Below, in pieces: positions 1-64,000 of a stretch of DNA of 64,000 bases. This DNA is from Halobacteriovorax marinus (GTDB lineage: Bacteria; Bdellovibrionota; Bacteriovoracia; Bacteriovoracales; Bacteriovoracaceae): contig MAAO01000007.1 in NCBI GenBank assembly GCA_002163155.1, positions 1-64,000 of the forward strand, in the 5' to 3' direction. Both the position numbers and the translations under genes were made by a program. The notes under the pieces were generated by a model, which was not told the origin of the DNA, searched no databases, and was given only the letters and a program-made list of their open reading frames with translations. Every line of letters starts with the position of its first letter. The first letter of the stretch is position 1.

Positions 1-8
1 AATGAAAA

Positions 9-30
9 GGGAAGCTTATTAAGCTTTCCC
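9..30. other. Hairpin at left edge
   Basis: GGGAAGCTT, a three-base ATT loop and AAGCTTTCCC pair with one bulged T. There is no T-run after it on either strand, so it is at best a weak terminator for a gene outside the window. Bases 31-259 hold no gene I can support; a second GC-rich hairpin (GGGGAGA/TCTCCCC, 222-239) lies just past the end of the first gene and also lacks a T-run. Confidence 0.3.
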
Positions 31-259
31 CTGTCACTGGTGATTGAAGTCTTACGTGATATCCTAGAAATCCAAACATATTAAAACCCTCCTGCAAAAT
101 TCTTAGTTAATTCTATCTTGCTCATATAAGCTTCTTGAGTTTCATTTTATTTTTGTGGGTAGGAGTTCATCGGCAGTAAATATATTTTCATTTGAATTGT
201 TTGGGGTTTATTTATTGGGAAGGGGAGATCTCTCTCCCCCTTATGGTAAGAGATCTTTC

Positions 260-835
260 TTATAACGTATCTAAGCAATTATCTTTAAATGTATGAACTC
301 CTCCAACAGCTTGTCCTGTTCTTGAGTTGAAGACTTGATATTTAAAATTATTATTCTTAGTACAGAACAATCCAGCATCATTTACTGATTGAATTGATTC
401 TATACAATCTCTTTTGAAACTATTCGTTCCACCAATCGCTTTTCCATCCTTAGTTTTATAAATTTGGTATCCAGACATTCTAGTGCTCTTTCCACAAATA
501 AGACCTTTGTGTTGAGTATCAAGTAATTCGTTGCAAGTACTTAGAAAAGTCATGACTCCACCAAATTCATTTTTTCCATTATGAAAAGTATACTTTCTTC
601 CCGTGGTAGAACTTGGTGTACAGCTTACTTTTACAGATCTTAGACCTTTTAAAATATCGAGTACTGACTTAAGACCTTGTCTCACTTCTCTTTTGTCTTC
701 ACGATCTAAATCATTAAGTGCTCCATTCCAAACTTTTGTGTCAATTCTTGAAATCAATTTCTCTATTGCGTCGTCAACATTTGCAAAAGTACTATTGGCA
801 AAAACCATTAAAGTACAAATCATTAAAACTTTCAT
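260..835 (-). CDS. Secreted protein with three cysteine-bracketed repeats
   Basis: 191 residues, unknown family. A signal peptide (residues 1-18, hydrophobic core then TFA/NV) predicts export. After a helical N-terminal part, residues 72-187 form three tandem units of about 43 residues. Each starts and ends with a cysteine (C72-C101, C114-C144, C158-C187; spacing 29-30) and carries an aromatic centre, then a GG and a [TS]F just before the second cysteine. Each unit probably closes one disulfide in the periplasm or outside the cell. The unit pattern resembles small secreted carbohydrate- or surface-binding modules, but I do not recognise it as a named domain. It is a single gene with no obvious operon partner. 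Confidence 0.8.
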   Translation of the reverse strand: MKVLMICTLMVFANSTFANVDDAIEKLISRIDTKVWNGALNDLDREDKREVRQGLKSVLDILKGLRSVKVSCTPSSTTGRKYTFHNGKNEFGGVMTFLSTCNELLDTQHKGLICGKSTRMSGYQIYKTKDGKAIGGTNSFKRDCIESIQSVNDAGLFCTKNNNFKYQVFNSRTGQAVGGVHTFKDNCLDTL

Positions 836-1093
836 AAAACTTTCCTTTGTTTCTGTATATTATCAATGCAAAATTATAAGCAAGAAATATGCCAATAGTT
901 ATAAAGTTTTCGCTAAGGAAAATGTAAATCTAACGCGCGACAAGGTGCAAGGTGGCGTAATTATTGGAGTTATTTTGGGACCCTTTTTAGAAAAAATTTA
1001 ATTTAGTAATTCATTCTGTACTTAATAAAGCGTAGCTACTAACATTTATAATGTGCTGAAGCAGTGTCAGTTCGATATGACCTTGGAGCAATT

Positions 1094-1750
1094 TTGCTTA
1101 AAAATATTTACAGTATAGTTGTTCTTGCTTTTACATCTGTAACTCTAGCAGCTCCCCTTAAAGTTGGTTATATTGATGCACCTCCTTTTTCTTATATGTC
1201 TAAAGCAGGGAAGGCTGCAGGTTTACTCCCAGCAATAGCTAATAAAACATTTTCTAAACTTAGTTTAAAACATCGTTTTGAATTCTTACCAGTTGCAAGA
1301 GTCTACAAAAATATTAAAGATGGAACATTGGATCTTTATAATTGTGGGACTAATGAAATGCCTAATACATTTCGTGGTCAAAAGGTTTTACTTTATATGG
1401 ACCTTGGTATTTTCTCAAGAAAAGACGCAAAAGATATTAAAACTCTCGAAGACTTAAGAGGTGAGGATATTGCACTTTTTCTTGGAGCTAGTGCTAGTGG
1501 TATTCAAAAGTTAATTACTGATACTAAGAGTGGTACTCTTTTTCATGAACTAAATAGCATAGATAACATGATCTCATTTGTAAAAAAAAGACGCGCCAAT
1601 CACCTTTTATTATATAAAAGAATGTTTCCTGACTATAAATTAAAAGGGTTCAAATATACTTCTTTAAAAAGAGTTGATTGCCGCTGGATAATTTCAAATA
1701 AGATTCCGGATGCAAAAGAAATATTAAGATTACTTGATGAGAAATCATAA
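1094..1750 (+). CDS. Orphan periplasmic solute-binding protein (SBP_bac_3-like)
   Basis: About 218 residues, secreted. It resembles family 3 extracellular solute-binding proteins: an early segment KVGYIDAPPFSY, where the ligand pocket usually starts, then GLLPAIAN and a C-terminal lobe. I place the start at TTG 1094 because GGAG at 1085-1088 sits five bases upstream and the product then begins directly with a clean signal peptide (LLKNIYSIVVLAFTSVTLA). An in-frame GTG at 1064 has no ribosome site and adds polar residues before the signal. No permease or ATPase gene is adjacent, so it may act as a binding or sensing protein rather than as part of a local ABC importer. It is short for the family (usually about 240-260 residues). 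Confidence 0.7.
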   Translation: MLKNIYSIVVLAFTSVTLAAPLKVGYIDAPPFSYMSKAGKAAGLLPAIANKTFSKLSLKHRFEFLPVARVYKNIKDGTLDLYNCGTNEMPNTFRGQKVLLYMDLGIFSRKDAKDIKTLEDLRGEDIALFLGASASGIQKLITDTKSGTLFHELNSIDNMISFVKKRRANHLLLYKRMFPDYKLKGFKYTSLKRVDCRWIISNKIPDAKEILRLLDEKS

Positions 1751-1825
1751 CTTAAAGCTCTATTCACACTCTGATATTCACTCGTTCAATTTCGAAACTA
1801 TATATATTGTATTCTTATATAGTGC

Positions 1826-3673
1826 CTAAGAGGAGCAACTCATTTTTAAATATCCTCCGAGGTTACGTAAATCCTGATCCTTCTTTTTGTAATACTTGGC
1901 CTCCACTTCAGAGGATTGTTCGGCATAAGGATTGTTATCAAACAATTGTTGAAGAGTATGAATTTCATCGAAGTTACTTAAGTCACTTGCATCACGGTAG
2001 GCTTTAATCAGCATCCATTCTCGTGGAACGTATTTGGGATTTACTTTTTTCATTTTGCTAGAGACATCTTCTGAATCTTCTTTTTTGAGAACTTCGTGCC
2101 ATTGCACTAGCCATTTAGTCCACTCTGCTGCAGCAAAATCAAAGGCGTCATTACTATCGGCGTTTTTGTCGCTAGCTGTATTGTTATAGAATGCATCACG
2201 TAGTTCAGAGCCTTCTGTGGGTATATCACTTAGTTTTCGCCAAAGAATGGTCCAGTCTATGCTTACTTCAGGCGTGGAGTTCATAGTCTTCATAAGTGAT
2301 TCGTATAAGTTTGGAGAATATTTCTTAAGACCCATTTTGAGCGTAAAGGTGTGCTCAACTGCTTTATTCATAACATTTGGGAATTCCTGTAATATCTTTT
2401 CTAGTCGCTCTAGAGGTTCTTTTTCCCCGTCGTCCAGTAAAGGTCTGACTGCAATACATAACATCTTAAAATTTTGGATAGCAGCGTTTGGTTGGTGCAA
2501 GAAAGAATAGTGAAGTCCGCCCCCTGTCCAGGGTTGATAAGTCGGATCAAATTCTTCCATCATTCCAAAAGGACCATAGTCTAAAGTAAACCCACCAACG
2601 GCGCAGTTGTCACTGTTGAAGTTACCTTGGCAAAAGCCAACACGAATCCAGTGGCCCACCAATGTAGAGAGCCGCTTGCCGAACGCTTCAACGAATAATA
2701 ACACTTCTTCTTTAAAATTTTGCGGCTCGAGTGCCATGTCTTTTATTTCTGGATATTCATTTTGGATGGCAAAGTTCACAATCTCTTTCAATTCCTTCAT
2801 GGCATCTGGATGTTCATTTTTTCGTGCTCTACGACCAAAGAGCTCGATCTGACCTACTCTTAATAGGGATGAGGATACTCTGGTCGTTATCGCCGCAGGA
2901 TTTTCTACCATCACATCGGGCTCTTCACTTCTACTGCCTTCTAAGTACCAGGGACGGGCAATTTTTAGAGTCTTGGAGACGATAAGAGACAGTGCCCTTG
3001 AAGTTGGTACACCGAGTGAGGCCATGGCCTCAGAAACAATAAATTCACGAACACTGGAGCGAAGTACGGCACGTCCATCTGCGCCTCGACAGTATGGTGT
3101 TTGGCCACTTCCTTTTAATTGAAATTCCCACCTCGCTGGTCGGTGGTTGCCTCTGGTTCCAAAAGACGTAGTAGGTGTTGAAGTGATGGGGAGCTTTAGT
3201 TCTAAGATAGAAATAGCTCGTCCATCTCCGTATCCGTTTCCTGTTTGGAATGGACATTGGGCGTAGTATTCGTTGCCCATTATACTCAAAGCATATCCAG
3301 TGGCCCAGCCAGTGGAGTGTAATTGCTTAAATTTATTCTGCGATTCGTTTTTTACATTTTTGTCTTTCTGTTGGGCCTCAACAACTGGTGCGGGATCCCC
3401 GGAGAAGAATTTCACAAATTCCTCTGTTGTGGCAATTTCTTCTGGAAAGCCTAACTCCTTAAAAAGTGCCGAGCTATGTGCTATATACAAAGGTTCTGGG
3501 AGAGGAGTTGGTGCAACTTCCACGTAATGTCCGGAGGTCACTTGTCGTGGTCTTTTATCGGCTCCATGATTTCCACTTTGTGGATCACTTGTAAGATTAT
3601 CTAATAGAGAGAAATGAATATCTTTAACGATAGTTTGATAAAAGAGATTATTTTTTTTAAGGCCACCAAACAT
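1826..3673 (-). CDS. selO: SelO/YdiU family protein adenylyltransferase
   Basis: 615 residues. SelO is a pseudokinase-fold enzyme that transfers AMP from ATP to Ser/Thr/Tyr of target proteins. Visible family marks are GNGYGDGRA (about 145-155), the nucleotide-contact stretch KGSGQTPYCRGADGRAVLRSSVREF (about 187-211), NSDN (353-356: catalytic Asp and a metal-binding Asn) and DYGPFG (365-370: second metal Asp). The usual His before GxxNTDN is Gln here (CQGNFNSDN), a difference that may mark a subfamily. The length is above the E. coli homologue (about 480), with inserts and a longer C-terminus. ATG 3673 is preferred over ATG 3685 because GGAAG lies five bases upstream of it. Stand-alone gene. 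Confidence 0.9.
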   Translation of the reverse strand: MFGGLKKNNLFYQTIVKDIHFSLLDNLTSDPQSGNHGADKRPRQVTSGHYVEVAPTPLPEPLYIAHSSALFKELGFPEEIATTEEFVKFFSGDPAPVVEAQQKDKNVKNESQNKFKQLHSTGWATGYALSIMGNEYYAQCPFQTGNGYGDGRAISILELKLPITSTPTTSFGTRGNHRPARWEFQLKGSGQTPYCRGADGRAVLRSSVREFIVSEAMASLGVPTSRALSLIVSKTLKIARPWYLEGSRSEEPDVMVENPAAITTRVSSSLLRVGQIELFGRRARKNEHPDAMKELKEIVNFAIQNEYPEIKDMALEPQNFKEEVLLFVEAFGKRLSTLVGHWIRVGFCQGNFNSDNCAVGGFTLDYGPFGMMEEFDPTYQPWTGGGLHYSFLHQPNAAIQNFKMLCIAVRPLLDDGEKEPLERLEKILQEFPNVMNKAVEHTFTLKMGLKKYSPNLYESLMKTMNSTPEVSIDWTILWRKLSDIPTEGSELRDAFYNNTASDKNADSNDAFDFAAAEWTKWLVQWHEVLKKEDSEDVSSKMKKVNPKYVPREWMLIKAYRDASDLSNFDEIHTLQQLFDNNPYAEQSSEVEAKYYKKKDQDLRNLGGYLKMSCSS

Positions 3674-3885
3674 TTTCACTTCCATTTTTCTAAGTTTTAA
3701 ATAAGAAATTTATATATATATATTCTACTCCTATGAACACATCAAATCTTGCATTAACTTAAGTTATCCATCAAAAATAAACATATATTTACTAACTCAG
3801 TTGTATATTTCTTGATTGAAACCATTGAAAAACTATATACGGCAAAGTTCTTAATATGTAGTAAGATCCATTAGGAGAAAAAATT

Positions 3886-4575
3886 ATGAAAAAGTACAAA
3901 AGTTTATTTATTGATCTGGACAACACTCTACTGCGCTTCTCAGAGACAGAGGTCTTCGCCTTCGATAAGCTGATGGAACTTCATTCTCTTAATCACCCAG
4001 ACAGTTTCAAGATCTATAAACGTTGTAATAAGGCGCTCTGGGATAAAGTAGAATTAGGTGAAACGACACCACAGGAATTAAAGATTCAGCGCTTTGTGGA
4101 CTTCTCTAAAGAGATAAATTTAAAAGTGGAAGCTCAGCTTCTTAGTGATCAGTATGAAGACTTTCTTGGTGAAGGAATCTTTCCTCTTGAAGGAGCTTTT
4201 GAACTTATAAAAGACCTCGCAAAAGAGTATGAACTTATTTGTACTACTAATGGACTCTCTATCGTTCAGCATAAACGTCTCAAAAAATCAAAATTAGTGG
4301 AATCATTCACTCACGTTATAGTTTCTGAAGAAGAAGGTTTCTCAAAACCTGACAAGCGCTTCTTTTCAGTGGCCCTCTCTAAATCTATGACTAGTGACCC
4401 TTCTGAAGTCTTAGTGATTGGAGATAGCTTAAGCGCTGATATCGTTGGGGGAATCAATGCAGGTCATGATACGTGTTGGTTAAATGAAGCGAAAGCAAGT
4501 TCAGGTGAAGTAGGGCCTACTTTCACTGTTAGTACTTTAGCTGAAATTGGCAAAATTCTTCTAGACAGCAACTAG
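3886..4575 (+). CDS. HAD-family nucleotidase, YjjG-like
   Basis: 229 residues, cytoplasmic HAD phosphohydrolase. Motif I is DLDNT (nucleophile D10, acid D12), motif II is CTTNG, the motif III lysine is in KPDKRFF, and motif IV is GDSLSADIVGG. The helical cap inserted after motif I and the KPDKRFF block match the YjjG group, which removes phosphate from non-canonical pyrimidine nucleotides. The exact substrate is inferred, not shown. A strong ribosome site (AGGAG) precedes ATG 3886. Monocistronic, with a short gap to a decayed gene on the other strand. Confidence 0.85.
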   Translation: MKKYKSLFIDLDNTLLRFSETEVFAFDKLMELHSLNHPDSFKIYKRCNKALWDKVELGETTPQELKIQRFVDFSKEINLKVEAQLLSDQYEDFLGEGIFPLEGAFELIKDLAKEYELICTTNGLSIVQHKRLKKSKLVESFTHVIVSEEEGFSKPDKRFFSVALSKSMTSDPSEVLVIGDSLSADIVGGINAGHDTCWLNEAKASSGEVGPTFTVSTLAEIGKILLDSN

Positions 4576-4585
4576 TATGATTTGA

Positions 4586-4973
4586 TTAACGGCAGGCACT
4601 TATGTTTGCAATCACTCCTATGAAGTCGTTGATGGCAAGGGCTTCAATGGAGTCACCAGCGCATAGATCAAATCCATGCTTGGCCCTCGATCTAAAAGCT
4701 GGGGTCTCCTCAAAAGCTCTTTTTAGGTACTCTTGCAGTTCAGGCTTTTTTATTGAATTTGTAGCCTCGGCCAATGTCTCGTTATCAGCAAGATTCATGA
4801 CTTCTCTTAATTTCTTTCCAAAAGTTTCTGCATTTGTTCCGGCCGTTGAAGAATTTACTTTCTTAATTTGATTATTTTTTTCAGAAAATAACTATTGAAA
4901 GATTAAACTTTGTAATCCCTTTTTTCGAGCAGGAAAGGACAGTTAATAATATTAAGGAAAGTCACAACTTCAT
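4586..4973 (-). pseudogene. Decayed lipoprotein gene (nonsense codon plus frameshift)
   Basis: An intact-looking C-terminal part can be read from 4798 to 4586 (70 residues, ending GVIANISACR), and its frame stays open upstream to a stop near 4889. In a neighbouring frame just upstream, starting at ATG 4973, one reads MKL, then TGA, then LSLILLTVLSCSKKG: a textbook lipoprotein signal peptide with lipobox LSC. Removing one T from the TTTT run near 4884-4888 joins both frames. The gene therefore seems to have suffered a stop codon in its signal peptide and a one-base insertion. The product family is unknown. Alternatively the 70-residue ORF is a short cytoplasmic protein, but its ATG lacks a clear ribosome site. 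Confidence 0.5.
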
Positions 4974-5107
4974 ACTGATGTATCGGATAATGTTGATTTT
5001 ATCTGAGTTAACTAAAGTCTTGCTCTTCATTAAAACTATTAGAATGAAGAGCCATTATGCTTAAAAGAAACTACAAAATATATTTGTAACGAGTCTCATT
5101 TTTGTCC

Positions 5108-5136
5108 TTGATAAATTTCAGTTATCGTATTATAGT
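5108..5136 (+). promoter_or_regulatory. Promoter of the ArsR gene, predicted leaderless
   Basis: TTGATA (5108-5113), a 17-base spacer and TATAGT (5131-5136) form a good sigma-70-like promoter. Seven bases separate the -10 box from ATG 5144, so transcription would begin at or within a base or two of the start codon. There is no Shine-Dalgarno sequence. Confidence 0.6.
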
Positions 5137-5144
5137 TAACTATA
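5131..5144. promoter_or_regulatory. 14-bp palindrome over the ArsR -10 box (operator candidate)
   Basis: TATAGTTAACTATA is a perfect palindrome covering the -10 box and the first base of the ArsR start codon. A repressor bound there would block polymerase directly, which fits autoregulation by the ArsR-type protein encoded downstream. Confidence 0.5.
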
Positions 5145-5485
5145 TGGTTAAATATTACAAAGACCCATTAGATCGCATATTTTTTGCTCTAGCTGACAAG
5201 ACACGAAGAAGTATTGTTCAGGAGCTTAATAGCGGAATTAAGACTGCTAAAGAGTTAGCTGAGCCTTTTATGATGAGCTTGCCAGCAATTTCAAAACATT
5301 TGAAGGTGCTTGAGATGGCAAAGCTTATAAAGAGGGAAAAGAGAGGAAGACAGCATTTCTTCTCGCTTCAAGCAGAGGGTTTAGAAGCGGTATCTAATTG
5401 GAGCGAATTCTTTGATACGTTTTGGAATCAAAATTTGGATAATTTAGAAACTTATATAAATAAAAAGGAGAATATAGATGAGTGA
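5144..5485 (+). CDS. ArsR-family transcriptional regulator
   Basis: 113 residues from ATG 5144. Winged-helix fold: DPLDRIFFALADKTRRSIVQEL, the helix-turn-helix TAKELAEPFMMSLPAISKHLKVLEMAKLI, and a wing around KREKRGRQHFF. It lacks the CxC metal site of classical ArsR/SmtB, so the signal is probably not a metal sensed through that site. It overlaps the next gene (an SRPBCC/AHSA1 protein) by eight bases. That pairing is common, and the regulator usually controls its partner. An upstream in-frame TTG at 5102 would add residues that overlap the promoter, so I rejected it. The promoter and palindrome suggest a leaderless, autorepressed message. Confidence 0.9.
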   Translation: MVKYYKDPLDRIFFALADKTRRSIVQELNSGIKTAKELAEPFMMSLPAISKHLKVLEMAKLIKREKRGRQHFFSLQAEGLEAVSNWSEFFDTFWNQNLDNLETYINKKENIDE

Positions 5486-5900
5486 GACGTTAACAGTAGA
5501 GAAGAGATTTAAGGCGAATGTTCAAACTGTATATGAAGCTTGGACTGATCCTTCAGTTTTCCCTCAGTGGATGGGGCCAGGAGAAGTCACTTGTATAAAG
5601 TTTGAGTCTGATTTTTCCATTGGTGGGCAGTATGAAATTCATATGCAAACAGAAGATGGTGTTAAGATCGCTTTTGGTGAATATAAAGAGATTCTTCCTA
5701 ATGAGAAACTAAGTTTTACTTGGGGTTGGAAAGGAACAGAGCTAGAAGGGACACTTGTAGAGCTTACTTTTAAGTCTGTTGAGGATGAAACAAGCTTAAC
5801 ACTTGTTCATTCAGGTCTGCCAACTAAAGAGTCTGCTGAACATCATACACTTGGATGGAACTCAAGCATTGATAAATTAGAGAACTTTCTAAATCAATAA
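5478..5900 (+). CDS. SRPBCC / AHSA1-like domain protein
   Basis: 140 residues, cytoplasmic. Typical START-like (activator of Hsp90 ATPase homologue) pattern: VEKRFKANVQTVYEAWTDPSVFPQWMGP at the N-terminus, GGQYEIHM in the middle, a GEYKEILPNEKLSFTWGW strand pair, and a C-terminal helix GWNSSIDKLENFL. These proteins bind small hydrophobic ligands in a deep cavity; the ligand is unknown here. It is translationally coupled to the ArsR gene (eight-base overlap, with AAGGAG ahead of the ATG), so the two probably form one autoregulated unit. Confidence 0.88.
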   Translation: MSETLTVEKRFKANVQTVYEAWTDPSVFPQWMGPGEVTCIKFESDFSIGGQYEIHMQTEDGVKIAFGEYKEILPNEKLSFTWGWKGTELEGTLVELTFKSVEDETSLTLVHSGLPTKESAEHHTLGWNSSIDKLENFLNQ

Positions 5901-5965
5901 TCTGAAAACTATTTGAACAAGGGAAAATTAGTAGTAGCTGTAGGCGCATGATATAATACGTAACT

Positions 5966-6538
5966 ATGAGCAATATCATTCGCCAAGCACTTGGCCAAAT
6001 TTGTAATATAACAGACGAAGAGTGGAATAAACTTTTGCCCTTTATTAAAACTCGTTCAATTAAAAAAAATCATGTTCTCTTAGAGCAGGGTAGTAAATCT
6101 ATAAACTTTTATTTTATTACCAAGGGACTCGTTCGATTTTACTACTCAACTCCCGAGGGCAAAGAGTTTAATAAATCCTTTCACCATGAAAATGACTTTG
6201 TGGGCTCATTGTTAACAATGAAAAGGGACATGCCTTCAACGTTTAGTATTCAAGCACTGGAGGACTGTGAACTAATAGTTATAAACTATAAAGAATTCAA
6301 TACTCTCTATGATGAACATCGATGTTGGGATCGGATCGGGAGAATTATGGCGGAAGAGTTGGCGATAAGAAAAGAATTAAGAGAAAAAGAGTTCCTGCTT
6401 GATTCTGCAGAAGCTAGGTATGAGTCTTTTAAGGCGGAGTTCCCTGACTTGCAAAATCGTATTAATCTAGGTCATATTGCCTCATATCTGGGAATTACCC
6501 AGGTTCAATTGAGTCGAATTCGTAAAAATATTAAATGA
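5966..6538 (+). CDS. Crp/Fnr-family transcriptional regulator
   Basis: 190 residues. An N-terminal cyclic-nucleotide-binding beta-barrel (about 15-115; LLEQGSKSINFYFITKGLVRFYY, FVGSLLTM) is followed by a dimer helix and a C-terminal helix-turn-helix ending LGHIASYLGITQVQLSRIRKNI. The cNMP pocket signature (RGExxxRTA-like) is absent, so cAMP is unlikely to be the ligand. The C-terminus resembles that of the second Crp-like protein in this window (39247-39774). It lies just upstream of a membrane fatty acid hydroxylase gene with a 65-base gap and could regulate it. Confidence 0.87.
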   Translation: MSNIIRQALGQICNITDEEWNKLLPFIKTRSIKKNHVLLEQGSKSINFYFITKGLVRFYYSTPEGKEFNKSFHHENDFVGSLLTMKRDMPSTFSIQALEDCELIVINYKEFNTLYDEHRCWDRIGRIMAEELAIRKELREKEFLLDSAEARYESFKAEFPDLQNRINLGHIASYLGITQVQLSRIRKNIK

Positions 6539-6603
6539 TCGTTTTTAACATAGGTTAAAGGAAATTATGCTCACCTGTGGGATTCTCTAGGAAAGGAGAA
6601 TTC

Positions 6604-7425
6604 ATGCGAACTTTGATAAAATACCTAATACATCCAACGATATTAGTAATATACATGACAATTGCTTATAAATTTTACGCTCAAGTACATCCGTTTCTAT
6701 TGCTCTTATCCTTAGTTCTTATTAACCTGACATTTCTATGGTTTTTGGAATGGTTAATACCATTTAAGAAGAAATGGAAAATGGATAAGAAAGGGTTTCT
6801 AGTAAACTTAAAATATTTTGGCATTAATGCAGCTGCTGATAGCCTAGGTAAGCTTAGTGCTATTTTTATTGCGATGAAATTGACAGCGGGTACTGTCGAT
6901 TTACCTCTCTACTACTCAGTACCTCTTGCAGTCATAGCATTGGAATTTTTTGGATATTGGATACATAGAAGTACCCATCAAGATGGATTGCTGTGGAGAG
7001 TTCATTCAATACACCATACTCCTAATAAAATATTCACATGGAATAATAATAAAATGCACCCGTTGAATATTGTTCTCTTAAAAATTGGAAGATTAACTTC
7101 TTTGATAGTTATTGGGTTTAGTGCTGAAACCATCTTCTTAGCAACTACGTTTGCTTTGTTACAAAATTACATTTCTCATGTTAATGCAGATATAAGGGGA
7201 GGACTCTTGAGTTATATAATTGGTACTCCTGAACTTCATAGACTTCACCATTCAACGAATAGGGAAGAAGCTTTAAATTACAGTGCAGTTATTCCATATT
7301 GGGATATGATATTTGGCACTTTTTTAAATCAGCAAGAGGTAGAAAGCATTGGAGTTCATAATCCTGAGGATTACCCTAATGAAATAAAGCAGGAATTGCT
7401 CTTTCCATTTAGAAAAGGCGTTTAG
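6604..7425 (+). CDS. Fatty acid hydroxylase / sterol desaturase family membrane protein
   Basis: 273 residues, integral membrane, with hydrophobic helices at about 5-25, 30-50, 90-110 and 155-180. Di-iron histidine motifs of the family are present: HRSTH, HSIHH further on, and HRLHH near the C-terminus, with an extra HPLN. These enzymes hydroxylate or desaturate lipids using O2. ATG 6604 is chosen because AAAGGAG ends six bases before it; an in-frame GTG at 6577 lacks a site and would encode that same AGGAAAGGAG. The substrate cannot be read from the sequence. Confidence 0.87.
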   Translation: MRTLIKYLIHPTILVIYMTIAYKFYAQVHPFLLLLSLVLINLTFLWFLEWLIPFKKKWKMDKKGFLVNLKYFGINAAADSLGKLSAIFIAMKLTAGTVDLPLYYSVPLAVIALEFFGYWIHRSTHQDGLLWRVHSIHHTPNKIFTWNNNKMHPLNIVLLKIGRLTSLIVIGFSAETIFLATTFALLQNYISHVNADIRGGLLSYIIGTPELHRLHHSTNREEALNYSAVIPYWDMIFGTFLNQQEVESIGVHNPEDYPNEIKQELLFPFRKGV

Positions 7426-7434
7426 CTAGGCTCT

Positions 7435-7467
7435 AAGACTCTTTAGCAATTCTAGAAAGAGAGTCTT
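7435..7467. terminator. Possible terminator hairpin
   Basis: AAGACTC (7435-7441) pairs with GAGTCTT (7461-7467), with additional CTTT/AAAG pairing inside. It lies ten bases after the hydroxylase stop. The T-rich tract downstream (CCTTTTTATAATCC) is displaced by several bases, so termination is plausible but not classic. Confidence 0.4.
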
Positions 7468-7501
7468 AAAGTTATCCTTTTTATAATCCGATAAACTTGT
7501 T

Positions 7502-8815
7502 ATGCTATATCCTAATATGTTGAAATTATTAATATCTACTATTATTCTAGCCAGCTTTTATAGCTGCAATAAAGCGCCAAAATCAGAGGTCGCTTCACTT
7601 ATGACTCCTATGCGTGCAGTTCTCGCTGTGCGAACTGTGAAAACAGGGGAAGTGAAAAGGGGTCAAGGGCTGTATCAGGCACTGAAAAGTGTTTCGATTG
7701 AAAATGCTCAGGCATTAAAGTTGATCAATGAACTGCGAGATGAAATCGAATTCTCAAAGCTCAAAGTTGGTGATCACCTTGAGGCAACCTTCAATGAAAA
7801 TCAAAAATTAGTTAAATTCTCTTATTCTCAGAACCTAGTTGAGAGTCATATCGTGACTTTAAATGAGGAATCTGGAAGTTGGGAATACTCATTTAAAGAG
7901 TTAGAAACCTTTTGGCAGCCTCGTACACTTGAGGGGGAGCTAAGATCTGGTTCGACCCTTGAGAGTGATTTGATTGCGAGAGGACTTGAAAGATCTGTGG
8001 TCAACGAAGTGGTGAATGTTCTCTTGTGTAAAGTGAACTTTAGAATGAACGCCAGAAAAGGGGACCGCTATAAGGTTCTTTTGAGTGAGAGAAAGTTTCA
8101 GGATAAGACTGTCAGCTCCAAAGTTCTCTTCACTTCTTATAAGGGAAGAAGGGCGGGAACTCATGAGGCCTTTCTCTATGAAGACGAAGAGAAAAGTTCA
8201 ACATATACGGCCCACTACACTGAAAATGGACAAGCACTTATTAGCTCTGGTTTAAGATATCCACTTTCACGGTTACATGTTCGTTCTGGTTATGGATGGA
8301 GAAAACATCCGGTAACAGGAAGACGAGCTATGCACCGAGGTGTTGATCTTAGAGGTAGGCGAGGAGCTAAAGTTTATGCAGCTGCAGCTGGAAAAGTCGT
8401 TATTTCTACTTTTAATAAATTTGCTGGAAATAAAATTGGAATTAAGCATAGGGATGGATCAACATCTTTCTACTACCATCTCAATAAGCGCAGAGTGAAT
8501 GTTGGAAGTTGGGTCAGGTCACATCAAGTTATTGGAACAGTTGGTTCGACAGGAAGAGTAACTGGAGCACACCTTCATTTTGGCTTTAAAAAACCAAATG
8601 GAAGATGGATGAATCCTTTAAATAAGAGAATGATTGCGACTCCAAAGCTTAAAGGTGTTCGCTATGCGAAGCTTTTAAATCAAATCACCAATATAAAAGG
8701 AACTCTTGCTGATCTTGCAATTAGCGAGGAAGTTAAATACCTGGTCGCTAATTTACAAAACGTTAGACGTGAGGCTAGTCACTTTGAAGACTTTAGCTAT
8801 TTGCCTTTTAGATAG
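7502..8815 (+). CDS. M23 (LytM) peptidase, envelope lipoprotein
   Basis: 437 residues. The N-terminus is a lipoprotein-like signal (hydrophobic core then FYSCNK; weak lipobox). Residues about 40-210 form an OapA/LysM-like beta-rich domain as in MepM/ShyA-type cell-wall endopeptidases, followed by the LytM domain: HRGVDL (zinc His and Asp), AAAAGKVV, YYHLNKR, and GSTGRVTGAHLHFGF, which carries the HxH zinc and catalytic histidines. All catalytic residues are present, so it should cut peptidoglycan cross-links during growth, division or, in a predator, prey-wall remodelling. Start uncertain: ATG 7502 or ATG 7517 (neither has a strong ribosome site). Confidence 0.9.
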   Translation: MLYPNMLKLLISTIILASFYSCNKAPKSEVASLMTPMRAVLAVRTVKTGEVKRGQGLYQALKSVSIENAQALKLINELRDEIEFSKLKVGDHLEATFNENQKLVKFSYSQNLVESHIVTLNEESGSWEYSFKELETFWQPRTLEGELRSGSTLESDLIARGLERSVVNEVVNVLLCKVNFRMNARKGDRYKVLLSERKFQDKTVSSKVLFTSYKGRRAGTHEAFLYEDEEKSSTYTAHYTENGQALISSGLRYPLSRLHVRSGYGWRKHPVTGRRAMHRGVDLRGRRGAKVYAAAAGKVVISTFNKFAGNKIGIKHRDGSTSFYYHLNKRRVNVGSWVRSHQVIGTVGSTGRVTGAHLHFGFKKPNGRWMNPLNKRMIATPKLKGVRYAKLLNQITNIKGTLADLAISEEVKYLVANLQNVRREASHFEDFSYLPFR

Positions 8816-8827
8816 AAAGATCTTTTT

Positions 8828-9583
8828 ATGAGATTTAGAAATATTGTATTTGTTCTTTTCTTACTCCAAGTATCCATTATTAATTCATATGCAAGAGATA
8901 ACTATTATAGTTATAACAACTTCTGTGAAAACTACATTTATCAATTTAATTTTAAGAAAAATAAACACACAGTTTATCAAAAATATATAATTGATGGAAA
9001 AAGCTCTTATCGCTCCAACGCAATAATTCTCAAAAGAAAATCAAAAACTATTTACGAAATGGATAGTGAATATTTTCCAAGATTACATGTCGATAAAGAC
9101 AATACACCAATTAAAATTGAAGCTAGCAAGCAAAGTATAAAATTTATCAATCTGCACCCTTGTGATCAGAAGCAAGCTTTATCTCTGGTAAATGCAGTAA
9201 AGTCTAAAAATGCTAAGAAGAAAAATAATAAAAAAATAATACCTCGAATTGAAGAGTTAAAAGATTTGTATAATCAGAAATATTATAGTGAAGTTTCGTG
9301 CAATAAAAGAATGTACTACATAGACAAACAAGGGTTAGGTGGATTTGCGATTATGAGTGGAGATCGGAAGGGAAGAAGAGTTGTTCACTATAATGATTTC
9401 ACCATAAAGAAAGTAAATGAAGAAATTTTCTTATTAGGCAATGGTCCATATCCTAAGATTTACTTCAAAGGCTTAGTTCCCATTAAAATGGAAGCAAAAG
9501 AAAACAGTTTTAATCTATTGAAGGATTGTTCTAAAGAAGATGCAAGGAATATGATTGATGGTTTTAAAAAATATAAAAAGTAA
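8828..9583 (+). CDS. Secreted protein with two related ~95-residue units
   Basis: 251 residues, family unknown. It has a signal peptide to about residue 22 (FLLQVSIINSYAR). The mature part contains two diverged copies of one unit: C33-C112 and C158-C234. Each has a tyrosine-rich start, a central beta stretch, then PIKIEA or PIKMEA, and ends with a cysteine followed by a short acidic helix (DQKQALSLVNA, SKEDARNMIDG). A lysine/asparagine-rich linker (about 126-137) joins them. One disulfide per unit is likely. It follows the M23 peptidase gene by 12 bases on the same strand and is probably co-transcribed, so a cell-wall-related role is possible but only inferred. Confidence 0.8.
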   Translation: MRFRNIVFVLFLLQVSIINSYARDNYYSYNNFCENYIYQFNFKKNKHTVYQKYIIDGKSSYRSNAIILKRKSKTIYEMDSEYFPRLHVDKDNTPIKIEASKQSIKFINLHPCDQKQALSLVNAVKSKNAKKKNNKKIIPRIEELKDLYNQKYYSEVSCNKRMYYIDKQGLGGFAIMSGDRKGRRVVHYNDFTIKKVNEEIFLLGNGPYPKIYFKGLVPIKMEAKENSFNLLKDCSKEDARNMIDGFKKYKK

Positions 9584-9635
9584 TTATCTCTAGAGCTTCC
9601 TCTCATTAGTTTATCTATCAATTTAAGAAAAATTT

Positions 9636-10043
9636 CTATTTAGAAATTAATTTATGCACCAACATCCCACCAGTCATACTCAAAACGAACGTGATAACAA
9701 CTGAATCAAGAAGTACTAAATTTACAATTGCAGGGCCTGGACACATCCCAATGATTCCCCAACCAGCTCCAAACATAATTGATCCAAGGATTAGTTTTTT
9801 ATCTATGAGATTACTTGTAGGTAGTTTTAATTCTGATGCAAAAACTGGTTTATTTTTCTTTATAATGAACTTAAAGGTAATGAGATTAAAAACAACGGCA
9901 CCACCCATCACAAATGCTAAGGCATAGTCCCAGTTGCCAAATAAGTCCAAGAAACCAATAACCTTCTGAGGGTTTACCATTCCAGAAATCCCAAGGCCGA
10001 TAGCAAATATAATTCCTGATAGTAAACTGATAATATTACTCAT
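9636..10043 (-). CDS. YeeE/YedE-family sulfur transporter half (C-terminal type)
   Basis: 135 residues with four predicted membrane helices. It resembles the DUF6691/YeeE-YedE half with [30 protein letters not shown] and a later MCPGPA motif, whose cysteine corresponds to a conserved thiol in thiosulfate/sulfur-compound transporters. ATG 10043 (GGAG seven bases upstream) overlaps the preceding gene's stop by four bases (ATGA). A much longer in-frame ORF begins at 10310 but would overlap that gene in another frame and has non-membrane, tryptophan/arginine-rich sequence, so I reject it. It forms a two-subunit transporter with its neighbour. Confidence 0.85.
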
Positions 10044-10441
10044 GAGAAGCTCCTTATTAAGACTGTAATTATTCCTGCACCCATAAAGGTTAAGGTCGCG
10101 ACTAGAGAGCGTACTGACAGTCTTGGAAGGCCGCAAACGCCATGTCCACTTGTACAGCCACTTCCAAGTCTTGTGCCGAAACCAACAAGTAGTCCTGCAA
10201 TGATTGCTTCTTGATAACTGAAATTGATTTCGAATTGAAAAAGTTGAGGGGAGAGTTGTAATAAAATAGCTCCTCCAATTATCAAGCCAATTAGAAATGA
10301 GTATTGCCATCTCTTTTCGCTTGTAGGTTTAGAAAGTGAGTTTCCAAGAATTCCCGAAATTCCTGTGATTCTTCCATTGAAGAAGAGCATTATTGTAGTT
10401 GCTAGAGCAATTATAATTCCGCCTAGAAATGGTAGTCCCAT
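10040..10441 (-). CDS. YeeE/YedE-family sulfur transporter half (N-terminal type)
   Basis: 133 residues, membrane protein with helices at about 5-25, 45-65, 75-95 and 108-128. It contains [11 protein letters not shown] near the start and the diagnostic [19 protein letters not shown], whose cysteines match the substrate-relay cysteines of TsuA/YeeE thiosulfate permeases. Many bacteria carry the transporter as two short proteins (PmpA/PmpB type), as here. The stop overlaps the start of the partner gene, implying coupled translation and a 1:1 complex. It lies downstream of a metallo-beta-lactamase-like gene, a common sulfur-metabolism context. Confidence 0.87.
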
Positions 10442-10466
10442 GTTTTCTCCTATATCTCTTTTTGAA

Positions 10467-11249
10467 TTATTGAAACCGCTTTTTATGTGATTGCAATTTT
10501 TTCTGTACTCTATCTAATGCTTTGAGAATCTTGTCATGAATAGAGACTCCTCTCTTTTTATGACCAATAAAACTAGCCGTGTGTGCTGCACATAGATTTT
10601 CTGCATCAGACCATGATTCGGCAATCTCTTTAGCCCATTGCTGAAATTTATCAGCAGCTTCTTTGTTATTTTCAAGTACTTTAGACAAAGTTGGATGAAA
10701 ACTAATAGGGTCTGAGACTCCAAAAAAAATCATTATTTTTGGTAAACGAATATACATCAAAGTATCATCCACATGGATTGTTCGAGAGGAGCGATGATAA
10801 ACAAGAACCGAAGAAAAGTGAAGATTCTCATCCTGTGAAATAAAATCAACTCCTCTTGGAATGGAAAATTCTAAATCTGAAGAAAATTTCTCATGAAGTT
10901 CTTTGTCCTCTGTTTTCAGACTTTCCCAATTTAGCTCAGGTGATTTTAAAAGATGTCGGGCTGTTCCATAATGTTTAGCATTGGGGAATTGATCATGCAT
11001 TTTACTTACATGAATGGTGTGAAAGGGATGTAAGTTCAAAACGGACTCAACATCCTTTCCATTATTTGTAAGTTCATTAACTTTTTGGAGGGTTTCGCCT
11101 TCCAGCGTTAAAGAATCAAGAAATATGAACTTTCCATTGTTGGTGCGAATGAGAGAAGCGTGAGTTCCAATATCAATTAAGCCGCCAATCTTAAATGATC
11201 CTCGTATATTCCAAAAGTTTTTTGAGACTTGAATAGTTTTTGTTTTCAT
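10467..11249 (-). CDS. Metallo-beta-lactamase-fold-like protein (DUF4336-like)
   Basis: 260 residues, cytoplasmic. The N-terminal layout resembles DUF4336/MBL proteins: IRGSFKIGGLIDIGTHASLIR, KFIFLDSLTLEGE, then NLHPFHTIHVSKMHDQFPNAKHYGTARH in the place of the HxHxDH metal loop, and later RTIHVDDTLMY. The canonical HxHxDH is altered (HPFHTIH), so metal binding may differ or be lost. It is first in an apparent operon with the two YeeE/YedE genes (26-base gap), suggesting a role with imported sulfur compounds (persulfide or thiosulfate handling). This role is inferred from context only. Confidence 0.65.
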   Translation of the reverse strand: MKTKTIQVSKNFWNIRGSFKIGGLIDIGTHASLIRTNNGKFIFLDSLTLEGETLQKVNELTNNGKDVESVLNLHPFHTIHVSKMHDQFPNAKHYGTARHLLKSPELNWESLKTEDKELHEKFSSDLEFSIPRGVDFISQDENLHFSSVLVYHRSSRTIHVDDTLMYIRLPKIMIFFGVSDPISFHPTLSKVLENNKEAADKFQQWAKEIAESWSDAENLCAAHTASFIGHKKRGVSIHDKILKALDRVQKKLQSHKKRFQ

Positions 11250-11314
11250 TAGTTATATCCAATTTAGATTTCTAAATAGAATAGTAACATGTGTGACACT
11301 TGATACAAACGTTC

Positions 11315-12082
11315 TTAAGCTTGAATTATAATCAAACTCCACATCTTCTTAAAGTCATTTTTATTCTCTATCATTAAGGCCTCAAGTTTTTCAAAGCTAT
11401 GACTCTCTTTATTTTTAATAAATTTATTCGCTTTTTTAAGACTCTTACATTTGAGAATAATATTGTTGAATCTGTTTACTTTTCCTCTTTGGATAAAGAG
11501 TATTGTTCCATCTTTAAGCTTCATTTTGTTTTTAATTTCTTTACCGAGTACTTTAGAGAGATATGTACGTCCTTTCTCGGTTAAGGTGAGTTCGAGTCCA
11601 TAAATACCATAGACACTATTTGGGTGCTTTGGTGCTGACTTTGTTTTTTTCTTCGTTTCTGGATGTTTTTCATACTCTGTGAACCATGTGTATATATTAC
11701 GGATAGGCGGATTTTTTAGAGTAAGCATATTCCAACCAGGAAGATGGTCTGTGTTGTTATTTTTCCAATCATAATTCTTATGATTAAAATCTACTTTAAT
11801 TCTTTTAGATAATTTCTTATAGTAGTTTTCGAGTTTTTCTCTATATCCTAGGGAGAGTCCGGATGACTTAAACGAGTATCCACCTTTACCAACACTTACA
11901 AATTCAAGGTAGGCCAACTTCCTATTAGTATTGGCATCTAATTCAATAAAGCGGCAATGGGCCTTACCGGGATGTTCGACTTTCATCTCACTGAGAATGA
12001 AGCCAAGCTTTTCAAGTCTTTTAAAAAATGTGTGACTTGGATCTTCAATGAAGGCGTGGTCGAAGAATATTTTGTCGAACAT
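11315..12082 (-). CDS. Hypothetical protein with glyoxalase/VOC-like N-terminus
   Basis: 255 residues with no signal peptide. The first ~100 residues read like a vicinal-oxygen-chelate/glyoxalase-like fold: FFDHAFIEDPSHTFFKRLEKLGF, then HPGKAHCRFIELD and a YLEFVSV strand, with His, Glu and Glu spaced as in the metal sites of that family. The C-terminal half (about 150-255) is lysine-rich with another beta-alpha pattern (VYGIYGLELTLTEKG) and may be a second VOC half. No enzymatic role can be assigned. It is an isolated gene between two others on the same strand. Confidence 0.6.
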   Translation of the reverse strand: MFDKIFFDHAFIEDPSHTFFKRLEKLGFILSEMKVEHPGKAHCRFIELDANTNRKLAYLEFVSVGKGGYSFKSSGLSLGYREKLENYYKKLSKRIKVDFNHKNYDWKNNNTDHLPGWNMLTLKNPPIRNIYTWFTEYEKHPETKKKTKSAPKHPNSVYGIYGLELTLTEKGRTYLSKVLGKEIKNKMKLKDGTILFIQRGKVNRFNNIILKCKSLKKANKFIKNKESHSFEKLEALMIENKNDFKKMWSLIIIQA

Positions 12083-12147
12083 TTATGATCCTTATTTTAA
12101 AAAGTAATAAGAGCTTTGAACTTAATTTGTATTTTAACCTATTTTTC

Positions 12148-12591
12148 TTACTTCATCTGTATTTCATAATACTTAGCATCTTCTTTTTTGTGAATCTGTT
12201 TTGTGATCTCTTCAACTATGAAGTTTTTCTTAGCAAGTAACTTGTATTTCTTCTTCAAGAAAGAAAAACGTTTCCTCTTCTTAAGCTTATCGATTAAGTC
12301 TTGGTTGAAATGTTCTTTATCGTACTCAAGAGTGACTGTCGCATACTTACCAAACAAGAGCTTTTGAGCTTCTTTTTCACCAACGAATGGATTAAATTCA
12401 GTCCTTCTCTTCTTGTAAGAAACTTCTAGCTTTACCCTTGTTTTATCTTTAGAGAGTTTTATATCTCCAATTTTTACAGAGTGGTCTAGCTTGTAAAGCT
12501 CGATAACTTTAGGTCCCCCTCCATAATCACCTCCGGCCATTATAGTAAAACTTAGTCCTAGCAATATGAGATTAATTATAAGTTTCTTCAT
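12148..12591 (-). CDS. Small secreted basic protein
   Basis: 147 residues with a signal peptide ending at MAGGDYGGG (about residue 20). The mature protein is lysine-rich, with a beta-rich central part (KIGDIKLSKDKTRVKLEVSYKKRR, YATVTLEYDKEHF) and a basic helical C-terminus. I do not recognise the family. Its start lies 20 bases inside the end of the HTH-regulator gene upstream, so the two are translated from one message. The regulator may therefore sense or control something related to this exported product, a context-based guess. Confidence 0.7.
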   Translation of the reverse strand: MKKLIINLILLGLSFTIMAGGDYGGGPKVIELYKLDHSVKIGDIKLSKDKTRVKLEVSYKKRRTEFNPFVGEKEAQKLLFGKYATVTLEYDKEHFNQDLIDKLKKRKRFSFLKKKYKLLAKKNFIVEEITKQIHKKEDAKYYEIQMK

Positions 12592-13393
12592 CGTGTCCTT
12601 TAATGAAAGTATCGGTGGTCATATAGGTAAACACCTTCTTACCTGAGTCTACATCGCGATACTTCTTTGCAATTTCAGCTTTTTTAATAAAAGCTTCTTT
12701 ATCAATTTTTAACCACTCTTGATAGGCGCTCTCCGGAAGAGATTCAACATATAGAGCTAAGAAATTATCACCTAAAACTTCGCTGTTAGTAGGCTTTGTA
12801 TATTTTTTAGAAATCATCACTCCGGCCGTCTTTATTACCTGAGTATCAAATTCCAAACGAGCAGACCCAAGTACGATTTGTCCATTTTCTGCGTACTTAA
12901 TGGCATTTATAGAATACATTCTTTCAAGGATATGAAGACCATGTTCTCCAAACTTGAATTGAATAAGATCTTTAGAAACATTTCCAGCATCAATGAGAAA
13001 ATAAATTTCACAGAAAACCTTGTCATTTAAAACTTCTCTTTTAATTTCAGCCGAATAATCTATTCCCAGAGGTAGAAGTTTTGCCTGATCTTTAATAAGT
13101 GAATTTCTAATAACGTCTGGAAGAAGAGAGATAAGCTTTTGAGAATTAGTCTCTCCTAGAAGGACACTATATACCTTTAAGAGAGTTATGTGTCCTGGAG
13201 CATTCTCCATGCGTGATAGTCTTTGAATGGTTTTGTAATGTACGCCTGCTCTTCTGGCGAGAGTCTTCTGTCCAAGTGAATAATTCTTGAAGTTTGATAA
13301 GAAGATATTCATATCACTTTGAATCTGAGACTTGACCAGGTCCTTTGAATTTACACTTTGAATTTTATGACTCATTGCAGAGATATATCTCAT
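12572..13393 (-). CDS. HTH-domain transcriptional regulator with unknown sensor part
   Basis: 273 residues (267 if ATG 13375 is used). An XRE-like helix-turn-helix at about 35-80 (LGQKTLARRAGVHYKTIQRLSRMENAPGHITLLKVYSVLLG) is followed by a ~190-residue alpha/beta region of no clear family. The overall style resembles the large regulator families of Bdellovibrionota. It is divergent from the secreted-protein gene at 13600 and overlaps the secreted-protein gene downstream. A 12-bp palindrome lies between the two candidate start codons and could be its own operator. Confidence 0.75.
   Translation of the reverse strand: MRYISAMSHKIQSVNSKDLVKSQIQSDMNIFLSNFKNYSLGQKTLARRAGVHYKTIQRLSRMENAPGHITLLKVYSVLLGETNSQKLISLLPDVIRNSLIKDQAKLLPLGIDYSAEIKREVLNDKVFCEIYFLIDAGNVSKDLIQFKFGEHGLHILERMYSINAIKYAENGQIVLGSARLEFDTQVIKTAGVMISKKYTKPTNSEVLGDNFLALYVESLPESAYQEWLKIDKEAFIKKAEIAKKYRDVDSGKKVFTYMTTDTFIKGHDEETYN
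13380..13391. promoter_or_regulatory. 12-bp palindrome at the 5' end of the HTH gene
   Basis: GAGATATATCTC is perfectly symmetric and sits right at the start of the regulator gene. About 115 bases away, near 13494-13503, the intergenic region holds GACATATGTC, another perfect palindrome with similar ends. The pair could be operator sites for the regulator; this is unproven. Confidence 0.35.
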
Positions 13394-13599
13394 TTGCTTC
13401 TTTGCTAGTCAATAAATCGGAGAAATCTGTGAAACAAGTTTTCACACTTTGTCCTGAGTGCTTCGTGATTTTAAATAGTTAATTATTTTTTTGGACATAT
13501 GTCTCAGTTATTTTTCGCAAAGTTATCTTAAACTTATTCTTCTGTATTTTATGTCTTACTTTTTAATTCACTAAAAACAATAAACAAAAGGACACGCAC

Positions 13600-14094
13600 A
13601 TGAAAAAAATCATTTTAGCTATGGCACTTGTTATTACATCTGTAACTCAAGCAAAGACGATCAACTATGACATCTTCAAAACAGAAACAACTGTTCAATC
13701 AACTTCAAGCTTAGATTTAAATTTCTTTGACTTTAAAGTTGTAAACGCAGTTAAGTCTAAAACAGTAGTAGTAAAAAGGTGTCACAACAATGGTCCAGTT
13801 AGAGACAGACAACCAGGGCTTTGCAATACTGTTACACTTGAAAAAGTAGCTGTTGCACAAGTTGTTCTTGGTTACAGACCATACGGAACAACTGATCGTA
13901 GAGGTGATGTTAATAACGGTAGATACATGTACTTTGTTAAGTTTAACTTCCCAGTATCAACATTATCAGTAGAAGAGTTAAACACTCTTGAAAATGGAAG
14001 AAGAAAGGCTCGTAAGACACTTGCTAGAGATCTGTTTGAAGTTGTAGTTGATAGAGATGGTAGAAACCATAACGTAATGATCATTAAGAAGTAA
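13600..14094 (+). CDS. Small secreted protein, divergent from HTH regulator
   Basis: 164 residues, signal peptide to about residue 18 (ALVITSVTQAK). The mature part is beta-rich, with two cysteines (RCHNNGPVRDRQPGLCNTV) that could form a disulfide loop and an arginine-rich C-terminal third. No recognised domain. An AAAAGGACACGCAC ribosome region precedes the ATG. It is transcribed away from the HTH regulator gene; a 207-base shared intergenic region contains palindromes, so regulation by that protein is plausible. Confidence 0.75.
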   Translation: MKKIILAMALVITSVTQAKTINYDIFKTETTVQSTSSLDLNFFDFKVVNAVKSKTVVVKRCHNNGPVRDRQPGLCNTVTLEKVAVAQVVLGYRPYGTTDRRGDVNNGRYMYFVKFNFPVSTLSVEELNTLENGRRKARKTLARDLFEVVVDRDGRNHNVMIIKK

Positions 14095-14111
14095 TTTAAA
14101 AAAATAAAAGT

Positions 14112-14146
14112 ACCAGGTACATAATTCAAATCAATGTGTACCTGGT
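14112..14146. repeat. Hairpin repeat, copy 1 (CCAGGTACA family)
   Basis: ACCAGGTACA (14112-14121) pairs with TGTACCTGGT (14137-14146) across a 15-base loop. Both arms and much of the loop match a second copy at 25343-25375. On the plus strand no T-run follows, while on the minus strand the stem is followed by a T-rich stretch. Bases 14150-14364 hold nothing else I can support. Confidence 0.55.
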
Positions 14147-14364
14147 GTATCATCAGAGGTTAGAAGCAGCTCAATGAGTTGCAGATTAGGTTCGCAGACT
14201 TTTACTGCCTTTATTAAGAAAATTTAGAAAGAAATGATTTCGAATAGTTATGAAAGTTTAGCTTTTTGGACGGTCTATTTGTCGTCATGTAGTGAGGCTT
14301 CTAAACTGTATATCCTTTTAAATATTAGCAATATAAGTTAAAATTTATTGTTAACTGAAATTAG

Positions 14365-15183
14365 GTGAGTAGTATTAAATCTTTCTTGAAAACTATAATC
14401 GTATTAATTCTCCTTTGCTCATGCAAGATGGATTTTAATGCAAAGAAAGAATCATCGAAAAAAGCTGTCACGCCTTTTGTTGATACTCCTACAAAGATAA
14501 TTACAATTGCAACCGGTGAATGGCCTCCCTATATTGGTAAAGAATTAGCGAACAAAGGCTGTCTGGCAAAAATATTGATCGATATATATGAAAGCCAAGG
14601 CCATAAAGTAAAATTCTTCTTTATGCCATGGAGAAGGGCCTATGTAGATTCCAAAATGGGGAAGTATGATGCGACAGCCTATTGGTTTGATAGTCGTGAT
14701 CGTAGGGTCGATTTTATATTCCCAAAGAATAACATTTCAGTTGAACAATCTTATTTTTACTACCTTAAAAATAAGAAAATTGATTGGAAAGACTTTTCAG
14801 ATCTAGCAGGCAAGAAAGTCATTTTAAATCACGGCTACACTTACAATGATAAATTTATTGATGCCTTAAAGAAATATAAAATACAAACGCAAATTGTTAG
14901 TAATGAAATGCAAAACTTTAAAATGTTAACCTTAGATAGGGGAGATTTTACAATTATTTCAGAAAAGACAGCTGATGTATATTTGAAAAAGTTAGATCAA
15001 AATATGAGAAGAAATATAGTGAAGGATCATAAACCTGCCATAACCTCTCTGGGGTATCTCCTGATTTCTAAACTAAGTGGTAGAGGTGAAAAATTAGCTG
15101 AAGTATTTAATAAGGGATATGAACAAGTACTTTCAAATAATCAGTACAAAGACAATTACATCAAAAATTGCTCAGCTCTATAA
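14365..15183 (+). CDS. Orphan solute-binding lipoprotein (SBP_bac_3-like)
   Basis: 272 residues. N-terminal hydrophobic stretch ending LLCSCKMDF (lipobox, Cys20 likely lipidated). The mature part has ITIATGEWPPYIGKELANKGC, the usual ligand-pocket opening of family 3 binding proteins, then MPWRRAYVDSKMGKYDATAYWF, a conserved wide-spread pattern of orphan periplasmic binding proteins in this group, and a C-terminal lobe. No transport genes are adjacent. The start is a GTG at 14365 with only weak ribosome pairing. It resembles the protein at 1094-1750 in type but is not a close copy. Confidence 0.78.
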   Translation: MSSIKSFLKTIIVLILLCSCKMDFNAKKESSKKAVTPFVDTPTKIITIATGEWPPYIGKELANKGCLAKILIDIYESQGHKVKFFFMPWRRAYVDSKMGKYDATAYWFDSRDRRVDFIFPKNNISVEQSYFYYLKNKKIDWKDFSDLAGKKVILNHGYTYNDKFIDALKKYKIQTQIVSNEMQNFKMLTLDRGDFTIISEKTADVYLKKLDQNMRRNIVKDHKPAITSLGYLLISKLSGRGEKLAEVFNKGYEQVLSNNQYKDNYIKNCSAL

Positions 15184-15340
15184 TTTACTTACTTCTTTTT
15201 AAAGGCCTCTCCTAATAAAGAGGCCATTTATGTACAGGATGTCGTTTTTGAACTGGATTAACGAGTAAAGAATAGACTCAATGTAATAGTAGTTTAAAGA
15301 AAACTCTACGAATTAAGTGTCCAGAAATCTAATCTAACTT

Positions 15341-17017
15341 CTACTCCCAAATAATGAACTCTTTTCTTTGATACCAGTCTTTCTCGAAGGAGCTGTAACT
15401 CTTTTCAACCTGATGTCTTTTCACTTTCATGGTGGGAGTCAGTAGGTTATTTTCAATTGACCAAATATCTTTGGCCACTACAGAAAATTGTAGCTTTTCG
15501 TGGTTATGAAGCTCCTCGTTGAGCTCTTTCATTTTTTGGGAGAGCTTTTGTTGAATTTCATCTCTTCCCAAACTCTTGTTGCTTAGCTTTTCACGAATAT
15601 CTTCTGACAAAACAACTACAGCGTAGGGTTGAGGAAATCCACTACCAGATACGCAAGCTTGTTCAGCTAAATTGGTGACAAGAATCTTATTTTCAATAGG
15701 AGCGGGAGCAATATATTTTCCCTTTGAAGTTTTAAATAATTCCTTTACTCGGCCAGTAAGCTTGAGTCTACCTTGTTCATCGATTTCACCGCGGTCTCCA
15801 GTTTTGATAAATCCATCTTCGGTGAAAAGATCTTTTGTTAGTTCTGGGTCCTTGAAATAGCCTATGGTATTGCCAGGACTTTTAACTAGGACTTCATTGT
15901 CTTCACTAAGTCTGTGTTCAACTCCGGGATAAGTATTGCCGACGTAACCGATGCGAGTTTGCCCGGGCATGGAAGCGTGTGAGCAGCAGAAGTTTTCACT
16001 CATGCCATAACCTTCCAAAAGTTCTAGTCCTAGGTTTTTATACCATTCGATAAGTTGCGGAGGAATTGGAGCCGATCCAGTACCGGCGAAGCGCACATGT
16101 TGCAGACCTAATTTTCCAAGAACTTTCTTCTTAACGATTCCGCCTATTATAGGAATGCTGGTTAGAAACTTTAATTTCTTCTCTGGCATCTTGGCGGATA
16201 CACCTTGTTGAAACTTTAACCACAACCGTGGAACTGAGACAAATAATGTTGGTTTCGCTCGCTGTAGATCTTGAATAAAAGTATCCAAGCTTTCAGCAAA
16301 GAAAATCTGACAACCACTATAGAAGGAATGAGTCTCAACCACCCAACGCTCCATAACGTGAGAGAGGGGAAGGTAGGATAACATTCTGTCGACATCACTG
16401 GTTTTAAGTACTTTCGCAATACATTCTGCACTGCTACCCATTGCTTTGAAAGTTATCATGACTCCTTTAGGAGTTCCGGTACTACCAGAGGTATAGACTA
16501 TGGTGGCCAGCTCTTCGCCTTGGTAAGTGGGACTGTCACTGATGGGCGCTAGGCCTTGAGTAACTTTCTCCCAAGTAGGAAGTCCGTGTCCTATTGGTGC
16601 GAGAGGTAAAGCAACCACGGGAAGATCGGCAGGGACGCCTGCTTTCATGTCATCCCAGGTATCAAGTTTTCCTACAAAGAGAAATTTAGCCTCTGAGTGT
16701 TCTAAGATTTGTTGAACACATTCAGCTGTTAAAGTTGGGTAGAGGGGAACACTTATGTGACCTGCCATCCAAATTGCGAGATCACTTATAATCCAGTGCG
16801 CGCAGTTCTTAGAGATGGTCGCTATATTACTTTTCACAGGATAGTCGAGGCTACGTAGGTAGCTGGCCATAACTCTGGCTTCTCTTATAACTTCTTGCCA
16901 GGTGTACTCTGTGACTAATCCGTTTCCAGTAGGTTGAGTGAAGTAAGTCTTATTAGGGGTGTTCTTTTCTCTCCAGTAAACATTTTCCAGAGGTAAGTTC
17001 GTTTCACAAGTGTTCAT
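15341..17017 (-). CDS. Long-chain acyl-CoA synthetase (AMP-forming)
   Basis: 558 residues. It activates fatty acids to acyl-CoA through an acyl-AMP. ANL-superfamily marks in order: TIVYTSGSTGTPKGV (P-loop), SYLPLSHVMERW, LLEGYGMSEN, and KTGDRGEIDEQGRLKLTGRVKELFKTSKGKYIAPAPIE (C-terminal hinge and catalytic-lysine region). Start ATG 17017 has GGGAG seven bases upstream; the in-frame ORF extends to 17191, but that extension is hydrophobic/aromatic and lacks a site. A 21-bp inverted repeat lies 43 bases upstream. Stand-alone gene. Confidence 0.92.
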   Translation of the reverse strand: MNTCETNLPLENVYWREKNTPNKTYFTQPTGNGLVTEYTWQEVIREARVMASYLRSLDYPVKSNIATISKNCAHWIISDLAIWMAGHISVPLYPTLTAECVQQILEHSEAKFLFVGKLDTWDDMKAGVPADLPVVALPLAPIGHGLPTWEKVTQGLAPISDSPTYQGEELATIVYTSGSTGTPKGVMITFKAMGSSAECIAKVLKTSDVDRMLSYLPLSHVMERWVVETHSFYSGCQIFFAESLDTFIQDLQRAKPTLFVSVPRLWLKFQQGVSAKMPEKKLKFLTSIPIIGGIVKKKVLGKLGLQHVRFAGTGSAPIPPQLIEWYKNLGLELLEGYGMSENFCCSHASMPGQTRIGYVGNTYPGVEHRLSEDNEVLVKSPGNTIGYFKDPELTKDLFTEDGFIKTGDRGEIDEQGRLKLTGRVKELFKTSKGKYIAPAPIENKILVTNLAEQACVSGSGFPQPYAVVVLSEDIREKLSNKSLGRDEIQQKLSQKMKELNEELHNHEKLQFSVVAKDIWSIENNLLTPTMKVKRHQVEKSYSSFEKDWYQRKEFIIWE

Positions 17018-17059
17018 GATTTTCTCCCAAATTAATATAGTGATGTCAGTATATTTAAA

Positions 17060-17080
17060 TTCATACCAATTGGGTATGAA
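17060..17080. promoter_or_regulatory. 21-bp inverted repeat upstream of acyl-CoA synthetase
   Basis: TTCATACC (17060-17067), spacer AATTG, GGTATGAA (17073-17080). Perfect 8-bp arms placed where the synthetase promoter should be. The form suits a TetR/FadR-type dimer; no such regulator gene is in the window. Confidence 0.5.
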
Positions 17081-17266
17081 GAACAAATTGTAAACTTGAG
17101 TAAATATTCTAAGAAAAATTCCATATGTAATTTTTAATGCTCTTAAAAAAATACGTAGAAATTCCTTACCATTTGTGCGGAGCGCACGCAAAGTTGCCTC
17201 CTATCTGCGCTTTTAAAATAAGCATAAAATACCAGTAATATTGTTTAAAATTTGGAGCAACACTGT

Positions 17267-20200
17267 ATGAAGTATTTGATTAATTACTTAATTGTTTTTG
17301 TGAGTTTATTCTTTTCAAGCCACTCACTCTCTCAACAATCAACACCGAAGCTTGATGATTTAATTCCAACGACTTCTCAATTTTCTATCTTTAAGAATTT
17401 TAAAGTAAGTACCCATATAAGTGGGGATCATCAATTAGTCGTTACAGGAACACTTAATGATAAGCATGTAACGATCACTCGCTCTTTAGATAATAAGAAT
17501 GACTTTTCAGTGAATGCTGATGGGATGTCGCTTTCCGACTTCATTCCAGCGGCGACATCATTAAAGATACTTAATAATTTTAAATTTTTAAAATTTCACT
17601 ACGGCAGTGGATCAGGGTTTGTTAGTGGTCTGATTAATAGTGCTGCAATTACCATCAGCTATAAAGTAGGTGAGAGTAAAGAGTTCTCCATTGAAAGTAC
17701 TGGAGTAAAACTAAAGGACTTTATTCCTGAGGTTTCACAATTTTCACAATTTAATAGGATCTCTCTTAATAAAATTGATGTGAATTCCAAACAATTTGAA
17801 GTTGCTGGAAAACTTAATGGTATTGCGATTTCATTTATCAAGCAAAGAGATGGCACTAAGAACTTCTCTGTTACTAGTACAGGGTTAAAATTAACTGACT
17901 TTGTCACACAAGCAAGCTCGATTCCCTTCTTTTATAACTTCAAACTCTCTAAGCTCAATATTGTTAGCACAAATGTTGAAATAGCAGGAAGTCTAAATTC
18001 AAAAGCTCTTGCTGTGAACTTTGATTTGGCCAAGAAGGCGACTTTTGAAGCCTCAGGAGAAGGATTAAAATTAAAGGATATTGTCTCGCAGGCTTCGAAT
18101 ATCAAGGCCTTTGATAAATTTGAATTTGATAAAGTCTCCATTACCGATGCTCAATTTGAAATAGATGGAAAAGTTAATGGTAAGGTTGTGACATTTGTTA
18201 GTGATAGGAAAATTGCCAACAAGTTTACTGTTACGGGAGAGGCGCTTGGTATTAACGACTTTATTGCTGATGCTTCAAAGATTCCAGCCTTAAGCAAATT
18301 CAAATTTGAATCATTTTCTTATGATAATAGAGAGACCATTGTTATAGGACTTATCAACAATAAGAAAATGGAAGTTGATTATAATTTAAATCAACCGAAG
18401 AACTTTACTTTAAAAACTGCAGGAGTGAAGTTAAGCGATTTTATTCCCAATGTCGCTAGTATTAGTATTCTTAATAAATTTGCCCTAACTGAAGTAGCAG
18501 TTACTGATGACAAATTTGAAATTGATGGAGAAATTAATAATAAGGCGGTTTCTATAATTAGAAATCGTAAAGTTGCCAATAGCTTCTCAGTTACTGGTGC
18601 AAGCTTGAAGCTTTCTGATTTTATAGCGTCCTCTGCTAACGTATCTTTTTTAAATCGTTTTGCTTTTTCAAATTTCACTTACCTTGATAAGGAAATAAAG
18701 GTCGCGGGAAGTATTCAAGGTAAAAATATTGAAATTGATTTTACAAGTGGATTAGATAAATCTTTTAAAATTTCAGGTGAAGGGCTAAAAATCACAGACA
18801 TTGTTCCTGAAGCTGCGAGTTTAAAAGTATTCAATAGTTTTGCCCTTGATCAAGTGATCGTGAATAAAGATAAGTATGAGATTGATGGAACAATCTCTGG
18901 AAAAAAAGTTTCTCTAACCAAACTTAGAGCAGGGGATAAGAATCTTACAATTACAGCTGCAGAGCTAACGGTTGGAGATATCTTTGTAAGTACTCATTCG
19001 ACTCCAGGGCTAAATATTTTAGCCGTTGATAAAATTGAAATAGCTAAGGGGATTATAGAGGTTGAAGTTGAATTAAATGGTGAAAAAATTGATATCGTTT
19101 CTAACTTTAGAAAAGGCGACCAGAATAATTATCTGGCAATCTTCTTTGAAAAACTTGCTGCTTCAACATTCATTCCAGCGGCTGAAGATCACGCCATTGA
19201 TAGTCTACAGTTAAATAAGGCCTTATTTATTATTCAACCAAGTGGAGCGAAGCTAACTAAAATTACAGCAGCTGATCTTCCTGGTGATTTAAAAACACTT
19301 TCTGGTTTAACTGGAACCATGACTTTAAAGGAAGGGGTTAACTTCTCTGGGCATTTAGATGTGAAAAGCTCTGGAGCATTTGCCAATACTTTTAAGGCGC
19401 TAGGAATTGCTGGAGAATCATTTCCACTAAGCGGAACTCTTGGTCGTAATTCATTTAAGGGATTGTCTACTAAAGGTAAGGATGCCGCAAAAGAATTAAA
19501 TGGTGGAGATAAATCAGAACTCTTAAAGAATTTATCACTTTCTATTACTTTACCTGTACCGACACTTCCTGGGCTTGGGAAAATGGTCAAGGTCTCAGAT
19601 GGTGTGAAACTTAGCATAAATGGAAATGCTGACAGTAGTTCTGGAGCTTGGGGGAAATTGCCAAAAGCTTTACAGGCCAGTCGTCCAAAAGGGGAGCTTG
19701 ATATATCTGTAAGCTTTGACATCGTGATTAATGGTTCTGGTATGAAAAAAACCTTAAGTGCATTAGTTGATGTAAATAAGGGAGAAGCTTCTGAGATTGA
19801 TCTAATCGCTATTAGTAATGGTGATTGGGTAAGGCCCTTTGGAATTCCAGATCTTACACTAGAGAAAGGTGGATTCCTTATTAAATTAATTAAGGCCAAA
19901 GGCTCTAGCAGTAAAGAGATTGGTTTCTTTGCCACTGCTGATATTGGAAAAGAAGAGGATGTCTCTGTTATTGCCGATATGAAGCAGGTTAATGGAAAAA
20001 TTTCACTAAACTTCTTTGAACTAGATGGAAAATTCTCCTTAAATGATTTTGCAGGAGGAAAAGCAATTCCTCATGCTGATAAATTTGAATTAGATGAGAT
20101 AAAAATATCTAAAGAAGGTATAGAGGCGATTACGGAGTTAAGTGGTAATAAAGTAAATGCCTTTTTATTTGAACAAGGAAAGGGAAATTTTATCTTTGCC

Positions 20201-23200
20201 GTAGAACAAGATAATTTTAAAATTACCGAATTAATACCGGCTGCTAAGAAGGTTGAACCTCTAAAAGATTTCACTCTTAAAAAAGCAGCACTTATTGTTT
20301 CAAAAGATGGATTTGTTGGTAATCAAGCGACTATGGGCTCGATAGCAAAGGATATGTTTAAAGATATTTTTGGTAGCGCTAAAGGGAATATTAAAATTCC
20401 AGGTGGTATTGGAATACTTGCTGATTTTGATGTGAAGTCCCTTGGCGTCATAGGAAAGGGTCTAAGTAAAATTGGTGTTCATGATGATGCAATCATCATA
20501 GGTGATATTAGTGGTGTCTTTGGTGGAACTCCGGGAATTCAACTGTCATTTATGATGGATCAAGAAGGAGATGCACACGGACTACCTAACAAGGTCGTCT
20601 CTTACAAAAAAGGTGTAACTCCTAGCTTCTTTGTTCAATGGAGCGGGGAAGAGTTAGATGTTGGTTTAAAAATCGCAACTCATGTTAAGGCCGGTAAAGA
20701 AACGCTGGAGCTTGCAACTTCAATTGAACTTGATTTTACTGAAGAAGGTTTAGGTATAAAACTTTTTGGTGAAATGGATGGCGTTTGGCATAACCCTTTT
20801 GGAATACACGGAATATCTCTGGCCGATTTAAAAATGGACATGGGGATTAATGATGTAGGGGAAGTTGAAATTGGTTTTGCTGGTGATGAGCAATTTGGTG
20901 ATTGTACAAATAAAAATAGTGAAGCTTGTGTTGATATAAATATGGCGGTGGAGCTTAAGATCTCCCTTGAAGATGCTCTACCGGATGGAATCGCTTTTAG
21001 AGGTTCGATTAACCACTTAGGGATTCCTGCCATTATTGATATTGCAGAAACTCTCATGGGAATTAAACCTGGCAAATTAAATATTAAAGTTCCTTTCTTT
21101 GCCATTAAAGATGCGATGCTTGCCTTCGCGACTCCTGGAGCAACTGATCCACAACTCGGTTTAGTCAGTGAAGGTTTCGCTTTTGGTGGAACATTTCTTT
21201 TCATGGATAAAGAGTTAGGTAAAGTCTCAGGTTCTGGTTCTCCAACAAGTGGAGTTACCTTTAAAGGTGAAATAGAGGATATTGATTTAAAAGTACTAGA
21301 ATTTAAAAAGAACTTTGTTGATATTGCTATTGGACCTAAGCCTAAATTTATTATCGAATCAAAAATTCGCCTCTTAGGTTCTGAGCAAGATGTAAAGTTA
21401 GATATTGAACCTCCTCATTTTGAATTTGATATTACTGAGAAAATGGGACACTTCGGAACAGCTGATCTTAGAGTGCGTTTAGAAGGTTTCGACTTAATGA
21501 AAGGGAAGTTTGATTCTAATGCCGACATTGCCATTGTTGGTGAATTTAAGTCAGACCTTGTTCCTTGGATGGAAAAAGAAATAACTAAAGGGATAGAAGA
21601 GCTAAGAAAATCTGCCAACGCAAAGTTGGAATCAGATATTAGGGCCCTTGATAGTGCGCAAAAGAAAGTAGATCACATAAATGATAAAATTAGAAAAATT
21701 AAAGCACAAGATGATAAAGCTAAGGCACGTGCCGAGGCAAAAATCGATGGTGCCAAAAGAAGAGTTGAATCACTTAAAAGAGATTACGACCATGATATGC
21801 ACGAAGCAAAACATTGTGGACATTGGTATAGTCATTGGGCCTGTTCTCCTTATTGGGCCATCCGTGGTGGTGCAACGTGGATCGTTTATGAAGTTGCTGA
21901 AGGTGTGCTAGATATTGCTAAAGTGGCGGTGGCAGTTGCCTTTGATTTAGATCCTCGTATCGTTGGACTGGTTGCTCTTAGAGATGTTGAGACTGTGGGT
22001 CTTGCTATTGCTAAGGGAGTTTTAGAAGTCTCTGAACTTGCTGAAAATTTTGTTTTAAAAGGTCTGGAGGCGATACTAAAAGCAGTTCTTGAACATCTAC
22101 CGTTTGAACTCGATCAAGCGATTATTATTGGTGATTTAAAAGATATGATTCAAAAAGATGATCCTCTGATCTTAGATTTAAAATTCAAGATGTTTGGGGT
22201 CAAAATGAGAGAATACTTTGCAGTGAAGCTAAAAGATCCTGTTTATGATGCTATCTCATTTGCCTTACTTCCGGCCATTGCTCTTGATAAGTTAACAGAA
22301 GTGGCCCTTAGTAAAATATCTCCAGCAATTGGACGTTGGGTTCATGCTCATATCGGAGAGAAGTTAGCACAAGCTGAGGCCAACGTTAAAAAGGATGTTA
22401 TGGCCGAAGAGAAAAAATACAAGAAAGTTCTCGATTCATTTGAAAACGGAAATAAGAAATACAAGAAGGCCTTTGTGGATCAAGGTAAGGCCCACGCAAA
22501 AATTGTTGCACAGTATTCTATTTCTGATTTAATGGCTCCAAGTTTAAAATACAAGAGTACATATTTAGCAGTAGGGCATTCAAAGCTCTGTCTTGGTGTT
22601 CAAAAAACAGGTGTAAACGTTGTTCAAGAAGACTGTAAGGATATAGCTGCAGAAAGATGGCATACTGCTGATCTAAAAGATGGATATGTACAACTGCGAA
22701 CAAAAGGTCTTTGTTTGAAAGCAAAAACTAAAGATAATAAGCAAGGTCAACCATTGCAATTAGCAGTTTGTAATAAGAAAGATCTCCATGAGCAATGGAA
22801 GATCATTTCAACAGACGGTTTCTTCGATAAAATAGTAAACCGCTACTCCCAAAAGTGTCTTCACTTTAATACAGAGAACGCGAATCCAAATACCGCTTAC
22901 GCCGTTTGGACATCATGTATGGGTGCTGATAGTCAGACTTTTCGTGCCATTCCTGATGCTGAAAAACCAACTTGGCATGGTATTAACTCAAAGCTAGCGG
23001 ATGAATCAGGTTATTGTTTAGCAATAAAGAGAGAGAAGAGGGCTCGTCTCTCAAAGAAAAAGAAATCTATTCTCCTGTATTCAAAACTATGTAGTAAAAC
23101 AAATGAACGTTATAACTTTATGGAAGAGGTTAACGGAGACATGAAGCTTGTTCATGCCAATCATGGTGGTTGTGTTTATCCTGTTAAGAACTCTAATAAA

Positions 23201-23416
23201 GTTGCCATCCGTGCCTGTGACCGTGGTAAAGATATGTTCTGGAGAAACTACGCTAGTGGTGGAAATTTCATTACAATGCATAACCCATACACGAATAAAT
23301 GTTTAACATTACCAACTCGTGATAAAGGTTCAAAAAGATATAAATTAGCTAAATTGGTGAATTGTTCGCAGCTTAAAAATGCTGGCAAGACAGGTCACTT
23401 AGATTTTATTAAATAA
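17267..23416 (+). CDS. Giant secreted repeat protein with ricin-type lectin domains
   Basis: 2049 residues, the largest product here. Signal peptide 1-22 (YLIVFVSLFFSSHSLS). About 28-640: ten tandem units of roughly 60 residues, each opening with [LI]xDFIP or [LI]xDIV and ending in a beta-rich FSVTGxGLK-like strand. About 640-1430: long beta-rich region with a partial repeat near 930-1000. About 1434-1510: charged coiled coil. About 1520-1740: hydrophobic/amphipathic helices. About 1755-2049: two beta-trefoil lectin-like regions with spaced cysteines and RW/QW motifs (EQWKI). Such lectins bind sugars, so cell-surface attachment is a fair guess. TTG 17252 lies in frame, but ATG 17267 has GGAG upstream and the better signal. 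The stop is nine bases from the secretin-lipoprotein gene, forming an operon. Confidence 0.85.
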   Translation: MKYLINYLIVFVSLFFSSHSLSQQSTPKLDDLIPTTSQFSIFKNFKVSTHISGDHQLVVTGTLNDKHVTITRSLDNKNDFSVNADGMSLSDFIPAATSLKILNNFKFLKFHYGSGSGFVSGLINSAAITISYKVGESKEFSIESTGVKLKDFIPEVSQFSQFNRISLNKIDVNSKQFEVAGKLNGIAISFIKQRDGTKNFSVTSTGLKLTDFVTQASSIPFFYNFKLSKLNIVSTNVEIAGSLNSKALAVNFDLAKKATFEASGEGLKLKDIVSQASNIKAFDKFEFDKVSITDAQFEIDGKVNGKVVTFVSDRKIANKFTVTGEALGINDFIADASKIPALSKFKFESFSYDNRETIVIGLINNKKMEVDYNLNQPKNFTLKTAGVKLSDFIPNVASISILNKFALTEVAVTDDKFEIDGEINNKAVSIIRNRKVANSFSVTGASLKLSDFIASSANVSFLNRFAFSNFTYLDKEIKVAGSIQGKNIEIDFTSGLDKSFKISGEGLKITDIVPEAASLKVFNSFALDQVIVNKDKYEIDGTISGKKVSLTKLRAGDKNLTITAAELTVGDIFVSTHSTPGLNILAVDKIEIAKGIIEVEVELNGEKIDIVSNFRKGDQNNYLAIFFEKLAASTFIPAAEDHAIDSLQLNKALFIIQPSGAKLTKITAADLPGDLKTLSGLTGTMTLKEGVNFSGHLDVKSSGAFANTFKALGIAGESFPLSGTLGRNSFKGLSTKGKDAAKELNGGDKSELLKNLSLSITLPVPTLPGLGKMVKVSDGVKLSINGNADSSSGAWGKLPKALQASRPKGELDISVSFDIVINGSGMKKTLSALVDVNKGEASEIDLIAISNGDWVRPFGIPDLTLEKGGFLIKLIKAKGSSSKEIGFFATADIGKEEDVSVIADMKQVNGKISLNFFELDGKFSLNDFAGGKAIPHADKFELDEIKISKEGIEAITELSGNKVNAFLFEQGKGNFIFAVEQDNFKITELIPAAKKVEPLKDFTLKKAALIVSKDGFVGNQATMGSIAKDMFKDIFGSAKGNIKIPGGIGILADFDVKSLGVIGKGLSKIGVHDDAIIIGDISGVFGGTPGIQLSFMMDQEGDAHGLPNKVVSYKKGVTPSFFVQWSGEELDVGLKIATHVKAGKETLELATSIELDFTEEGLGIKLFGEMDGVWHNPFGIHGISLADLKMDMGINDVGEVEIGFAGDEQFGDCTNKNSEACVDINMAVELKISLEDALPDGIAFRGSINHLGIPAIIDIAETLMGIKPGKLNIKVPFFAIKDAMLAFATPGATDPQLGLVSEGFAFGGTFLFMDKELGKVSGSGSPTSGVTFKGEIEDIDLKVLEFKKNFVDIAIGPKPKFIIESKIRLLGSEQDVKLDIEPPHFEFDITEKMGHFGTADLRVRLEGFDLMKGKFDSNADIAIVGEFKSDLVPWMEKEITKGIEELRKSANAKLESDIRALDSAQKKVDHINDKIRKIKAQDDKAKARAEAKIDGAKRRVESLKRDYDHDMHEAKHCGHWYSHWACSPYWAIRGGATWIVYEVAEGVLDIAKVAVAVAFDLDPRIVGLVALRDVETVGLAIAKGVLEVSELAENFVLKGLEAILKAVLEHLPFELDQAIIIGDLKDMIQKDDPLILDLKFKMFGVKMREYFAVKLKDPVYDAISFALLPAIALDKLTEVALSKISPAIGRWVHAHIGEKLAQAEANVKKDVMAEEKKYKKVLDSFENGNKKYKKAFVDQGKAHAKIVAQYSISDLMAPSLKYKSTYLAVGHSKLCLGVQKTGVNVVQEDCKDIAAERWHTADLKDGYVQLRTKGLCLKAKTKDNKQGQPLQLAVCNKKDLHEQWKIISTDGFFDKIVNRYSQKCLHFNTENANPNTAYAVWTSCMGADSQTFRAIPDAEKPTWHGINSKLADESGYCLAIKREKRARLSKKKKSILLYSKLCSKTNERYNFMEEVNGDMKLVHANHGGCVYPVKNSNKVAIRACDRGKDMFWRNYASGGNFITMHNPYTNKCLTLPTRDKGSKRYKLAKLVNCSQLKNAGKTGHLDFIK
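17348..19180 (+). repeat. Ten ~60-residue protein repeats within the giant gene
   Basis: Units begin with LDDLIP, LSDFIP, LKDFIP, LTDFVT, LKDIVS, INDFIA, LSDFIP, LSDFIA, ITDIVP and VGDIFV, about 180 bases apart. Even and odd units differ: odd units carry a FEIDG-type strand and even units a GLIN- or GSLN-type strand, so the real building block may be a ~120-residue pair. DNA identity between units is low, indicating old duplication. Confidence 0.75.
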
Positions 23417-23425
23417 GGAAGTTTA

Positions 23426-25321
23426 ATGAAAAGTTTAAAACGTAGAAGTTATCTCTCAACATTATTAGTGTTGTTACTCTTATTAGGAAGTTGTTCTACT
23501 TTCACAGGCAGCTCTAAAATTGAGATTCACCCAACAGTTTCAAAAAATGTAGTGGAGATGCTAGAAAATATCTCGGTCAATACGGATGTTAAGGCCAGTG
23601 TAAAGCAGGGTATACAATATATCGCTGAGAATAACTATAAGGACGCTTCTAAATCATTTGGCGAGGCCTTACGATTAGATCCCATTAATGGTCATCTACA
23701 TTTTTTAAATGGTCTTAGTTATCATCTCATGTCACTTAATGGTGATTCTACTAAACTAGAGTTAGCTGAGTCGGGATATAAACTAGCAATCCGTTATGAT
23801 GCTTCAAACCACTGGGCGGCGCTTTATCTTGGAAATATTTACTTTTCAAAACGTCGATACCTAGATGCTCAAAATCAATTCTCTTACGGACTTCTTTACG
23901 CTCCTGAAAATCAGGAACTTCTAAAAGCTTTAAGTGTCGCTTCTTACTATGCTAAAAATATAGAATTAAGCTCTTGGGCAGCAGAAAAGGCATTGAATGA
24001 TAAACCAAAAGATTTATCAAACCTAAGGAATTCTCTTTTTACTAGGGCCGCTGGTGGAGAAAAACGAGATGAGAATAAATCCTTAATTGAATACAAGAAA
24101 TTAATTGAGTCCAAGAAGAATAAACAACCTATTGAAAACTTAGCTTATAAGTCACTTTTAAATCGTGTCAATCAATGGGATCGTTTTCATTATGGAGCAA
24201 AGACAGCACAAAATGGTGAAGCCAGTGTGTTTGGATCATCTTCTCGTGCAGAGGGGACACCACTTAATCTAGATGACTCAGCGAAATCGACAAAAAGTGT
24301 GAACAAGTATAATTCATACTTAAGTTCTTCCAAGAAAAAGAAGAAAAGAAAAGGTCGTCGTAAGAAGAAATTAAACCTTCCAAAAATGACTCTTGTTGAT
24401 GTTGTGATCATTAGAACAGAGGAGAGTCGTACAGAAAATAAAGGGATAAATATTCTTTCTGGACTACAGGCAACTCTAACTGGAACAATGTTTGGTTATA
24501 ATTCTGCAGCGACGGCGGGAACAAAAGATACCACGATTGCTCCAACTCTAACGTTAGCAGGATTGAAATATAATTTTAATATCTTTAATGATGGTTCAAA
24601 TAAAGCAGAAATTCTCGCTCGTCCATCGCTACTCGCAGTAGAAGGCGAGACTTCAGATTTTTCTTCTGGTGCAACTTTACATGTTCAGTTATCAAGTTCG
24701 AATGTTGATGGATCGATGGTGGATGTTCCTGTTGGAATTAACTTAAACGTGACTCCAACTTTCTATGATGATGAAACTGTTAAAATCGATGTTTCGGCTA
24801 AGAGAACATTTCTTGAGAACAATTCTGAGAAAGTTGGGTTTACGGCATTTACGCAAACATCATTAACATCTGTAAAGGCCACGGCAGTATTAAGGTTTGG
24901 TGAGACTCTTATTCTTTCTGGATTATCTGAAAATGAAAATGAATCGTCAGAAGACGGAGTTCCTTTCTTACAGAATATACCAATCATCCAATATCTCTTC
25001 TCTAATAAGCAGAAGTTAAAAACAAAGAAGAATGTTTTGATTTTGCTTACGCCTCATAAGGCGCGTTATGCAGATCGCAATATGGGATCATCACAATTAC
25101 GTAATAAACTCCTTAAGAAGGATGAAAAGAACAAGTTCGTTTTTGAATTACAGGCCAAGGAAAATATCGCTAGAAATAATATTGATGCAGCTCTATTGAA
25201 TCTTGAGAGCAATCTTTACTTTCGTGAATTCAGATCAGGGGATTTACACTTAGACGATTGGCATAATGACTCAACGTTTACTGGTGCACTCTTGCGCTCA
25301 ATGAGCTTTTTGTATTATTAG
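23426..25321 (+). CDS. TPR lipoprotein with C-terminal secretin domain
   Basis: 631 residues. Lipoprotein signal with lipobox LLGSC (Cys23). About 55-190: tetratricopeptide repeats (YIAENNYKDASKSFGEALRLDPINGHLHFLNG and following). About 290-315: very basic linker (KKKKKRKGRRKKK). About 318-555: secretin core with the signature GVPFLQNIPIIQYLFSNKQ followed by a KNVLILLTPH strand as in GspD/PilQ/CpaC. The usual N0/N1 periplasmic domains are missing, replaced by TPRs. It should form or join an outer-membrane channel. It is co-transcribed with the giant lectin protein (nine-base gap, AAGGAAG ribosome site), so it may export or anchor it. Confidence 0.85.
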   Translation: MKSLKRRSYLSTLLVLLLLLGSCSTFTGSSKIEIHPTVSKNVVEMLENISVNTDVKASVKQGIQYIAENNYKDASKSFGEALRLDPINGHLHFLNGLSYHLMSLNGDSTKLELAESGYKLAIRYDASNHWAALYLGNIYFSKRRYLDAQNQFSYGLLYAPENQELLKALSVASYYAKNIELSSWAAEKALNDKPKDLSNLRNSLFTRAAGGEKRDENKSLIEYKKLIESKKNKQPIENLAYKSLLNRVNQWDRFHYGAKTAQNGEASVFGSSSRAEGTPLNLDDSAKSTKSVNKYNSYLSSSKKKKKRKGRRKKKLNLPKMTLVDVVIIRTEESRTENKGINILSGLQATLTGTMFGYNSAATAGTKDTTIAPTLTLAGLKYNFNIFNDGSNKAEILARPSLLAVEGETSDFSSGATLHVQLSSSNVDGSMVDVPVGINLNVTPTFYDDETVKIDVSAKRTFLENNSEKVGFTAFTQTSLTSVKATAVLRFGETLILSGLSENENESSEDGVPFLQNIPIIQYLFSNKQKLKTKKNVLILLTPHKARYADRNMGSSQLRNKLLKKDEKNKFVFELQAKENIARNNIDAALLNLESNLYFREFRSGDLHLDDWHNDSTFTGALLRSMSFLYY

Positions 25322-25342
25322 TAAAAATAGGTAATTTAACGG

Positions 25343-25375
25343 CCAGGTACATAATATATATCATCGTGTGCCTGG
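25343..25375 (+). terminator. Terminator hairpin; repeat copy 2 (CCAGGTACA family)
   Basis: CCAGGTACA (25343-25351) pairs with TGTGCCTGG (25367-25375; one G-U) and is followed by TGCTTTTTCTTT. It ends the giant/secretin operon. It is closely similar, loop included, to the hairpin at 14112-14146, and it overlaps the last codons of the convergent gene at 25361. Confidence 0.65.
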
Positions 25376-25720
25376 TGCTTTTTCTTTGTCTTTCTTTTTT
25401 ATTGGCTCAGTCGAGCATTCAAATGAATACATTTTATAGCTAAATTTACATTTCGGAAATAAGTTGAATTCTGTTTTAAATGATTGAACCATTTTCTTGC
25501 ATTTGTATTGTTGCTTAAGATATTTATTAAACTTTCGGCTTCCGGCTAGATTTCCCTGTGGAAGATCATCTCCAAGTTCTTTATTTTTAGTATAGCAGTC
25601 TTCAATCTTATCTAGGAACTTAGTCATTTTTGGGGATGGAGTAATATCTGCTTTTGTGTCTTCATTGCTCGGAGTGCAACTTGTCATAAACAATATTAGG
25701 ATGAGCGTTAGTGTTTTCAT
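25361..25720 (-). CDS. Small lipoprotein
   Basis: 119 residues. Signal with lipobox-like MTSC after a hydrophobic core (LTLILILFMTSCTPS). The mature part is short, charged and has four cysteines (DCYTKN, YKCKKM, PKCKF, FECST), which could form two disulfides. Family unknown. ATG 25720 has GGGAG six bases upstream; the in-frame GTG at 25732 lies within that site. Its last codons are formed by the terminator hairpin of the convergent operon. Confidence 0.65.
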   Translation of the reverse strand: MKTLTLILILFMTSCTPSNEDTKADITPSPKMTKFLDKIEDCYTKNKELGDDLPQGNLAGSRKFNKYLKQQYKCKKMVQSFKTEFNLFPKCKFSYKMYSFECSTEPIKKKDKEKAPGTR

Positions 25721-25945
25721 TTCTTCTCCCACTATTTATAAATCTAGAGTCATCATTATAGAGTTTATCGAATTAGACACAATTAAATTATGTGGTTTTA
25801 AAATTATATGTATTTAATATCAGAGGGTTATGGTTCTTTTCTTGCTTGTGAATACTTTTTAAACACCCCCTGAAAATACTATAAATCCAGCTTGTTAGAC
25901 CCTTTTCTATTATAGAATTCCTTAACAATTAACATAGGGTTATTC

Positions 25946-26983
25946 ATGCGCTTGTTTATGATATTGGCCATTCAGTTGGTTTTCGTTTCTTCGTCATTTG
26001 CAACATATATAAATGATAGAGGCGAACTAAGAAGAGAGCATTTTTCTTATGACAAAACAAGTCTTGGTAAGGAAGTGCTTAAGTTACAAGGTAAATATAC
26101 GGATAAATTCTTCGATGAATGGCTACTAAGTTCATTGAAGGATAAGAAAGCGCAGATCTTTATGGAGAATGTGTTCTCTCTTTTTAAAAAGAAAACAGAG
26201 ATTGGTCATAATTCAAATAAGCTTCTTGGGGATTCGGATCGAAGCCTTGATAAGGTCAATTGCTATGAATATAACGGGGCCTGTAATTTATTTAAGGACG
26301 TGGGTTACCAGCGCGGAACGATGATGCTCTATATTTTTTCTAAATATGGAGTAAATACAACTCATCATGTAACAGAGAAATACGAGTTTCTACAAAAGTA
26401 TAATGATCACCAAAAACCTTTCACTAAGGAAGAACTTCTCGCTATCGTTATTGGGCTTGATCTCTTTGGTGACAATATCGAATACTTTGAAGCTGACAAA
26501 TTGACGATGACTTATGCTGACATCAACAAAGGAAACACGACTGGCAATGCTCTAATATATTTTTTTATGAAATGGAGAAGTACCTCACTTGTAAGTAAAG
26601 TGGGAACCGTTTTACATGAGATGTATCATAACTTAGCAGGCTCATATAGTGAGTACTCTGGTAAAGGTTTAAGAATTGATTCTTCAGATGAGTGGATGTC
26701 TCTTCATAAAGAAAGTAGAAAAATTGTAAATACTAATGGATTTGATTGTTTTGTTTCTGGGTATGCTTATACAAATTTTGCTGAAGATGCGGCTGAGACT
26801 CTTGTGACCTATTTTCATAACCGAGAAGTGCTAGAGCGTTTATGTCCTCAAAAACTGGAATTCATTGATGAAGTGATAAGTAGAGCTGATAAGTTACGAG
26901 CTTCTAAGCTTCGTCGGGTCGGAAGAAGTCTTGGTCAGAATCTGAACTTCTTATTTGATTCAATTGAAAATGCTTTAAACTAA
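25946..26983 (+). CDS. Secreted putative zinc metallopeptidase (HEMYH)
   Basis: 345 residues with a signal peptide to about residue 19 (FVSSSFA). A zincin motif HEMYH (224-228) in TVLHEMYHNLAGSYSEYSGKG is followed about 55 residues later by FAEDAAETLVTYF (280-291), where a glutamate could be the third zinc ligand, as in ATLF/gluzincin-like proteases. The N-terminal ~200 residues are helical with no named domain. Two cysteines (C106, C113) may bond. A secreted protease fits a predatory lifestyle, but the substrate is unknown. It is a single gene with AGGGTTATTC before the ATG. Confidence 0.65.
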   Translation: MRLFMILAIQLVFVSSSFATYINDRGELRREHFSYDKTSLGKEVLKLQGKYTDKFFDEWLLSSLKDKKAQIFMENVFSLFKKKTEIGHNSNKLLGDSDRSLDKVNCYEYNGACNLFKDVGYQRGTMMLYIFSKYGVNTTHHVTEKYEFLQKYNDHQKPFTKEELLAIVIGLDLFGDNIEYFEADKLTMTYADINKGNTTGNALIYFFMKWRSTSLVSKVGTVLHEMYHNLAGSYSEYSGKGLRIDSSDEWMSLHKESRKIVNTNGFDCFVSGYAYTNFAEDAAETLVTYFHNREVLERLCPQKLEFIDEVISRADKLRASKLRRVGRSLGQNLNFLFDSIENALN

Positions 26984-27022
26984 AATTAACTTTTGCCGTA
27001 GGCTGAAAAATTAGCGATTTAG

Positions 27023-27040
27023 GGGTCTTAAGTAAGACCC
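27023..27040. other. Hairpin GGGTCTT/AAGACCC
   Basis: A perfect seven-base stem (27023-27029 region with 27034-27040) with loop AAGT, between the metallopeptidase gene and the gene at 27139. There is no T-run on the plus strand. It may shape the 5' end of the next message or terminate transcription Rho-dependently. Confidence 0.35.
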
Positions 27041-27138
27041 AAATACCGCGATTTGCTCCTTTTAGTGAAACTAAAATTGGCAAAGTCTCTAATTTCAAAT
27101 ATATTTAACTAAATATTAAATTTTTAAGGAGTTTCTGT

Positions 27139-27738
27139 ATGAGTGACGGGATGATGCAACAATTAATAGATAAGATAAGAAAACAATATCCAACTCTTAC
27201 AAATAAGAAAAGTGTATCGGATAACTATGTTTATATAGTTATGAGTCAAGAAATTCTCATTCATGTAGGAAGAACAACTAGCAATATAGATGCTGCTCTA
27301 ACAGGTGAGATTACTGATATTAAGCATTCTAAGTCAGGCATTGCTATGATGGCTTCAGCTTATAATAGGACAAGAAATAATATTTACTATGTCCATGCAA
27401 CAAAAGTCAAAAGTGCCGAGAAAGATAGAGAGCTTAAACAAATTGAAAAAGCTATAAAAAATATAGTTCTAAGTCACTATGCTATTTCTGATAAAAAAGC
27501 AGGAGATACATTTTGCAGTGGAACCACTAAGAACAAAGATGTCGCAGATCTATTGAAAAAATTCTTATATGAAAATCTATCACAAGCGACTTTAAAAGAA
27601 TTAAACGAACCAAACTTCTCTTTCATGGAACTAATAGAAATGGTTAATGAGGAAGGAGACGCTTGGCACAATGTAATTAAAAATCAAAAAGCTGCTCAAC
27701 TTACTTGTAAACTTCTCGGAGTTAACACGCTGTCTTAA
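27139..27738 (+). CDS. Hypothetical protein with GIY-YIG-like N-terminal pattern
   Basis: 199 residues, cytoplasmic. Residues 28-50 (NYVYIVMSQEILIHVGRTTSNI) resemble the two-strand GIY...YIG core of small endonuclease-like domains (YVYI ... IHVGRT), but the later catalytic arginine and glutamate cannot be placed with confidence. The remainder is helical and charged. Ribosome site AAGGAGTTTCTG precedes the ATG. It stands alone and ends in a perfect bidirectional terminator. Another possibility is a wholly unrelated fold. Confidence 0.7.
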   Translation: MSDGMMQQLIDKIRKQYPTLTNKKSVSDNYVYIVMSQEILIHVGRTTSNIDAALTGEITDIKHSKSGIAMMASAYNRTRNNIYYVHATKVKSAEKDRELKQIEKAIKNIVLSHYAISDKKAGDTFCSGTTKNKDVADLLKKFLYENLSQATLKELNEPNFSFMELIEMVNEEGDAWHNVIKNQKAAQLTCKLLGVNTLS

Positions 27739-27769
27739 TAAAGTAGCTTCATCAAACAGAAGGTCATAT

Positions 27770-27794
27770 AAAAAAGGTACTGAGTACCTTTTTT
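27770..27794. terminator. Perfect bidirectional intrinsic terminator
   Basis: AAAAAAGGTAC (27770-27780), loop TGA, GTACCTTTTTT (27784-27794): an 11-bp stem flanked by A and T runs, serving the plus-strand gene ending 27738 and the minus-strand S4-protein gene ending 27804. Confidence 0.85.
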
Positions 27795-27803
27795 ATAACC
27801 ATC

Positions 27804-28061
27804 TTATTTTAAGAGTATATCTACAAATGTTGTACCATGGTTAACGGGTGACTTTGCTTTAGCATTTTGCCCCTTAATAAGTACTTTTTTATCGGTAAAT
27901 AACTTCTTGAATTGGCCTTTTGAAATATTTTTTAATTCCTGGTTTTGATCTTGTTCCGTTAATGCAGAAAAAAGAACTACATCAAGTCTCTCTGCACTAT
28001 CTTCCAATTCTAAAGTTACACGAAAAGAATTTGCTGGTATTTCTGGTTGTTGAATAGTCAC
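27804..28061 (-). CDS. Stand-alone S4-domain RNA-binding protein
   Basis: 85 residues. Residues 22-82 read as an S4 domain: ERLDVVLFSAL, then ISKGQFKKLFTDKKVLIKGQNAKAKSPVNHGTTFVDI, the order seen in the N-terminal S4 module of RluD-type pseudouridine synthases and in Hsp15-like proteins. The catalytic synthase domain is absent, so it should only bind structured RNA, probably rRNA. It lies 39 bases downstream of an RbgA/YlqF-like ribosome-assembly GTPase gene on the same strand, supporting a ribosome-related role. Confidence 0.7.
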   Translation of the reverse strand: MTIQQPEIPANSFRVTLELEDSAERLDVVLFSALTEQDQNQELKNISKGQFKKLFTDKKVLIKGQNAKAKSPVNHGTTFVDILLK

Positions 28062-28100
28062 TTTTACTTCCTTTATAATTTTTTTACTTAGTATGGTTTC

Positions 28101-28994
28101 TTACTTTACTGGAGGCCGCTCGAAGCTTATCAGTCCAAGTGATCCTTTTCTGAAATCAGTAAGAACTATTTTGTAGATTTGTTCATAATCGAAACTGCCA
28201 CCGCCACCTGAGCGAAGACAACCTCTACGTTTTCCAATATGCTCAACCGCCGTGATGAGGTCAATGTCTAGAGATTCAAATTTATAAAAATCTTGAAATG
28301 CTTTTGAACGATTCTCTAATAAGTGTTCTACAAGAAAGCAGGCAGAATACTCTGGAGTGATAATATGATCGGGGATGGCATGTACTGCTGATAACCACAT
28401 CGTATGGACTTGTTCATGAATTACCGGAGGCATAACACCTGGAGTATCAAGTATCCTAAGTTCTTTATCTGCTTTGACCCATAGACTTAACTTTGTTTGA
28501 CCTGGAGTCGCAGCAGCTTTTGTAGCGTTCCTATTGGAGAGTTTGTTAATGATTGTCGACTTCCCTGTGTTTGGTAGTCCCAAGAGCATCATTTTCATTT
28601 CTTTTCTTGTAGCGTCATGGGCACGAAGGATTTGCTTAGAGCGTTTAATGATTGTGTTAATAGAATTCTTATCTAATGCATTGATAAAGATAAATGATTC
28701 TCTTTGTTCAGTGAACCAATCTTGCCAAAGCTTGACCGTAGCAGGATCAGCCAAATTTGTTTTGTTAAGTACTATTAAGTAAGGCTTCTTTGTTCTACTT
28801 TTATAAATGTCTTTATTACCTGAAACCAGAGGTACTCGAGCATCCCTAACTTCGACAATTATATCGACTAAGTTTATAGATCTTTTTATTTCTTTGGTGG
28901 CCGTGATCATATGGCCCGGGAGCCAATTCATACGTTCTATGATTTCATTTTCATTTCTATCTGGTGTTATATAAGTCATGCGTATTGTTAGCAT
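28101..28994 (-). CDS. RbgA/YlqF-like circularly permuted ribosome-assembly GTPase
   Basis: Up to 297 residues. G motifs are in the permuted order typical of YlqF/YawG GTPases: G4 LNKTNLAD, then G1 GLPNTGKSTIINKL, G2 region ATPGQT, G3 DTPG. The N-terminal NWLPGHM is the family signature (WFPGHM). The family acts in late assembly of the 50S subunit. The start is uncertain: ATG 28994 is the longest, but homologues start only a few residues before WxPGHM, so ATG 28931 is attractive; neither has a clear ribosome site. It is followed by the S4-protein gene. Confidence 0.9.
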   Translation of the reverse strand: MLTIRMTYITPDRNENEIIERMNWLPGHMITATKEIKRSINLVDIIVEVRDARVPLVSGNKDIYKSRTKKPYLIVLNKTNLADPATVKLWQDWFTEQRESFIFINALDKNSINTIIKRSKQILRAHDATRKEMKMMLLGLPNTGKSTIINKLSNRNATKAAATPGQTKLSLWVKADKELRILDTPGVMPPVIHEQVHTMWLSAVHAIPDHIITPEYSACFLVEHLLENRSKAFQDFYKFESLDIDLITAVEHIGKRRGCLRSGGGGSFDYEQIYKIVLTDFRKGSLGLISFERPPVK

Positions 28995-29162
28995 TGCTTG
29001 TGCACGGAAACAAGTGAAGTGAACATTAGGCCAAAAATCTCTATATCTGTGACATGTGGCTTATTTAATTACAGCTAGTTAGGTTACTTCGGGCTTGGCT
29101 CATAACTTTTCTTTTTTCGTCTTTTCACTATATATTCGTGGGTTTTAGTCCGATAAGAAGAT

Positions 29163-30899
29163 GTGCATAAAATATCTATACTCATCCTATTTTTATTTAT
29201 CTTTTCTACTACAAAGTTAGGGGATCAAAACTCTATAAGTGGATCACGTTCCATTGCAAGTTTCGAGCAGAGATCTTGTAAGTCTTCAATTTCAAAAATT
29301 ATTCTAAATTATAAATCTAAGTCTTTAGTAGAGAAGCTATCTTCTAGTGTTATCAAGCCAGGAGTTGAAAAGTTATCTAAATTTTCACTTAGATCAAGAC
29401 TAAAGTTTCTTAACCACTTAAATGCTAAGAGAGGAAAATCAAAATTCCTCTCAGAAATGTACGCTAATACAATTAATCAAATGATTACGAAGGGACTTCT
29501 TAGTGAAGAGGATTTTAGTAAGGAGCTGTTTAAGAATAATTCTGGCGCTTATCTCCTAGATTTCTCTTACGGGGAAGTTAGAGTCACTCCCAAGATTTGG
29601 GAAGGACTGCCAACCCAAGATGAAACTATTGATATAATTCTACAAAGAACAACTCCAGGAGTCAGTGAGGCCTTAAAGCTGCGAGAAGTTCTAGAAAATA
29701 CAGAACTAAATCCTCTAGAGCTCAAAGAGTTCGAAAAGCATTTTGTAAGATATCCCAAAGATAAGGATGAATGGAAGCTTCTAAGTGAATACCTAAGTTT
29801 TACAGGATCGATGAGAGAGAAGCAGCAACTTAAGGCCTTGGGTGAACTTCCTAAGCTCTTCTATGAGAGTGATAAGGGTAAGCATTTAAATAATTTTAGA
29901 AGTCTTAGAAAGAATATTGATAAGTATGAAAGTAAGCAAGTAAAGAAGCAGTTAAAGAAAGCTAAGAAAAATGGCATGAGTGATCTTGAAGCAAAAGCTT
30001 TTGCAAAACAAGAGGCGAGGAGAATGACTGAGGTCTACTCCAATCTTAAATATGCATGTCGTTCAACAAAACATACAGAAGAGAGTAAGCAGTCAGCGAA
30101 ACTCACATCAAAGTTCTTTATGGGAATGGGAGTCAGTGCAACTGCTGCTTCATATGGATACTCAAACTGGGACAAAGATAAGACTGAGTTTGAATGGTAT
30201 GGAAAGCTTGCTCATGACTTAAGTTGGAAGATCTTCTTTCAATTTGGATTTAATGCCATTATGACTGATCAATCGGCCACATTTCTAAAAAAGAATCTCG
30301 CCATTCATGCCTTCTACACTCCAGCTGATGCCATAGAAGCTTCTATGTATGAGTTAGAGTTTGGAGAGAAGGATTCCTTTATTAAAGAAGAATTTGAAAA
30401 AATGATCGAGCTTAGAAAGAGTAACGATCCTAAATTTGTCGAAGAGTATAATAAGGCCATTGCAGCTTTAAATCATAAGTACTTTCCTGAACGATTTAGA
30501 AGTCTAGTTAAGAAAATGATTAGTGGTGAAATCCCAACTGAGAAAAATGAGTTTGATGAAATTTTGAGTCTTGAAGAAATAGCAACTGGTGAGCTTGAAG
30601 ATGAAGTTCTTAGGGATAAGTTGATGGAGGCGATTGCGCTGAAGCTCTATCAAGAAAACGCGGGGCAAGTGCAACTTGGTGGACAGTTTCTAGATCGCTA
30701 CGTATTTGTACGCTCATACGATGTCTTAGATGTGCCTAAGAGTTTAATGGTTGGCCTTCTGATATACAAAACTATCTGTATGGGGCCGGCAAATAGTGTT
30801 AGAAATGCCATGATCTTATCGAGTGTTATCTATACTCTTGATCAGGTTATTAGTAAGTTTGTGTATTACAAAATACGAAGAAAAGTCATAAACCAGTAA
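29163..30899 (+). CDS. Large secreted/membrane protein of unknown function
   Basis: 578 residues from GTG 29163 (AAGAAG just upstream). Signal peptide of about 18 residues (SILILFLFIFSTT). The long mature part is helical and charged, with lysine-rich stretches (KQLKKAKKNGMSDLEAKAFAKQEARRM). A hydrophobic segment near 320-330 and two near the C-terminus (about 535-570: VGLLIYKTICMGPANSVRNAMILSSVIY) suggest membrane insertion late in the chain. I recognise no domain. A strong terminator follows directly. Confidence 0.75.
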   Translation: MHKISILILFLFIFSTTKLGDQNSISGSRSIASFEQRSCKSSISKIILNYKSKSLVEKLSSSVIKPGVEKLSKFSLRSRLKFLNHLNAKRGKSKFLSEMYANTINQMITKGLLSEEDFSKELFKNNSGAYLLDFSYGEVRVTPKIWEGLPTQDETIDIILQRTTPGVSEALKLREVLENTELNPLELKEFEKHFVRYPKDKDEWKLLSEYLSFTGSMREKQQLKALGELPKLFYESDKGKHLNNFRSLRKNIDKYESKQVKKQLKKAKKNGMSDLEAKAFAKQEARRMTEVYSNLKYACRSTKHTEESKQSAKLTSKFFMGMGVSATAASYGYSNWDKDKTEFEWYGKLAHDLSWKIFFQFGFNAIMTDQSATFLKKNLAIHAFYTPADAIEASMYELEFGEKDSFIKEEFEKMIELRKSNDPKFVEEYNKAIAALNHKYFPERFRSLVKKMISGEIPTEKNEFDEILSLEEIATGELEDEVLRDKLMEAIALKLYQENAGQVQLGGQFLDRYVFVRSYDVLDVPKSLMVGLLIYKTICMGPANSVRNAMILSSVIYTLDQVISKFVYYKIRRKVINQ

Positions 30900-30925
30900 C
30901 GGCGCTTTCAAAGCCGCCGTTTTTA
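30898..30925 (+). terminator. Intrinsic terminator
   Basis: ACGGCG pairs with CGCCGT, with further CTTT/AAAG pairing in the loop, followed by TTTTT. It begins at the stop codon of the 578-residue protein gene. Confidence 0.8.
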
Positions 30926-31051
30926 GAATCAATTCTCATTATATCAGGTAGTTAACTTTACTTTGTTCAACTCTTTTTTTATCAATTTTCTTGGCGAATG
31001 ACTTATTTCAAGTATATATTCCAGTTAAATTTATTTTTAAAGGTAAGGGTT

Positions 31052-32914
31052 ATGAGTCACAAAAATTCAATAGATTTTATTAAAAGTGTTTTGGAGAATA
31101 TGCCAGCTGGTTGGCTAGGTTTAACAACACATCGACTTGATATTTATAATGAAGACTTAGCTAAGACTCAATTCTTAGATCAATTAGAAAAACTAAATAC
31201 ACCTAAAAGTGCTGATACTGAAGTCTTGAAAAAAGGTTTAAAAGATCTGCCAACGGCCTTTGATTATATTCGCCTAGGGCATCCATTATCTTGTATTTTA
31301 GAGTGGGCAATTGCAAAAGCAAAAAATCTTAAAGAAGAAAGCGTCATTAGTTTTTCATCACAGACAATGCCTGTCTTAGCGATACTAAGAAAAAACTTAC
31401 TTGAAAATATCAATACTCAAATTCTTTATAAGAATGAATTACCACAGCACTTTGATGCTGAGGTTTTAAAAAATGTTTATGGTTATAAGTTTGAACTCAA
31501 AAAAATTAATACTTATGAAGAGGTTTCAAGTTTTAACGGTAGTACTATAGTACTAACTGAATTTGCTGAAGCTTGGAATATAGAACTAAAAAGTGAAATT
31601 GATTTTGCCATTAGTATTGATCCAGAGCTTGGAAGTATTGTTCTAGTGAACGGAGAAAAAAGCGTTGCCTATATTTCAGAAATTCAACACGTAAGAAGAA
31701 GAGAGACTATTGCAATGACTCCTCGTGATTGCTTTACAGTCTTAGAGGGATTAGTTGGAAAGACTCCTAAAACGAATGATACCGGCCTTAATCAAAAGAT
31801 TAAGTCTCTCACAGTAAAGACTATTAACGATATTACAAATACATCTTCAGATGCAACGATAGGATCATGTGGATTATCTGTTCAATACGCAATTATGATG
31901 GGTCTTATTCATGATTCCCTAGATAAGCATCCAGGAAAAGAGATTAAGTTTATCGTACCTCCAAATTGTTACGGGGGAACTAATGATCAAGCCAGAAGAG
32001 TTGCTGCCTGTGTTGCAAATGTTGAAGTCGTAGACTTACCTGTAGACGGTGGTCAAGATATGGTGACAAGTATTGAGAGGGTTTTAGATCAAGTTGCTAG
32101 TGTTGATGCTATCCCTTTTATCATAGGAGAGATTCCAACAAACCCTAGAGTTGAGGTTCCTGATTTAGTGAGACTAAAAGACGCTTTAGGAAAGGATAGA
32201 AAAACTAAAGATGGAAACAGCTCTATTGCTCCAGTTTTTATTTTAGATCAAACATTTTGTCCCAATGTTAAATTTCTAGGAGAGGGAGATATTCTCTCTA
32301 CTGTTAAGACCATTTCTTATGTAAGTGGCTCAAAATTTCCTTCTGGTGGACTTTGTACTGCAGGTTACTGTGTGGCAAATGAAAAAGCTGAAGCATTGAT
32401 GGAATACATTGATAAGCACTTAAAGCTCTGTGGAAATGAAGCCACAGCTTTTCAAGTAGAAACATTATCTACTGAGATGCCTTCAATGAATCAAAGAATT
32501 GACGATGCTTATAAGAATACACTTGGTTTTGTAAACTTCATTAAAGAAACTCTACCCGCAGCAAAAATTAATTTTGTCTCTGAAGAGTTAGCAAGTGCTG
32601 GTTTTACTCCATCTGTTTTCTCATTAGATCTTCCTGTAGAAGGCGAGACAGCTGAACAAAAAGAAACTCACAAAAGAGACTTAAACTTAAAGTTAATCAA
32701 ATTAATGATCAGTGAAATACCTCATGAAAGTAAACACTGTGTGAGTTACGGACAACTTGCGGGATGTTATTGGACAGTTCCAGCGACATCCACTCAAGGA
32801 ACGACTAAAGAAGGCGATAAGGATTATATTGTGAGAGTCGCAATTTCTCCGAAGTTTGATTTGGACCTTCATAACAAGGTCTTTGCTCGTTTTTGTGAGG
32901 AATATATAAAATAG
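31052..32914 (+). CDS. PLP-dependent Cys/Met-metabolism-like enzyme with long N-terminal domain
   Basis: 620 residues. The C-terminal ~350 residues resemble fold-type I trans-sulfuration enzymes (cystathionine synthase/lyase, OAH sulfhydrylase): GSCGLSVQYAIMMGL, PNCYGGTNDQARR, FIIGEIPTNPRVEVPDL, FILDQTFCPN and SYVSGSKFPSGGLCTAG, where K428 is the probable PLP lysine. The N-terminal ~260 residues are an additional domain I do not recognise. Family enzymes are about 400 residues, so this is clearly extended, somewhat as in the ~640-residue fungal cystathionine gamma-synthases. ATG 31052 is preferred (GGTAAGGGTT upstream) over a start at 30998. Confidence 0.8.
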   Translation: MSHKNSIDFIKSVLENMPAGWLGLTTHRLDIYNEDLAKTQFLDQLEKLNTPKSADTEVLKKGLKDLPTAFDYIRLGHPLSCILEWAIAKAKNLKEESVISFSSQTMPVLAILRKNLLENINTQILYKNELPQHFDAEVLKNVYGYKFELKKINTYEEVSSFNGSTIVLTEFAEAWNIELKSEIDFAISIDPELGSIVLVNGEKSVAYISEIQHVRRRETIAMTPRDCFTVLEGLVGKTPKTNDTGLNQKIKSLTVKTINDITNTSSDATIGSCGLSVQYAIMMGLIHDSLDKHPGKEIKFIVPPNCYGGTNDQARRVAACVANVEVVDLPVDGGQDMVTSIERVLDQVASVDAIPFIIGEIPTNPRVEVPDLVRLKDALGKDRKTKDGNSSIAPVFILDQTFCPNVKFLGEGDILSTVKTISYVSGSKFPSGGLCTAGYCVANEKAEALMEYIDKHLKLCGNEATAFQVETLSTEMPSMNQRIDDAYKNTLGFVNFIKETLPAAKINFVSEELASAGFTPSVFSLDLPVEGETAEQKETHKRDLNLKLIKLMISEIPHESKHCVSYGQLAGCYWTVPATSTQGTTKEGDKDYIVRVAISPKFDLDLHNKVFARFCEEYIK

Positions 32915-32990
32915 AGTTCTTAATTTAACGCCACAGTTCGTTTCACAATAAATACTTACAAGGTATACTCCTAGAAAAAATGGAGTTTAT

Positions 32991-33722
32991 ATGAAGTATT
33001 TATTGTTATTTTTATCCCTTTTCTCAATTGTCTCATGTCAGTCAGAACCTAAGAAAATTCTTATCGTTGTGACTAATCAAAGTGATTTAGTAGGTACAGG
33101 TTTGAAAACTGGCTACTACCTTCCTGAGGTGTCTCATCCTTATTATAAGTTTAAAAAAGCAGGGCTTCTTGTAGACTTTGCAAGTCCAAAAGGGGGAGTT
33201 GCTCCTATGGATCCTAAGAGTCTTGACCTTAAAGATCCTCTAAATAAGAAGTTCTATGAGAATAAAGAGTTAATGGGGCAACTGAAAAATACTTTGTCTC
33301 TTAAAAACGTTAACCCAAAAGAATATAAGGCCATTGTATTTGCTGGAGGCCATGGAACGATGTGGGACTTTGCTGACTCTGAAGCTGTGTCAAAAGTTTC
33401 TCGTGAAATCTATGAATCTGGTGGAGTTGTGGCAGCTGTCTGTCATGGGCCAGCGGCACTCGTTAATATTAAACTCTCAAATGGCGACTACTTAATTAAG
33501 GGTAAGAAAGTCACAGGCTTCACAAACGTTGAAGAAGATATCGTTGAGCTCTCTAAGTTCATGCCCTTCATGCTTGAAGATAAACTAAAAGAGCGTGGAG
33601 CTAAGTTTGAGTCAGCTAATGCTTGGAATGAGAAAGTTGTTGTTGATGGTCGAATTGTGACAGGACAGAACCCTGCTTCGGCGAGTGAGCTCGGAAGTAA
33701 GATTGTAGAGCTTCTTAAATAG
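32991..33722 (+). CDS. DJ-1/PfpI-family lipoprotein
   Basis: 243 residues. Lipobox IVSC (Cys16) predicts anchoring in the envelope, unusual for this mostly cytoplasmic superfamily. The class I glutamine-amidotransferase-like fold is visible: a PKKILIVVTNQ start, FAGGHGTMWDF, and the nucleophile elbow AAVCHGPAALVNI. This matches Hsp31-type members with a Cys-His pair, which act as glyoxalase III/deglycase-like or chaperone proteins. The function in the periplasm is unknown. A second, secreted member lies at 39841-40623. Confidence 0.85.
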   Translation: MKYLLLFLSLFSIVSCQSEPKKILIVVTNQSDLVGTGLKTGYYLPEVSHPYYKFKKAGLLVDFASPKGGVAPMDPKSLDLKDPLNKKFYENKELMGQLKNTLSLKNVNPKEYKAIVFAGGHGTMWDFADSEAVSKVSREIYESGGVVAAVCHGPAALVNIKLSNGDYLIKGKKVTGFTNVEEDIVELSKFMPFMLEDKLKERGAKFESANAWNEKVVVDGRIVTGQNPASASELGSKIVELLK

Positions 33723-33737
33723 TAATATTGAATCTGC

Positions 33738-36266
33738 TCATAAATCCTTCTTCATCCTAACAGGTACTGAATTGGCTGGATCATCTGGCCAATGGTGTCT
33801 TGGATAGCGCGGACGTAGATCACTGCGAAGCATTTCCCAAGAAGCTCCCCAAAGCGAGGGTAAGTCACTTGCATTTTGCACGGGCTTATTAGCTGGGGAA
33901 AGTAATTTAAATAAAATGGGGATTTTTCCATTAGCAATATGTGGGTGTTCTTTTATTCCAAAGAGATCTTGGATGCGTGCTTGAATATAGGGAAGGTCTT
34001 CAAGATATTCTATAGTAAAAGACTTACCATTACTAAGAGTCATTTTCAGGGGAACTTCAGTGTCTAGTACGTATTGATCTTGTGGTGCCAATTGGTCTTG
34101 GATTAATTTTACTAAACCGCGCTTTTGAATGTCTTGATAACTTGTCTCTGACTCGACACTAGATTCAATAAATAACTCAAACATTTCACCTTCGAGTTCT
34201 GGACAATTGTGTTCAATGCCTGCTTGGTTTAAAAGAGCCACTCTATTATTATATTCTCTAAATTTAAAATCATCTTCAAAAGGCCATGGCCAATTTGTTT
34301 GCATTAACTCTGCTAGAACCACTCCTTTAGGAATCACTGGAGGGTGAGTTGTCGTTGAAAGGGTAAGGCCGCCATAACTAACGATACTAGAAAGAGTAAG
34401 AGTGCCTTTCTTTTCATTAAAGGTACTTTCTTGCGATTTTGATAAGAAATTTGAATTTGTATTCTCTAGTTCCTCAGCTGTGATTTTAGAGGCAGCAACA
34501 ATACTTGTTCCTATAGCGGCATTAGCTTTAGGATTTTCAAGTGCATCTAACACAATGATAAAATCTGGAAGACTCGTGGATAAGGCTGAATTAGCCGTTA
34601 GTTTTCCACCGCGACCCATACAAAAGTTATAGCCTTCTTGATTCTTACCTTTTTTGACTACCTTTCTTTTTGCAGAAACTCGGTCTGGATAACCCGAAAG
34701 AAGTGCTAGGCTCAAATCACTTAATAGAGTTTTTTCTTTAGATAATTGATTTTTAAGTTTTAATCTTCTACTTAATGACTGGAAGAGATCCATCACACGT
34801 CTATAAGCTCTCATATCAAGCATATGTGTTTGGTAATCACTTAGATTATCATCACGCAAATGATGTGACTTAATAAGATCTGATTGAAGACAGATATCGC
34901 AAAACTCTTCTTCATCATCTGCGTAAAACTTAGTTTGTTTTGAGAGAACCATACCTTCGTTGATAATACATACTGCAAGTAGGACATCATCTAGTTTAGG
35001 GTGATCAAGAGCATTAAAGAGCATGGCGCCAAGTCTTGGATGCAGGGGAAGTTTTGCTAGGTACTTTCCAAGCTTTGTAATTTTTCCATCTCTAAGCGCA
35101 CCTAATATATTTAAAAGCTCTAGTGCTTTATCTAAATTCTTTTCTTCCGGCACTTCAAACCAATTAAGCTCTTCTGGGTTATGTCCTAGGTCTATGAGAT
35201 CTAGAATATAATGGGAGAGTTCTACTCGTTTAACTTCCGGCGGAGTAAAGCTCATACGCTGAGAGAAATCATTATTAGTATAGGTTCTAAAGACTAAGCC
35301 GTTTTGCACACGACCGGCACGTCCTGCTCTTTGAGTTGCAGAGGCCTTTGAAATTTTCTCAAGTTGTAACAAGGGCATGCCACTCCAAGGAGCAAAGCTG
35401 GCCCTTCTCTCCGTTCCTGTGTCGACGACGCCCGTAATGTTTGGAATGGTGAGGGAAGTCTCTGCTATATTTGTGGAGAGAATGATTTTTCTATTCTCAC
35501 CAACAAAGGCCTTGTTTTGATCTTTCTTGGGCAAGCTAGAGTGCAGCGGAACAATTTCTATATCTTTTGGTACAAGACTTCTTAATTGATCTTGTAAGTA
35601 GCGAATACTCCCCATGCCGGGAAGAAAAACTAGAATATTTCTAGGACAACGTGGATCATGAAGCATATCAACTACTGCATCCTCAGTTTCTATATCATGA
35701 TTCTCAATTTCAATTGGAAAGACTCTACCTGGAACATTGAATAATTTTGCTCCAGTAAGATAGTTTTCTAGTTTGGTGGTATCCAGCGTAGCCGACATCA
35801 CGATTAATTTTAAATCCGGTCTGGTAGTTGCTTGTAACTTTCTAAGTAAGCATAAGGCGGTGTCTGTGTGAATACTACGTTCATGAAACTCATCAAGAAT
35901 TATCGTTGTATATTCACTAAGCGTAGGATCAGATCGAAGATAGGAGAGAAAGAGTCCCTCGGTGATAAAGAGCAGTCGTGTTTCAGAACTCGTCACTTTA
36001 TCAAATCGAATGTGATGCCCAACTAATGTTCCTATTTTAGTACCAAGGATTTGAGCACATCTCTCTGCAGATAACTTCGCTGCTAGTCTTCTAGGTTCTA
36101 AAACTAAAATCTTACCTGGCAGTTTTGAAACTAAGTAAGGAGGCAGACGAGTTGTCTTTCCTGCACCAGTTTCGGCCTTGAGTAAAAGGCATGAGTTATC
36201 GGACAAAGACTGGGTAATAGTCTCAAGCTGTTGATCAATGGGAAATTTATTAGGTTCTAGAAGCAC
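33738..36266 (-). CDS. hrpB: ATP-dependent RNA helicase HrpB
   Basis: 842 residues, close to the usual length. DEAH-box superfamily 2: motif I GAGKTT (34-39), motif II DEFH (125-128), motif III SAT (158-160), then SLPKKDQNKAF, TNIAETSLTIPNITGVVDTG and QRAGRAGR (motif VI), followed by the helicase-associated region and the HrpB C-terminal domain (LFGIKEHPHIANGKIPILFKLLSPANKPVQ, ending DLPSLWGASWEMLRSDLRPRYPRHHWPDDP). HrpB is widespread, with a poorly defined role in RNA handling. It is convergent with the DJ-1 lipoprotein gene and 16 bases from its end. Confidence 0.95.
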   Translation of the reverse strand: MLLEPNKFPIDQQLETITQSLSDNSCLLLKAETGAGKTTRLPPYLVSKLPGKILVLEPRRLAAKLSAERCAQILGTKIGTLVGHHIRFDKVTSSETRLLFITEGLFLSYLRSDPTLSEYTTIILDEFHERSIHTDTALCLLRKLQATTRPDLKLIVMSATLDTTKLENYLTGAKLFNVPGRVFPIEIENHDIETEDAVVDMLHDPRCPRNILVFLPGMGSIRYLQDQLRSLVPKDIEIVPLHSSLPKKDQNKAFVGENRKIILSTNIAETSLTIPNITGVVDTGTERRASFAPWSGMPLLQLEKISKASATQRAGRAGRVQNGLVFRTYTNNDFSQRMSFTPPEVKRVELSHYILDLIDLGHNPEELNWFEVPEEKNLDKALELLNILGALRDGKITKLGKYLAKLPLHPRLGAMLFNALDHPKLDDVLLAVCIINEGMVLSKQTKFYADDEEEFCDICLQSDLIKSHHLRDDNLSDYQTHMLDMRAYRRVMDLFQSLSRRLKLKNQLSKEKTLLSDLSLALLSGYPDRVSAKRKVVKKGKNQEGYNFCMGRGGKLTANSALSTSLPDFIIVLDALENPKANAAIGTSIVAASKITAEELENTNSNFLSKSQESTFNEKKGTLTLSSIVSYGGLTLSTTTHPPVIPKGVVLAELMQTNWPWPFEDDFKFREYNNRVALLNQAGIEHNCPELEGEMFELFIESSVESETSYQDIQKRGLVKLIQDQLAPQDQYVLDTEVPLKMTLSNGKSFTIEYLEDLPYIQARIQDLFGIKEHPHIANGKIPILFKLLSPANKPVQNASDLPSLWGASWEMLRSDLRPRYPRHHWPDDPANSVPVRMKKDL

Positions 36267-36540
36267 TAAGCTATTTTATCACAACAAGTACGCGGTTACA
36301 TATCGTTATTTCAGTAGTTTAGAATTGTTGAAACAAGCTTAAAGGATATTTCAATGTTGTTTAAAATGTATAAAGGCTTTAGTAAGTTTATATTATGTAT
36401 GGGCTATGGCCGTATCCTCCATTTCGATCTAAAATAATATAAGCTGGCTATCTTGTTAGAAGATGCAGATATACTGAATACTATTAAATTAGATAAAGGA
36501 TATGGATTTATTCCAATCTTTTTATACAAAGGGAGAAAAA

Positions 36541-36657
36541 GTGGGAAAAGGAAATAAGGGCGACAAAGATAAGGCCAACAATAAAGAAAAGAAAAAATTA
36601 ACGACTAAAGAAAAGCAAAAACTAAAAAAAGAGAAAAAAGAAAATAAAGATAAGTAG
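36541..36657 (+). CDS. 38-residue lysine-rich small protein
   Basis: GTG 36541 with GGGAG five bases upstream; 17 of 38 residues are lysine, most others Glu, Asp, Asn, Gln or Gly, and there is no hydrophobic residue except two Leu and one Ala. An in-frame ATG at 36502 would give 51 residues (MDLFQSFYTKGEK...), but AAAGGA lies too close to it. A classic terminator follows the stop at once, which supports a real gene. It could be a small nucleic-acid- or ribosome-binding protein; this is only inferred from composition. Bases 36267-36500 hold nothing else I can support. Confidence 0.55.
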   Translation: MGKGNKGDKDKANNKEKKKLTTKEKQKLKKEKKENKDK

Positions 36658-36661
36658 TTTT

Positions 36662-36688
36662 AAGCCCCAGATAGGGGCTTTTTATTTT
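36662..36688. terminator. Intrinsic terminator after the small lysine-rich gene
   Basis: AAGCCCC, loop AGATA, GGGGCTT, then TTTATTTT. It overlaps the end of the convergent LysR gene. Confidence 0.85.
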
Positions 36689-37557
36689 GACTCAAAAGAA
36701 TCCCAAATCAATTGAGAGACCTGACCCATAAAAGCATTCTTTCTCTTACAAATATACATTTCAACTTCATCATCATCTTTAAAGTTCTTCAAATGAGTTA
36801 ATTTTCCATTTTTTATTTCTTCTTCTACAACATGCAGAGGAAGTCTTCCCCAACCAAGACCATTCATAATGATGTCTTTCTTAGAGGGAGTATCTGTAAC
36901 TTTCCACTTTAGCGCTTTGGTATGAACACCTATCTTATGGTCTTCATCTTGAATTGTACTTCTTTGAACTATTTGCGGATATTTAAAGAGCTCTTCTTTT
37001 GTTTGTTGCTTGGAAGGTAATTCTAGAAAAGAGTGATCACTTGAAATAACTAATACAAGTTTTACTTTTCCAATGCTCTTAAAATCAAGTTCTCTTTTAT
37101 TGTGAACATTTTCAAAGATAGAGATATCTACCATTTCTCTTTGAAGCATTTTTTCACCACTGAGAATTTCTTTTTCAAGCATGATTTCTGTCGAAGGAAA
37201 CTCATTCATTGCATTTTTGATTACAGGATAAAGTAAATTGATGTCAAAAATACCTGAGACAGAAATACTTAGTTTCATTTCAACTTCTGAAGCGATCTGT
37301 CTGCAGTAGTCATGAAGTTCTGACATATTATCTAGGATCTTTTGTGAACGATAAAGAAAGGCCTCGCCTTGGGGAGTAATCTTTGAGCGATAGGATGACC
37401 TATCCAATAAGGGAAATCCTAGCTGTTCTTCAAGGTTGTTAACCGAATACATGACAGCAGATTTGGCCTTATTAAGCTTTTCGCTCGCTTTTTGAAAGCT
37501 ACCTGATTCGCTAACCGCTTGAAAACATTCAATTTGATCTATGGTTATCCAATACAT
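36682..37557 (-). CDS. LysR-family transcriptional regulator
   Basis: 291 residues from ATG 37557. N-terminal winged helix-turn-helix: IDQIECFQAVSESGSFQKASEKLNKAKSAVMYSVNNLEEQLGFPLLDR, followed by the dimerising linker and a two-lobe effector-binding domain from about residue 90. A longer in-frame reading begins at 37632 but adds a lysine-rich tail not seen in the family. It is divergent from the DoxX/SDR/DOPA-dioxygenase genes and probably controls them; the effector is unknown. Confidence 0.88.
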   Translation of the reverse strand: MYWITIDQIECFQAVSESGSFQKASEKLNKAKSAVMYSVNNLEEQLGFPLLDRSSYRSKITPQGEAFLYRSQKILDNMSELHDYCRQIASEVEMKLSISVSGIFDINLLYPVIKNAMNEFPSTEIMLEKEILSGEKMLQREMVDISIFENVHNKRELDFKSIGKVKLVLVISSDHSFLELPSKQQTKEELFKYPQIVQRSTIQDEDHKIGVHTKALKWKVTDTPSKKDIIMNGLGWGRLPLHVVEEEIKNGKLTHLKNFKDDDEVEMYICKRKNAFMGQVSQLIWDSFESK

Positions 37558-37668
37558 GGTCTTATTGTAGTCCAAGTTGTCGTAAATGTTGAGCTTTTTT
37601 TTGACCTTGATCAGCCGTAAAGTAAATATCAACAGAGTTACTTAACCAAAATTAAACAGGAGAAAAAA

Positions 37669-38049
37669 ATGAAAAAGTTAGTAGTCACAGCAAGAATATT
37701 TTTAGGTCTTATCTATGCCATCTTTGGCCTTAATCACTTCCTACCATTTATCCCACACCCAGAAATGGCCGGGGATGCTCTTACTTATATGACAGGGCTA
37801 AGTGCTACAGGTTATTTTTGGCCGCTATTAAGAGGGCTTGAATTATTAAGTGGAATAGCACTTTTATCAAATCGCTTAGTCCCATTGGCCTTAGCAGTTC
37901 TTACACCAATTACATTACACATTACACTTTTCCATGCCTTCCTTTTGCCAGCAAATATAATTTTGGCGGCATTAATGTCTTTAGCATTAGGATTTCTAGT
38001 CAAAACAAATTGGATTCACTTTAAAAGCTTATTCACAGTAAAAGCATAA
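37669..38049 (+). CDS. DoxX-family membrane protein
   Basis: 126 residues with four predicted helices (about 5-25, 45-65, 70-88, 95-115). The DoxX signature is seen in ARIFLGLIYAIFGLNHFLPF, then GYFWPLLRGLELLSGIALLSNRLVPLAL and ITLHITLFHAFLLP. DoxX-type proteins occur in quinone/redox and stress operons. AGGAGA ribosome site. It is first of a group with an SDR oxidoreductase and a DOPA-dioxygenase-like protein, divergent from a LysR gene. A second DoxX-like gene lies at 46638. Confidence 0.85.
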   Translation: MKKLVVTARIFLGLIYAIFGLNHFLPFIPHPEMAGDALTYMTGLSATGYFWPLLRGLELLSGIALLSNRLVPLALAVLTPITLHITLFHAFLLPANIILAALMSLALGFLVKTNWIHFKSLFTVKA

Positions 38050-38086
38050 ATATTTATAAAAAAACAATAGCAACAAGGAGCTAATT

Positions 38087-38848
38087 ATGAGCACAAAAGA
38101 ATTATCAAACAAGATCGCAGTCGTTACTGGTGGCAATAGTGGAATTGGATATGCTACGGCCAAACAATTAAAAGAAGAAGGAGCTACCGTTATTATCACT
38201 GGACGCTCAGAAGATAAGGTGAAGACAGCAGCAAGTGAATTAGGAGTGTTAGGATTCACGGCAGATGCAAGTAATTTAAAAGCGCTAGATGCTTTAGTTG
38301 AATATGTTGAAAAAGAAGTGGGTAAGGTTGATATTCTTTTTAACAATGCAGGTATCTTTGCTCCTGCCCCCGTAGGTCAAATTTCGGAAGAGATGTTCGA
38401 TCATCAAATGGGAATTAACTTTAAGGGAGCTGTATTTACAGTTGAAAAGTTTTTACCCATCTTAAAAGATGGCGCATCGATTATTAATCTTTCATCTATA
38501 AATGCTTACACAGGAATGCCTAATACTGCAGTGTACGCGGCATCAAAAGCTGCCCTTAATTCATATACAAGAACAGCTGCTACTGAATTAGCACCTAGAG
38601 GAATAAGGATCAATTCTGTAAATCCGGGACCTGTACAAACACCAATATTTGGAAAGACAGGAATTCCAGAAGATCAACTCTCTGGCTTTGCAGAGGCGAT
38701 GCAAAATCGCATTCCTCTTAAGAGATTTGGTCAACCTGAAGAAATTGCAAACTTAGTTTTGTTCTTAGCGAGTGATAAGGCCTCTTTTATAACTGGCTCT
38801 GAATATAATATCGATGGTGGAATGAATATTAATCCACTACTTGGTTAA
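38087..38848 (+). CDS. Short-chain dehydrogenase/reductase (SDR)
   Basis: 253 residues, classical SDR. NAD(P)-binding VTGGNSGIGYAT (Rossmann TGxxxGxG), NNAG, catalytic Ser in INLSSINAY, YxxxK as YAASK, and the C-terminal GSEYNIDGGMN. It oxidises or reduces an alcohol/carbonyl substrate that cannot be named. It is preceded by AAGGAGCTAATT and followed by a strong hairpin, so the next gene is expressed by read-through or separately. Confidence 0.92.
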   Translation: MSTKELSNKIAVVTGGNSGIGYATAKQLKEEGATVIITGRSEDKVKTAASELGVLGFTADASNLKALDALVEYVEKEVGKVDILFNNAGIFAPAPVGQISEEMFDHQMGINFKGAVFTVEKFLPILKDGASIINLSSINAYTGMPNTAVYAASKAALNSYTRTAATELAPRGIRINSVNPGPVQTPIFGKTGIPEDQLSGFAEAMQNRIPLKRFGQPEEIANLVLFLASDKASFITGSEYNIDGGMNINPLLG

Positions 38849-38860
38849 ACAAGATGTGTA

Positions 38861-38890
38861 GGGAGGGGAAGAGTCCCTCCCTTATTTTTT
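38861..38890 (+). terminator. Intrinsic terminator between SDR and DOPA-dioxygenase genes
   Basis: GGGAGGG, loop GAAGAGT, CCCTCCC, followed by TTATTTTTT. It lies inside an apparent operon and would lower expression of the last gene. Confidence 0.8.
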
Positions 38891-38904
38891 AATGGAGAAT
38901 AACA

Positions 38905-39237
38905 ATGAATTTTAAATACTATCATTTTCACTTATATTACGAACTTGAAAATATTAATTTAGCAGCTGAGGTTAGAGAGAAATTTAGTCAGGCCTTTGAT
39001 CTTGAAGTAGGGCGTTTATGGGATAAGCCTGTTGGACCCCATCCTGTTGGTTCATGCCAAGTGACTGTTCCTGTGGAATTGTTTGAAAAGGTGTCAGCGT
39101 GGTTTTTAAAAAATCGTAATGGCATTGATCTCTTTATTCATCCTATCTCGGGAGATAATATTGCTGATCATAGCGATTTTATCATGTGGATAGGGAAATC
39201 ATATAAGTTGAATACTGAGTTCTTTAGTAGAAGTTGA
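38905..39237 (+). CDS. DOPA 4,5-dioxygenase-family protein
   Basis: 110 residues, the usual size. FKYYHFHLYYE at the start (HFH metal-type histidines), GPHPVGSCQVTV in the middle and LFIHPISGDNIADHSDFIMWIG at the end fit the DOPA_dioxygen family of small cupin-like/ferredoxin-like enzymes that cleave or handle aromatic diols. The actual substrate is unknown. AATGGAGAATAAC ribosome region. It may share a promoter with the DoxX and SDR genes. Confidence 0.85.
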   Translation: MNFKYYHFHLYYELENINLAAEVREKFSQAFDLEVGRLWDKPVGPHPVGSCQVTVPVELFEKVSAWFLKNRNGIDLFIHPISGDNIADHSDFIMWIGKSYKLNTEFFSRS

Positions 39238-39259
39238 GAATGGGCCTTAACCCATTCTC
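39236..39259. terminator. Bidirectional hairpin at convergent gene ends
   Basis: GAGAATGGG (39236-39244), loop CCTTAA, CCCATTCTC (39251-39259), then TTTCT. It includes the stop codons of both convergent genes. Confidence 0.7.
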
Positions 39260-39774
39260 TTTCTAATACGGCTAAGAGCAATTGCGGTAATACCTAAGTA
39301 CTTGGCAGTATCGTTTAATGAGATTCTTTTCAATAGTTCTGGTCTCTCAGTTTGAAGGACATCGTATCTCTCCTGAGCACTTAAACATAGAAATTCATAC
39401 TCACGTTTTTCTTTCTTGGCCGATAATTCTATTAAGCTATCTATTAGTACTAATGCATTTTCAATATCAGCTTTAGACTGGTTGAGTAATTCGTCAAAAG
39501 ACACACTGGCGACTTCAGTATCTTCTAAACAGACAACGTTAAAATAGCAGGGGATATTCTTAGAAGCAGACCTGATGCTTCCTATGAGTTCGCCTACATC
39601 TAGAAATGATTTAACGAACTCTTTTCCATCTCCAGTAAGGTAGTAAGCTTTGAGTAGGCCACTTTTGATGAAATATATATTCGAATCAATATCTCCTTGT
39701 CGGAAAATATAATCGCCTTTTTTGAATAATTGTTTTTTACCAATTTGCATGAATAAGTTATTTTGAGTGCTCAT
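39247..39774 (-). CDS. Crp/Fnr-family transcriptional regulator (second copy type)
   Basis: 175 residues. N-terminal cNMP-binding-like barrel (QLFKKGDYIFRQGDIDSNIYFIKSGLLKAYYLTGDGKEFVKSF) and a C-terminal DNA-binding domain ending LNDTAKYLGITAIALSRIRKRMG. It resembles the protein at 5966-6538, so both belong to the Crp group common in Bacteroidota and Bdellovibrionota without canonical cAMP residues. It is divergent from nothing close; the DJ-1-like gene at 39841 follows on the same strand upstream and may be its target. Confidence 0.85.
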   Translation of the reverse strand: MSTQNNLFMQIGKKQLFKKGDYIFRQGDIDSNIYFIKSGLLKAYYLTGDGKEFVKSFLDVGELIGSIRSASKNIPCYFNVVCLEDTEVASVSFDELLNQSKADIENALVLIDSLIELSAKKEKREYEFLCLSAQERYDVLQTERPELLKRISLNDTAKYLGITAIALSRIRKRMG

Positions 39775-39840
39775 AGGTACTAATATAAAGAAAAAGTATT
39801 TCTCTGTCTAAATATTTATGAACACTCAGTATGGATAGAG

Positions 39841-40623
39841 TTATTTAGATTTACTATATTCTAGGAGTGTTTTTAAGAATACAGCACTGAACTCCTCGCT
39901 TGAGAAGGGATTTTGATTAGTAACAAGAAACCTATCTTTCTCCACATGGGACATTTTAGGTAGGGCGGAGTGTGCATCATAACCACTATCGTTTAATTGA
40001 AATCGTATCAGGCGATGCTTGGCCTTACCTTTCATAATAAAATTTTCTATATAGAGTTCCTCAAAAATTGATACAGAGGTCACATCAAAATCTTCAAGGG
40101 GATTATTGCTAAATTTTGCAAGATTAATTAAAAGCGCCGGAGCATGACAAATTAGTCCAATAGGTTTCTTAGCGAGGGCAAATTGTAGTAAAATTTGTGA
40201 AATAGTTTTATTTTCTATCAAATCTACCATAACTCCCTGTCCACCTGGGATGACTATTGCATCATATTGGTTAAGATTTTCTAGGACTTGCTTTAACGAT
40301 AGAGGTTGGTTAAAAGCTTCATTATTTTTTGTGAAGTTTAAGGCCTCCTCAATTAAACTCTTATCATTCCAATAATCATCTTTTAAACTTTCTGGATCAA
40401 TAGGGGCCGCCTTGGCTTCAATAGTGGCAAAGACTACCTTGTGACCAGCATCTATAATTTCTTTGTAGGGGACATAGAATTCACTTAGAAAAAATCCGGT
40501 ATCTCGAACCTTCCCATTTTGTAGCTCTTGTTTATCTGCAGTCGTTAGTACGAAGAGAACATTCTCTCCAGCTAAACTTGAAAAAGTTTGTAGGGCCAAT
40601 AGAAAAAATAATAATTTATGCAT
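39841..40623 (-). CDS. Secreted DJ-1/PfpI-family protein
   Basis: 260 residues with a signal peptide (LLFFLLALQTFSSLAG). The DJ-1/Hsp31-like domain shows NVLFVLTTAD, VIPGGQGVMVDLIEN and the elbow GLICHAPALLINL with nucleophile cysteine. It is paralogous in type to the lipoprotein at 32991-33722; having two exported members near each other is unusual. A role in handling reactive carbonyls in the envelope is possible, inferred from the family. It lies upstream of the Crp-like gene on the same strand (66-base gap). Confidence 0.83.
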   Translation of the reverse strand: MHKLLFFLLALQTFSSLAGENVLFVLTTADKQELQNGKVRDTGFFLSEFYVPYKEIIDAGHKVVFATIEAKAAPIDPESLKDDYWNDKSLIEEALNFTKNNEAFNQPLSLKQVLENLNQYDAIVIPGGQGVMVDLIENKTISQILLQFALAKKPIGLICHAPALLINLAKFSNNPLEDFDVTSVSIFEELYIENFIMKGKAKHRLIRFQLNDSGYDAHSALPKMSHVEKDRFLVTNQNPFSSEEFSAVFLKTLLEYSKSK

Positions 40624-40835
40624 ACATGTTCTCCTTGTATTCTTTGTTTTGAGTAGAATATAGAGAGAAGAGATAAGAGTAATTAACTTGGGTTTAGACT
40701 AATGAAGAATTTAGCTATAAATATTGCTCCAATTAAGAAGATTTACCTTTAAAAGCACTGAAAACTTTTCAAATTTTCCATCCTAAATTCATTAAAGTGT
40801 AATATCCCAGTCTAAACATCCACTCTAGGGCATTA

Positions 40836-41957
40836 ATGATTAAGAAAGTAATTTTGTTTATTTCTCTTTTTGTAACTCAAAATAGTTTCACTTTAGAGTC
40901 AGCGCTATATCCCGAAGATGGCTCGATGGAAATGAACTACTGGTACTACTCAGGTGGTCGCTCTGGTCCTCGAATGGCCGACACGGTTATAAACAACATT
41001 GAGCAAGCCTTTCTAAATGAAGGTGTGACTCCGGTTATATTTCCTAATTATTCTTGGATGCAAGATATTCTCTTTTTTGATCAAAAAGGAAACTTCGTAC
41101 AACAAGCAAACTTCGCCCCATCTGTAGAATACTTTGGTGATGTCACAATGGGAGTTTTTGAAATGTTTGGTAACGATAGTGGAGAGCTGACCAAGCTATA
41201 TGATGAAGACTTTATCACTTTTGATAAAAAATCAACCTACCTCACAGACACTTTCTTAGAAGGTGGCGCTACCATTACAGGTAAATTTAAAGATGGAGCA
41301 GATTACATCATTCTCACTCAAGCGAGAGTTAATGGAATGGCGGCAGCTTATCGTGATCGACATATTTCACAAGCTTCGAATAAAGAGATACTAGAAGTCA
41401 TTGCAAAAGACTTAAATTTAAAAGTAGAAAATATGTTTATCCTTGATGCAAAGATAGGTTCTGAGCATTTAGATCTTTATATGAAAGCACTTCCCGGTGG
41501 AGTTATTCTACTTGATGATCCAAGTGAAAGAGTTAAGGCAGTATCTCTTGTATTAGCGCCTAACTCTGAAAAACTTAAAAATATAAAAGAATATGAAGAA
41601 GGTGAAAGATACGGATTTCATAAGAAACATTATAAAAAGAAAATTCAATTAGTTAAAAATATTTTAGAAGAGCGTTTTGAAGTGCATATGGTGTCTGGTC
41701 GTTTTTTTGAGATCTATACAACTGACTGGGGCGGAAGCTTTAAAAGAGAATATTTTAACTTCTTCAATGGTGTCTCTGGAATCAATAAAAATGGACAATC
41801 TTTCTATATTACCAATATGGCCAAAGATGCGAAAGGATTAGAAACTCATTGGACAAATATTCTATCTAACTTTGGATTTGAAAGCTCACACATCTATTAT
41901 CCAGGAGAGTACAGTAATGGTTCTGGATTAGATTGTATGGGTTCACCTTCTCTCTAG
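40836..41957 (+). CDS. Secreted pentein-fold protein (agmatine/arginine deiminase-like)
   Basis: 373 residues with a signal peptide (VILFISLFVTQNSFT). Markers at the order and positions expected for the guanidine-modifying (pentein) superfamily: WMQD (74-77), FLEGGAT (141-146), SEHLDLYMKALPGG (about 209-222; catalytic His211 and Asp213) and a cysteine near the C-terminus (C367 in GSGLDCMGSPSL). Peptidylarginine and agmatine deiminases carry exactly this E/H/D/C set. It would act outside the cytoplasm on an arginine-type substrate; the specific reaction is not determined. No signs of damage. Confidence 0.7.
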   Translation: MIKKVILFISLFVTQNSFTLESALYPEDGSMEMNYWYYSGGRSGPRMADTVINNIEQAFLNEGVTPVIFPNYSWMQDILFFDQKGNFVQQANFAPSVEYFGDVTMGVFEMFGNDSGELTKLYDEDFITFDKKSTYLTDTFLEGGATITGKFKDGADYIILTQARVNGMAAAYRDRHISQASNKEILEVIAKDLNLKVENMFILDAKIGSEHLDLYMKALPGGVILLDDPSERVKAVSLVLAPNSEKLKNIKEYEEGERYGFHKKHYKKKIQLVKNILEERFEVHMVSGRFFEIYTTDWGGSFKREYFNFFNGVSGINKNGQSFYITNMAKDAKGLETHWTNILSNFGFESSHIYYPGEYSNGSGLDCMGSPSL

Positions 41958-41989
41958 TATTATAAATTTGGGTTGTTGCTTAGGAATAG

Positions 41990-42015
41990 AAAAGGGATCT
42001 CTAAGGATCCCTTTT
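41990..42015. terminator. Bidirectional intrinsic terminator
   Basis: AAAAGGGATC (41990-41999), loop TCTAAG, GATCCCTTTT (42006-42015): a perfect 10-bp stem between convergent genes. Confidence 0.85.
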
Positions 42016-42038
42016 AAATTAGATATTTAATTTCATTA

Positions 42039-42530
42039 TTACTTACAAGTGATGTCACCCAAATCTTCTAATTTTTTGTAGGCATTATCCCAATGCTCCT
42101 CTCCGTTTTCAAAAACACTTCCAAGTGCTAGAGAGGCTAAGTTGATATTTCTCGTATAAGTTGGTGCATTGAGAAAAGCTCCTGCAAGTGAAGCTGATTG
42201 GCCAGGTGAATAAAGGGCATAACAATCTACATCATCTTTTATATAGTCATACATTTCATTTAATGTACTATCATCGATATTGTAAAATCTCGTTCTTCCA
42301 TTATCATCATTATACAAAAATGTATCGCGTATATCTGCAGCTGTTTTAAGTGATAATTTATCACACATTCTCTTTTTCTTATCAATTCCGGCCTCTGCTC
42401 TTTCCGCTACGATTTCATTGATCTTCTCAGTAAAGCATTCTAAGAATTTTTCTGTATTCACTTTCCCAGCAGATGCACTGAACGCTGTCATTGATAAAGC
42501 TACAAGAGCTACCATTTTGATTTTCTTCAT
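42039..42530 (-). CDS. Small secreted protein
   Basis: 163 residues with a clear signal peptide (VALVALSMTAFSASAGK). The mature part is acidic and helical with four cysteines (FLECF, RMCDKL, DDVDCYAL, GDITCK) that could form two disulfides. No family recognised. A GGACCTCCGCC ribosome site lies before the ATG. Bases 42531-42777 contain only AT-rich intergenic sequence with nothing I can name. Confidence 0.7.
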   Translation of the reverse strand: MKKIKMVALVALSMTAFSASAGKVNTEKFLECFTEKINEIVAERAEAGIDKKKRMCDKLSLKTAADIRDTFLYNDDNGRTRFYNIDDSTLNEMYDYIKDDVDCYALYSPGQSASLAGAFLNAPTYTRNINLASLALGSVFENGEEHWDNAYKKLEDLGDITCK

Positions 42531-42777
42531 GGCGGAGGTCCTTTTGTTAAATGTTTTAATATATTTAATTTACGGCAAACAACCATTGCGTGGGACATTT
42601 TTGAAAGTTCTACAAAGGCCGTTTAGAAAATAGACACTAGGTAAGTCTTCGAATTTATGCGATTGTCTAAGATGTGACAGGTAGTGTAACTCTTTCAATA
42701 ACTCTCTTTCACGACGTCTAAAATGCTATAAATAAACTATATGTTATTTAACAAAACCACTTAAGAGGGCCTCAGTA

Positions 42778-43227
42778 ATGAAGTTTATATTCTTAATCAT
42801 TTCAACTATCTTTTTAGCGTCGAACGTAAATGCTGGAGAAATTTGGCAATTGGTCAAATGCACAGCTCTAACTAATGCAGTTGCCGATGCCCATTACATT
42901 AGAAAGAGTACGACTTATTGGACCAACGCTAGAGATGGAATAAAGAATACTAAGTATATAAAGGCGACAGAAAGAGTTAACGATATCCTCTCTGCAGTGG
43001 AAGCTTCCTTTGACAAAAGAGCTGCTGCTAATGATACCCAAACCATCAAACAATATGCTGAAGATGGACTCAGTATTACAGTCAATCAGGGTGATTACCA
43101 AATCCATCTGAAAAGACGTCAATGGGTTAGAGGACGTATTGTTCAACTTTGTGATTTATGGCCAAGATCTTCAATCCTACGAACTTCTACTATTGCGATT
43201 GGTAGAATCGTAAGCCCATTGGATTAA
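42778..43227 (+). CDS. Small secreted protein upstream of ankyrin gene
   Basis: 149 residues, signal peptide to about residue 19 (IISTIFLASNVNAGE). Helical mature part with a C-terminal QWVRGRIVQLCDLWP segment and two cysteines (KCTAL, LCDLW). Family unknown. The next gene (ankyrin protein) starts four bases after its stop, so they are almost surely one operon. A partnership, for example as toxin/immunity or secreted enzyme/inhibitor, is possible but is pure inference. Confidence 0.7.
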   Translation: MKFIFLIISTIFLASNVNAGEIWQLVKCTALTNAVADAHYIRKSTTYWTNARDGIKNTKYIKATERVNDILSAVEASFDKRAAANDTQTIKQYAEDGLSITVNQGDYQIHLKRRQWVRGRIVQLCDLWPRSSILRTSTIAIGRIVSPLD

Positions 43228-43231
43228 TATA

Positions 43232-44806
43232 ATGAAAAAATTAATACTACTTTCGATATTATCTCTTCTTACTATAAATGTTTCCATGGCGAATACTCCT
43301 GATGTGGTAAAGAATATTTTTAAAAATGCCTATCAGGGTAATTTTATCAGTGTTAGAGAAGGACTTGAGGCCGGTGCGGATATTAATCAAATTGATGAAG
43401 CGGGTAACACCATTTTAATTTCCGCTATTCTTGGTTTCGCTCATCAGCTAATTGATGTTCAACCATTTTCTTACCGCGCCCATGGTTTTGTTCTTGGAAT
43501 GCTCGTTAATAGAGGTGATATTGATTTAAATATTGCTAATAAACAAGGCATGACTGCTCTTATGTACGCTACGCAAATTGGCGATGATGATTTAGCTTTT
43601 GCAAAAATAACTAGAACAATAATCACTAAGCTAGGCACTAAAAATATTCAAAAGAAAACAGCTCTTGATCTTTCCTATGAGATGTATTGTTTAAATGATT
43701 TTCCTGAATGTAATAAAATGTTACCAAAATTAGAAGATAAAGTTATTAAGCACGAATTATTAGTTGATGACCTGCTAAATTCAAACCATGAAAATTATAT
43801 TTTTTCTAAAATAAGAGAAGGACTCTTTCCTGCTCTTGAAGAATTATTCTACTCTTCTCGCTTCGATCCAAATTTGAATCGTACTTTATTTGGACGAATA
43901 GAGAAAGAGGACGCATCTCTATTTTACTATGCAGTTAAGCATAATCTGCAATATGGAGTAGAGCTATTATTAACTCATCCCGATTTGATCATAGATGCGA
44001 AAAATACCAACCCTATTGTTAGAGCATTATTGGATGAGCGTGAGGACTTGGCAGAACTCTTACTTTCTTACCCTCAGGTTAAACCTAACTCTAAGGCACT
44101 AATCATCGCTCTTCATGAAAGAAAATATGACATAGCTAAGCTGATATTAGCTAGAGCTGATTTTGACGTGAATCTAGATAATGATAGAACAACTGCATTA
44201 CTTCAAGCTGTTGAAGATAATGATGTAAAGGCCGTTAAATTACTACTTGCTCGCAAAGACATAGACGTTAACAAATATTACTATTCTTCCAATAGGAAAT
44301 TTGGTAACACTCCATTATTTGAAGCAGTCAAAGCGAATAGAGTTGAAATTGTTAAGTTACTTTTAAGTAGTCCAAAAATTGAAGTGAACAATTATGATCA
44401 GACAATAAAAAGAGTGGGGAGATATAGAATTTTAGATCAAGCCATTAATAATGACTCTCTAGAAGTTTATAATTTACTACTTGAGAGTGACAAGATCGTT
44501 CTTCTTGATACTGATATTTATACCGCTGTTTACCGCGGATCATTGACTCTCTTTAAAGAATTGATGAAAAATAGAACCGTTGATATTAATGCCGTTGATT
44601 ATTATAACGATAATACCTTACTTCATTATGCTGCTCAAAGTGAAGAAGAGAGTAGTATTGAGATCTTAAAAATTCTTCTTAAAGTTGAGGGGATTAATGC
44701 TCGTTTGAAAAATGGCAGTAGAAAAACGCCTATAAAGGATCTTGGTAAAAATAATAAGCGTGCTAAGAAAAAACTTCTTAAGGCCTGGCTTAAAGCGAAT
44801 AGATAG
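43232..44806 (+). CDS. Secreted ankyrin-repeat protein
   Basis: 524 residues with a signal peptide (SILSLLTINVSMAN). About 13-15 ankyrin repeats cover residues 30-520, visible as repeated ATxLLxAV.xNxxxxVKLLLxxxxIDVN patterns (e.g. RTTALLQAVEDNDVKAVKLLLARKDIDVN, GNTPLFEAVKANRVEIVKLLLSSPKIEVN). Ankyrins mediate protein-protein contact; export suggests an envelope or prey-interaction role. It is in an operon with the small secreted protein at 42778. Confidence 0.9.
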   Translation: MKKLILLSILSLLTINVSMANTPDVVKNIFKNAYQGNFISVREGLEAGADINQIDEAGNTILISAILGFAHQLIDVQPFSYRAHGFVLGMLVNRGDIDLNIANKQGMTALMYATQIGDDDLAFAKITRTIITKLGTKNIQKKTALDLSYEMYCLNDFPECNKMLPKLEDKVIKHELLVDDLLNSNHENYIFSKIREGLFPALEELFYSSRFDPNLNRTLFGRIEKEDASLFYYAVKHNLQYGVELLLTHPDLIIDAKNTNPIVRALLDEREDLAELLLSYPQVKPNSKALIIALHERKYDIAKLILARADFDVNLDNDRTTALLQAVEDNDVKAVKLLLARKDIDVNKYYYSSNRKFGNTPLFEAVKANRVEIVKLLLSSPKIEVNNYDQTIKRVGRYRILDQAINNDSLEVYNLLLESDKIVLLDTDIYTAVYRGSLTLFKELMKNRTVDINAVDYYNDNTLLHYAAQSEEESSIEILKILLKVEGINARLKNGSRKTPIKDLGKNNKRAKKKLLKAWLKANR

Positions 44807-44831
44807 TCTGACTCATACCACCTACATCAAA

Positions 44832-45587
44832 TTAGTTAATTTTCTTAATTGGATTAACTTGATATTTAACTCGTTTACTAAGTTTAGCGGCAAGAAAAAT
44901 AATATCTTCTTGCGTAATTTTAATATCTATAGAGAATTTAATATTAAAGCTATAGCCCATAGGATTGTCAGAGATGGGTCTAGATGCATAAAAGAGTGCG
45001 ATGGTTTGAATTTTGCCAATATTGGGTAAGTCATGTTCAATATGACCTAGGTGAAACCTGGTAATATCTTTTTGTGCAATCATTGTATCCCAGTAGGCAA
45101 CTATACTTATATGGTCTTGTAGGAGTTTAGAGAATTTAACTTTTTCAACTTTCATCTCTTCTAACCAACTTTTATTATGAATAGAAAATGAACCAATAAC
45201 TCCTTCAGTTACTGCAATATTGTCAATTTCAAACTTTCTAGATCTAACTTTATTAAATATTCCTTCAAGTTCATTTATAATATCGTTTGGTGTTCGGTAA
45301 TCGAATAGTCTTATTCTAAAATCAACAATCCTCGGCATAGTTCTGAGATTATTAGAACTGTCGTAATCTTCAAGCTTTTCAATAAAGAAAAAGGATGGAC
45401 ATAAGTTCAAGGCTTTCGAAATTTTAAATATTTTAACAGTATTTAAAAGAGTTTCACCTGACTCTAGTCTTTGATAAGTCCTAATGGGAATATCAATCAA
45501 TTCAGAGAAAGAGTTTTGTGTGTGGGAAAGTGTTTTGCGAATCCATAGTAGTCTTTTATAGACAATTGAATGATCTAACTTAAACAT
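44832..45587 (-). CDS. HTH regulator paralogue A with novel C-terminal domain
   Basis: 251 residues. Residues 1-60 are an XRE-type helix-turn-helix (LDHSIVYKRLLWIRKTLSHTQNSFSELIDIPIRTYQRLESGE). The rest (about 85-250) is a shared, unnamed domain found also in the paralogues at 45690 and 50384: SWLEEM, QDHISIVAYWDTMI, LPNIGKIQTIALFYAS. ATG 45587 is preferred over ATG 45596 because it matches the paralogue start. No Shine-Dalgarno is evident. It is separated by exactly 858 bases from paralogue B. Confidence 0.82.
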   Translation of the reverse strand: MFKLDHSIVYKRLLWIRKTLSHTQNSFSELIDIPIRTYQRLESGETLLNTVKIFKISKALNLCPSFFFIEKLEDYDSSNNLRTMPRIVDFRIRLFDYRTPNDIINELEGIFNKVRSRKFEIDNIAVTEGVIGSFSIHNKSWLEEMKVEKVKFSKLLQDHISIVAYWDTMIAQKDITRFHLGHIEHDLPNIGKIQTIALFYASRPISDNPMGYSFNIKFSIDIKITQEDIIFLAAKLSKRVKYQVNPIKKIN

Positions 45588-45614
45588 AAATAACATTACT
45601 GTTGTTTACTTACC

Positions 45615-45637
45615 TTTGGAATGGCAAATATGGCATA
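45615..45637 (-). promoter_or_regulatory. Conserved upstream element, copy A (TGCCATATTTGCCA)
   Basis: On the minus strand TATGCCATATTTGCCATTCCAAA lies 28 bases before ATG 45587. It contains a direct repeat of TGCCAT at nine-base spacing. The same 23-bp block with one change lies at the same distance before paralogue B. It is a candidate regulator-binding or upstream promoter element; I see no good -35 or -10 box at standard spacing. Confidence 0.5.
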
Positions 45638-45689
45638 ATGTTTCACATAACCTCGAAATTATTCAATGCTAAGTTTAGCTATCACCAAA

Positions 45690-46445
45690 TTAAGTAATTT
45701 TCTTAATAGGATTAACTTGATGGTTGATTCGTTTACTAAGTTTAGCGGCAAGAAAAATAATATCTTCTTGGGTGATCTTTATATCTAATGGGAATCTAAT
45801 ATTAAAGGTATAGGCCTTAGGATTGTCGGATAGAGTTCTGGATGCATAGAAGAGTCCGATGGCCTGGATTTTTCCCATATTGGGCAAATCATTTTCTATA
45901 TGACCTAGGTGAAATCTAGTTTCATCCTTTTGAGCAATCATTGTATCCCAGTAAGCAACTATACTTATATGGTCTTGTAGAAGTTTGGAAAATTTAATTG
46001 TTCCAACTTTCATTTCTTCCAGCCAACTATTATTAAGAATAGAACATGAACCAATAACACCTTCAGTTACCGCAGTATTCTTAATGGAATATTTATTACT
46101 TCTCACTTGGATAAATATTTCTTCGAGTTCATTGAGAATATCGTTTAGTGTTTTGTAATCAAATAGTCTCAATCTGAAATCGATAATTCTTGGCACTAGT
46201 TTTAAATTTTTAGAGTTGTCATATTCTTCTAGTTTTTCAATAAAGAAAACAGACGGGCATAATTTTAAGGCCTGTGAGATTTTAAATATATTAACTGTAT
46301 TTAAAAGAGTTTCACCTGATTCTAATCTTTGATAAGTCCTAATGGGAATATCAATCAATTCTGCGAAAGAGTTTTGTGTGTAGGAAAGTGTTTTGCGAAT
46401 CCATAGTAATCTTTTATAGACAATTGAATGATCTAATTGCAGCAT
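45690..46445 (-). CDS. HTH regulator paralogue B with novel C-terminal domain
   Basis: 251 residues from ATG 46445 (a longer ORF to 46553 has no homologous start in copy A). N-terminal HTH (LDHSIVYKRLLWIRKTLSYTQNSFAELIDIPIRTYQRLESGE) and the same C-terminal domain as paralogue A (LLQDHISIVAYWDTMI, HLGHIENDLPNMGKIQAIGLFYAS). No Shine-Dalgarno is visible. The near-identity of the DNA-binding parts implies the two proteins bind the same operator. Confidence 0.82.
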   Translation of the reverse strand: MLQLDHSIVYKRLLWIRKTLSYTQNSFAELIDIPIRTYQRLESGETLLNTVNIFKISQALKLCPSVFFIEKLEEYDNSKNLKLVPRIIDFRLRLFDYKTLNDILNELEEIFIQVRSNKYSIKNTAVTEGVIGSCSILNNSWLEEMKVGTIKFSKLLQDHISIVAYWDTMIAQKDETRFHLGHIENDLPNMGKIQAIGLFYASRTLSDNPKAYTFNIRFPLDIKITQEDIIFLAAKLSKRINHQVNPIKKIT

Positions 46446-46472
46446 AAATAATATTACTGTTATTTTAATGCT

Positions 46473-46495
46473 TTTGGAATGGCAAATTTGGCATA
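46473..46495 (-). promoter_or_regulatory. Conserved upstream element, copy B (TGCCAAATTTGCCA)
   Basis: 22 of 23 bases equal to copy A, at the same 28-base distance from the start codon. Its TGCCA direct repeat is kept although other intergenic bases differ, which suggests function. Confidence 0.5.
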
Positions 46496-46637
46496 CGGAC
46501 CTACAAATTAATCTTGAGTTAAAATTAAGAAAAAAATGCGATGAGTAATTCAATTCTCATCACATTTTTATTTTATTAATATGTTTAAAGAACTTAACAT
46601 CAAGTGCTGTTCGACCATTATATTAGAAACTTCAATT

Positions 46638-47045
46638 TTATTTTGTAAGTCGATATTTGTCATAAGGAGCTAGAAATAGTCCTAAACAAGCAATGAGAAC
46701 GTAAATATAATTATCTGAAACGACATCAAATTTATAAACGAAGATCATTCCAAAAGCTAAACTGATAAGAGTAAGTCCTGAAGCAATCCAAGCTTCCTTA
46801 AGTTTTATTCCAGAGAATAACCATGCTGCTAAGATGAATTCAACGAACATAATGATACTCGCTTGTGCTTTAACTAGTGCTAGCGGGAAAATACTCTTTT
46901 CAAAGATAGAAACAAAATACGCAATGTTTCCATCTATACCACCTTTAACTTTTATAATGGCCGTTCCTAAAAATAATGTCCCCATCGACAGTCTAAGTAT
47001 TAGTGAGATTAATGATAAATTCTTTTTTTGTAATTCTGTGTTCAT
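46638..47045 (-). CDS. DoxX-like membrane protein
   Basis: 135 residues, four predicted helices (about 10-28, 45-70, 78-98, 102-122). The pattern ISLILRLSMGTLFLGTAIIKVKGGIDG with a following AQASIIMFVEFILAAWLFSG fits the DoxX/thiosulfate-quinone family. It lies downstream of a SnoaL-like gene (25-base gap) and is probably co-transcribed with it. A start ATG at 47045 is preceded by GAGGAGTTAAC. Confidence 0.8.
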   Translation of the reverse strand: MNTELQKKNLSLISLILRLSMGTLFLGTAIIKVKGGIDGNIAYFVSIFEKSIFPLALVKAQASIIMFVEFILAAWLFSGIKLKEAWIASGLTLISLAFGMIFVYKFDVVSDNYIYVLIACLGLFLAPYDKYRLTK

Positions 47046-47070
47046 GTTAACTCCTCAGTTAATTATTTTA

Positions 47071-47484
47071 TTAAGATATTTTGTTTTGATTATGATTATC
47101 CCAAAGTGTTTTTGAGTCGGTGTACTGCTGAAAAGAGGTGACTTTGTTGTCTTTTATTTTAAATACATGGGCCGTCTCAGCTGAAACTCTTTCTTTGGCA
47201 TCATGTCCTTGAACGACATAGACCCCTTCTACTAATACTGTGTCTGTGGCGACTGAAATGCTTTTTCGCTGAAAGCTAAAGAACTTCCATCTACTAGAGT
47301 TGGCTTCGTAGACATTCTCTACAATGTTACTGACGCCTATATTTACTGCGCCTCCTGGAAAACCTGGGTTTTGAGTCCAGAGTATGTCTTTGGCACAAAT
47401 TCTATCTAGCGCCTCATGGTCTCGCTTTGAGAAAGCTCTATAGAGCTGAATGATTAAGTCTTTGTTATTGGTTTCATTTTTCAT
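47071..47484 (-). CDS. SnoaL-like / NTF2-fold protein
   Basis: 137 residues, cytoplasmic. NTF2-like pattern DLIIQLYRAFSKRDHEALDRICAKDILWTQNPGFPGG, GVSNIVENVY, a curved beta-sheet part and ETAHVFKIKDNKVTSFQQYTDSKTLW. The family includes small enzymes and ligand-binding proteins. It forms a two-gene unit with the DoxX-like gene, divergent from a LysR gene that probably regulates it. An inverted repeat of LysR type (47511-47527) lies between them. Confidence 0.83.
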   Translation of the reverse strand: MKNETNNKDLIIQLYRAFSKRDHEALDRICAKDILWTQNPGFPGGAVNIGVSNIVENVYEANSSRWKFFSFQRKSISVATDTVLVEGVYVVQGHDAKERVSAETAHVFKIKDNKVTSFQQYTDSKTLWDNHNQNKIS

Positions 47485-47510
47485 GTCTTTGTCTCCTTGG
47501 TTTTTTACTA

Positions 47511-47527
47511 TTGTATAGACTTTACAA
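47511..47527. promoter_or_regulatory. LysR-type inverted repeat between divergent genes
   Basis: TTGTA (47511-47515), seven-base spacer, TACAA (47523-47527). It is consistent with a T-N11-A LysR box in the 84-base gap between the SnoaL-like and LysR genes. Confidence 0.4.
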
Positions 47528-47568
47528 ATGAACTAGTATGTATCAATAAGCAAAAGGGGTGTTCAAAA

Positions 47569-48480
47569 ATGAACATAGAGGAAAACTGGGAAGATCTTAA
47601 ATATTTCATGGCCTTGGCCAAGGAGAAGAGACTTCAAAAAGCAGCGAAATTAATTAAAAGTAACCATACGACTGTCTATAGACGTATCTTAAATTTTGAA
47701 GAGAAGTTTGAGATCAAGCTCTTTGAGAGTACTCCGTCAGGATATTTTCTCACTCCAGCTGGTGAGGAGCTTTATCACAAATTAGAAGGTCTTGAAGAGA
47801 GAATGGATACGATCTTTAATTCAATCCAAGGGTTAGATACCAAATTGAAAGGGCGTATTTTAATTACGACAACACCTTCAATTGCCACAACTTTTCTTCC
47901 AAAAATAATTAAAAAGTTTCAACAGAAGTGGCCTGATCTCTTTGTTGATTTAAAAGTTTCAAACCAATTTTATAATTTATCAAAAAGAGAAGCCGATATT
48001 GCTATTCGTCCAGCGAGTGATGTTCCTCTTCATTTAATTGGAAGAAATCTAGGAGAGTTGAACTTTGCTATTTATGGATCGAAGAGTTACTTCAAAGGAA
48101 ATAAAACGAGGGAAGATTTTCTAAAAAATATTGATAAGCATAACTTTATTGTGCTTGATGAATCACTGGAACATCTAAAATCTAAAAAGTGGTTAGATAG
48201 TAAATTAAAAGACGACAGTAGAATTTACAAAGTTGATGATCTCACCGTGATGGCGAAAATGTGTAGTGATGGTGTTGGCCTCGGTCTTATGCCCCATTAT
48301 TTCGCTGATATCTATAAGAACTTAGAAGTTATTCATGAGCCTAAAGAGTTTGTGGGAAGTCATCTTTGGATACTTACTCATAAGAATATGAGCAAAGTTC
48401 CTAAAGTGAAGACTTGTACCGACTTTCTCTACGAAGAGATCTCTCGAGTTGTAATTAAAGGCCCTTTTAAGGACGCTTAA
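47569..48480 (+). CDS. LysR-family transcriptional regulator
   Basis: 303 residues from ATG 47569 (AAAAGGGGTG upstream). N-terminal HTH WEDLKYFMALAKEKRLQKAAKLIKSNHTTVYRRILNFEEKFEIKLFES, then the periplasmic-binding-like effector domain (GRILITTTPSIATTFLPKIIKKFQQKWPDLFVDL). The longer reading from 47497 overlaps the operator region. It is divergent from the SnoaL/DoxX unit. Its 3' end overlaps the 3' end of the convergent phosphatase gene by 14 bases. Confidence 0.9.
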   Translation: MNIEENWEDLKYFMALAKEKRLQKAAKLIKSNHTTVYRRILNFEEKFEIKLFESTPSGYFLTPAGEELYHKLEGLEERMDTIFNSIQGLDTKLKGRILITTTPSIATTFLPKIIKKFQQKWPDLFVDLKVSNQFYNLSKREADIAIRPASDVPLHLIGRNLGELNFAIYGSKSYFKGNKTREDFLKNIDKHNFIVLDESLEHLKSKKWLDSKLKDDSRIYKVDDLTVMAKMCSDGVGLGLMPHYFADIYKNLEVIHEPKEFVGSHLWILTHKNMSKVPKVKTCTDFLYEEISRVVIKGPFKDA

Positions 48481-49333
48481 TTAAAACTTTTAAAATATTC
48501 TCTGAACTACAGAAAATGATTCCCCGGTGATTCATAAATGTTGATTCTCTGCGATTCAGTTCAAGAGCTTCTTTATAGTAATCACTATTAAGGCCACCAG
48601 CTTCTGACTGAATAACTGAACTGGCCGCAAAGTCCCACAGACTTCCTCCACCTAGCGTCTTCTTAGGAAGCTTATAATAAAGTGCGGGAGCTAACTCAAT
48701 AGTGCTAATCGCATTCATGACTGCACCACCAAGAGGATTGATTTTTAGTTCATTTAAGCCAATTGCTTGTAAATGATCCTTGAGCTCTCTTATATGACTT
48801 TCATAATCAGGGTGAGAAAGATAACTCTGATCAAAGAGTAAGGTTAGATTTTTTGAATGGTCGCTCACTTTAAAAGGAGCATCATTTTTAAAGGCGCCCT
48901 GATCTTTGATAGCGTGATAAAGAGTATCAGTACGCGGATTGTAAACAACACCAATAATGGGAACACCAACTCTTGAGACAAGAGCAATTGACGTACTATA
49001 GCCATCTTCATTGCGACTATAGGCCAAGGTGCCGTCTAGTGGGTCAATACACCAAAAATAGTCGTGATTAAAACGTGACTCATCGTCAGTACTTTCTTCC
49101 GTTAGAAGTCCTAGGTTATAATCTTTTAGGGTAGGGGTGAGGAGCTCCAATATGGCCTTCTCAGCGGCCATATCAACTTCTGTCACAACACAAGAGGCGA
49201 GAGTGTCACCACCATCTTTCTTAAGAACTTTGACCTGTGTGCCCTGTTTCTCTTTGATAATAGCTCCGGCCCTCTGCGCAGCTTTATTGGCGAGGTCCCT
49301 TAGAGTGTGGAGCTGACTTATTGTTAAAGACAT
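48467..49333 (-). CDS. Inositol monophosphatase / CysQ-family phosphatase
   Basis: 288 residues. Li-sensitive metal-dependent phosphatase fold: TEES (metal Glu, 78-81), IDPLDGTLAYSRN (96-108, metal and substrate residues) and GGGSLWDFAASSVIQSEAGG (about 225-245). It hydrolyses a sugar- or nucleotide-phosphate such as 3'-phosphoadenosine 5'-phosphate (CysQ) or inositol phosphate; which one cannot be told. Start ATG 49333 lies ten bases inside the end of the upstream kinase-like gene, so they are coupled. In-frame readings further upstream lack a site. Confidence 0.88.
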   Translation of the reverse strand: MSLTISQLHTLRDLANKAAQRAGAIIKEKQGTQVKVLKKDGGDTLASCVVTEVDMAAEKAILELLTPTLKDYNLGLLTEESTDDESRFNHDYFWCIDPLDGTLAYSRNEDGYSTSIALVSRVGVPIIGVVYNPRTDTLYHAIKDQGAFKNDAPFKVSDHSKNLTLLFDQSYLSHPDYESHIRELKDHLQAIGLNELKINPLGGAVMNAISTIELAPALYYKLPKKTLGGGSLWDFAASSVIQSEAGGLNSDYYKEALELNRRESTFMNHRGIIFCSSENILKVLIKRP

Positions 49334-50253
49334 TTTAAAACTCTCTCTTTCATAAGTTCTGAGTAGGAGTGAATTTTCCAATGCCCTGGTGACCATCCTT
49401 TTAGAAAACGATAGAAGTCACTCCAAGCGTAGGGGTAGAGTTCTCTCCATTCAATTTCTAATTCTTGATTTTGTGTAATCTTCATAAGTTCAGAAAAGTA
49501 ATAATCAAGACATTCTGATTCATGGTGCTGTAGTTGGTCTTCATCGTAAATACTGCTTAGAAAGTAGGCGACATCTTTGATTCCTACTCCTCCTCCCACA
49601 TATTGAAAATCAACAGCAGCGACTTCATGATCATTAAATAAGAAGTTCGCTAATTTTGCGTCTCCATGAACTAGTGTTTGGTGTTTTGCAGAATTTAGTT
49701 TCTGATCTATTAAGGGAGCTGCCTGTTTGAGTTCTAGGTCGTCTAGAATTGCTAGCTCATCAGGTCTTGTCTCTAAGTGCCAATAAGTCCCAATCTTCCA
49801 AAGATGTTCAGGTTCAACACCTAGATATTTGGCATGAAAATTAGCCAGCCACTTTAAACATAGCTGAACTTCTTCCCAGGTGATTGAAACTTTCGGAGTG
49901 AAGTTCTTGGTCAGTAAATCTTCAAGAATGAGATAATGTTGAGAGTCGACTTCACCACTGATTACATATTTAGGTATATAGGAGTTTTCAATGGCTTCAT
50001 TATAGAATTTATAAAAGTTTCTTTCGACGTCGTAGGATTTTTCTTTTCTTATATGAGAGAAGTCAGAATTCCATCCTCTGGGATGATCTTGAATAGTTGG
50101 AAACTGAATAAGTTTTATAATGAGACTTGTTTGATCAAAGTAAACTCGATTCAGTTGACCGTAGCCACTCCATAACTCTTGAATAAGCTCTACTTTTGAA
50201 ATGCTAGAGGCAGAGGCTTCTTTAAGAAGAATATCTTGTATCTTTTTTATCAT
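49324..50253 (-). CDS. APH/choline-kinase-like phosphotransferase
   Basis: 309 residues. Aminoglycoside-phosphotransferase-type kinase fold: YLILEDLLTKNFTP (hinge), Brenner motif LVHGDAKLANFLF (H196, D198, N203) and DFQYVG (metal Asp215). It should phosphorylate a small alcohol or amino sugar. It resembles the DUF1679/EcKinase branch by its AVDFQYVGGG. Co-transcribed with the phosphatase gene downstream (ten-base overlap), so one may undo or modify what the other makes, a recurrent kinase/phosphatase arrangement. Confidence 0.85.
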   Translation of the reverse strand: MIKKIQDILLKEASASSISKVELIQELWSGYGQLNRVYFDQTSLIIKLIQFPTIQDHPRGWNSDFSHIRKEKSYDVERNFYKFYNEAIENSYIPKYVISGEVDSQHYLILEDLLTKNFTPKVSITWEEVQLCLKWLANFHAKYLGVEPEHLWKIGTYWHLETRPDELAILDDLELKQAAPLIDQKLNSAKHQTLVHGDAKLANFLFNDHEVAAVDFQYVGGGVGIKDVAYFLSSIYDEDQLQHHESECLDYYFSELMKITQNQELEIEWRELYPYAWSDFYRFLKGWSPGHWKIHSYSELMKERVLKCL

Positions 50254-50383
50254 TTATTAACCCTATCATAACTGTCCGGTTGTGTACGATCTGCAAGTTC
50301 TTTTGAATTATGTGTAGGTTTTTGAGTCCGATTTTTCCCTAAACTATAGAAATAGTAAGTACATAGAGAAAAGGTTTAAATAA

Positions 50384-51148
50384 GTGAACTCAGGAAATGA
50401 TCATACAATTGTATATAAGAGGCTCTTTTGGTTACGTAGTGTCTTCGGTCTTTCTCAAGAAGATTTTTCAGAAAAAATCGAAATACCTATTCGCACCTAC
50501 CAAAGAATAGAAAATGGAACTTCTTCAATGAATACCTCCCATATTTTTAAAATCGCAGAATTATTGGGAATTAAGCCAACATTTTTCTTCTTAACAGACT
50601 TAAGAGAATATCATGTTTCTGAAGTTGATGAATCGAATTTCTTTGGACGACAGCATGCCTTAAGGAAAGGACTTTTTGATTACCAATCAATAAATGATTT
50701 ATTGAAATTATTCGAAGATTGTTTTTATAATTTTAAAAATACTAGTCTTGATGATAATCGTTTGGGAGTAACTGAAATTTCAATTGATAAGATCGTTGTG
50801 TGTAATGATAGCTGGAAGAAGTTTTTGGATGTCGATACACTTATAATTAATAATATTGTGCGAGATCATTGTAGTGTGGTTGCACTTTGGGATTCCCTAA
50901 TCCGATTACAAGGAGAAACTAAGTATCACATTGTTCATGCACAAAATGACTTACCTAGTATTGGTAGAGTTCAAACAGTTTCTATGATCTATGCAAAGGA
51001 GCTTTCCTATCGCACACCAAAAGCGATGGCCTTTAATCTACGTGTGCCTCTTGATGTATATATCAAGGAAAGTGAACTTGTGCTTCTTACTGAGAAGCTC
51101 AGTCAAAAAGTAGATTGTCGAATTAATCATCTAAAGAAAGTTATGTAG
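50384..51148 (+). CDS. HTH regulator, third paralogue with novel C-terminal domain
   Basis: 254 residues from GTG 50384 (AAAAGG about ten bases upstream). N-terminal HTH HTIVYKRLFWLRSVFGLSQEDFSEKIEIPIRTYQRIENGTSSMNTSHIFKIAELLGI and the same C-terminal domain as the pair at 44832 and 45690 (DHCSVVALWDSLIRLQGETKYHIVHAQNDLPSIGRVQTVSMIYAK). It is clearly more diverged and single, on the opposite strand, about 4 kb from the tandem pair. The duplicated TGCCA element is absent upstream. Confidence 0.85.
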   Translation: MNSGNDHTIVYKRLFWLRSVFGLSQEDFSEKIEIPIRTYQRIENGTSSMNTSHIFKIAELLGIKPTFFFLTDLREYHVSEVDESNFFGRQHALRKGLFDYQSINDLLKLFEDCFYNFKNTSLDDNRLGVTEISIDKIVVCNDSWKKFLDVDTLIINNIVRDHCSVVALWDSLIRLQGETKYHIVHAQNDLPSIGRVQTVSMIYAKELSYRTPKAMAFNLRVPLDVYIKESELVLLTEKLSQKVDCRINHLKKVM

Positions 51149-51155
51149 TTCCCCA

Positions 51156-52091
51156 TTAGTCCAAGACTGATTTTCGGTACTTCCCTGGTGTCATTTCAAC
51201 AGTTTTCTTAAAAGCTCGGCTAAAGGCAGCTTCTGATTCATAACCTACAGAGTTCGCCACTTCAACTATGGATTGGTTTGTTGTCGTTAAAAGTTTCTTT
51301 GATAAATCGATTCTCCAACTTGTTAAATATTGGATAGGTGAGACACCAACAGATTTTGTGAAACTATTGAATAGTTTTGTCCTAGAGACTGCTGCTTCTT
51401 CTGCCAAATCTTCTACGGTCCATTTCTTCTCTGGATTTCTATGGATCATAGATAAGACTTGTCCTACTTCTGAGTCTAGGGTGGCCATGAGCCATCCAAC
51501 TGACTTAGAGTCATAATTTGTAAGCCAATAGCGGATCATTTGAACGAGCAGTATATCGACTATTCTGAGCAAGATGATGTCTGCCCCGAGACTCGTCACA
51601 GCTTCTTCTTGCATAATCAATTTTACAGTATTTCCTAGTTCAGGATAATTTTCTAAGTCTTCTTTTGATAAATGAATGAAGTCTGGAAATAATGAAAAGA
51701 AGGGGAGGGAGAGCTTTGTCTTTAATTTATAGGACCCACAAATCATTGTGGTAGCTTTATCACTTTCTTTTATAACAACATCTTTAAAGCTTTTTACTAC
51801 GTCTTTATAAAAATTGGACTCACCATCTTTTTCACTAAGAAGCCTATAGTTATTTATTCTCGGAATAAATAATAAGTCGCCAGCTTGAATCACTCGGGGC
51901 TCTTTGGATTCTAAATCAGGGTAGAAATAACAAGTTCCAGATTTAAATATATGAAATAGTGATTTATCTTCTGTAGGAAACATCATTCCCCAAGGAGCAA
52001 CTAGGTTTGGTCTGGCCACAATTTGAGAGCCGAGTTCTCCAACTCTAAGAACATCTCCTAGAATATCTATTGGTTGAGCACAACTAAGCAT
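51156..52091 (-). CDS. AraC-family transcriptional regulator
   Basis: 311 residues from ATG 52091 (AAAGG eight bases upstream); a GTG at 52100 is a weaker option. N-terminal cupin-like sensor (about 15-180: FHIFKSGTCYFYPDLESKEPRVIQAGDLLFIPRINNYRLL) and a C-terminal double HTH (KWTVEDLAEEAAVSRTKLFNSFTKSVGVSPIQYLTSWRIDLSKKLL and SIVEVANSVGYESEAAFSRAFKKTVEMTPGKYRKS). The family activates nearby genes; candidates are the redox cluster from 54352. Its sensor resembles the AraC_binding_2 type. Confidence 0.9.
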   Translation of the reverse strand: MLSCAQPIDILGDVLRVGELGSQIVARPNLVAPWGMMFPTEDKSLFHIFKSGTCYFYPDLESKEPRVIQAGDLLFIPRINNYRLLSEKDGESNFYKDVVKSFKDVVIKESDKATTMICGSYKLKTKLSLPFFSLFPDFIHLSKEDLENYPELGNTVKLIMQEEAVTSLGADIILLRIVDILLVQMIRYWLTNYDSKSVGWLMATLDSEVGQVLSMIHRNPEKKWTVEDLAEEAAVSRTKLFNSFTKSVGVSPIQYLTSWRIDLSKKLLTTTNQSIVEVANSVGYESEAAFSRAFKKTVEMTPGKYRKSVLD

Positions 52092-52200
52092 ATCAATCAC
52101 CTTTGTTTACTTGCTAAATTACGGTTATTATTAAGATTAATATAGATCATCACTAACGGCTCTGAAAAACAAGAAAAATTTCTTTTTGAGAAGATATATT

Positions 52201-54123
52201 CTAGAAATCTTTTAAATCAATGCGCAGAACCACATCTCGATCTAGGTCATGGATAAGTTGAGATTTCATTCCTTTCTTCTTTAACATTCTTTGATAAAGC
52301 CTCTGATGGGCCTTTGAAGTATAGACGTAAACACTATCGAGCTTATCCTGAGTTTTTAATCCTGAAATTAGTTGTGAAATGAGTTCATCACTTAATTTTC
52401 TATCACCAGTTGTCCCATCAACAGTTAGGCGAACAATTTCTCCAATCTTTCTACCTTTCTCTCTCTTTATTCTAATACCCGTGGCCTTCTCTAAAGGAAG
52501 AAGTTCACTGGCCTTACTAGAATCAACTAGCGCAACGCCACCTCTAAGCTTGAACATATCATCTTGTTTGGTACTGACTAAAAGAGTCGTTCTTGGTTCC
52601 ATACTTTTACTACTTCTTATGAAACTCTCGATCTCGGCCTTACTTAGATTTAATCTTTCTTTATAGGTCTCTGAGACAAACTCCCAGTACTTCGTACTTA
52701 AGGCAGCGACTTCTCGCTTTGGTCCATTGAGGTTTAAAACATAGTAATCGCCTTTTTTAGTAGTAAGCTTAAAACCGGCATCTCCAAAGTTTGCGTTATC
52801 AATTTTCTTGCTCTCTAAGTAAAAAGTTAATTCTTCAAAGTCTTTTACATGAAAAAAAGTGCTCTCTTCTTTAAACGAACGAGAAACCTTTAAGGACTTC
52901 ATGATACTAGTGATGGAAGTTAATCCAACTAGAGTAGTCTCAGCAGCAAGAAATAGTAATTCCGAACTTAGTTCTTGATTACATTCAATAAATTTTTGAT
53001 AAAGAGTTTGATTATTTGTTTCAATGAAACCATTTAAAAATCTTGAACACTCTTCTTTCTTTTTTGGGATGGCAATTGAATCTTTTATAAAGAAAGCAGC
53101 ACTCATAGCTCCAGCGGTAGCCTTAGAAACACTAATAAAGACTTCTTCTCGCATTCCCCACTTTAGTAGACCTGCACCCCTTAGTCCCCAGACACCTAGT
53201 CTAAAGGTTGGACCCACAACAAAAGGAAGCGCTAGCATTCCTACTTCTAGGCCGACTTTCTTTATTTTCTTATTTTCTAAAAAATCAATGTTCTTATTAT
53301 AAAAGTGACAGGCTAGACCTTGGGAGTCTCCTGTGGAGAGTTCATTTTTCCAATCAAGCTCACTAAGTACACTAGAGAGGGTGTCGTTTATATAATCTTT
53401 CTCGCTAATCATTTGGATAAAGAGATCGACTCTCTTCTTCTTAACAACTTCTGGAGATTTCTTAGCAAACTCTAGTTGAGAATTCTCTTTAAAGTAAACT
53501 CTATTAATTTTTCTAATACCTTCCTGTGTTTCACCAAGGTAACTTGCGTAGGTTTTTACGAGAGCAGACTTAAATTTTTTATCACTTACACTTTCTTTAA
53601 GAATTAATTCTTCTATGTTTGGTCCTGCTAGTACCGGCCTTTTTGAGAGGAGAATTATTTTAAGCTTTTGAAGTTTCTTTAAATGGTCTTCGTTTTCTAT
53701 ACGCATAGCACTTGAACAAATTCTAAAGCACATATTGAGCTTCTTTGAAGCTATATCAATTTCATTCGTTATGACCTTTAGGTTTTTAAAGTCAGCACGA
53801 ATATTATTGTATTCATTCCCGTACCAATCACGACTCTCATCTTCCTCTACAAAACTATTGCGTAGGTAGCGGAGCATGCCTTTGTTGTTATCAATTTCTG
53901 CTTTTAAGAATTTCTTTCTCTCAGTTAACTTATCAACTATCCACGACCACTTTACAAAAGATTCCATGCTCGTTTTGTTTAAATTTATGGGAGCCGTTTT
54001 AGAGAATTCACTACAATGAATCTTTTGTTTAGATTTTGAATTACAGATCTCACTAGGGGAGAGCGCTTGTACTTGCCAAGAAATACAAAGAAGGAATAGA
54101 GAGATCTTTAATGGAGAATTCAT
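52201..54123 (-). CDS. Secreted/membrane protein with acyltransferase-like C-terminus
   Basis: 640 residues with a signal peptide (ISLFLLCISWQVQA). Mature part: N-terminal helical region with CXXC-like cysteines (MCFRICSSA), hydrophobic segments at about 285-305 and 330-350 (GMLALPFVVGPTFRLGVWGLRGAGLLKWG), then about 430-640 a GNAT-like pattern: EIVRLTVDGTTGDRKLSDELISQLISGLKTQDKLDSVYVYTSKAHQRLYQRMLKKKG, the layout of acetyl- or acyl-transferases and autoinducer-synthase folds (core strands, then a YxRMLKKKG tail). A secreted enzyme of this fold is unusual. No neighbours of clear relation. Confidence 0.65.
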   Translation of the reverse strand: MNSPLKISLFLLCISWQVQALSPSEICNSKSKQKIHCSEFSKTAPINLNKTSMESFVKWSWIVDKLTERKKFLKAEIDNNKGMLRYLRNSFVEEDESRDWYGNEYNNIRADFKNLKVITNEIDIASKKLNMCFRICSSAMRIENEDHLKKLQKLKIILLSKRPVLAGPNIEELILKESVSDKKFKSALVKTYASYLGETQEGIRKINRVYFKENSQLEFAKKSPEVVKKKRVDLFIQMISEKDYINDTLSSVLSELDWKNELSTGDSQGLACHFYNKNIDFLENKKIKKVGLEVGMLALPFVVGPTFRLGVWGLRGAGLLKWGMREEVFISVSKATAGAMSAAFFIKDSIAIPKKKEECSRFLNGFIETNNQTLYQKFIECNQELSSELLFLAAETTLVGLTSITSIMKSLKVSRSFKEESTFFHVKDFEELTFYLESKKIDNANFGDAGFKLTTKKGDYYVLNLNGPKREVAALSTKYWEFVSETYKERLNLSKAEIESFIRSSKSMEPRTTLLVSTKQDDMFKLRGGVALVDSSKASELLPLEKATGIRIKREKGRKIGEIVRLTVDGTTGDRKLSDELISQLISGLKTQDKLDSVYVYTSKAHQRLYQRMLKKKGMKSQLIHDLDRDVVLRIDLKDF

Positions 54124-54235
54124 TTAATACTCATCGGTTATAGCGTGAAAAGTAATTATTTATTCAGGATGAAACAGAATGAAAACAGTAGGTTATCTAC
54201 GTCCAAGAACTCCTGAATTGTTCCTGATTTTACTG

Positions 54236-54252
54236 TATTCATGATGTGAATA
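54236..54252. promoter_or_regulatory. Inverted repeat upstream of the AhpD-like gene
   Basis: TATTCA (54236-54241), spacer TGATG, TGAATA (54247-54252), about 100 bases before ATG 54352. A candidate operator; regulator unknown (the AraC gene at 51156 is one possibility). Confidence 0.35.
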
Positions 54253-54351
54253 TATCATATCATTTGTATTGATTTGAATTATGAGCAGTTTGGGTCGAAT
54301 ATGTATTCAAGCTAAGAACAACTAACCAATCAATAAACAGGAGAAATCAAA

Positions 54352-54903
54352 ATGTTAACGTACAAAATCTACAATGAAGAAACGGCACCAGAATACGCAA
54401 AGGAAACTTTAAAAGGTTACACCAAGAAGTACGGTTTTATTCCAAACGTTATGGGGGTAGCGGCCGAGTCACAAGCAGCTTTAGAGACTTACACTAATGC
54501 AGTTGAAGTACTAGGGAACTCCACTCTAACACCAGCTGAACAACAGGTACTTTATTTAACAGTGAGTTATGAGAATGAATGTAAGTACTGTGTTGCTGCT
54601 CATACAACTGTTGGAAAGATGTTTGAAGTAAACGATGAGGTTCTAAATGATCTAAGAAACGGCAAAGAAGTAAAAGACTCAAAATTAAATGAGTTGATTA
54701 AATTTACTAGGCTCGTAGTTAAGAACCGTGGACGTGTAAATGCTGAGCAAGTAAATGCATTCATAGAAGCTGGATACTCAAAGGGAAATATTTTTGATGT
54801 GATTACGGTAGTCGCAACTAAGACAATTAGTAATTACATTAACCATATTGTGGAAACTCCAGTTGATAACGCTTTTGAGGCCAATCTTTGGCAAGGTAAG
54901 TAG
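54352..54903 (+). CDS. AhpD-like (CMD family) peroxidase-related protein
   Basis: 183 residues. Carboxymuconolactone decarboxylase/AhpD fold: LTPAEQQVLYLTVSYENECKYCVAAHTTVGK with redox CxxC (C77, C80) and H84, as in alkylhydroperoxidase D. It uses a thiol/disulfide relay to reduce peroxides or other adducts. ATG has AGGAGA eight bases upstream. The stop is followed two bases later by a thioredoxin-reductase-like gene and then a glutathione transferase gene, a redox operon. Confidence 0.9.
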   Translation: MLTYKIYNEETAPEYAKETLKGYTKKYGFIPNVMGVAAESQAALETYTNAVEVLGNSTLTPAEQQVLYLTVSYENECKYCVAAHTTVGKMFEVNDEVLNDLRNGKEVKDSKLNELIKFTRLVVKNRGRVNAEQVNAFIEAGYSKGNIFDVITVVATKTISNYINHIVETPVDNAFEANLWQGK

Positions 54904-54905
54904 TC

Positions 54906-55883
54906 ATGAAAGTCTATGATGTAGCAGTCATTGGTTCCGGCGCTGCCGGCGCTATGGGTAGTTTACGTGCGGTTCTTAATAATTTGGACACTGTTACATT
55001 TATGGGCAGTCCAAGAACTAAGAAATCTGCTCGTGCAACTTGGGTTGGTAAAATTGAAAACATGCCTAATTTATTTGATAAGACTAAAGGAGTTATTCAA
55101 AGCTCGAATGATGTTTTCAAATGGATCAACTCAAGTGATCTCTGGAAAGATAACCTATCTCAAGTTAAATCTTCCGTAACGAAAGTCACAGGAGAGAAGG
55201 GGAACTTCGAATTAACAACAGACAAGGGTGAAACTTTTTTTGCACAGAATATACTCTTAGGAACTGGTATCATGGACATGCAGCCAGAGATTCAAGGAAG
55301 TATTAAACCTATTTTTCCTATGGCAAATGCCGGACATATTGAATATTGTATTCTGTGTGATGGTCATAAGAGCAAGGGAAAGGATACGACAATTATTGGT
55401 CACGATGAAACAGCAGGTTGGATCGCCACCATGCTTTTTGAAAGGTATGAAAATCCTTCTATGACCATAGTGACCAATGGAAAACCAACTGAGATTAAAG
55501 AAGACTCTGAGTTAGGTAAGAGAGTGAAGAAGTATGGAATTAAAATTGTGGAATCTCCAATATTAGAAATTCTTGGTGATGCTAAAGAAGAAGGTCTGGT
55601 AGGTCTTCAGTTAGAGGATGGAACAATCATAAAGACCCAAAAAGGTTTTGTTTCTCTGGGAGTTATTCCTCACAATGAATTGGCCTTACAAGTCGGAGCA
55701 AAGGTAGACGAGAGAGGATTTGTTGTGACGGATACTGTGGGAGAGTCAAATGTACCAGGATTCTTTGTGGCCGGAGACTTAAGAGGTGGAAAGAAGAATC
55801 AAATTTATACATCTTGGGATATGGCAGTGGATTCTGTAAATAGAATTGATCGTTATGTAAGAGATGGAAAAAGAAACTCTTGA
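54906..55883 (+). CDS. Thioredoxin-reductase-like flavoprotein
   Basis: 325 residues. FAD-binding GSGAAGAMGSLRA (10-22), redox C148-I-L-C151-DG (as CxxCD of TrxB), NADPH-side GHDETAGWIATMLF, and C-terminal GFFVAGDLRGGKKNQI. It is similar to bacterial thioredoxin reductases but lacks an adjacent thioredoxin gene, so its partner may be the AhpD-like protein two bases upstream. The downstream glutathione transferase frame overlaps it slightly. Confidence 0.88.
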   Translation: MKVYDVAVIGSGAAGAMGSLRAVLNNLDTVTFMGSPRTKKSARATWVGKIENMPNLFDKTKGVIQSSNDVFKWINSSDLWKDNLSQVKSSVTKVTGEKGNFELTTDKGETFFAQNILLGTGIMDMQPEIQGSIKPIFPMANAGHIEYCILCDGHKSKGKDTTIIGHDETAGWIATMLFERYENPSMTIVTNGKPTEIKEDSELGKRVKKYGIKIVESPILEILGDAKEEGLVGLQLEDGTIIKTQKGFVSLGVIPHNELALQVGAKVDERGFVVTDTVGESNVPGFFVAGDLRGGKKNQIYTSWDMAVDSVNRIDRYVRDGKRNS

Positions 55884-55924
55884 TTAAAGTAAGTTGTGTA
55901 AATATTTTTGAAAAGGTAATCATT

Positions 55925-56614
55925 ATGAAAAAAACAGAAGAAAAAATTAAACTCTATTCTGCATGGTACTGTCCATTTGCTCAACGAGCGTGGTTAAGTC
56001 TTCTGGTTAATAAGAGAGACTTTAAATATATAGAAATTGATCCCTATAATAAAACTGAAGAATGGATGAGAATCTCTAAAGGATTTGGAACAGCTCCAGT
56101 AGTGATAGAAGATGAGACAACACTTGTTGATTCTTTAGATATTTTAAAATACTTTGATAATCCAAAAACAGGAACAAATTATAGTCCAGAAATTGAAGAG
56201 ACTCTAAGCTTTATCAATAAAGATTTAATACCTTCTTTTTATCGCTTTTTAAAAGCTACTAATGATGAAGATTTAAAGAAGACTAGAGCGGAATTTACAA
56301 TTTTTCTAAACAAGTTTTCCAATGAAATCAATGAAAAAGGGCAGTATTATTTAGGGCAAAATTTTAGTATAGTTGACCTCGCTTTTATTCCCTTTGCCTA
56401 TCGAATAGATTTATTATTGAGACATTACAAAGAATATATCGTCGCGAAAGAAGTTAAGAACTTTGCGCGCTATCAACAATGGTATGAGGCAATAATAAAA
56501 GCAGAATTCTTTAAAGAAACAAAGACGGGCATGGATAATTATGATGAAGAACTCATTAATTTCTATAAAGTCTATAGTGAAGGCGGTGGGCAGGAAGATG
56601 TAACCAAGAGTTGA
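55925..56614 (+). CDS. Glutathione S-transferase family protein
   Basis: 229 residues from ATG 55925 (AAAAGG upstream); an in-frame ORF begins at 55880 but overlaps the flavoprotein gene. Thioredoxin-like N-terminal domain: YSAWYCPFAQRAWLSLLVNKRD with C-P-F site and the cis-Pro loop TAPVVIEDE, then SLDILKYFD; C-terminal helical domain from about 95. It conjugates or reduces with glutathione. Close to a second GST (58490). Confidence 0.88.
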   Translation: MKKTEEKIKLYSAWYCPFAQRAWLSLLVNKRDFKYIEIDPYNKTEEWMRISKGFGTAPVVIEDETTLVDSLDILKYFDNPKTGTNYSPEIEETLSFINKDLIPSFYRFLKATNDEDLKKTRAEFTIFLNKFSNEINEKGQYYLGQNFSIVDLAFIPFAYRIDLLLRHYKEYIVAKEVKNFARYQQWYEAIIKAEFFKETKTGMDNYDEELINFYKVYSEGGGQEDVTKS

Positions 56615-56633
56615 TCAAAGATGCAGCTATAAA

Positions 56634-57533
56634 TTAACACAACTCTCTTCGTAGTGTATCTATTAAGGCCTTCTCGGCTGCACTCTTGGTTTGATGCCTC
56701 TTGCAGATGATATCAAAACTAGAAGTAAAACTAATATTCTTACTTTTAAATAATTGAATAACTGAGCCTTTTTTTATTTCATCCTCAACCATATAATGAG
56801 GAATCATGGCAATGCCTAAACCTTTGAGCATTAATTCACGCGCAATGGACCCATCTGGGCAGACGTAGTGGGGTGACTTCTTTCTAAATTGTAGCTCAAG
56901 TTTTTTATTGGCCTTCTTAATCCAAAAACAAAGTGCATCACTATCTTCTGTGTAATCAATAACGTCCATTTCAAGTAAGTCAGTGAGTTTGGTAGGCATT
57001 CCAGTTGTTTTAATATACTTCTTTGAAGCAACAAGAACATTATTCTTCTTCTCCGTTGGATATATTTCAAACATGTCTTTATCTTTGATTAAGAGAAGAA
57101 TTCCAATATCTGCTTTATTGTTTAAAACAAGATCTTCAACTACTGCAGCGTCTCCATGCATGATGGTGAACTTAACATTTGGATGTGTTCTCTTAAAGTT
57201 AGCGAAAACGATGGGTAACATATGTTGTGCAATATCTGGACGAATGGCAATTCTAATTTCTCCTGTAAGGGAAGTAAGATCATTTTTTATAAACGAAATT
57301 TCATCATCAATACTTTGAAGTTTTTCAAGTCCAATTTTATATAATTTTTCACCTTGTTTAGTCAGATATATTCTTCTGTGCTTTCGCTCTAGTAGGGGAA
57401 ACTCTAACTCATCTTCGAGAAGTTGGATTTGTTGAGTTATCGCTGGCTGCGTTCTGTGAAGATTCTTCGCCGCTTTTGAGATGCTTTGTGTTTTAGCTAC
57501 CTCTACAAATGTTCTCAATTTATTAAAATCCAT
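56634..57533 (-). CDS. LysR-family transcriptional regulator
   Basis: 299 residues. HTH NKLRTFVEVAKTQSISKAAKNLHRTQPAITQQIQLLEDELEFPLLERKHR, then the effector-binding domain (GEIRIAIRPDIAQHMLPIVFANFKRTHPNVKFTI). It is divergent from the SRPBCC/GST group (57660-59170) across a gap that contains an inverted repeat (57602-57617) and probably regulates it. It is convergent with the glutathione transferase gene to its left. Confidence 0.92.
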   Translation of the reverse strand: MDFNKLRTFVEVAKTQSISKAAKNLHRTQPAITQQIQLLEDELEFPLLERKHRRIYLTKQGEKLYKIGLEKLQSIDDEISFIKNDLTSLTGEIRIAIRPDIAQHMLPIVFANFKRTHPNVKFTIMHGDAAVVEDLVLNNKADIGILLLIKDKDMFEIYPTEKKNNVLVASKKYIKTTGMPTKLTDLLEMDVIDYTEDSDALCFWIKKANKKLELQFRKKSPHYVCPDGSIARELMLKGLGIAMIPHYMVEDEIKKGSVIQLFKSKNISFTSSFDIICKRHQTKSAAEKALIDTLRRELC

Positions 57534-57601
57534 AAGTTACCTCATATTAAATATATAAGAATTTCTTTAAAAAATACAATAAAAACTAATTTTTTTTAAT
57601 G

Positions 57602-57617
57602 TATCGCTTGGCCGATA
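57602..57617. promoter_or_regulatory. Inverted repeat in divergent LysR/SRPBCC promoter region
   Basis: TATCG, six-base spacer CTTGGC, CGATA. A LysR-type site candidate, 43 bases before ATG 57660. Confidence 0.4.
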
Positions 57618-57659
57618 ATAAGACATGAAATTAAGAACAACCTGAAATAGGAGTCATTT

Positions 57660-58124
57660 ATGCATGAAGTAGAAGTCATTAGATTATTAAATCACCAAGA
57701 CGAAGAAGTATGGAAAATGTGGGATGACTTTGATGCCATCCATAAGTTTCATCCTGATTTAACCTCTAGCCCAATAGTTGGGAAAGTAAAAAAGGGGCAG
57801 GGGACGCAAAGAGTATGTCATTTAAAAGATGGAAATAAAATTAAAGAGGAGATTTATGAATATGACGTAGCAAAGAAACAAATGAAGTTTACTCTTGAAG
57901 CTGACTTTATGCCCTTTAAATCTGCTTTTGCAGAAGTAAATGTTTTAAAGAAATCTGCCACAACTTCAGAAGTGACATTCAAAATTAGTTTTGATCCTAA
58001 GTTTGGGCCTCTGGGCTTTATTCTTGGCAAAATTGCGATCAGACCAAAATTGAAGGCAGTGATGGAGTCTATAGTTAGTGGACTTGATTCTCATTTAACT
58101 GCAATAAAAGGGAACACTGCATGA
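57660..58124 (+). CDS. SRPBCC-family (polyketide cyclase-like) protein
   Basis: 154 residues. VEVIRLLNHQDEEVWKMWDDFDAIHKFHPDL at the N-terminus, GTQRVCHLKDGNKIKEEI in the middle and a C-terminal helix (KLKAVMESIVSGLDSHL) fit a START-like ligand-binding cavity. It overlaps the next gene by four bases (ATGA) and is translated with it. It probably binds a small hydrophobic substrate; the LysR gene divergent to it is the likely regulator. Confidence 0.85.
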   Translation: MHEVEVIRLLNHQDEEVWKMWDDFDAIHKFHPDLTSSPIVGKVKKGQGTQRVCHLKDGNKIKEEIYEYDVAKKQMKFTLEADFMPFKSAFAEVNVLKKSATTSEVTFKISFDPKFGPLGFILGKIAIRPKLKAVMESIVSGLDSHLTAIKGNTA

Positions 58125-58474
58125 TTCATTATTTAGAGTTTGAATTTCCAAAATTTGAAGTGGTTGCATCAATTGCAGGTGAGATCTTAGCGATAACAAG
58201 CTCTCCTGTACTACTCAATGAGATTGGAGGAATAGGATATAAACCTGTTTATTACTTTCCCGTTAAGGATGTGAATCTTGAAATCTTTTTGAAATCAGAC
58301 TTTAAATCACATTGCTATTTAAAAGGTGATGGGAATTATTATTCCACAAAAATAAAAGGGGAATTGTTTGAAGAGATTGCCTGGCAATACAAAGAAAGTT
58401 TCCCTGAAGCAAAACCACTTGAAGGACTTATCGCCTTCAATTTAACAAAAGTTGATATTCAGATCAATAAATAA
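58121..58474 (+). CDS. Hypothetical protein coupled to SRPBCC gene
   Basis: 117 residues, no signal peptide, beta-rich N-terminus (IHYLEFEFPKFEVVASIAGEIL) and a lysine-containing C-terminal helix. I do not recognise the family. Its start overlaps the SRPBCC stop by four bases and the GST gene follows 15 bases later, so it belongs to the same operon. It may be a DUF427- or cupin-like partner, but there is no motif to confirm this. Confidence 0.7.
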   Translation: MIHYLEFEFPKFEVVASIAGEILAITSSPVLLNEIGGIGYKPVYYFPVKDVNLEIFLKSDFKSHCYLKGDGNYYSTKIKGELFEEIAWQYKESFPEAKPLEGLIAFNLTKVDIQINK

Positions 58475-58489
58475 AATAAGGATTTTAAA

Positions 58490-59170
58490 ATGATAGATTT
58501 ATACACAGACGCAACACCAAATGGTTTAAAAGTTTCAATTGCATTAGAAGAGCTAGGGCTTGAGTATAACGTTCATCAGTTGTACTTAGGCGGGGATCAA
58601 TTTGATTCCGAATTCACTACTCTAAATCCTAATAATAAAATTCCAGTACTCAAAGACCAGGACATTGTTATTAGTGAGTCAGGGGCGATTCTTTATTACC
58701 TAGCAGAAAAACATGGAAAATTACTAGGATCTAATCTTGCCGAAAAAACTAAGGTGATAGAAATGTTGATGTTTCAAATGAGCGGCATTGGCCCCTATTT
58801 GGGACAGTATTTAGTTTTCGCAGCGGCGTGGGGAAACGAATTTCCAAAAGTGACAAATCGCTACTTCAAAGAAACTTCAAGAATCTTAAAAGTCTTAAAT
58901 AAGCGTCTTGAAGGAAAGGAATTTATCGCAGGTGATGAATTTTCAATTGCTGACGTATCATTTATTCCTTGGATTAATTTAATTATTAAACATCCAGCTA
59001 CAGGGCAATTACCACTAGAAGAAAATAAGAATGTATTTGCTTGGATAAATCGCATGCTTGAGAGGCCAGCTGTTATCAAGGGGCTTAATAATCCAGCACC
59101 ATATTCTCCTGAAAAACAATTCAAGGGATTTGTTGATGCTACGATAGGGCATGGTCCTCTTCATGAATAG
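58490..59170 (+). CDS. Glutathione S-transferase family protein (second)
   Basis: 226 residues. Thioredoxin-like domain IDLYTDATPNGLKVSIALEELGLEY and NKIPVLKDQDIVISESGAILYYLA (cis-Pro, ESGAI glutathione contacts), then a helical domain with FIAGDEFSIADVSFIPW. The pattern of TPNGLKVSI resembles the YghU/Ure2-like group. Preceded by AAGGATTTT. Last gene of the SRPBCC operon. Confidence 0.9.
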   Translation: MIDLYTDATPNGLKVSIALEELGLEYNVHQLYLGGDQFDSEFTTLNPNNKIPVLKDQDIVISESGAILYYLAEKHGKLLGSNLAEKTKVIEMLMFQMSGIGPYLGQYLVFAAAWGNEFPKVTNRYFKETSRILKVLNKRLEGKEFIAGDEFSIADVSFIPWINLIIKHPATGQLPLEENKNVFAWINRMLERPAVIKGLNNPAPYSPEKQFKGFVDATIGHGPLHE

Positions 59171-59214
59171 AAACTCTCTTCCCTCAAAAAGGATATTCGT
59201 CCCTTAATAGTTTT

Positions 59215-59244
59215 GCGGTTGGTTCTATAAGTAGAATCAGCCGC
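59215..59244 (+). other. Strong 13-bp hairpin after the GST gene
   Basis: GCGGTTGGTTCTA pairs with TAGAATCAGCCGC (two G-U pairs), loop TAAG. No T-run follows. It could be a transcription terminator of atypical form or an RNA-stabilising structure. Confidence 0.4.
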
Positions 59245-59260
59245 TATATATAAGAAAGAA

Positions 59261-59279
59261 AAGGAGATAATACATGTAA
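59261..59279 (+). promoter_or_regulatory. Start-stop element (AAGGAG then ATG-TAA)
   Basis: A perfect Shine-Dalgarno AAGGAG (59261-59266), seven bases, then ATG (59274-59276) directly followed by TAA (59277-59279). Ribosomes would load and stop at once. It lies about 80 bases upstream of the peroxiredoxin gene and could affect its leader. Confidence 0.4.
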
Positions 59280-59359
59280 CAGAGGTCATTTTCATTTGCA
59301 GGTTTGAGCATTTTACGTAACTATAGAGAGAATTTAGTTATACGTAGATGGAGAAACCA

Positions 59360-59926
59360 ATGAAAAAGATATTACTTATACTTCTAATGATTCCTCAATT
59401 AACTTTTGCCATGGTCGGTTTGCAAGTAGGAGATTCAGCTCCTAACTTAACCTTGCAAGATACAGAGGGTAAGAGTTTTAATTTCTCTAAAGAGGCCAAT
59501 ACAACAGTCGTTGTTTTCTATAGAGGAGCATGGTGCCCATATTGTATGACTCAGTTAAAGAGTATCCAATCTGAGGTAGTAGATTCCGTAAAAAATAGAG
59601 CTCAAATCGTGGCAGTCAGTGTTGATAGATTGATGTTAGCTAAGAAAATGAGAAACAAGTATAATTTCTCTTTTAAAGTTCTAAGCGATCCAAAAGCTAG
59701 CTCTCTAAAAGCTTTTAAAATCGCCAATAAGGTTTCTGACGAGCTGGTAAAGAAATATAAATCTTCCTATAAAATTGATATTGAAGCAGATTCTGGAGAG
59801 ACTCATCATATGGTTGCTCATCCTGCGGTCTTTATCATAAAGAAGGGAAAAGTTGTTTTTGCTGATATCCACTTAGATTATAAAGTTAGAACAAAGAATT
59901 CTCAGATCTTGGATGCTTTGAAGTAA
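59360..59926 (+). CDS. Secreted peroxiredoxin-like (AhpC/TSA) protein
   Basis: 188 residues from ATG 59360 (GGAG six bases upstream; ATG 59348 lies before that site). Signal peptide LLILLMIPQLTFA. Thioredoxin fold with VVVFYRGAWCPYC (C59, C62), PAVFIIKKGKVV and MRNKYNFSFKVLSDP. Exported members of the family work as periplasmic disulfide or peroxide reductases. It stands alone, with an unusual leader (hairpin at 59215 and a start-stop element). Confidence 0.87.
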   Translation: MKKILLILLMIPQLTFAMVGLQVGDSAPNLTLQDTEGKSFNFSKEANTTVVVFYRGAWCPYCMTQLKSIQSEVVDSVKNRAQIVAVSVDRLMLAKKMRNKYNFSFKVLSDPKASSLKAFKIANKVSDELVKKYKSSYKIDIEADSGETHHMVAHPAVFIIKKGKVVFADIHLDYKVRTKNSQILDALK

Positions 59927-59951
59927 CTCCAAGACGATTCTTACGATTTCC

Positions 59952-59989
59952 TCACCTCCTATTTCTGGAGGTGAAGGCCTTATACCTCC
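59952..59989 (+). promoter_or_regulatory. Mutually exclusive hairpins (ACCTCC-GGAGGT-ACCTCC)
   Basis: TCACCTCC (59952-59959) can pair with GGAGGTGA (59967-59974), while the same GGAGGT can pair with ACCTCC at 59984-59989. This may be an attenuator-like switch in the leader of the ABC-F gene or the tail of the peroxiredoxin gene. A 17-codon ORF from ATG 60098 overlaps the ABC-F start but lacks a ribosome site. Confidence 0.35.
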
Positions 59990-60134
59990 AGTATTATTGA
60001 AAGAGAACAATTCGACGTTACCCTGTGACTAAGTGACTTCTATTTAGGGGTATCATTTACACCCTTCCTAACATTTCTAGGACTTAGCGCTGAATTTATG
60101 GCACTATGGCCAAAAATTACAATATGGAAAAACG

Positions 60135-61634
60135 ATGATTCAACTGAATAATATTTCAAAGCATTTTGGCCTGCAAGTTCTCTTTGAAGACTTAGGTTTA
60201 CTCATAGGAAAGAGAGAGCGTTTAGGCTTTGTGGGACGAAATGGTTCTGGTAAGTCGACACTCTTTAAAATCATTCTAGGTGAGATTGTGCCGGATTCGG
60301 GAGAAATAGTTATCCCTAAAAGTTATAAGATCGGTGCTCTTGATCAGCATATCAACTTTACGAAACCTACGGTTCTGGAAGAATGTTGCCAGGTTCTATC
60401 AGAGGAAGAGCAATACGATTGGTGGAAAGCCGAGAGAATTCTCTTCGGTCTTGGATTTTCTGAAGAAGATCTAGAAAAGGATCCAAATAGTTTTTCCGGT
60501 GGTTACCAAGTCCGTATCAACTTAACTAAAGCTCTTGTACAAAATCCAAATCTTCTGCTCTTAGATGAGCCTACCAACTATTTAGATATTGTTTCTTTAA
60601 GATGGTTAAGAGGATTTTTAAAAGGTTTTAAGGGCGAAGTGTTGCTGATTACTCACGATAGAGACTTCATGGACTCAGTGTCCACTCATACAATTGGACT
60701 TGGTAGAAAGAAGCTTAGTAAGTACAAAGGTAATACGACCAAGTTCTATGAGCAATTAGCTATCCATGATGAAATGTATGAACTAACGCGATTAACTCAA
60801 GAAAAGAAGAAGAAAGAACTTCAGGGTTTTGTGGATCGTTTTGGAGCGAAAGCTTCTAAGGCCACACAAGCTCAATCACGTGCTAAGCAAATTGAGAAAA
60901 TGGGTACGATGGATAAGCTTGATTCTGAAAATAACCTAGGCTTTAAATTTAATTATAAAGAATGTCCTGGAAAGATCATTTTAGAAATTGAAGATCTAAG
61001 CTTTTCATATTCAGGTAAGGAAGAGGAAGATCTCTTTAAGGATCTCTCTTTTAAAGTTGGACGTAATGATCGAATTGGGATTATTGGAAAGAACGGTAAG
61101 GGAAAATCTACTCTTTTAAATGTTGTAGCTGGAGAGCTCAAGGCGAGAACAGGAGATATTAAAAGTCATCCTTCAATCTCTATGGGACACTTTGGACAAA
61201 CAAATATTGAAAGACTTTCTCTTGATAATACAATTATAAATGAAATCTCAGAGAGTAATCATGATCTAGGTATTGGGCAAATTAGAAAGATTTGTGGAAC
61301 CATGATGTTTACGGATGATCTTGCTAAGAAGAAAGTCTCTGTTCTATCAGGTGGTGAGAAGAGTCGCGTAATGCTTGGAAAAATATTGGCCAAGAAGTCG
61401 AACGTACTTTTATTAGATGAGCCGACAAACCACTTAGACATGGAATCGATTGAAACACTAAGTAAGGAAATTGTTAATTTTCCTGGTGCTGTTATTTTAG
61501 TAACTCACTCCGAGTTACTACTACGCGCTTCAGTTAATAAACTTATTATTTTTCATGAAGGTCGCGCTGACTTCTTTGATGGAACATATGATGAGTTCCT
61601 TGAGAAGATTGGTTGGGAGAGTGAGGAAGGGTAG
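60135..61634 (+). CDS. ABC-F family ATPase (ribosome-associated)
   Basis: 499 residues with two ABC domains. First: Walker A GRNGSGKST (34-42), signature FSGGYQVRINLTKAL (120-134), Walker B LLLLDEPTNYLD (140-151). Linker about 200-280 (TRLTQEKKKKELQGFVDRFGAKASKATQAQSR). Second: GKNGKGKST (318-326), LSGGEKSRVMLGKIL, LLLDEPTNHLD. No membrane domain: ABC-F proteins act on the ribosome (EttA, Uup, YbiT, resistance factors). I cannot assign the subgroup by eye. Ends in a region with a 30-bp palindrome. Confidence 0.93.
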   Translation: MIQLNNISKHFGLQVLFEDLGLLIGKRERLGFVGRNGSGKSTLFKIILGEIVPDSGEIVIPKSYKIGALDQHINFTKPTVLEECCQVLSEEEQYDWWKAERILFGLGFSEEDLEKDPNSFSGGYQVRINLTKALVQNPNLLLLDEPTNYLDIVSLRWLRGFLKGFKGEVLLITHDRDFMDSVSTHTIGLGRKKLSKYKGNTTKFYEQLAIHDEMYELTRLTQEKKKKELQGFVDRFGAKASKATQAQSRAKQIEKMGTMDKLDSENNLGFKFNYKECPGKIILEIEDLSFSYSGKEEEDLFKDLSFKVGRNDRIGIIGKNGKGKSTLLNVVAGELKARTGDIKSHPSISMGHFGQTNIERLSLDNTIINEISESNHDLGIGQIRKICGTMMFTDDLAKKKVSVLSGGEKSRVMLGKILAKKSNVLLLDEPTNHLDMESIETLSKEIVNFPGAVILVTHSELLLRASVNKLIIFHEGRADFFDGTYDEFLEKIGWESEEG

Positions 61635-61679
61635 TTCTATATACTTTTCTTAACTAGCCGAAAATATAGGAATTGCCTG

Positions 61680-61709
61680 ATCTGATAGTATCATATGATA
61701 CTATCAGAT
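61680..61709. repeat. 30-bp perfect palindrome without loop
   Basis: ATCTGATAGTATCAT (61680-61694) is exactly followed by its reverse complement (61695-61709), with no spacer. It lies between the ABC-F stop (61634) and the sigma-factor stop (61809). No T-run follows, so it is not a plain terminator. It could be a protein-binding or recombination site, or a cruciform terminator. Confidence 0.75.
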
Positions 61710-61752
61710 ATGAAATCTCCTTATATATAACAAATGAAATCCTCGAGTTAAC

Positions 61753-61788
61753 CTCTTCGATTCTTATCTCGTTGGGAAAATCGAGGAG
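61753..61788 (-). terminator. Possible hairpin near the sigma-factor gene end
   Basis: CTCTTCGATT (61753-61762) and AATCGAGGAG (61779-61788) pair over nine of ten bases, about 20 bases past the sigma-factor stop (61809). No strong T-run is present on the minus strand. Confidence 0.35.
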
Positions 61789-61808
61789 AATTTATAAAGA
61801 CACCTGGG

Positions 61809-62738
61809 CTAAAACTTAGAAAGTAAAGTTTTTAGCTTCTCAGGATTTCGTTGTGCATAGATTCTCGCTATTTTACTTCCATGAAATTCATAAGACATGA
61901 TTGTGTCAAAAGTCCAAAGACCTGAGTCCTCCTTCTTAGAGAATATGATACCAGGCCTTGAGTTTACTTTACAGTATTCCATCTTATAGAGATTAGAGTG
62001 AAATATTTTTGTTGCTCCCAACCTTTCAAAAAATGTGATTGTTTCTTCGAGATCAGTAATATGTCCAGCTGCGAAGACTTTTCCTCCACCATCTCCCCAT
62101 ATTTCAGAATCTTTTGAAAGAATTGCTTTTAATGCTTCTCTGTCTCCACTTTTTACATGTTCGTAAAATTTTATAATAATCTCTTCTGCATTTATTGGGG
62201 GAGGACTAAAATTCTTCTTTTCTGAACTTATGGCCGCTCTTGCTCTTTGAGCAACTTTCCTACAAGTCGGTACTTCCTTATTTAAGAATTCAGAAATCTC
62301 TTTAAAAGAGTAATCAAATACTTCATTTAAGAGATAAACGACTCTCTGTTCGGGAGATAGCTTTTCAATAAGGAGAAGAAAGGATGTTGTGAGACTTTCT
62401 GCTAAAACAGTTTGCTCTTCAGGTGATATCTCTCTTGATAAGTTATCCCAAGCTTGCAGACTTTCAGGAACTTCATCAGGAAGCCATATACCGGGGTATA
62501 CTTCTCTTCTCTTGTAAGCAGATTTTAAGTAGTTGATGGCCTTATTAGAACAAACCTTTGTGAGCCACGCTTTATGATTAATGATGTCGCTAATAGATGC
62601 TTTTTCATACTCTAGGAACGTATCGTGAACGATTTCTTCTGCCTCTGCAAGATTTCCAAGCATCCTGAAGGCTACAGACATCATGTAGGGTTTAAATTGA
62701 ATATATAATTTTTCTGAAGAATATTTTTGTTTTTTCAT
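61809..62738 (-). CDS. ECF41-type (SigJ-like) sigma factor with SnoaL C-terminal domain
   Basis: 309 residues. Region 2 about 8-75 (KPYMMSVAFRMLGNLAEAEEIVHDTFLEY), the ECF41 linker motif YPGIWLPDEVP (81-91), region 4 about 115-175 (EKLSPEQRVVYLLNEVFDYSFKEISEFLNKEVPTCRKVAQRARA), and the C-terminal SnoaL-like domain (about 185-305) with the diagnostic DGGGK (216-220). In this group the fused domain replaces an anti-sigma factor. The message is almost leaderless: no Shine-Dalgarno, and the proposed promoter ends 12 bases from ATG 62738. It is divergent from an azoreductase gene carrying the same promoter motif. Confidence 0.93.
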   Translation of the reverse strand: MKKQKYSSEKLYIQFKPYMMSVAFRMLGNLAEAEEIVHDTFLEYEKASISDIINHKAWLTKVCSNKAINYLKSAYKRREVYPGIWLPDEVPESLQAWDNLSREISPEEQTVLAESLTTSFLLLIEKLSPEQRVVYLLNEVFDYSFKEISEFLNKEVPTCRKVAQRARAAISSEKKNFSPPPINAEEIIIKFYEHVKSGDREALKAILSKDSEIWGDGGGKVFAAGHITDLEETITFFERLGATKIFHSNLYKMEYCKVNSRPGIIFSKKEDSGLWTFDTIMSYEFHGSKIARIYAQRNPEKLKTLLSKF

Positions 62739-62750
62739 AAGTATAGCTAA

Positions 62751-62777
62751 GACAATTTAGACTGTTAAAACGTGACA
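62751..62777 (-). promoter_or_regulatory. ECF41 promoter of the sigma gene (autoregulation)
   Basis: On the minus strand TGTCACG (62777-62771), 16-base spacer, TGTC (62754-62751). ECF41 sigma factors recognise TGTCACA-N16-CGTC. The spacing matches exactly, with one mismatch in each box. Confidence 0.75.
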
Positions 62778-62809
62778 ACCTAAATAGATATTCATTAATT
62801 AGGAAGTCA

Positions 62810-62836
62810 TGTCACAAACTTTACTCCTATTTTGTC
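62810..62836 (+). promoter_or_regulatory. ECF41 promoter of the azoreductase gene
   Basis: TGTCACA (62810-62816), 16-base spacer, TGTC (62833-62836), 40 bases before ATG 62876. The -35 box matches the ECF41 consensus exactly and the -10 box differs by one base. It mirrors the sigma-gene promoter on the other strand. Confidence 0.8.
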
Positions 62837-62875
62837 TCATTGTAACAACTGACCTTTTCATTAGGAGAATTTATC

Positions 62876-63487
62876 ATGAAAAACATTTTATATATCAAAT
62901 CTAGTCCACGAGGAGATGAATCATTTAGCACTAAACTTGCAGACGAATTATTTAAGAAGCTTCTTTCAAAGCACGGTAAGTTAAATATCACAAAACTAGA
63001 CTTTGCTGAGAATCCTCCAAGCCATTTATCTGGACAACATCTAGGAGCAATGTTTACTCCAATTGAACATCAATCACTTGAGCAAAAACTTTGTATGGAA
63101 GAATCTAACAGCTATGTGGAGCAGCTTAAAAACAATGACATTATCATTATTAGTTATCCAGTGTGGAACTTCTTAGTTCCTTCATGTTTAAAGGCCTGGA
63201 TTGATCAGATTGTCAGAGCAGGTGTGACATTCCAGTATAATGGACATACTCCAGAGGGACTTATCACCGATAAATTGGTCTACCTTGTACTTGCCCGAGG
63301 AGGAATGTACCCCGATTATTTTGATAATAAAGTTGAATCACTCTATGATTTTTCAATTGATTACATGAAAACTGTCTTAAATTATATTGGAATGAAAGAT
63401 GTGACAGTTATTAAAGCTGAAGGTCTGGCCATCCCTGATATTAAAGATCAGGCCATGGAGAAAGCTATTGAGTCTATTCAACTTTAA
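62876..63487 (+). CDS. azoR: FMN-dependent NADH-azoreductase (AzoR-like)
   Basis: 203 residues, typical size. Flavodoxin-like fold: ILYIKSSPRGDESFSTKLA (FMN phosphate loop), SYPVWNFLVPSCLKAWIDQIVRAGVTFQYN and VLARGGMYP. It reduces azo dyes and quinones with NADH as a two-electron quinone reductase. ATTAGGAGAATTTATC ribosome site. It is transcribed from an ECF41-type promoter and divergent from the sigma-factor gene, so it is the probable main target of that sigma factor. This is the partner's established 'oxidoreductase' theme. Confidence 0.93.
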   Translation: MKNILYIKSSPRGDESFSTKLADELFKKLLSKHGKLNITKLDFAENPPSHLSGQHLGAMFTPIEHQSLEQKLCMEESNSYVEQLKNNDIIIISYPVWNFLVPSCLKAWIDQIVRAGVTFQYNGHTPEGLITDKLVYLVLARGGMYPDYFDNKVESLYDFSIDYMKTVLNYIGMKDVTVIKAEGLAIPDIKDQAMEKAIESIQL

Positions 63488-63512
63488 TGAGTTGTGGGGC
63501 TTTGATGAAACT

Positions 63513-64000
63513 CTAAAGGTACTTTGCAAGATAAGTAGCAGCTAAGGCCTCTGCTTCTATCTTTTCACTAGGACTTAATTTATTAAAAGACTTTGCTGCA
63601 TACTTTAAGGCCTTCTGATTTTTTCTCTTATTATGTGTTGCAAGCCTATACCAAGCGTAAGCAACTTTATAATCTTTCTTTATTCCTAAACCTTTATAGT
63701 AGAAACTACCCATTCCATAGGCGGCTTCAATAATGCCACTTTCAATGGAGCGTAGGTACCACTCTTTTGAAAGTTTATAGTCTCTATAGGTTTTTGAACC
63801 ATAGGCCAACTCCCATGCGTAGCTATAGGGCATGACTTTATAATTCGCCTCAGCTCCTACCTTTGCCCAATACATTTTCTTCTCTTCATTAGCTAAGCTC
63901 TTGTCACACTTTCCTCTATAGATTTGATAGAGCTTTGAGGCCGAATAGAGTTTGCCCTCTTTAGCTGCAATAGCATGAAGTTTTAAAGCGACCTTACAAT
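63513..64000 (-). CDS. Sel1-repeat protein, 5' end outside the window
   Basis: The frame is open to the window edge, so the visible part (162 residues) is the C-terminus. Residues show Sel1-like repeats (YWAKVGAEANYKVMPYSYAWELAYG, AYGMGSFYYKGLGIKKDYKVAYAWYRLATHN), with the usual G-x-x-Y-x-x-G and A-x-x-W/Y pattern, preceded by KLYSASKLYQIYRGKCDKS in the same frame. An ATG at 63875 is internal. Sel1/TPR-like repeats bind proteins, often in the periplasm. Whether it has a signal peptide cannot be seen. Confidence 0.85.
   Translation of the reverse strand, partial: CKVALKLHAIAAKEGKLYSASKLYQIYRGKCDKSLANEEKKMYWAKVGAEANYKVMPYSYAWELAYGSKTYRDYKLSKEWYLRSIESGIIEAAYGMGSFYYKGLGIKKDYKVAYAWYRLATHNKRKNQKALKYAAKSFNKLSPSEKIEAEALAATYLAKYL

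What the first reader, a model, noticed from the sequence alone, without database searches (positions are those of the whole stretch)
17267..25321. Two-gene operon pairing a 2049-residue lectin-ended repeat protein with a TPR-secretin lipoprotein
Seen: a signal-peptide protein with ten ~60-residue repeats, coiled coil and two ricin-like trefoil regions, followed nine bases later by a lipoprotein whose C-terminus has a secretin signature (GVPFLQNIPIIQYLF) but whose usual N0/N1 domains are replaced by TPRs. Known: secretins form outer-membrane gates for T2SS/T4P/Tad. Inferred: a dedicated export or surface-anchoring system, with the lipoprotein acting as gate or anchor for one giant adhesin-like substrate, possibly for prey recognition.
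Basis: partly seen in the sequence, partly recalled or inferred. Interest (0 to 1): 0.82.

Follow-up and report, generated by a model that had tools for sequence, protein, structure and literature searches.

The report
Giant lectin paired with TPR-fused secretin
Two neighbouring genes encode a very long, sugar-binding-tipped secreted protein and a lipid-anchored outer-membrane pore-type protein; this pair recurs together in bacteria from at least three other phyla, which points to an undescribed way of exporting or displaying giant lectins on the cell surface.

Summary
P0001 (17267-23416, 2049 aa) has a signal peptide, ten repeats of exactly 60 residues, a long beta-rich core, a helical segment and two C-terminal beta-trefoils. 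Nine bases later, P0002 (23426-25321, 631 aa) is a lipoprotein with N-terminal TPRs and a C-terminal secretin domain; no N0/N1-type domain was detectable in it or in 12 relatives. The pair is a conserved module. A scan for P0002 relatives found 72 loci; 26 have a P0001-type core beside the secretin (all ten close Elusimicrobia loci; Alphaproteobacteria; a Desulfovibrionaceae), and 15 more have large tectonin-propeller lectins there instead. Searching by the giant alone also found the secretin: 20 of 26 giant-bearing genomes in one order have it, against 33 of 291 others (Fisher p 1e-12). It is not a Bdellovibrionota trait: the giant is in 1 of 369 genomes of the window's phylum and absent from four congeners, so it was probably acquired horizontally, though not recently by composition. 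Secretion ATPases are nearly absent nearby. Best reading: a TPR-pilotin/secretin fusion forms a self-piloting outer-membrane channel that exports or displays a dedicated, lectin-tipped shaft. Pairing is well supported; export and any role in prey recognition are inference.

The parts
17267..23416 (+). Giant protein P0001, 2049 aa: signal peptide, 60-residue repeats, core, helical segment, two lectin trefoils
   Evidence: ORF and translation; homologues 1851-2671 aa next to the same secretin elsewhere
17267..17335 (+). Sec-type signal peptide, residues 1-23 (MKYLINYLIVFVSLFFSSHSLSQ), no lipobox
   Evidence: sequence read directly
17351..19150 (+). Ten tandem 60-residue repeats (residues 29-628), with a 120-residue alternation
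   Evidence: autocorrelation; AF2 secondary structure
19064..21556 (+). Beta-rich core (residues about 600-1430), best-conserved region, no known fold found
   Evidence: 50-55% identity to Elusimicrobia giants over residues 560-1740; AF2; no convincing PDB match
21557..22513 (+). Helical/coiled-coil segment (residues about 1431-1749)
   Evidence: AF2, modest pLDDT of 40-77; HMM 'cc' conserved across giants
22535..22957 (+). Ricin-type beta-trefoil 1 (residues 1757-1897)
   Evidence: PF00652; structural matches Z 15-18
22979..23413 (+). Ricin-type beta-trefoil 2 (residues 1905-2049)
   Evidence: structural matches Z about 15-16
23417..23425 (+). Nine-base intergenic gap with a GGAAG ribosome-binding-like motif; no terminator found between the genes
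   Evidence: sequence, scan
23426..25321 (+). P0002, TPR-secretin lipoprotein, 631 aa
   Evidence: ORF; 72 related loci
23426..23494 (+). Lipoprotein signal peptide with lipobox LGSC; Cys23 invariant in the 13-member alignment
   Evidence: lipobox found in 64 of 72 loci by script
23603..24070 (+). TPR domain (residues about 60-215), weakly like the PilW/PilF pilotin model
   Evidence: TPR families in 11 of 13 members; TIGR02521 E 1.2e-7
24383..24595 (+). Conserved stretch before the secretin core (residues 320-390)
   Evidence: alignments
24596..25057 (+). Secretin beta-domain (residues 391-544) with GVPFLQNIPIIQYLF
   Evidence: PF00263; profile matches to solved GspD/RcpA/PilQ chains
25193..25318 (+). 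Conserved C-terminal tail ending FLYY (residues 590-631)
   Evidence: alignment; C-terminal tripeptides such as LYY/LFY/LWY in most loci
25343..25375 (+). Terminator-like inverted repeat CCAGGTACA ... TGTGCCTGG followed by TGCTTTTTCTTT
   Evidence: read by eye (sequence); not reported by the scan, whose loop limit is 8 bases

Best explanation
A two-component outer-membrane export/display module. Sec exports both proteins to the periplasm (inferred from their signal peptides). P0002 is lipidated at Cys23 and inserted in the outer membrane; its own TPR domain takes the place of a separate TPR pilotin (TadD/PilF type), and its secretin domain assembles into a ring-shaped channel (inferred). Lacking N0/N1, the ring is not expected to dock on a T2SS/T4P inner-membrane platform. 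The giant partner, whose gene lies next to it, is captured in the periplasm and passes through or lodges in the ring, so that a long repeat shaft presents C-terminal sugar-binding modules outside the cell. Shown here: domain make-up, conserved pairing, interchangeable lectin modules, scarcity of a secretion ATPase nearby. Inferred: ring formation, export, surface display, glycan binding.
For: Conserved pairing across Elusimicrobiota, Alphaproteobacteria and Desulfovibrionaceae, in upstream, divergent and convergent arrangements. Searching with the giant alone finds the secretin: an Elusimicrobia-phylum genome not among the first 72 loci has it directly downstream, and in one order 20 of 26 giant genomes carry it against 33 of 291 others (Fisher p 1e-12), 17 of the 20 on the same contig within about 12 kb. 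Other members of the secretin family sit next to other large propeller-lectin proteins (tectonin PF19193, hemopexin). Lectin modules at the giants' ends vary (ricin B, ricin+DM9, ricin+tectonin). Secretin domain in 13 of 13 members with no N0/N1. Lipobox in 64 of 72 by script. GspE/TadA-type ATPases beside only 2 loci, L045 and L111, of those examined. Secretin and giant trees show the same main groups. In Tad, the last residues of the RcpA secretin bind the groove of the TPR lipoprotein TadD and are needed for assembly (PMC10499894); here the TPRs are fused in and the C-terminal tail is conserved.
Against: No direct evidence of export, ring formation or sugar binding. The energy source for moving a 2049-residue protein without a motor is unknown. 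Six genomes carry a giant but no detectable TPR-secretin, two of them with intact full-length giants (G725, G731), so the dependence is not absolute or another secretin can serve. The TPR-secretin also occurs without the giant (33 genomes; Asticcacaulis loci; G141). Sampled genomes are related, so the Fisher p is optimistic. Neither the P0002 monomer nor its oligomer was modelled.
Confidence: 0.52

Rival explanations
1. The TPR-secretin is an outer-membrane channel for a polysaccharide or another polymer (as the TPR-barrel proteins PgaA, BcsC, PelB work), and the lectin partners bind and hold that polymer rather than being its cargo.
For: TPR plus outer-membrane pore in one chain is the layout of PgaA-type exporters (PMC9384988, found; otherwise my knowledge); partners are sugar-binding-type proteins in nearly every variant.
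Against: No polysaccharide synthase recognised next to the window operon by reading the ORFs or among the recurrent neighbour groups read. Secretins are known protein or filament channels.
Confidence: 0.14
2. The giant stays in the periplasm or at the inner face of the outer membrane, for example as an envelope-spanning beta scaffold or lipid/glycan carrier, and the TPR-secretin ring is its outer-membrane anchor.
For: The beta repeats give weak matches to OspA, LptD and ApoB (Z up to about 8); no recognised surface-sorting signal in the giant.
Against: The matches are at background level; C-terminal ricin, tectonin and DM9 modules make most sense outside the cell; a large channel would be unnecessary.
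Confidence: 0.16
3. The giant is an ordinary T2SS substrate of the host, and P0002 is an accessory of that or of the Tad/T4P machinery.
For: The genome has five other secretins; beside three of them lies an ATPase of the GspE or Tad type.
Against: P0002 scores far below the GspD, PilQ and SctC cut-offs and has no N0 for docking; loci examined almost never carry T2SS ATPases; the pair recurs across phyla as a unit.
Confidence: 0.08
4. The giant is a lectin-targeted toxin or effector used against other cells, and the pore is its release route.
For: Ricin-type lectin arrays are common targeting modules of toxins (structural matches); patchy distribution.
Against: No catalytic or pore-forming domain detected; no immunity-like partner gene recognised; conserved very large shaft.
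Confidence: 0.08
5. The two genes are neighbours by chance.
For: None.
Against: Adjacency recurs in at least three phyla and in reciprocal searches.
Confidence: 0.01

Closest known systems
Tad secretin RcpA with its TPR pilotin TadD (P. aeruginosa)
   Same: Secretin domain (best single-sequence PDB match, 8odn); an outer-membrane TPR lipoprotein serves the secretin; the C-terminal tail of the secretin matters for assembly (PMC10499894).
   Different: Two separate proteins in Tad; RcpA has a VirB9-like N-domain; Tad has an ATPase, a platform and pilins, which do not accompany this pair. P0002 is one chain, with a giant lectin as its genomic partner.
Lipidated ('self-piloting') secretins such as HxcQ (named in papers; details from my knowledge)
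   Same: Secretin carrying its own lipid anchor.
   Different: HxcQ belongs to a full T2SS and keeps GspD N-domains; P0002 has TPRs instead and no T2SS neighbours.
Two-partner secretion (type Vb, FhaB/FhaC; my knowledge)
   Same: Gene pair of one very large exoprotein and one dedicated outer-membrane translocator, no ATPase.
   Different: The translocator here is secretin-type, not an Omp85-type barrel; no TPS domain in the giant was recognised by Pfam or NCBIfam.
TPR-barrel polysaccharide exporters (PgaA, BcsC, PelB; my knowledge)
   Same: Periplasmic TPRs joined to an outer-membrane pore.
   Different: Pore is a secretin, not a monomeric barrel; no synthase operon.

Membership tests
Secretin superfamily (PF00263) | Secretin beta-domain above curated cut-off | tested here: met
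   107.7 bits vs 27.5; 13 of 13 members match
Classical secretins with N-domains | N-terminal periplasmic ring domains (N0/STN, N1/Secretin_N, BON) | tested here: not met
   no such family at E<=0.01 in any of 13 members; so P0002 is filed only as a secretin-domain protein
Secretin superfamily (PF00263) | Outer-membrane ring of 12-15 subunits | not testable with these tools
   no oligomer modelling or biochemistry available
T2SS GspD | Scores over NCBIfam equivalog cut-off | tested here: not met
   TIGR02517 72.4 vs 351.35 bits
T2SS GspD | Encoded with GspE-type ATPase | tested here: not met
   only 2 TPR-secretin loci (L045, L111) have one nearby; none recognised beside the window pair by reading ORFs
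T4P PilQ / T3SS SctC | Scores over NCBIfam cut-offs | tested here: not met
   TIGR02515 74.9 vs 284.35; TIGR02516 68 vs 238.45
TPR pilotin (PilF/PilW, TadD) | TPR outer-membrane lipoprotein serving a secretin | tested here: inconclusive
   lipobox and TPRs present; TIGR02521 E 1.2e-7 but 31.5 vs 154 bits, and TPR models cross-match
Ricin-type lectin (PF00652) | Beta-trefoil fold and family score over cut-off | tested here: met
   59.4 vs 29 bits; two trefoils by structure
Ricin-type lectin (PF00652) | Sugar binding | not testable with these tools
   needs a glycan-binding assay
Two-partner secretion (type Vb) | Omp85-type TpsB translocator with POTRA domains | tested here: not met
   P0002 matches secretin and TPR models, no Omp85/POTRA model

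The most novel reading that the evidence does not exclude
A secretin-based two-partner secretion system, distinct from the numbered secretion types: a TPR-pilotin/secretin fusion lipoprotein by itself forms the outer-membrane channel and, without any inner-membrane motor, exports and displays one dedicated giant shaft protein with exchangeable lectin tips (ricin, tectonin, DM9), carried between phyla as a two-gene module.
Probability: 0.35. Interest if true: 0.9.

Novelty: new variant of a known kind. Interest (0 to 1): 0.72.

Why it matters
If right, secretins are not always parts of large pilus or T2SS machines but can work as stand-alone outer-membrane gates for a dedicated giant surface lectin. 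It offers a minimal two-gene system in which to ask how a secretin is piloted, gated and energised, and links secretin biology to glycan recognition. I found no description in the papers searched, and the one annotated record I opened calls the secretin only 'tetratricopeptide repeat protein'.

Tried and rejected
Relatives of P0001 in plasmids and phages: none. Relatives of A1 in viral contigs: none. Apparent fusion of giant and secretin in L053 (3284-aa open frame): rejected, the two lie in different frames. Fold search of repeats and core: only background-level matches (OspA, LptD, ApoB; Z up to 8.3), so no fold is claimed; lectins fill the list for the second model, so the core is barely tested there. 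Composition as a sign of recent transfer: none; operon GC about 36.4% vs window 35.6%, codon use ordinary. Empty-site comparison in congeners: the flanking AMP-ligase gene is itself absent from them, so it could not be done. The Rokubacteria locus L059 appears to be the same sequence as Elusimicrobia L058 and was not counted as evidence for another phylum.
Full report
Observation. The window holds two genes on the + strand nine bases apart: P0001 (17267-23416, 2049 aa) and P0002 (23426-25321, 631 aa). No terminator was found between them, and a terminator-like inverted repeat follows P0002 at 25343-25375 (sequence, by eye; scan). The gene before is divergent and the small one after is convergent, so this is most simply a two-gene unit.

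Anatomy of the giant. P0001 begins with a Sec signal peptide without lipobox. Residues 29-628 are ten repeats of exactly 60 residues with a 120-residue alternation; autocorrelation at lags 60 and 120 is far beyond 200 shuffles. AlphaFold2 on an 18-sequence alignment gives each repeat as three short helices and four strands (pLDDT 79.9). A beta-rich core follows, then long helices, then two beta-trefoils at 1757-1897 and 1905-2049 with single-trefoil Z 15-18 to ricin-type lectins. The repeats and core have no convincing relative of known structure: best Z 8.3, at the background level the tool warns of.

Anatomy of the lipoprotein. P0002 has a lipobox (Cys23, invariant in the alignment), TPRs at about 60-215, a secretin domain at 391-544 (107.7 bits vs cut-off 27.5) and a conserved C-terminal tail ending FLYY. 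It scores far below the GspD, PilQ and SctC cut-offs.

Is the pair conserved? A scan of one genome per species with a three-sequence profile gave 72 loci. All ten closest Elusimicrobia loci (L041-L049, L054) carry a P0001 homologue immediately upstream; nine are complete at 2622-2671 aa and L046 is cut by its contig end. Their core is 50-55% identical to P0001 and the complete ones have extra N-terminal repeats. A homologue also sits beside the secretin in Alphaproteobacteria L050, L052 and L055 and Desulfovibrionaceae L053 (same strand), Ferrovibrio L051 (convergent), L062 and L058 (divergent) and L056 (about 3 kb away). With the more distant ones, 26 of 72 loci have a giant-core neighbour. 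Fifteen more have large tectonin-propeller proteins, usually directly downstream, and L057 a hemopexin propeller.

Reciprocal test. Searching with the giant's core alone found 9 of 248 genomes in the phylum of G369 (Elusimicrobiota); the one not met before, G638, has the secretin directly downstream. In the order of G378, 26 of 317 genomes have the giant and 53 the TPR-secretin at E<=1e-60; 20 have both (Fisher odds 26, p 1e-12; relatedness makes this optimistic), 17 of them on one contig within about 12 kb. Giant open frames there reach 6146 residues. Six genomes have a giant and no TPR-secretin, two of them with intact giants; these are the strongest evidence against strict dependence. Where the secretin lacks the giant, tectonin proteins were its commonest neighbours among the loci examined.

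Exchangeable ends. The giants share core and helical segment but end differently: two ricin trefoils, ricin plus DM9 (L056), ricin plus tectonin (L169), and endings that read like DM9 in L168, L170 and L171 (my reading of the sequences).

Distribution. Within the window's phylum the giant is in 1 of 369 genomes and the TPR-secretin in 2 of 291; the second, G141, has no giant and has a caspase-like gene nearby (by reading). Four congeners lack both. Trees of secretin and giant core recover the same main groups, and one group mixes Alphaproteobacteria with Desulfovibrionaceae. The simplest account is horizontal spread of the module; the window copy shows no compositional sign of recent arrival. 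The adjacent AMP-ligase gene is also missing from the congeners, so the region may be a species-specific island.

Mechanism. The genome has five other secretins, three of them beside an ATPase of the GspE or Tad type, so P0002 is an extra. Among the neighbours of 86 TPR-secretin stretches only L045 and L111 show a GspE/TadA-type ATPase, and P0002 lacks N0, which in T2SS couples the secretin to the inner membrane (PMC10499894). In that paper the secretin RcpA needs the TPR lipoprotein TadD, whose groove binds RcpA's last residues. P0002 reads as a fusion of the two parts, and its C-terminal aromatic tail is widely conserved; I infer a self-piloting ring. The paired giant, with repeats of variable number and sugar-binding ends, is the obvious candidate for cargo or displayed shaft. 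How it is moved without a motor is open: folding outside, or lodging in the ring, are possibilities not tested here.

Literature. Searches of the held library for TPR-secretin fusions, secretins with tectonins, and Elusimicrobia secretins found no description of this module. Absence there does not prove absence elsewhere.

Verdict. The feature is real and conserved. It is filed as a secretin-domain protein of a new architecture with a dedicated giant lectin partner; that it is a secretion system is the best but unproven explanation. Prey recognition is not supported by the distribution.

Noticed in passing
L155 (G682:C140:1-20000), L162 (G686:C1), L156 (G892:C22): Giant-core proteins of about 4,100-6,150 residues lie next to TPR-secretins in the order of G378; G892 has a TPR-secretin on each side of the giant.
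   Followed up: partly
L069, L080, L082: Micavibrio-labelled and other alphaproteobacterial contigs have TPR-secretin, then a tectonin protein of about 830-840 aa, then a giant of about 2,480 aa in a row; Micavibrio includes epibiotic predators.
   Followed up: no
L038:7588-8931 (-) and L038:5080-6795 (-): In G141 the TPR-secretin has a caspase-like gene (by reading) and small Cys-rich proteins nearby, and no giant.
   Followed up: no
L004 (G000:C13:160137-163583), ORF at 1495-2742 (-): The same genome has another short secretin-domain protein with a lipobox-like N-terminus (416-codon frame) and no secretion ATPase in the 3.4 kb stretch fetched.
   Followed up: no
L058 and L059; L092 and L093: Contigs that appear to be the same sequence sit in MAGs given to different taxa (Elusimicrobia/Rokubacteria; Burkholderiales/Rubrivivax), so a label may reflect contamination.
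   Followed up: no
window 15344-17017 (-): The AMP-ligase gene next to the operon has no match at E<=1e-30 in the four congeners, hinting at a species-specific region.
   Followed up: partly
window 29163-30899 (+) and 30998-32914 (+): Two consecutive ORFs (578 and 638 aa) without any Pfam match.
   Followed up: no
L095, L098, L101, L106, L109, L110: In Asticcacaulis the TPR-secretin follows a conserved gene of about 200 aa whose product seems to carry a Tat-like leader (by reading), a different partner type; most of these secretins end in LP instead of YY.
   Followed up: no
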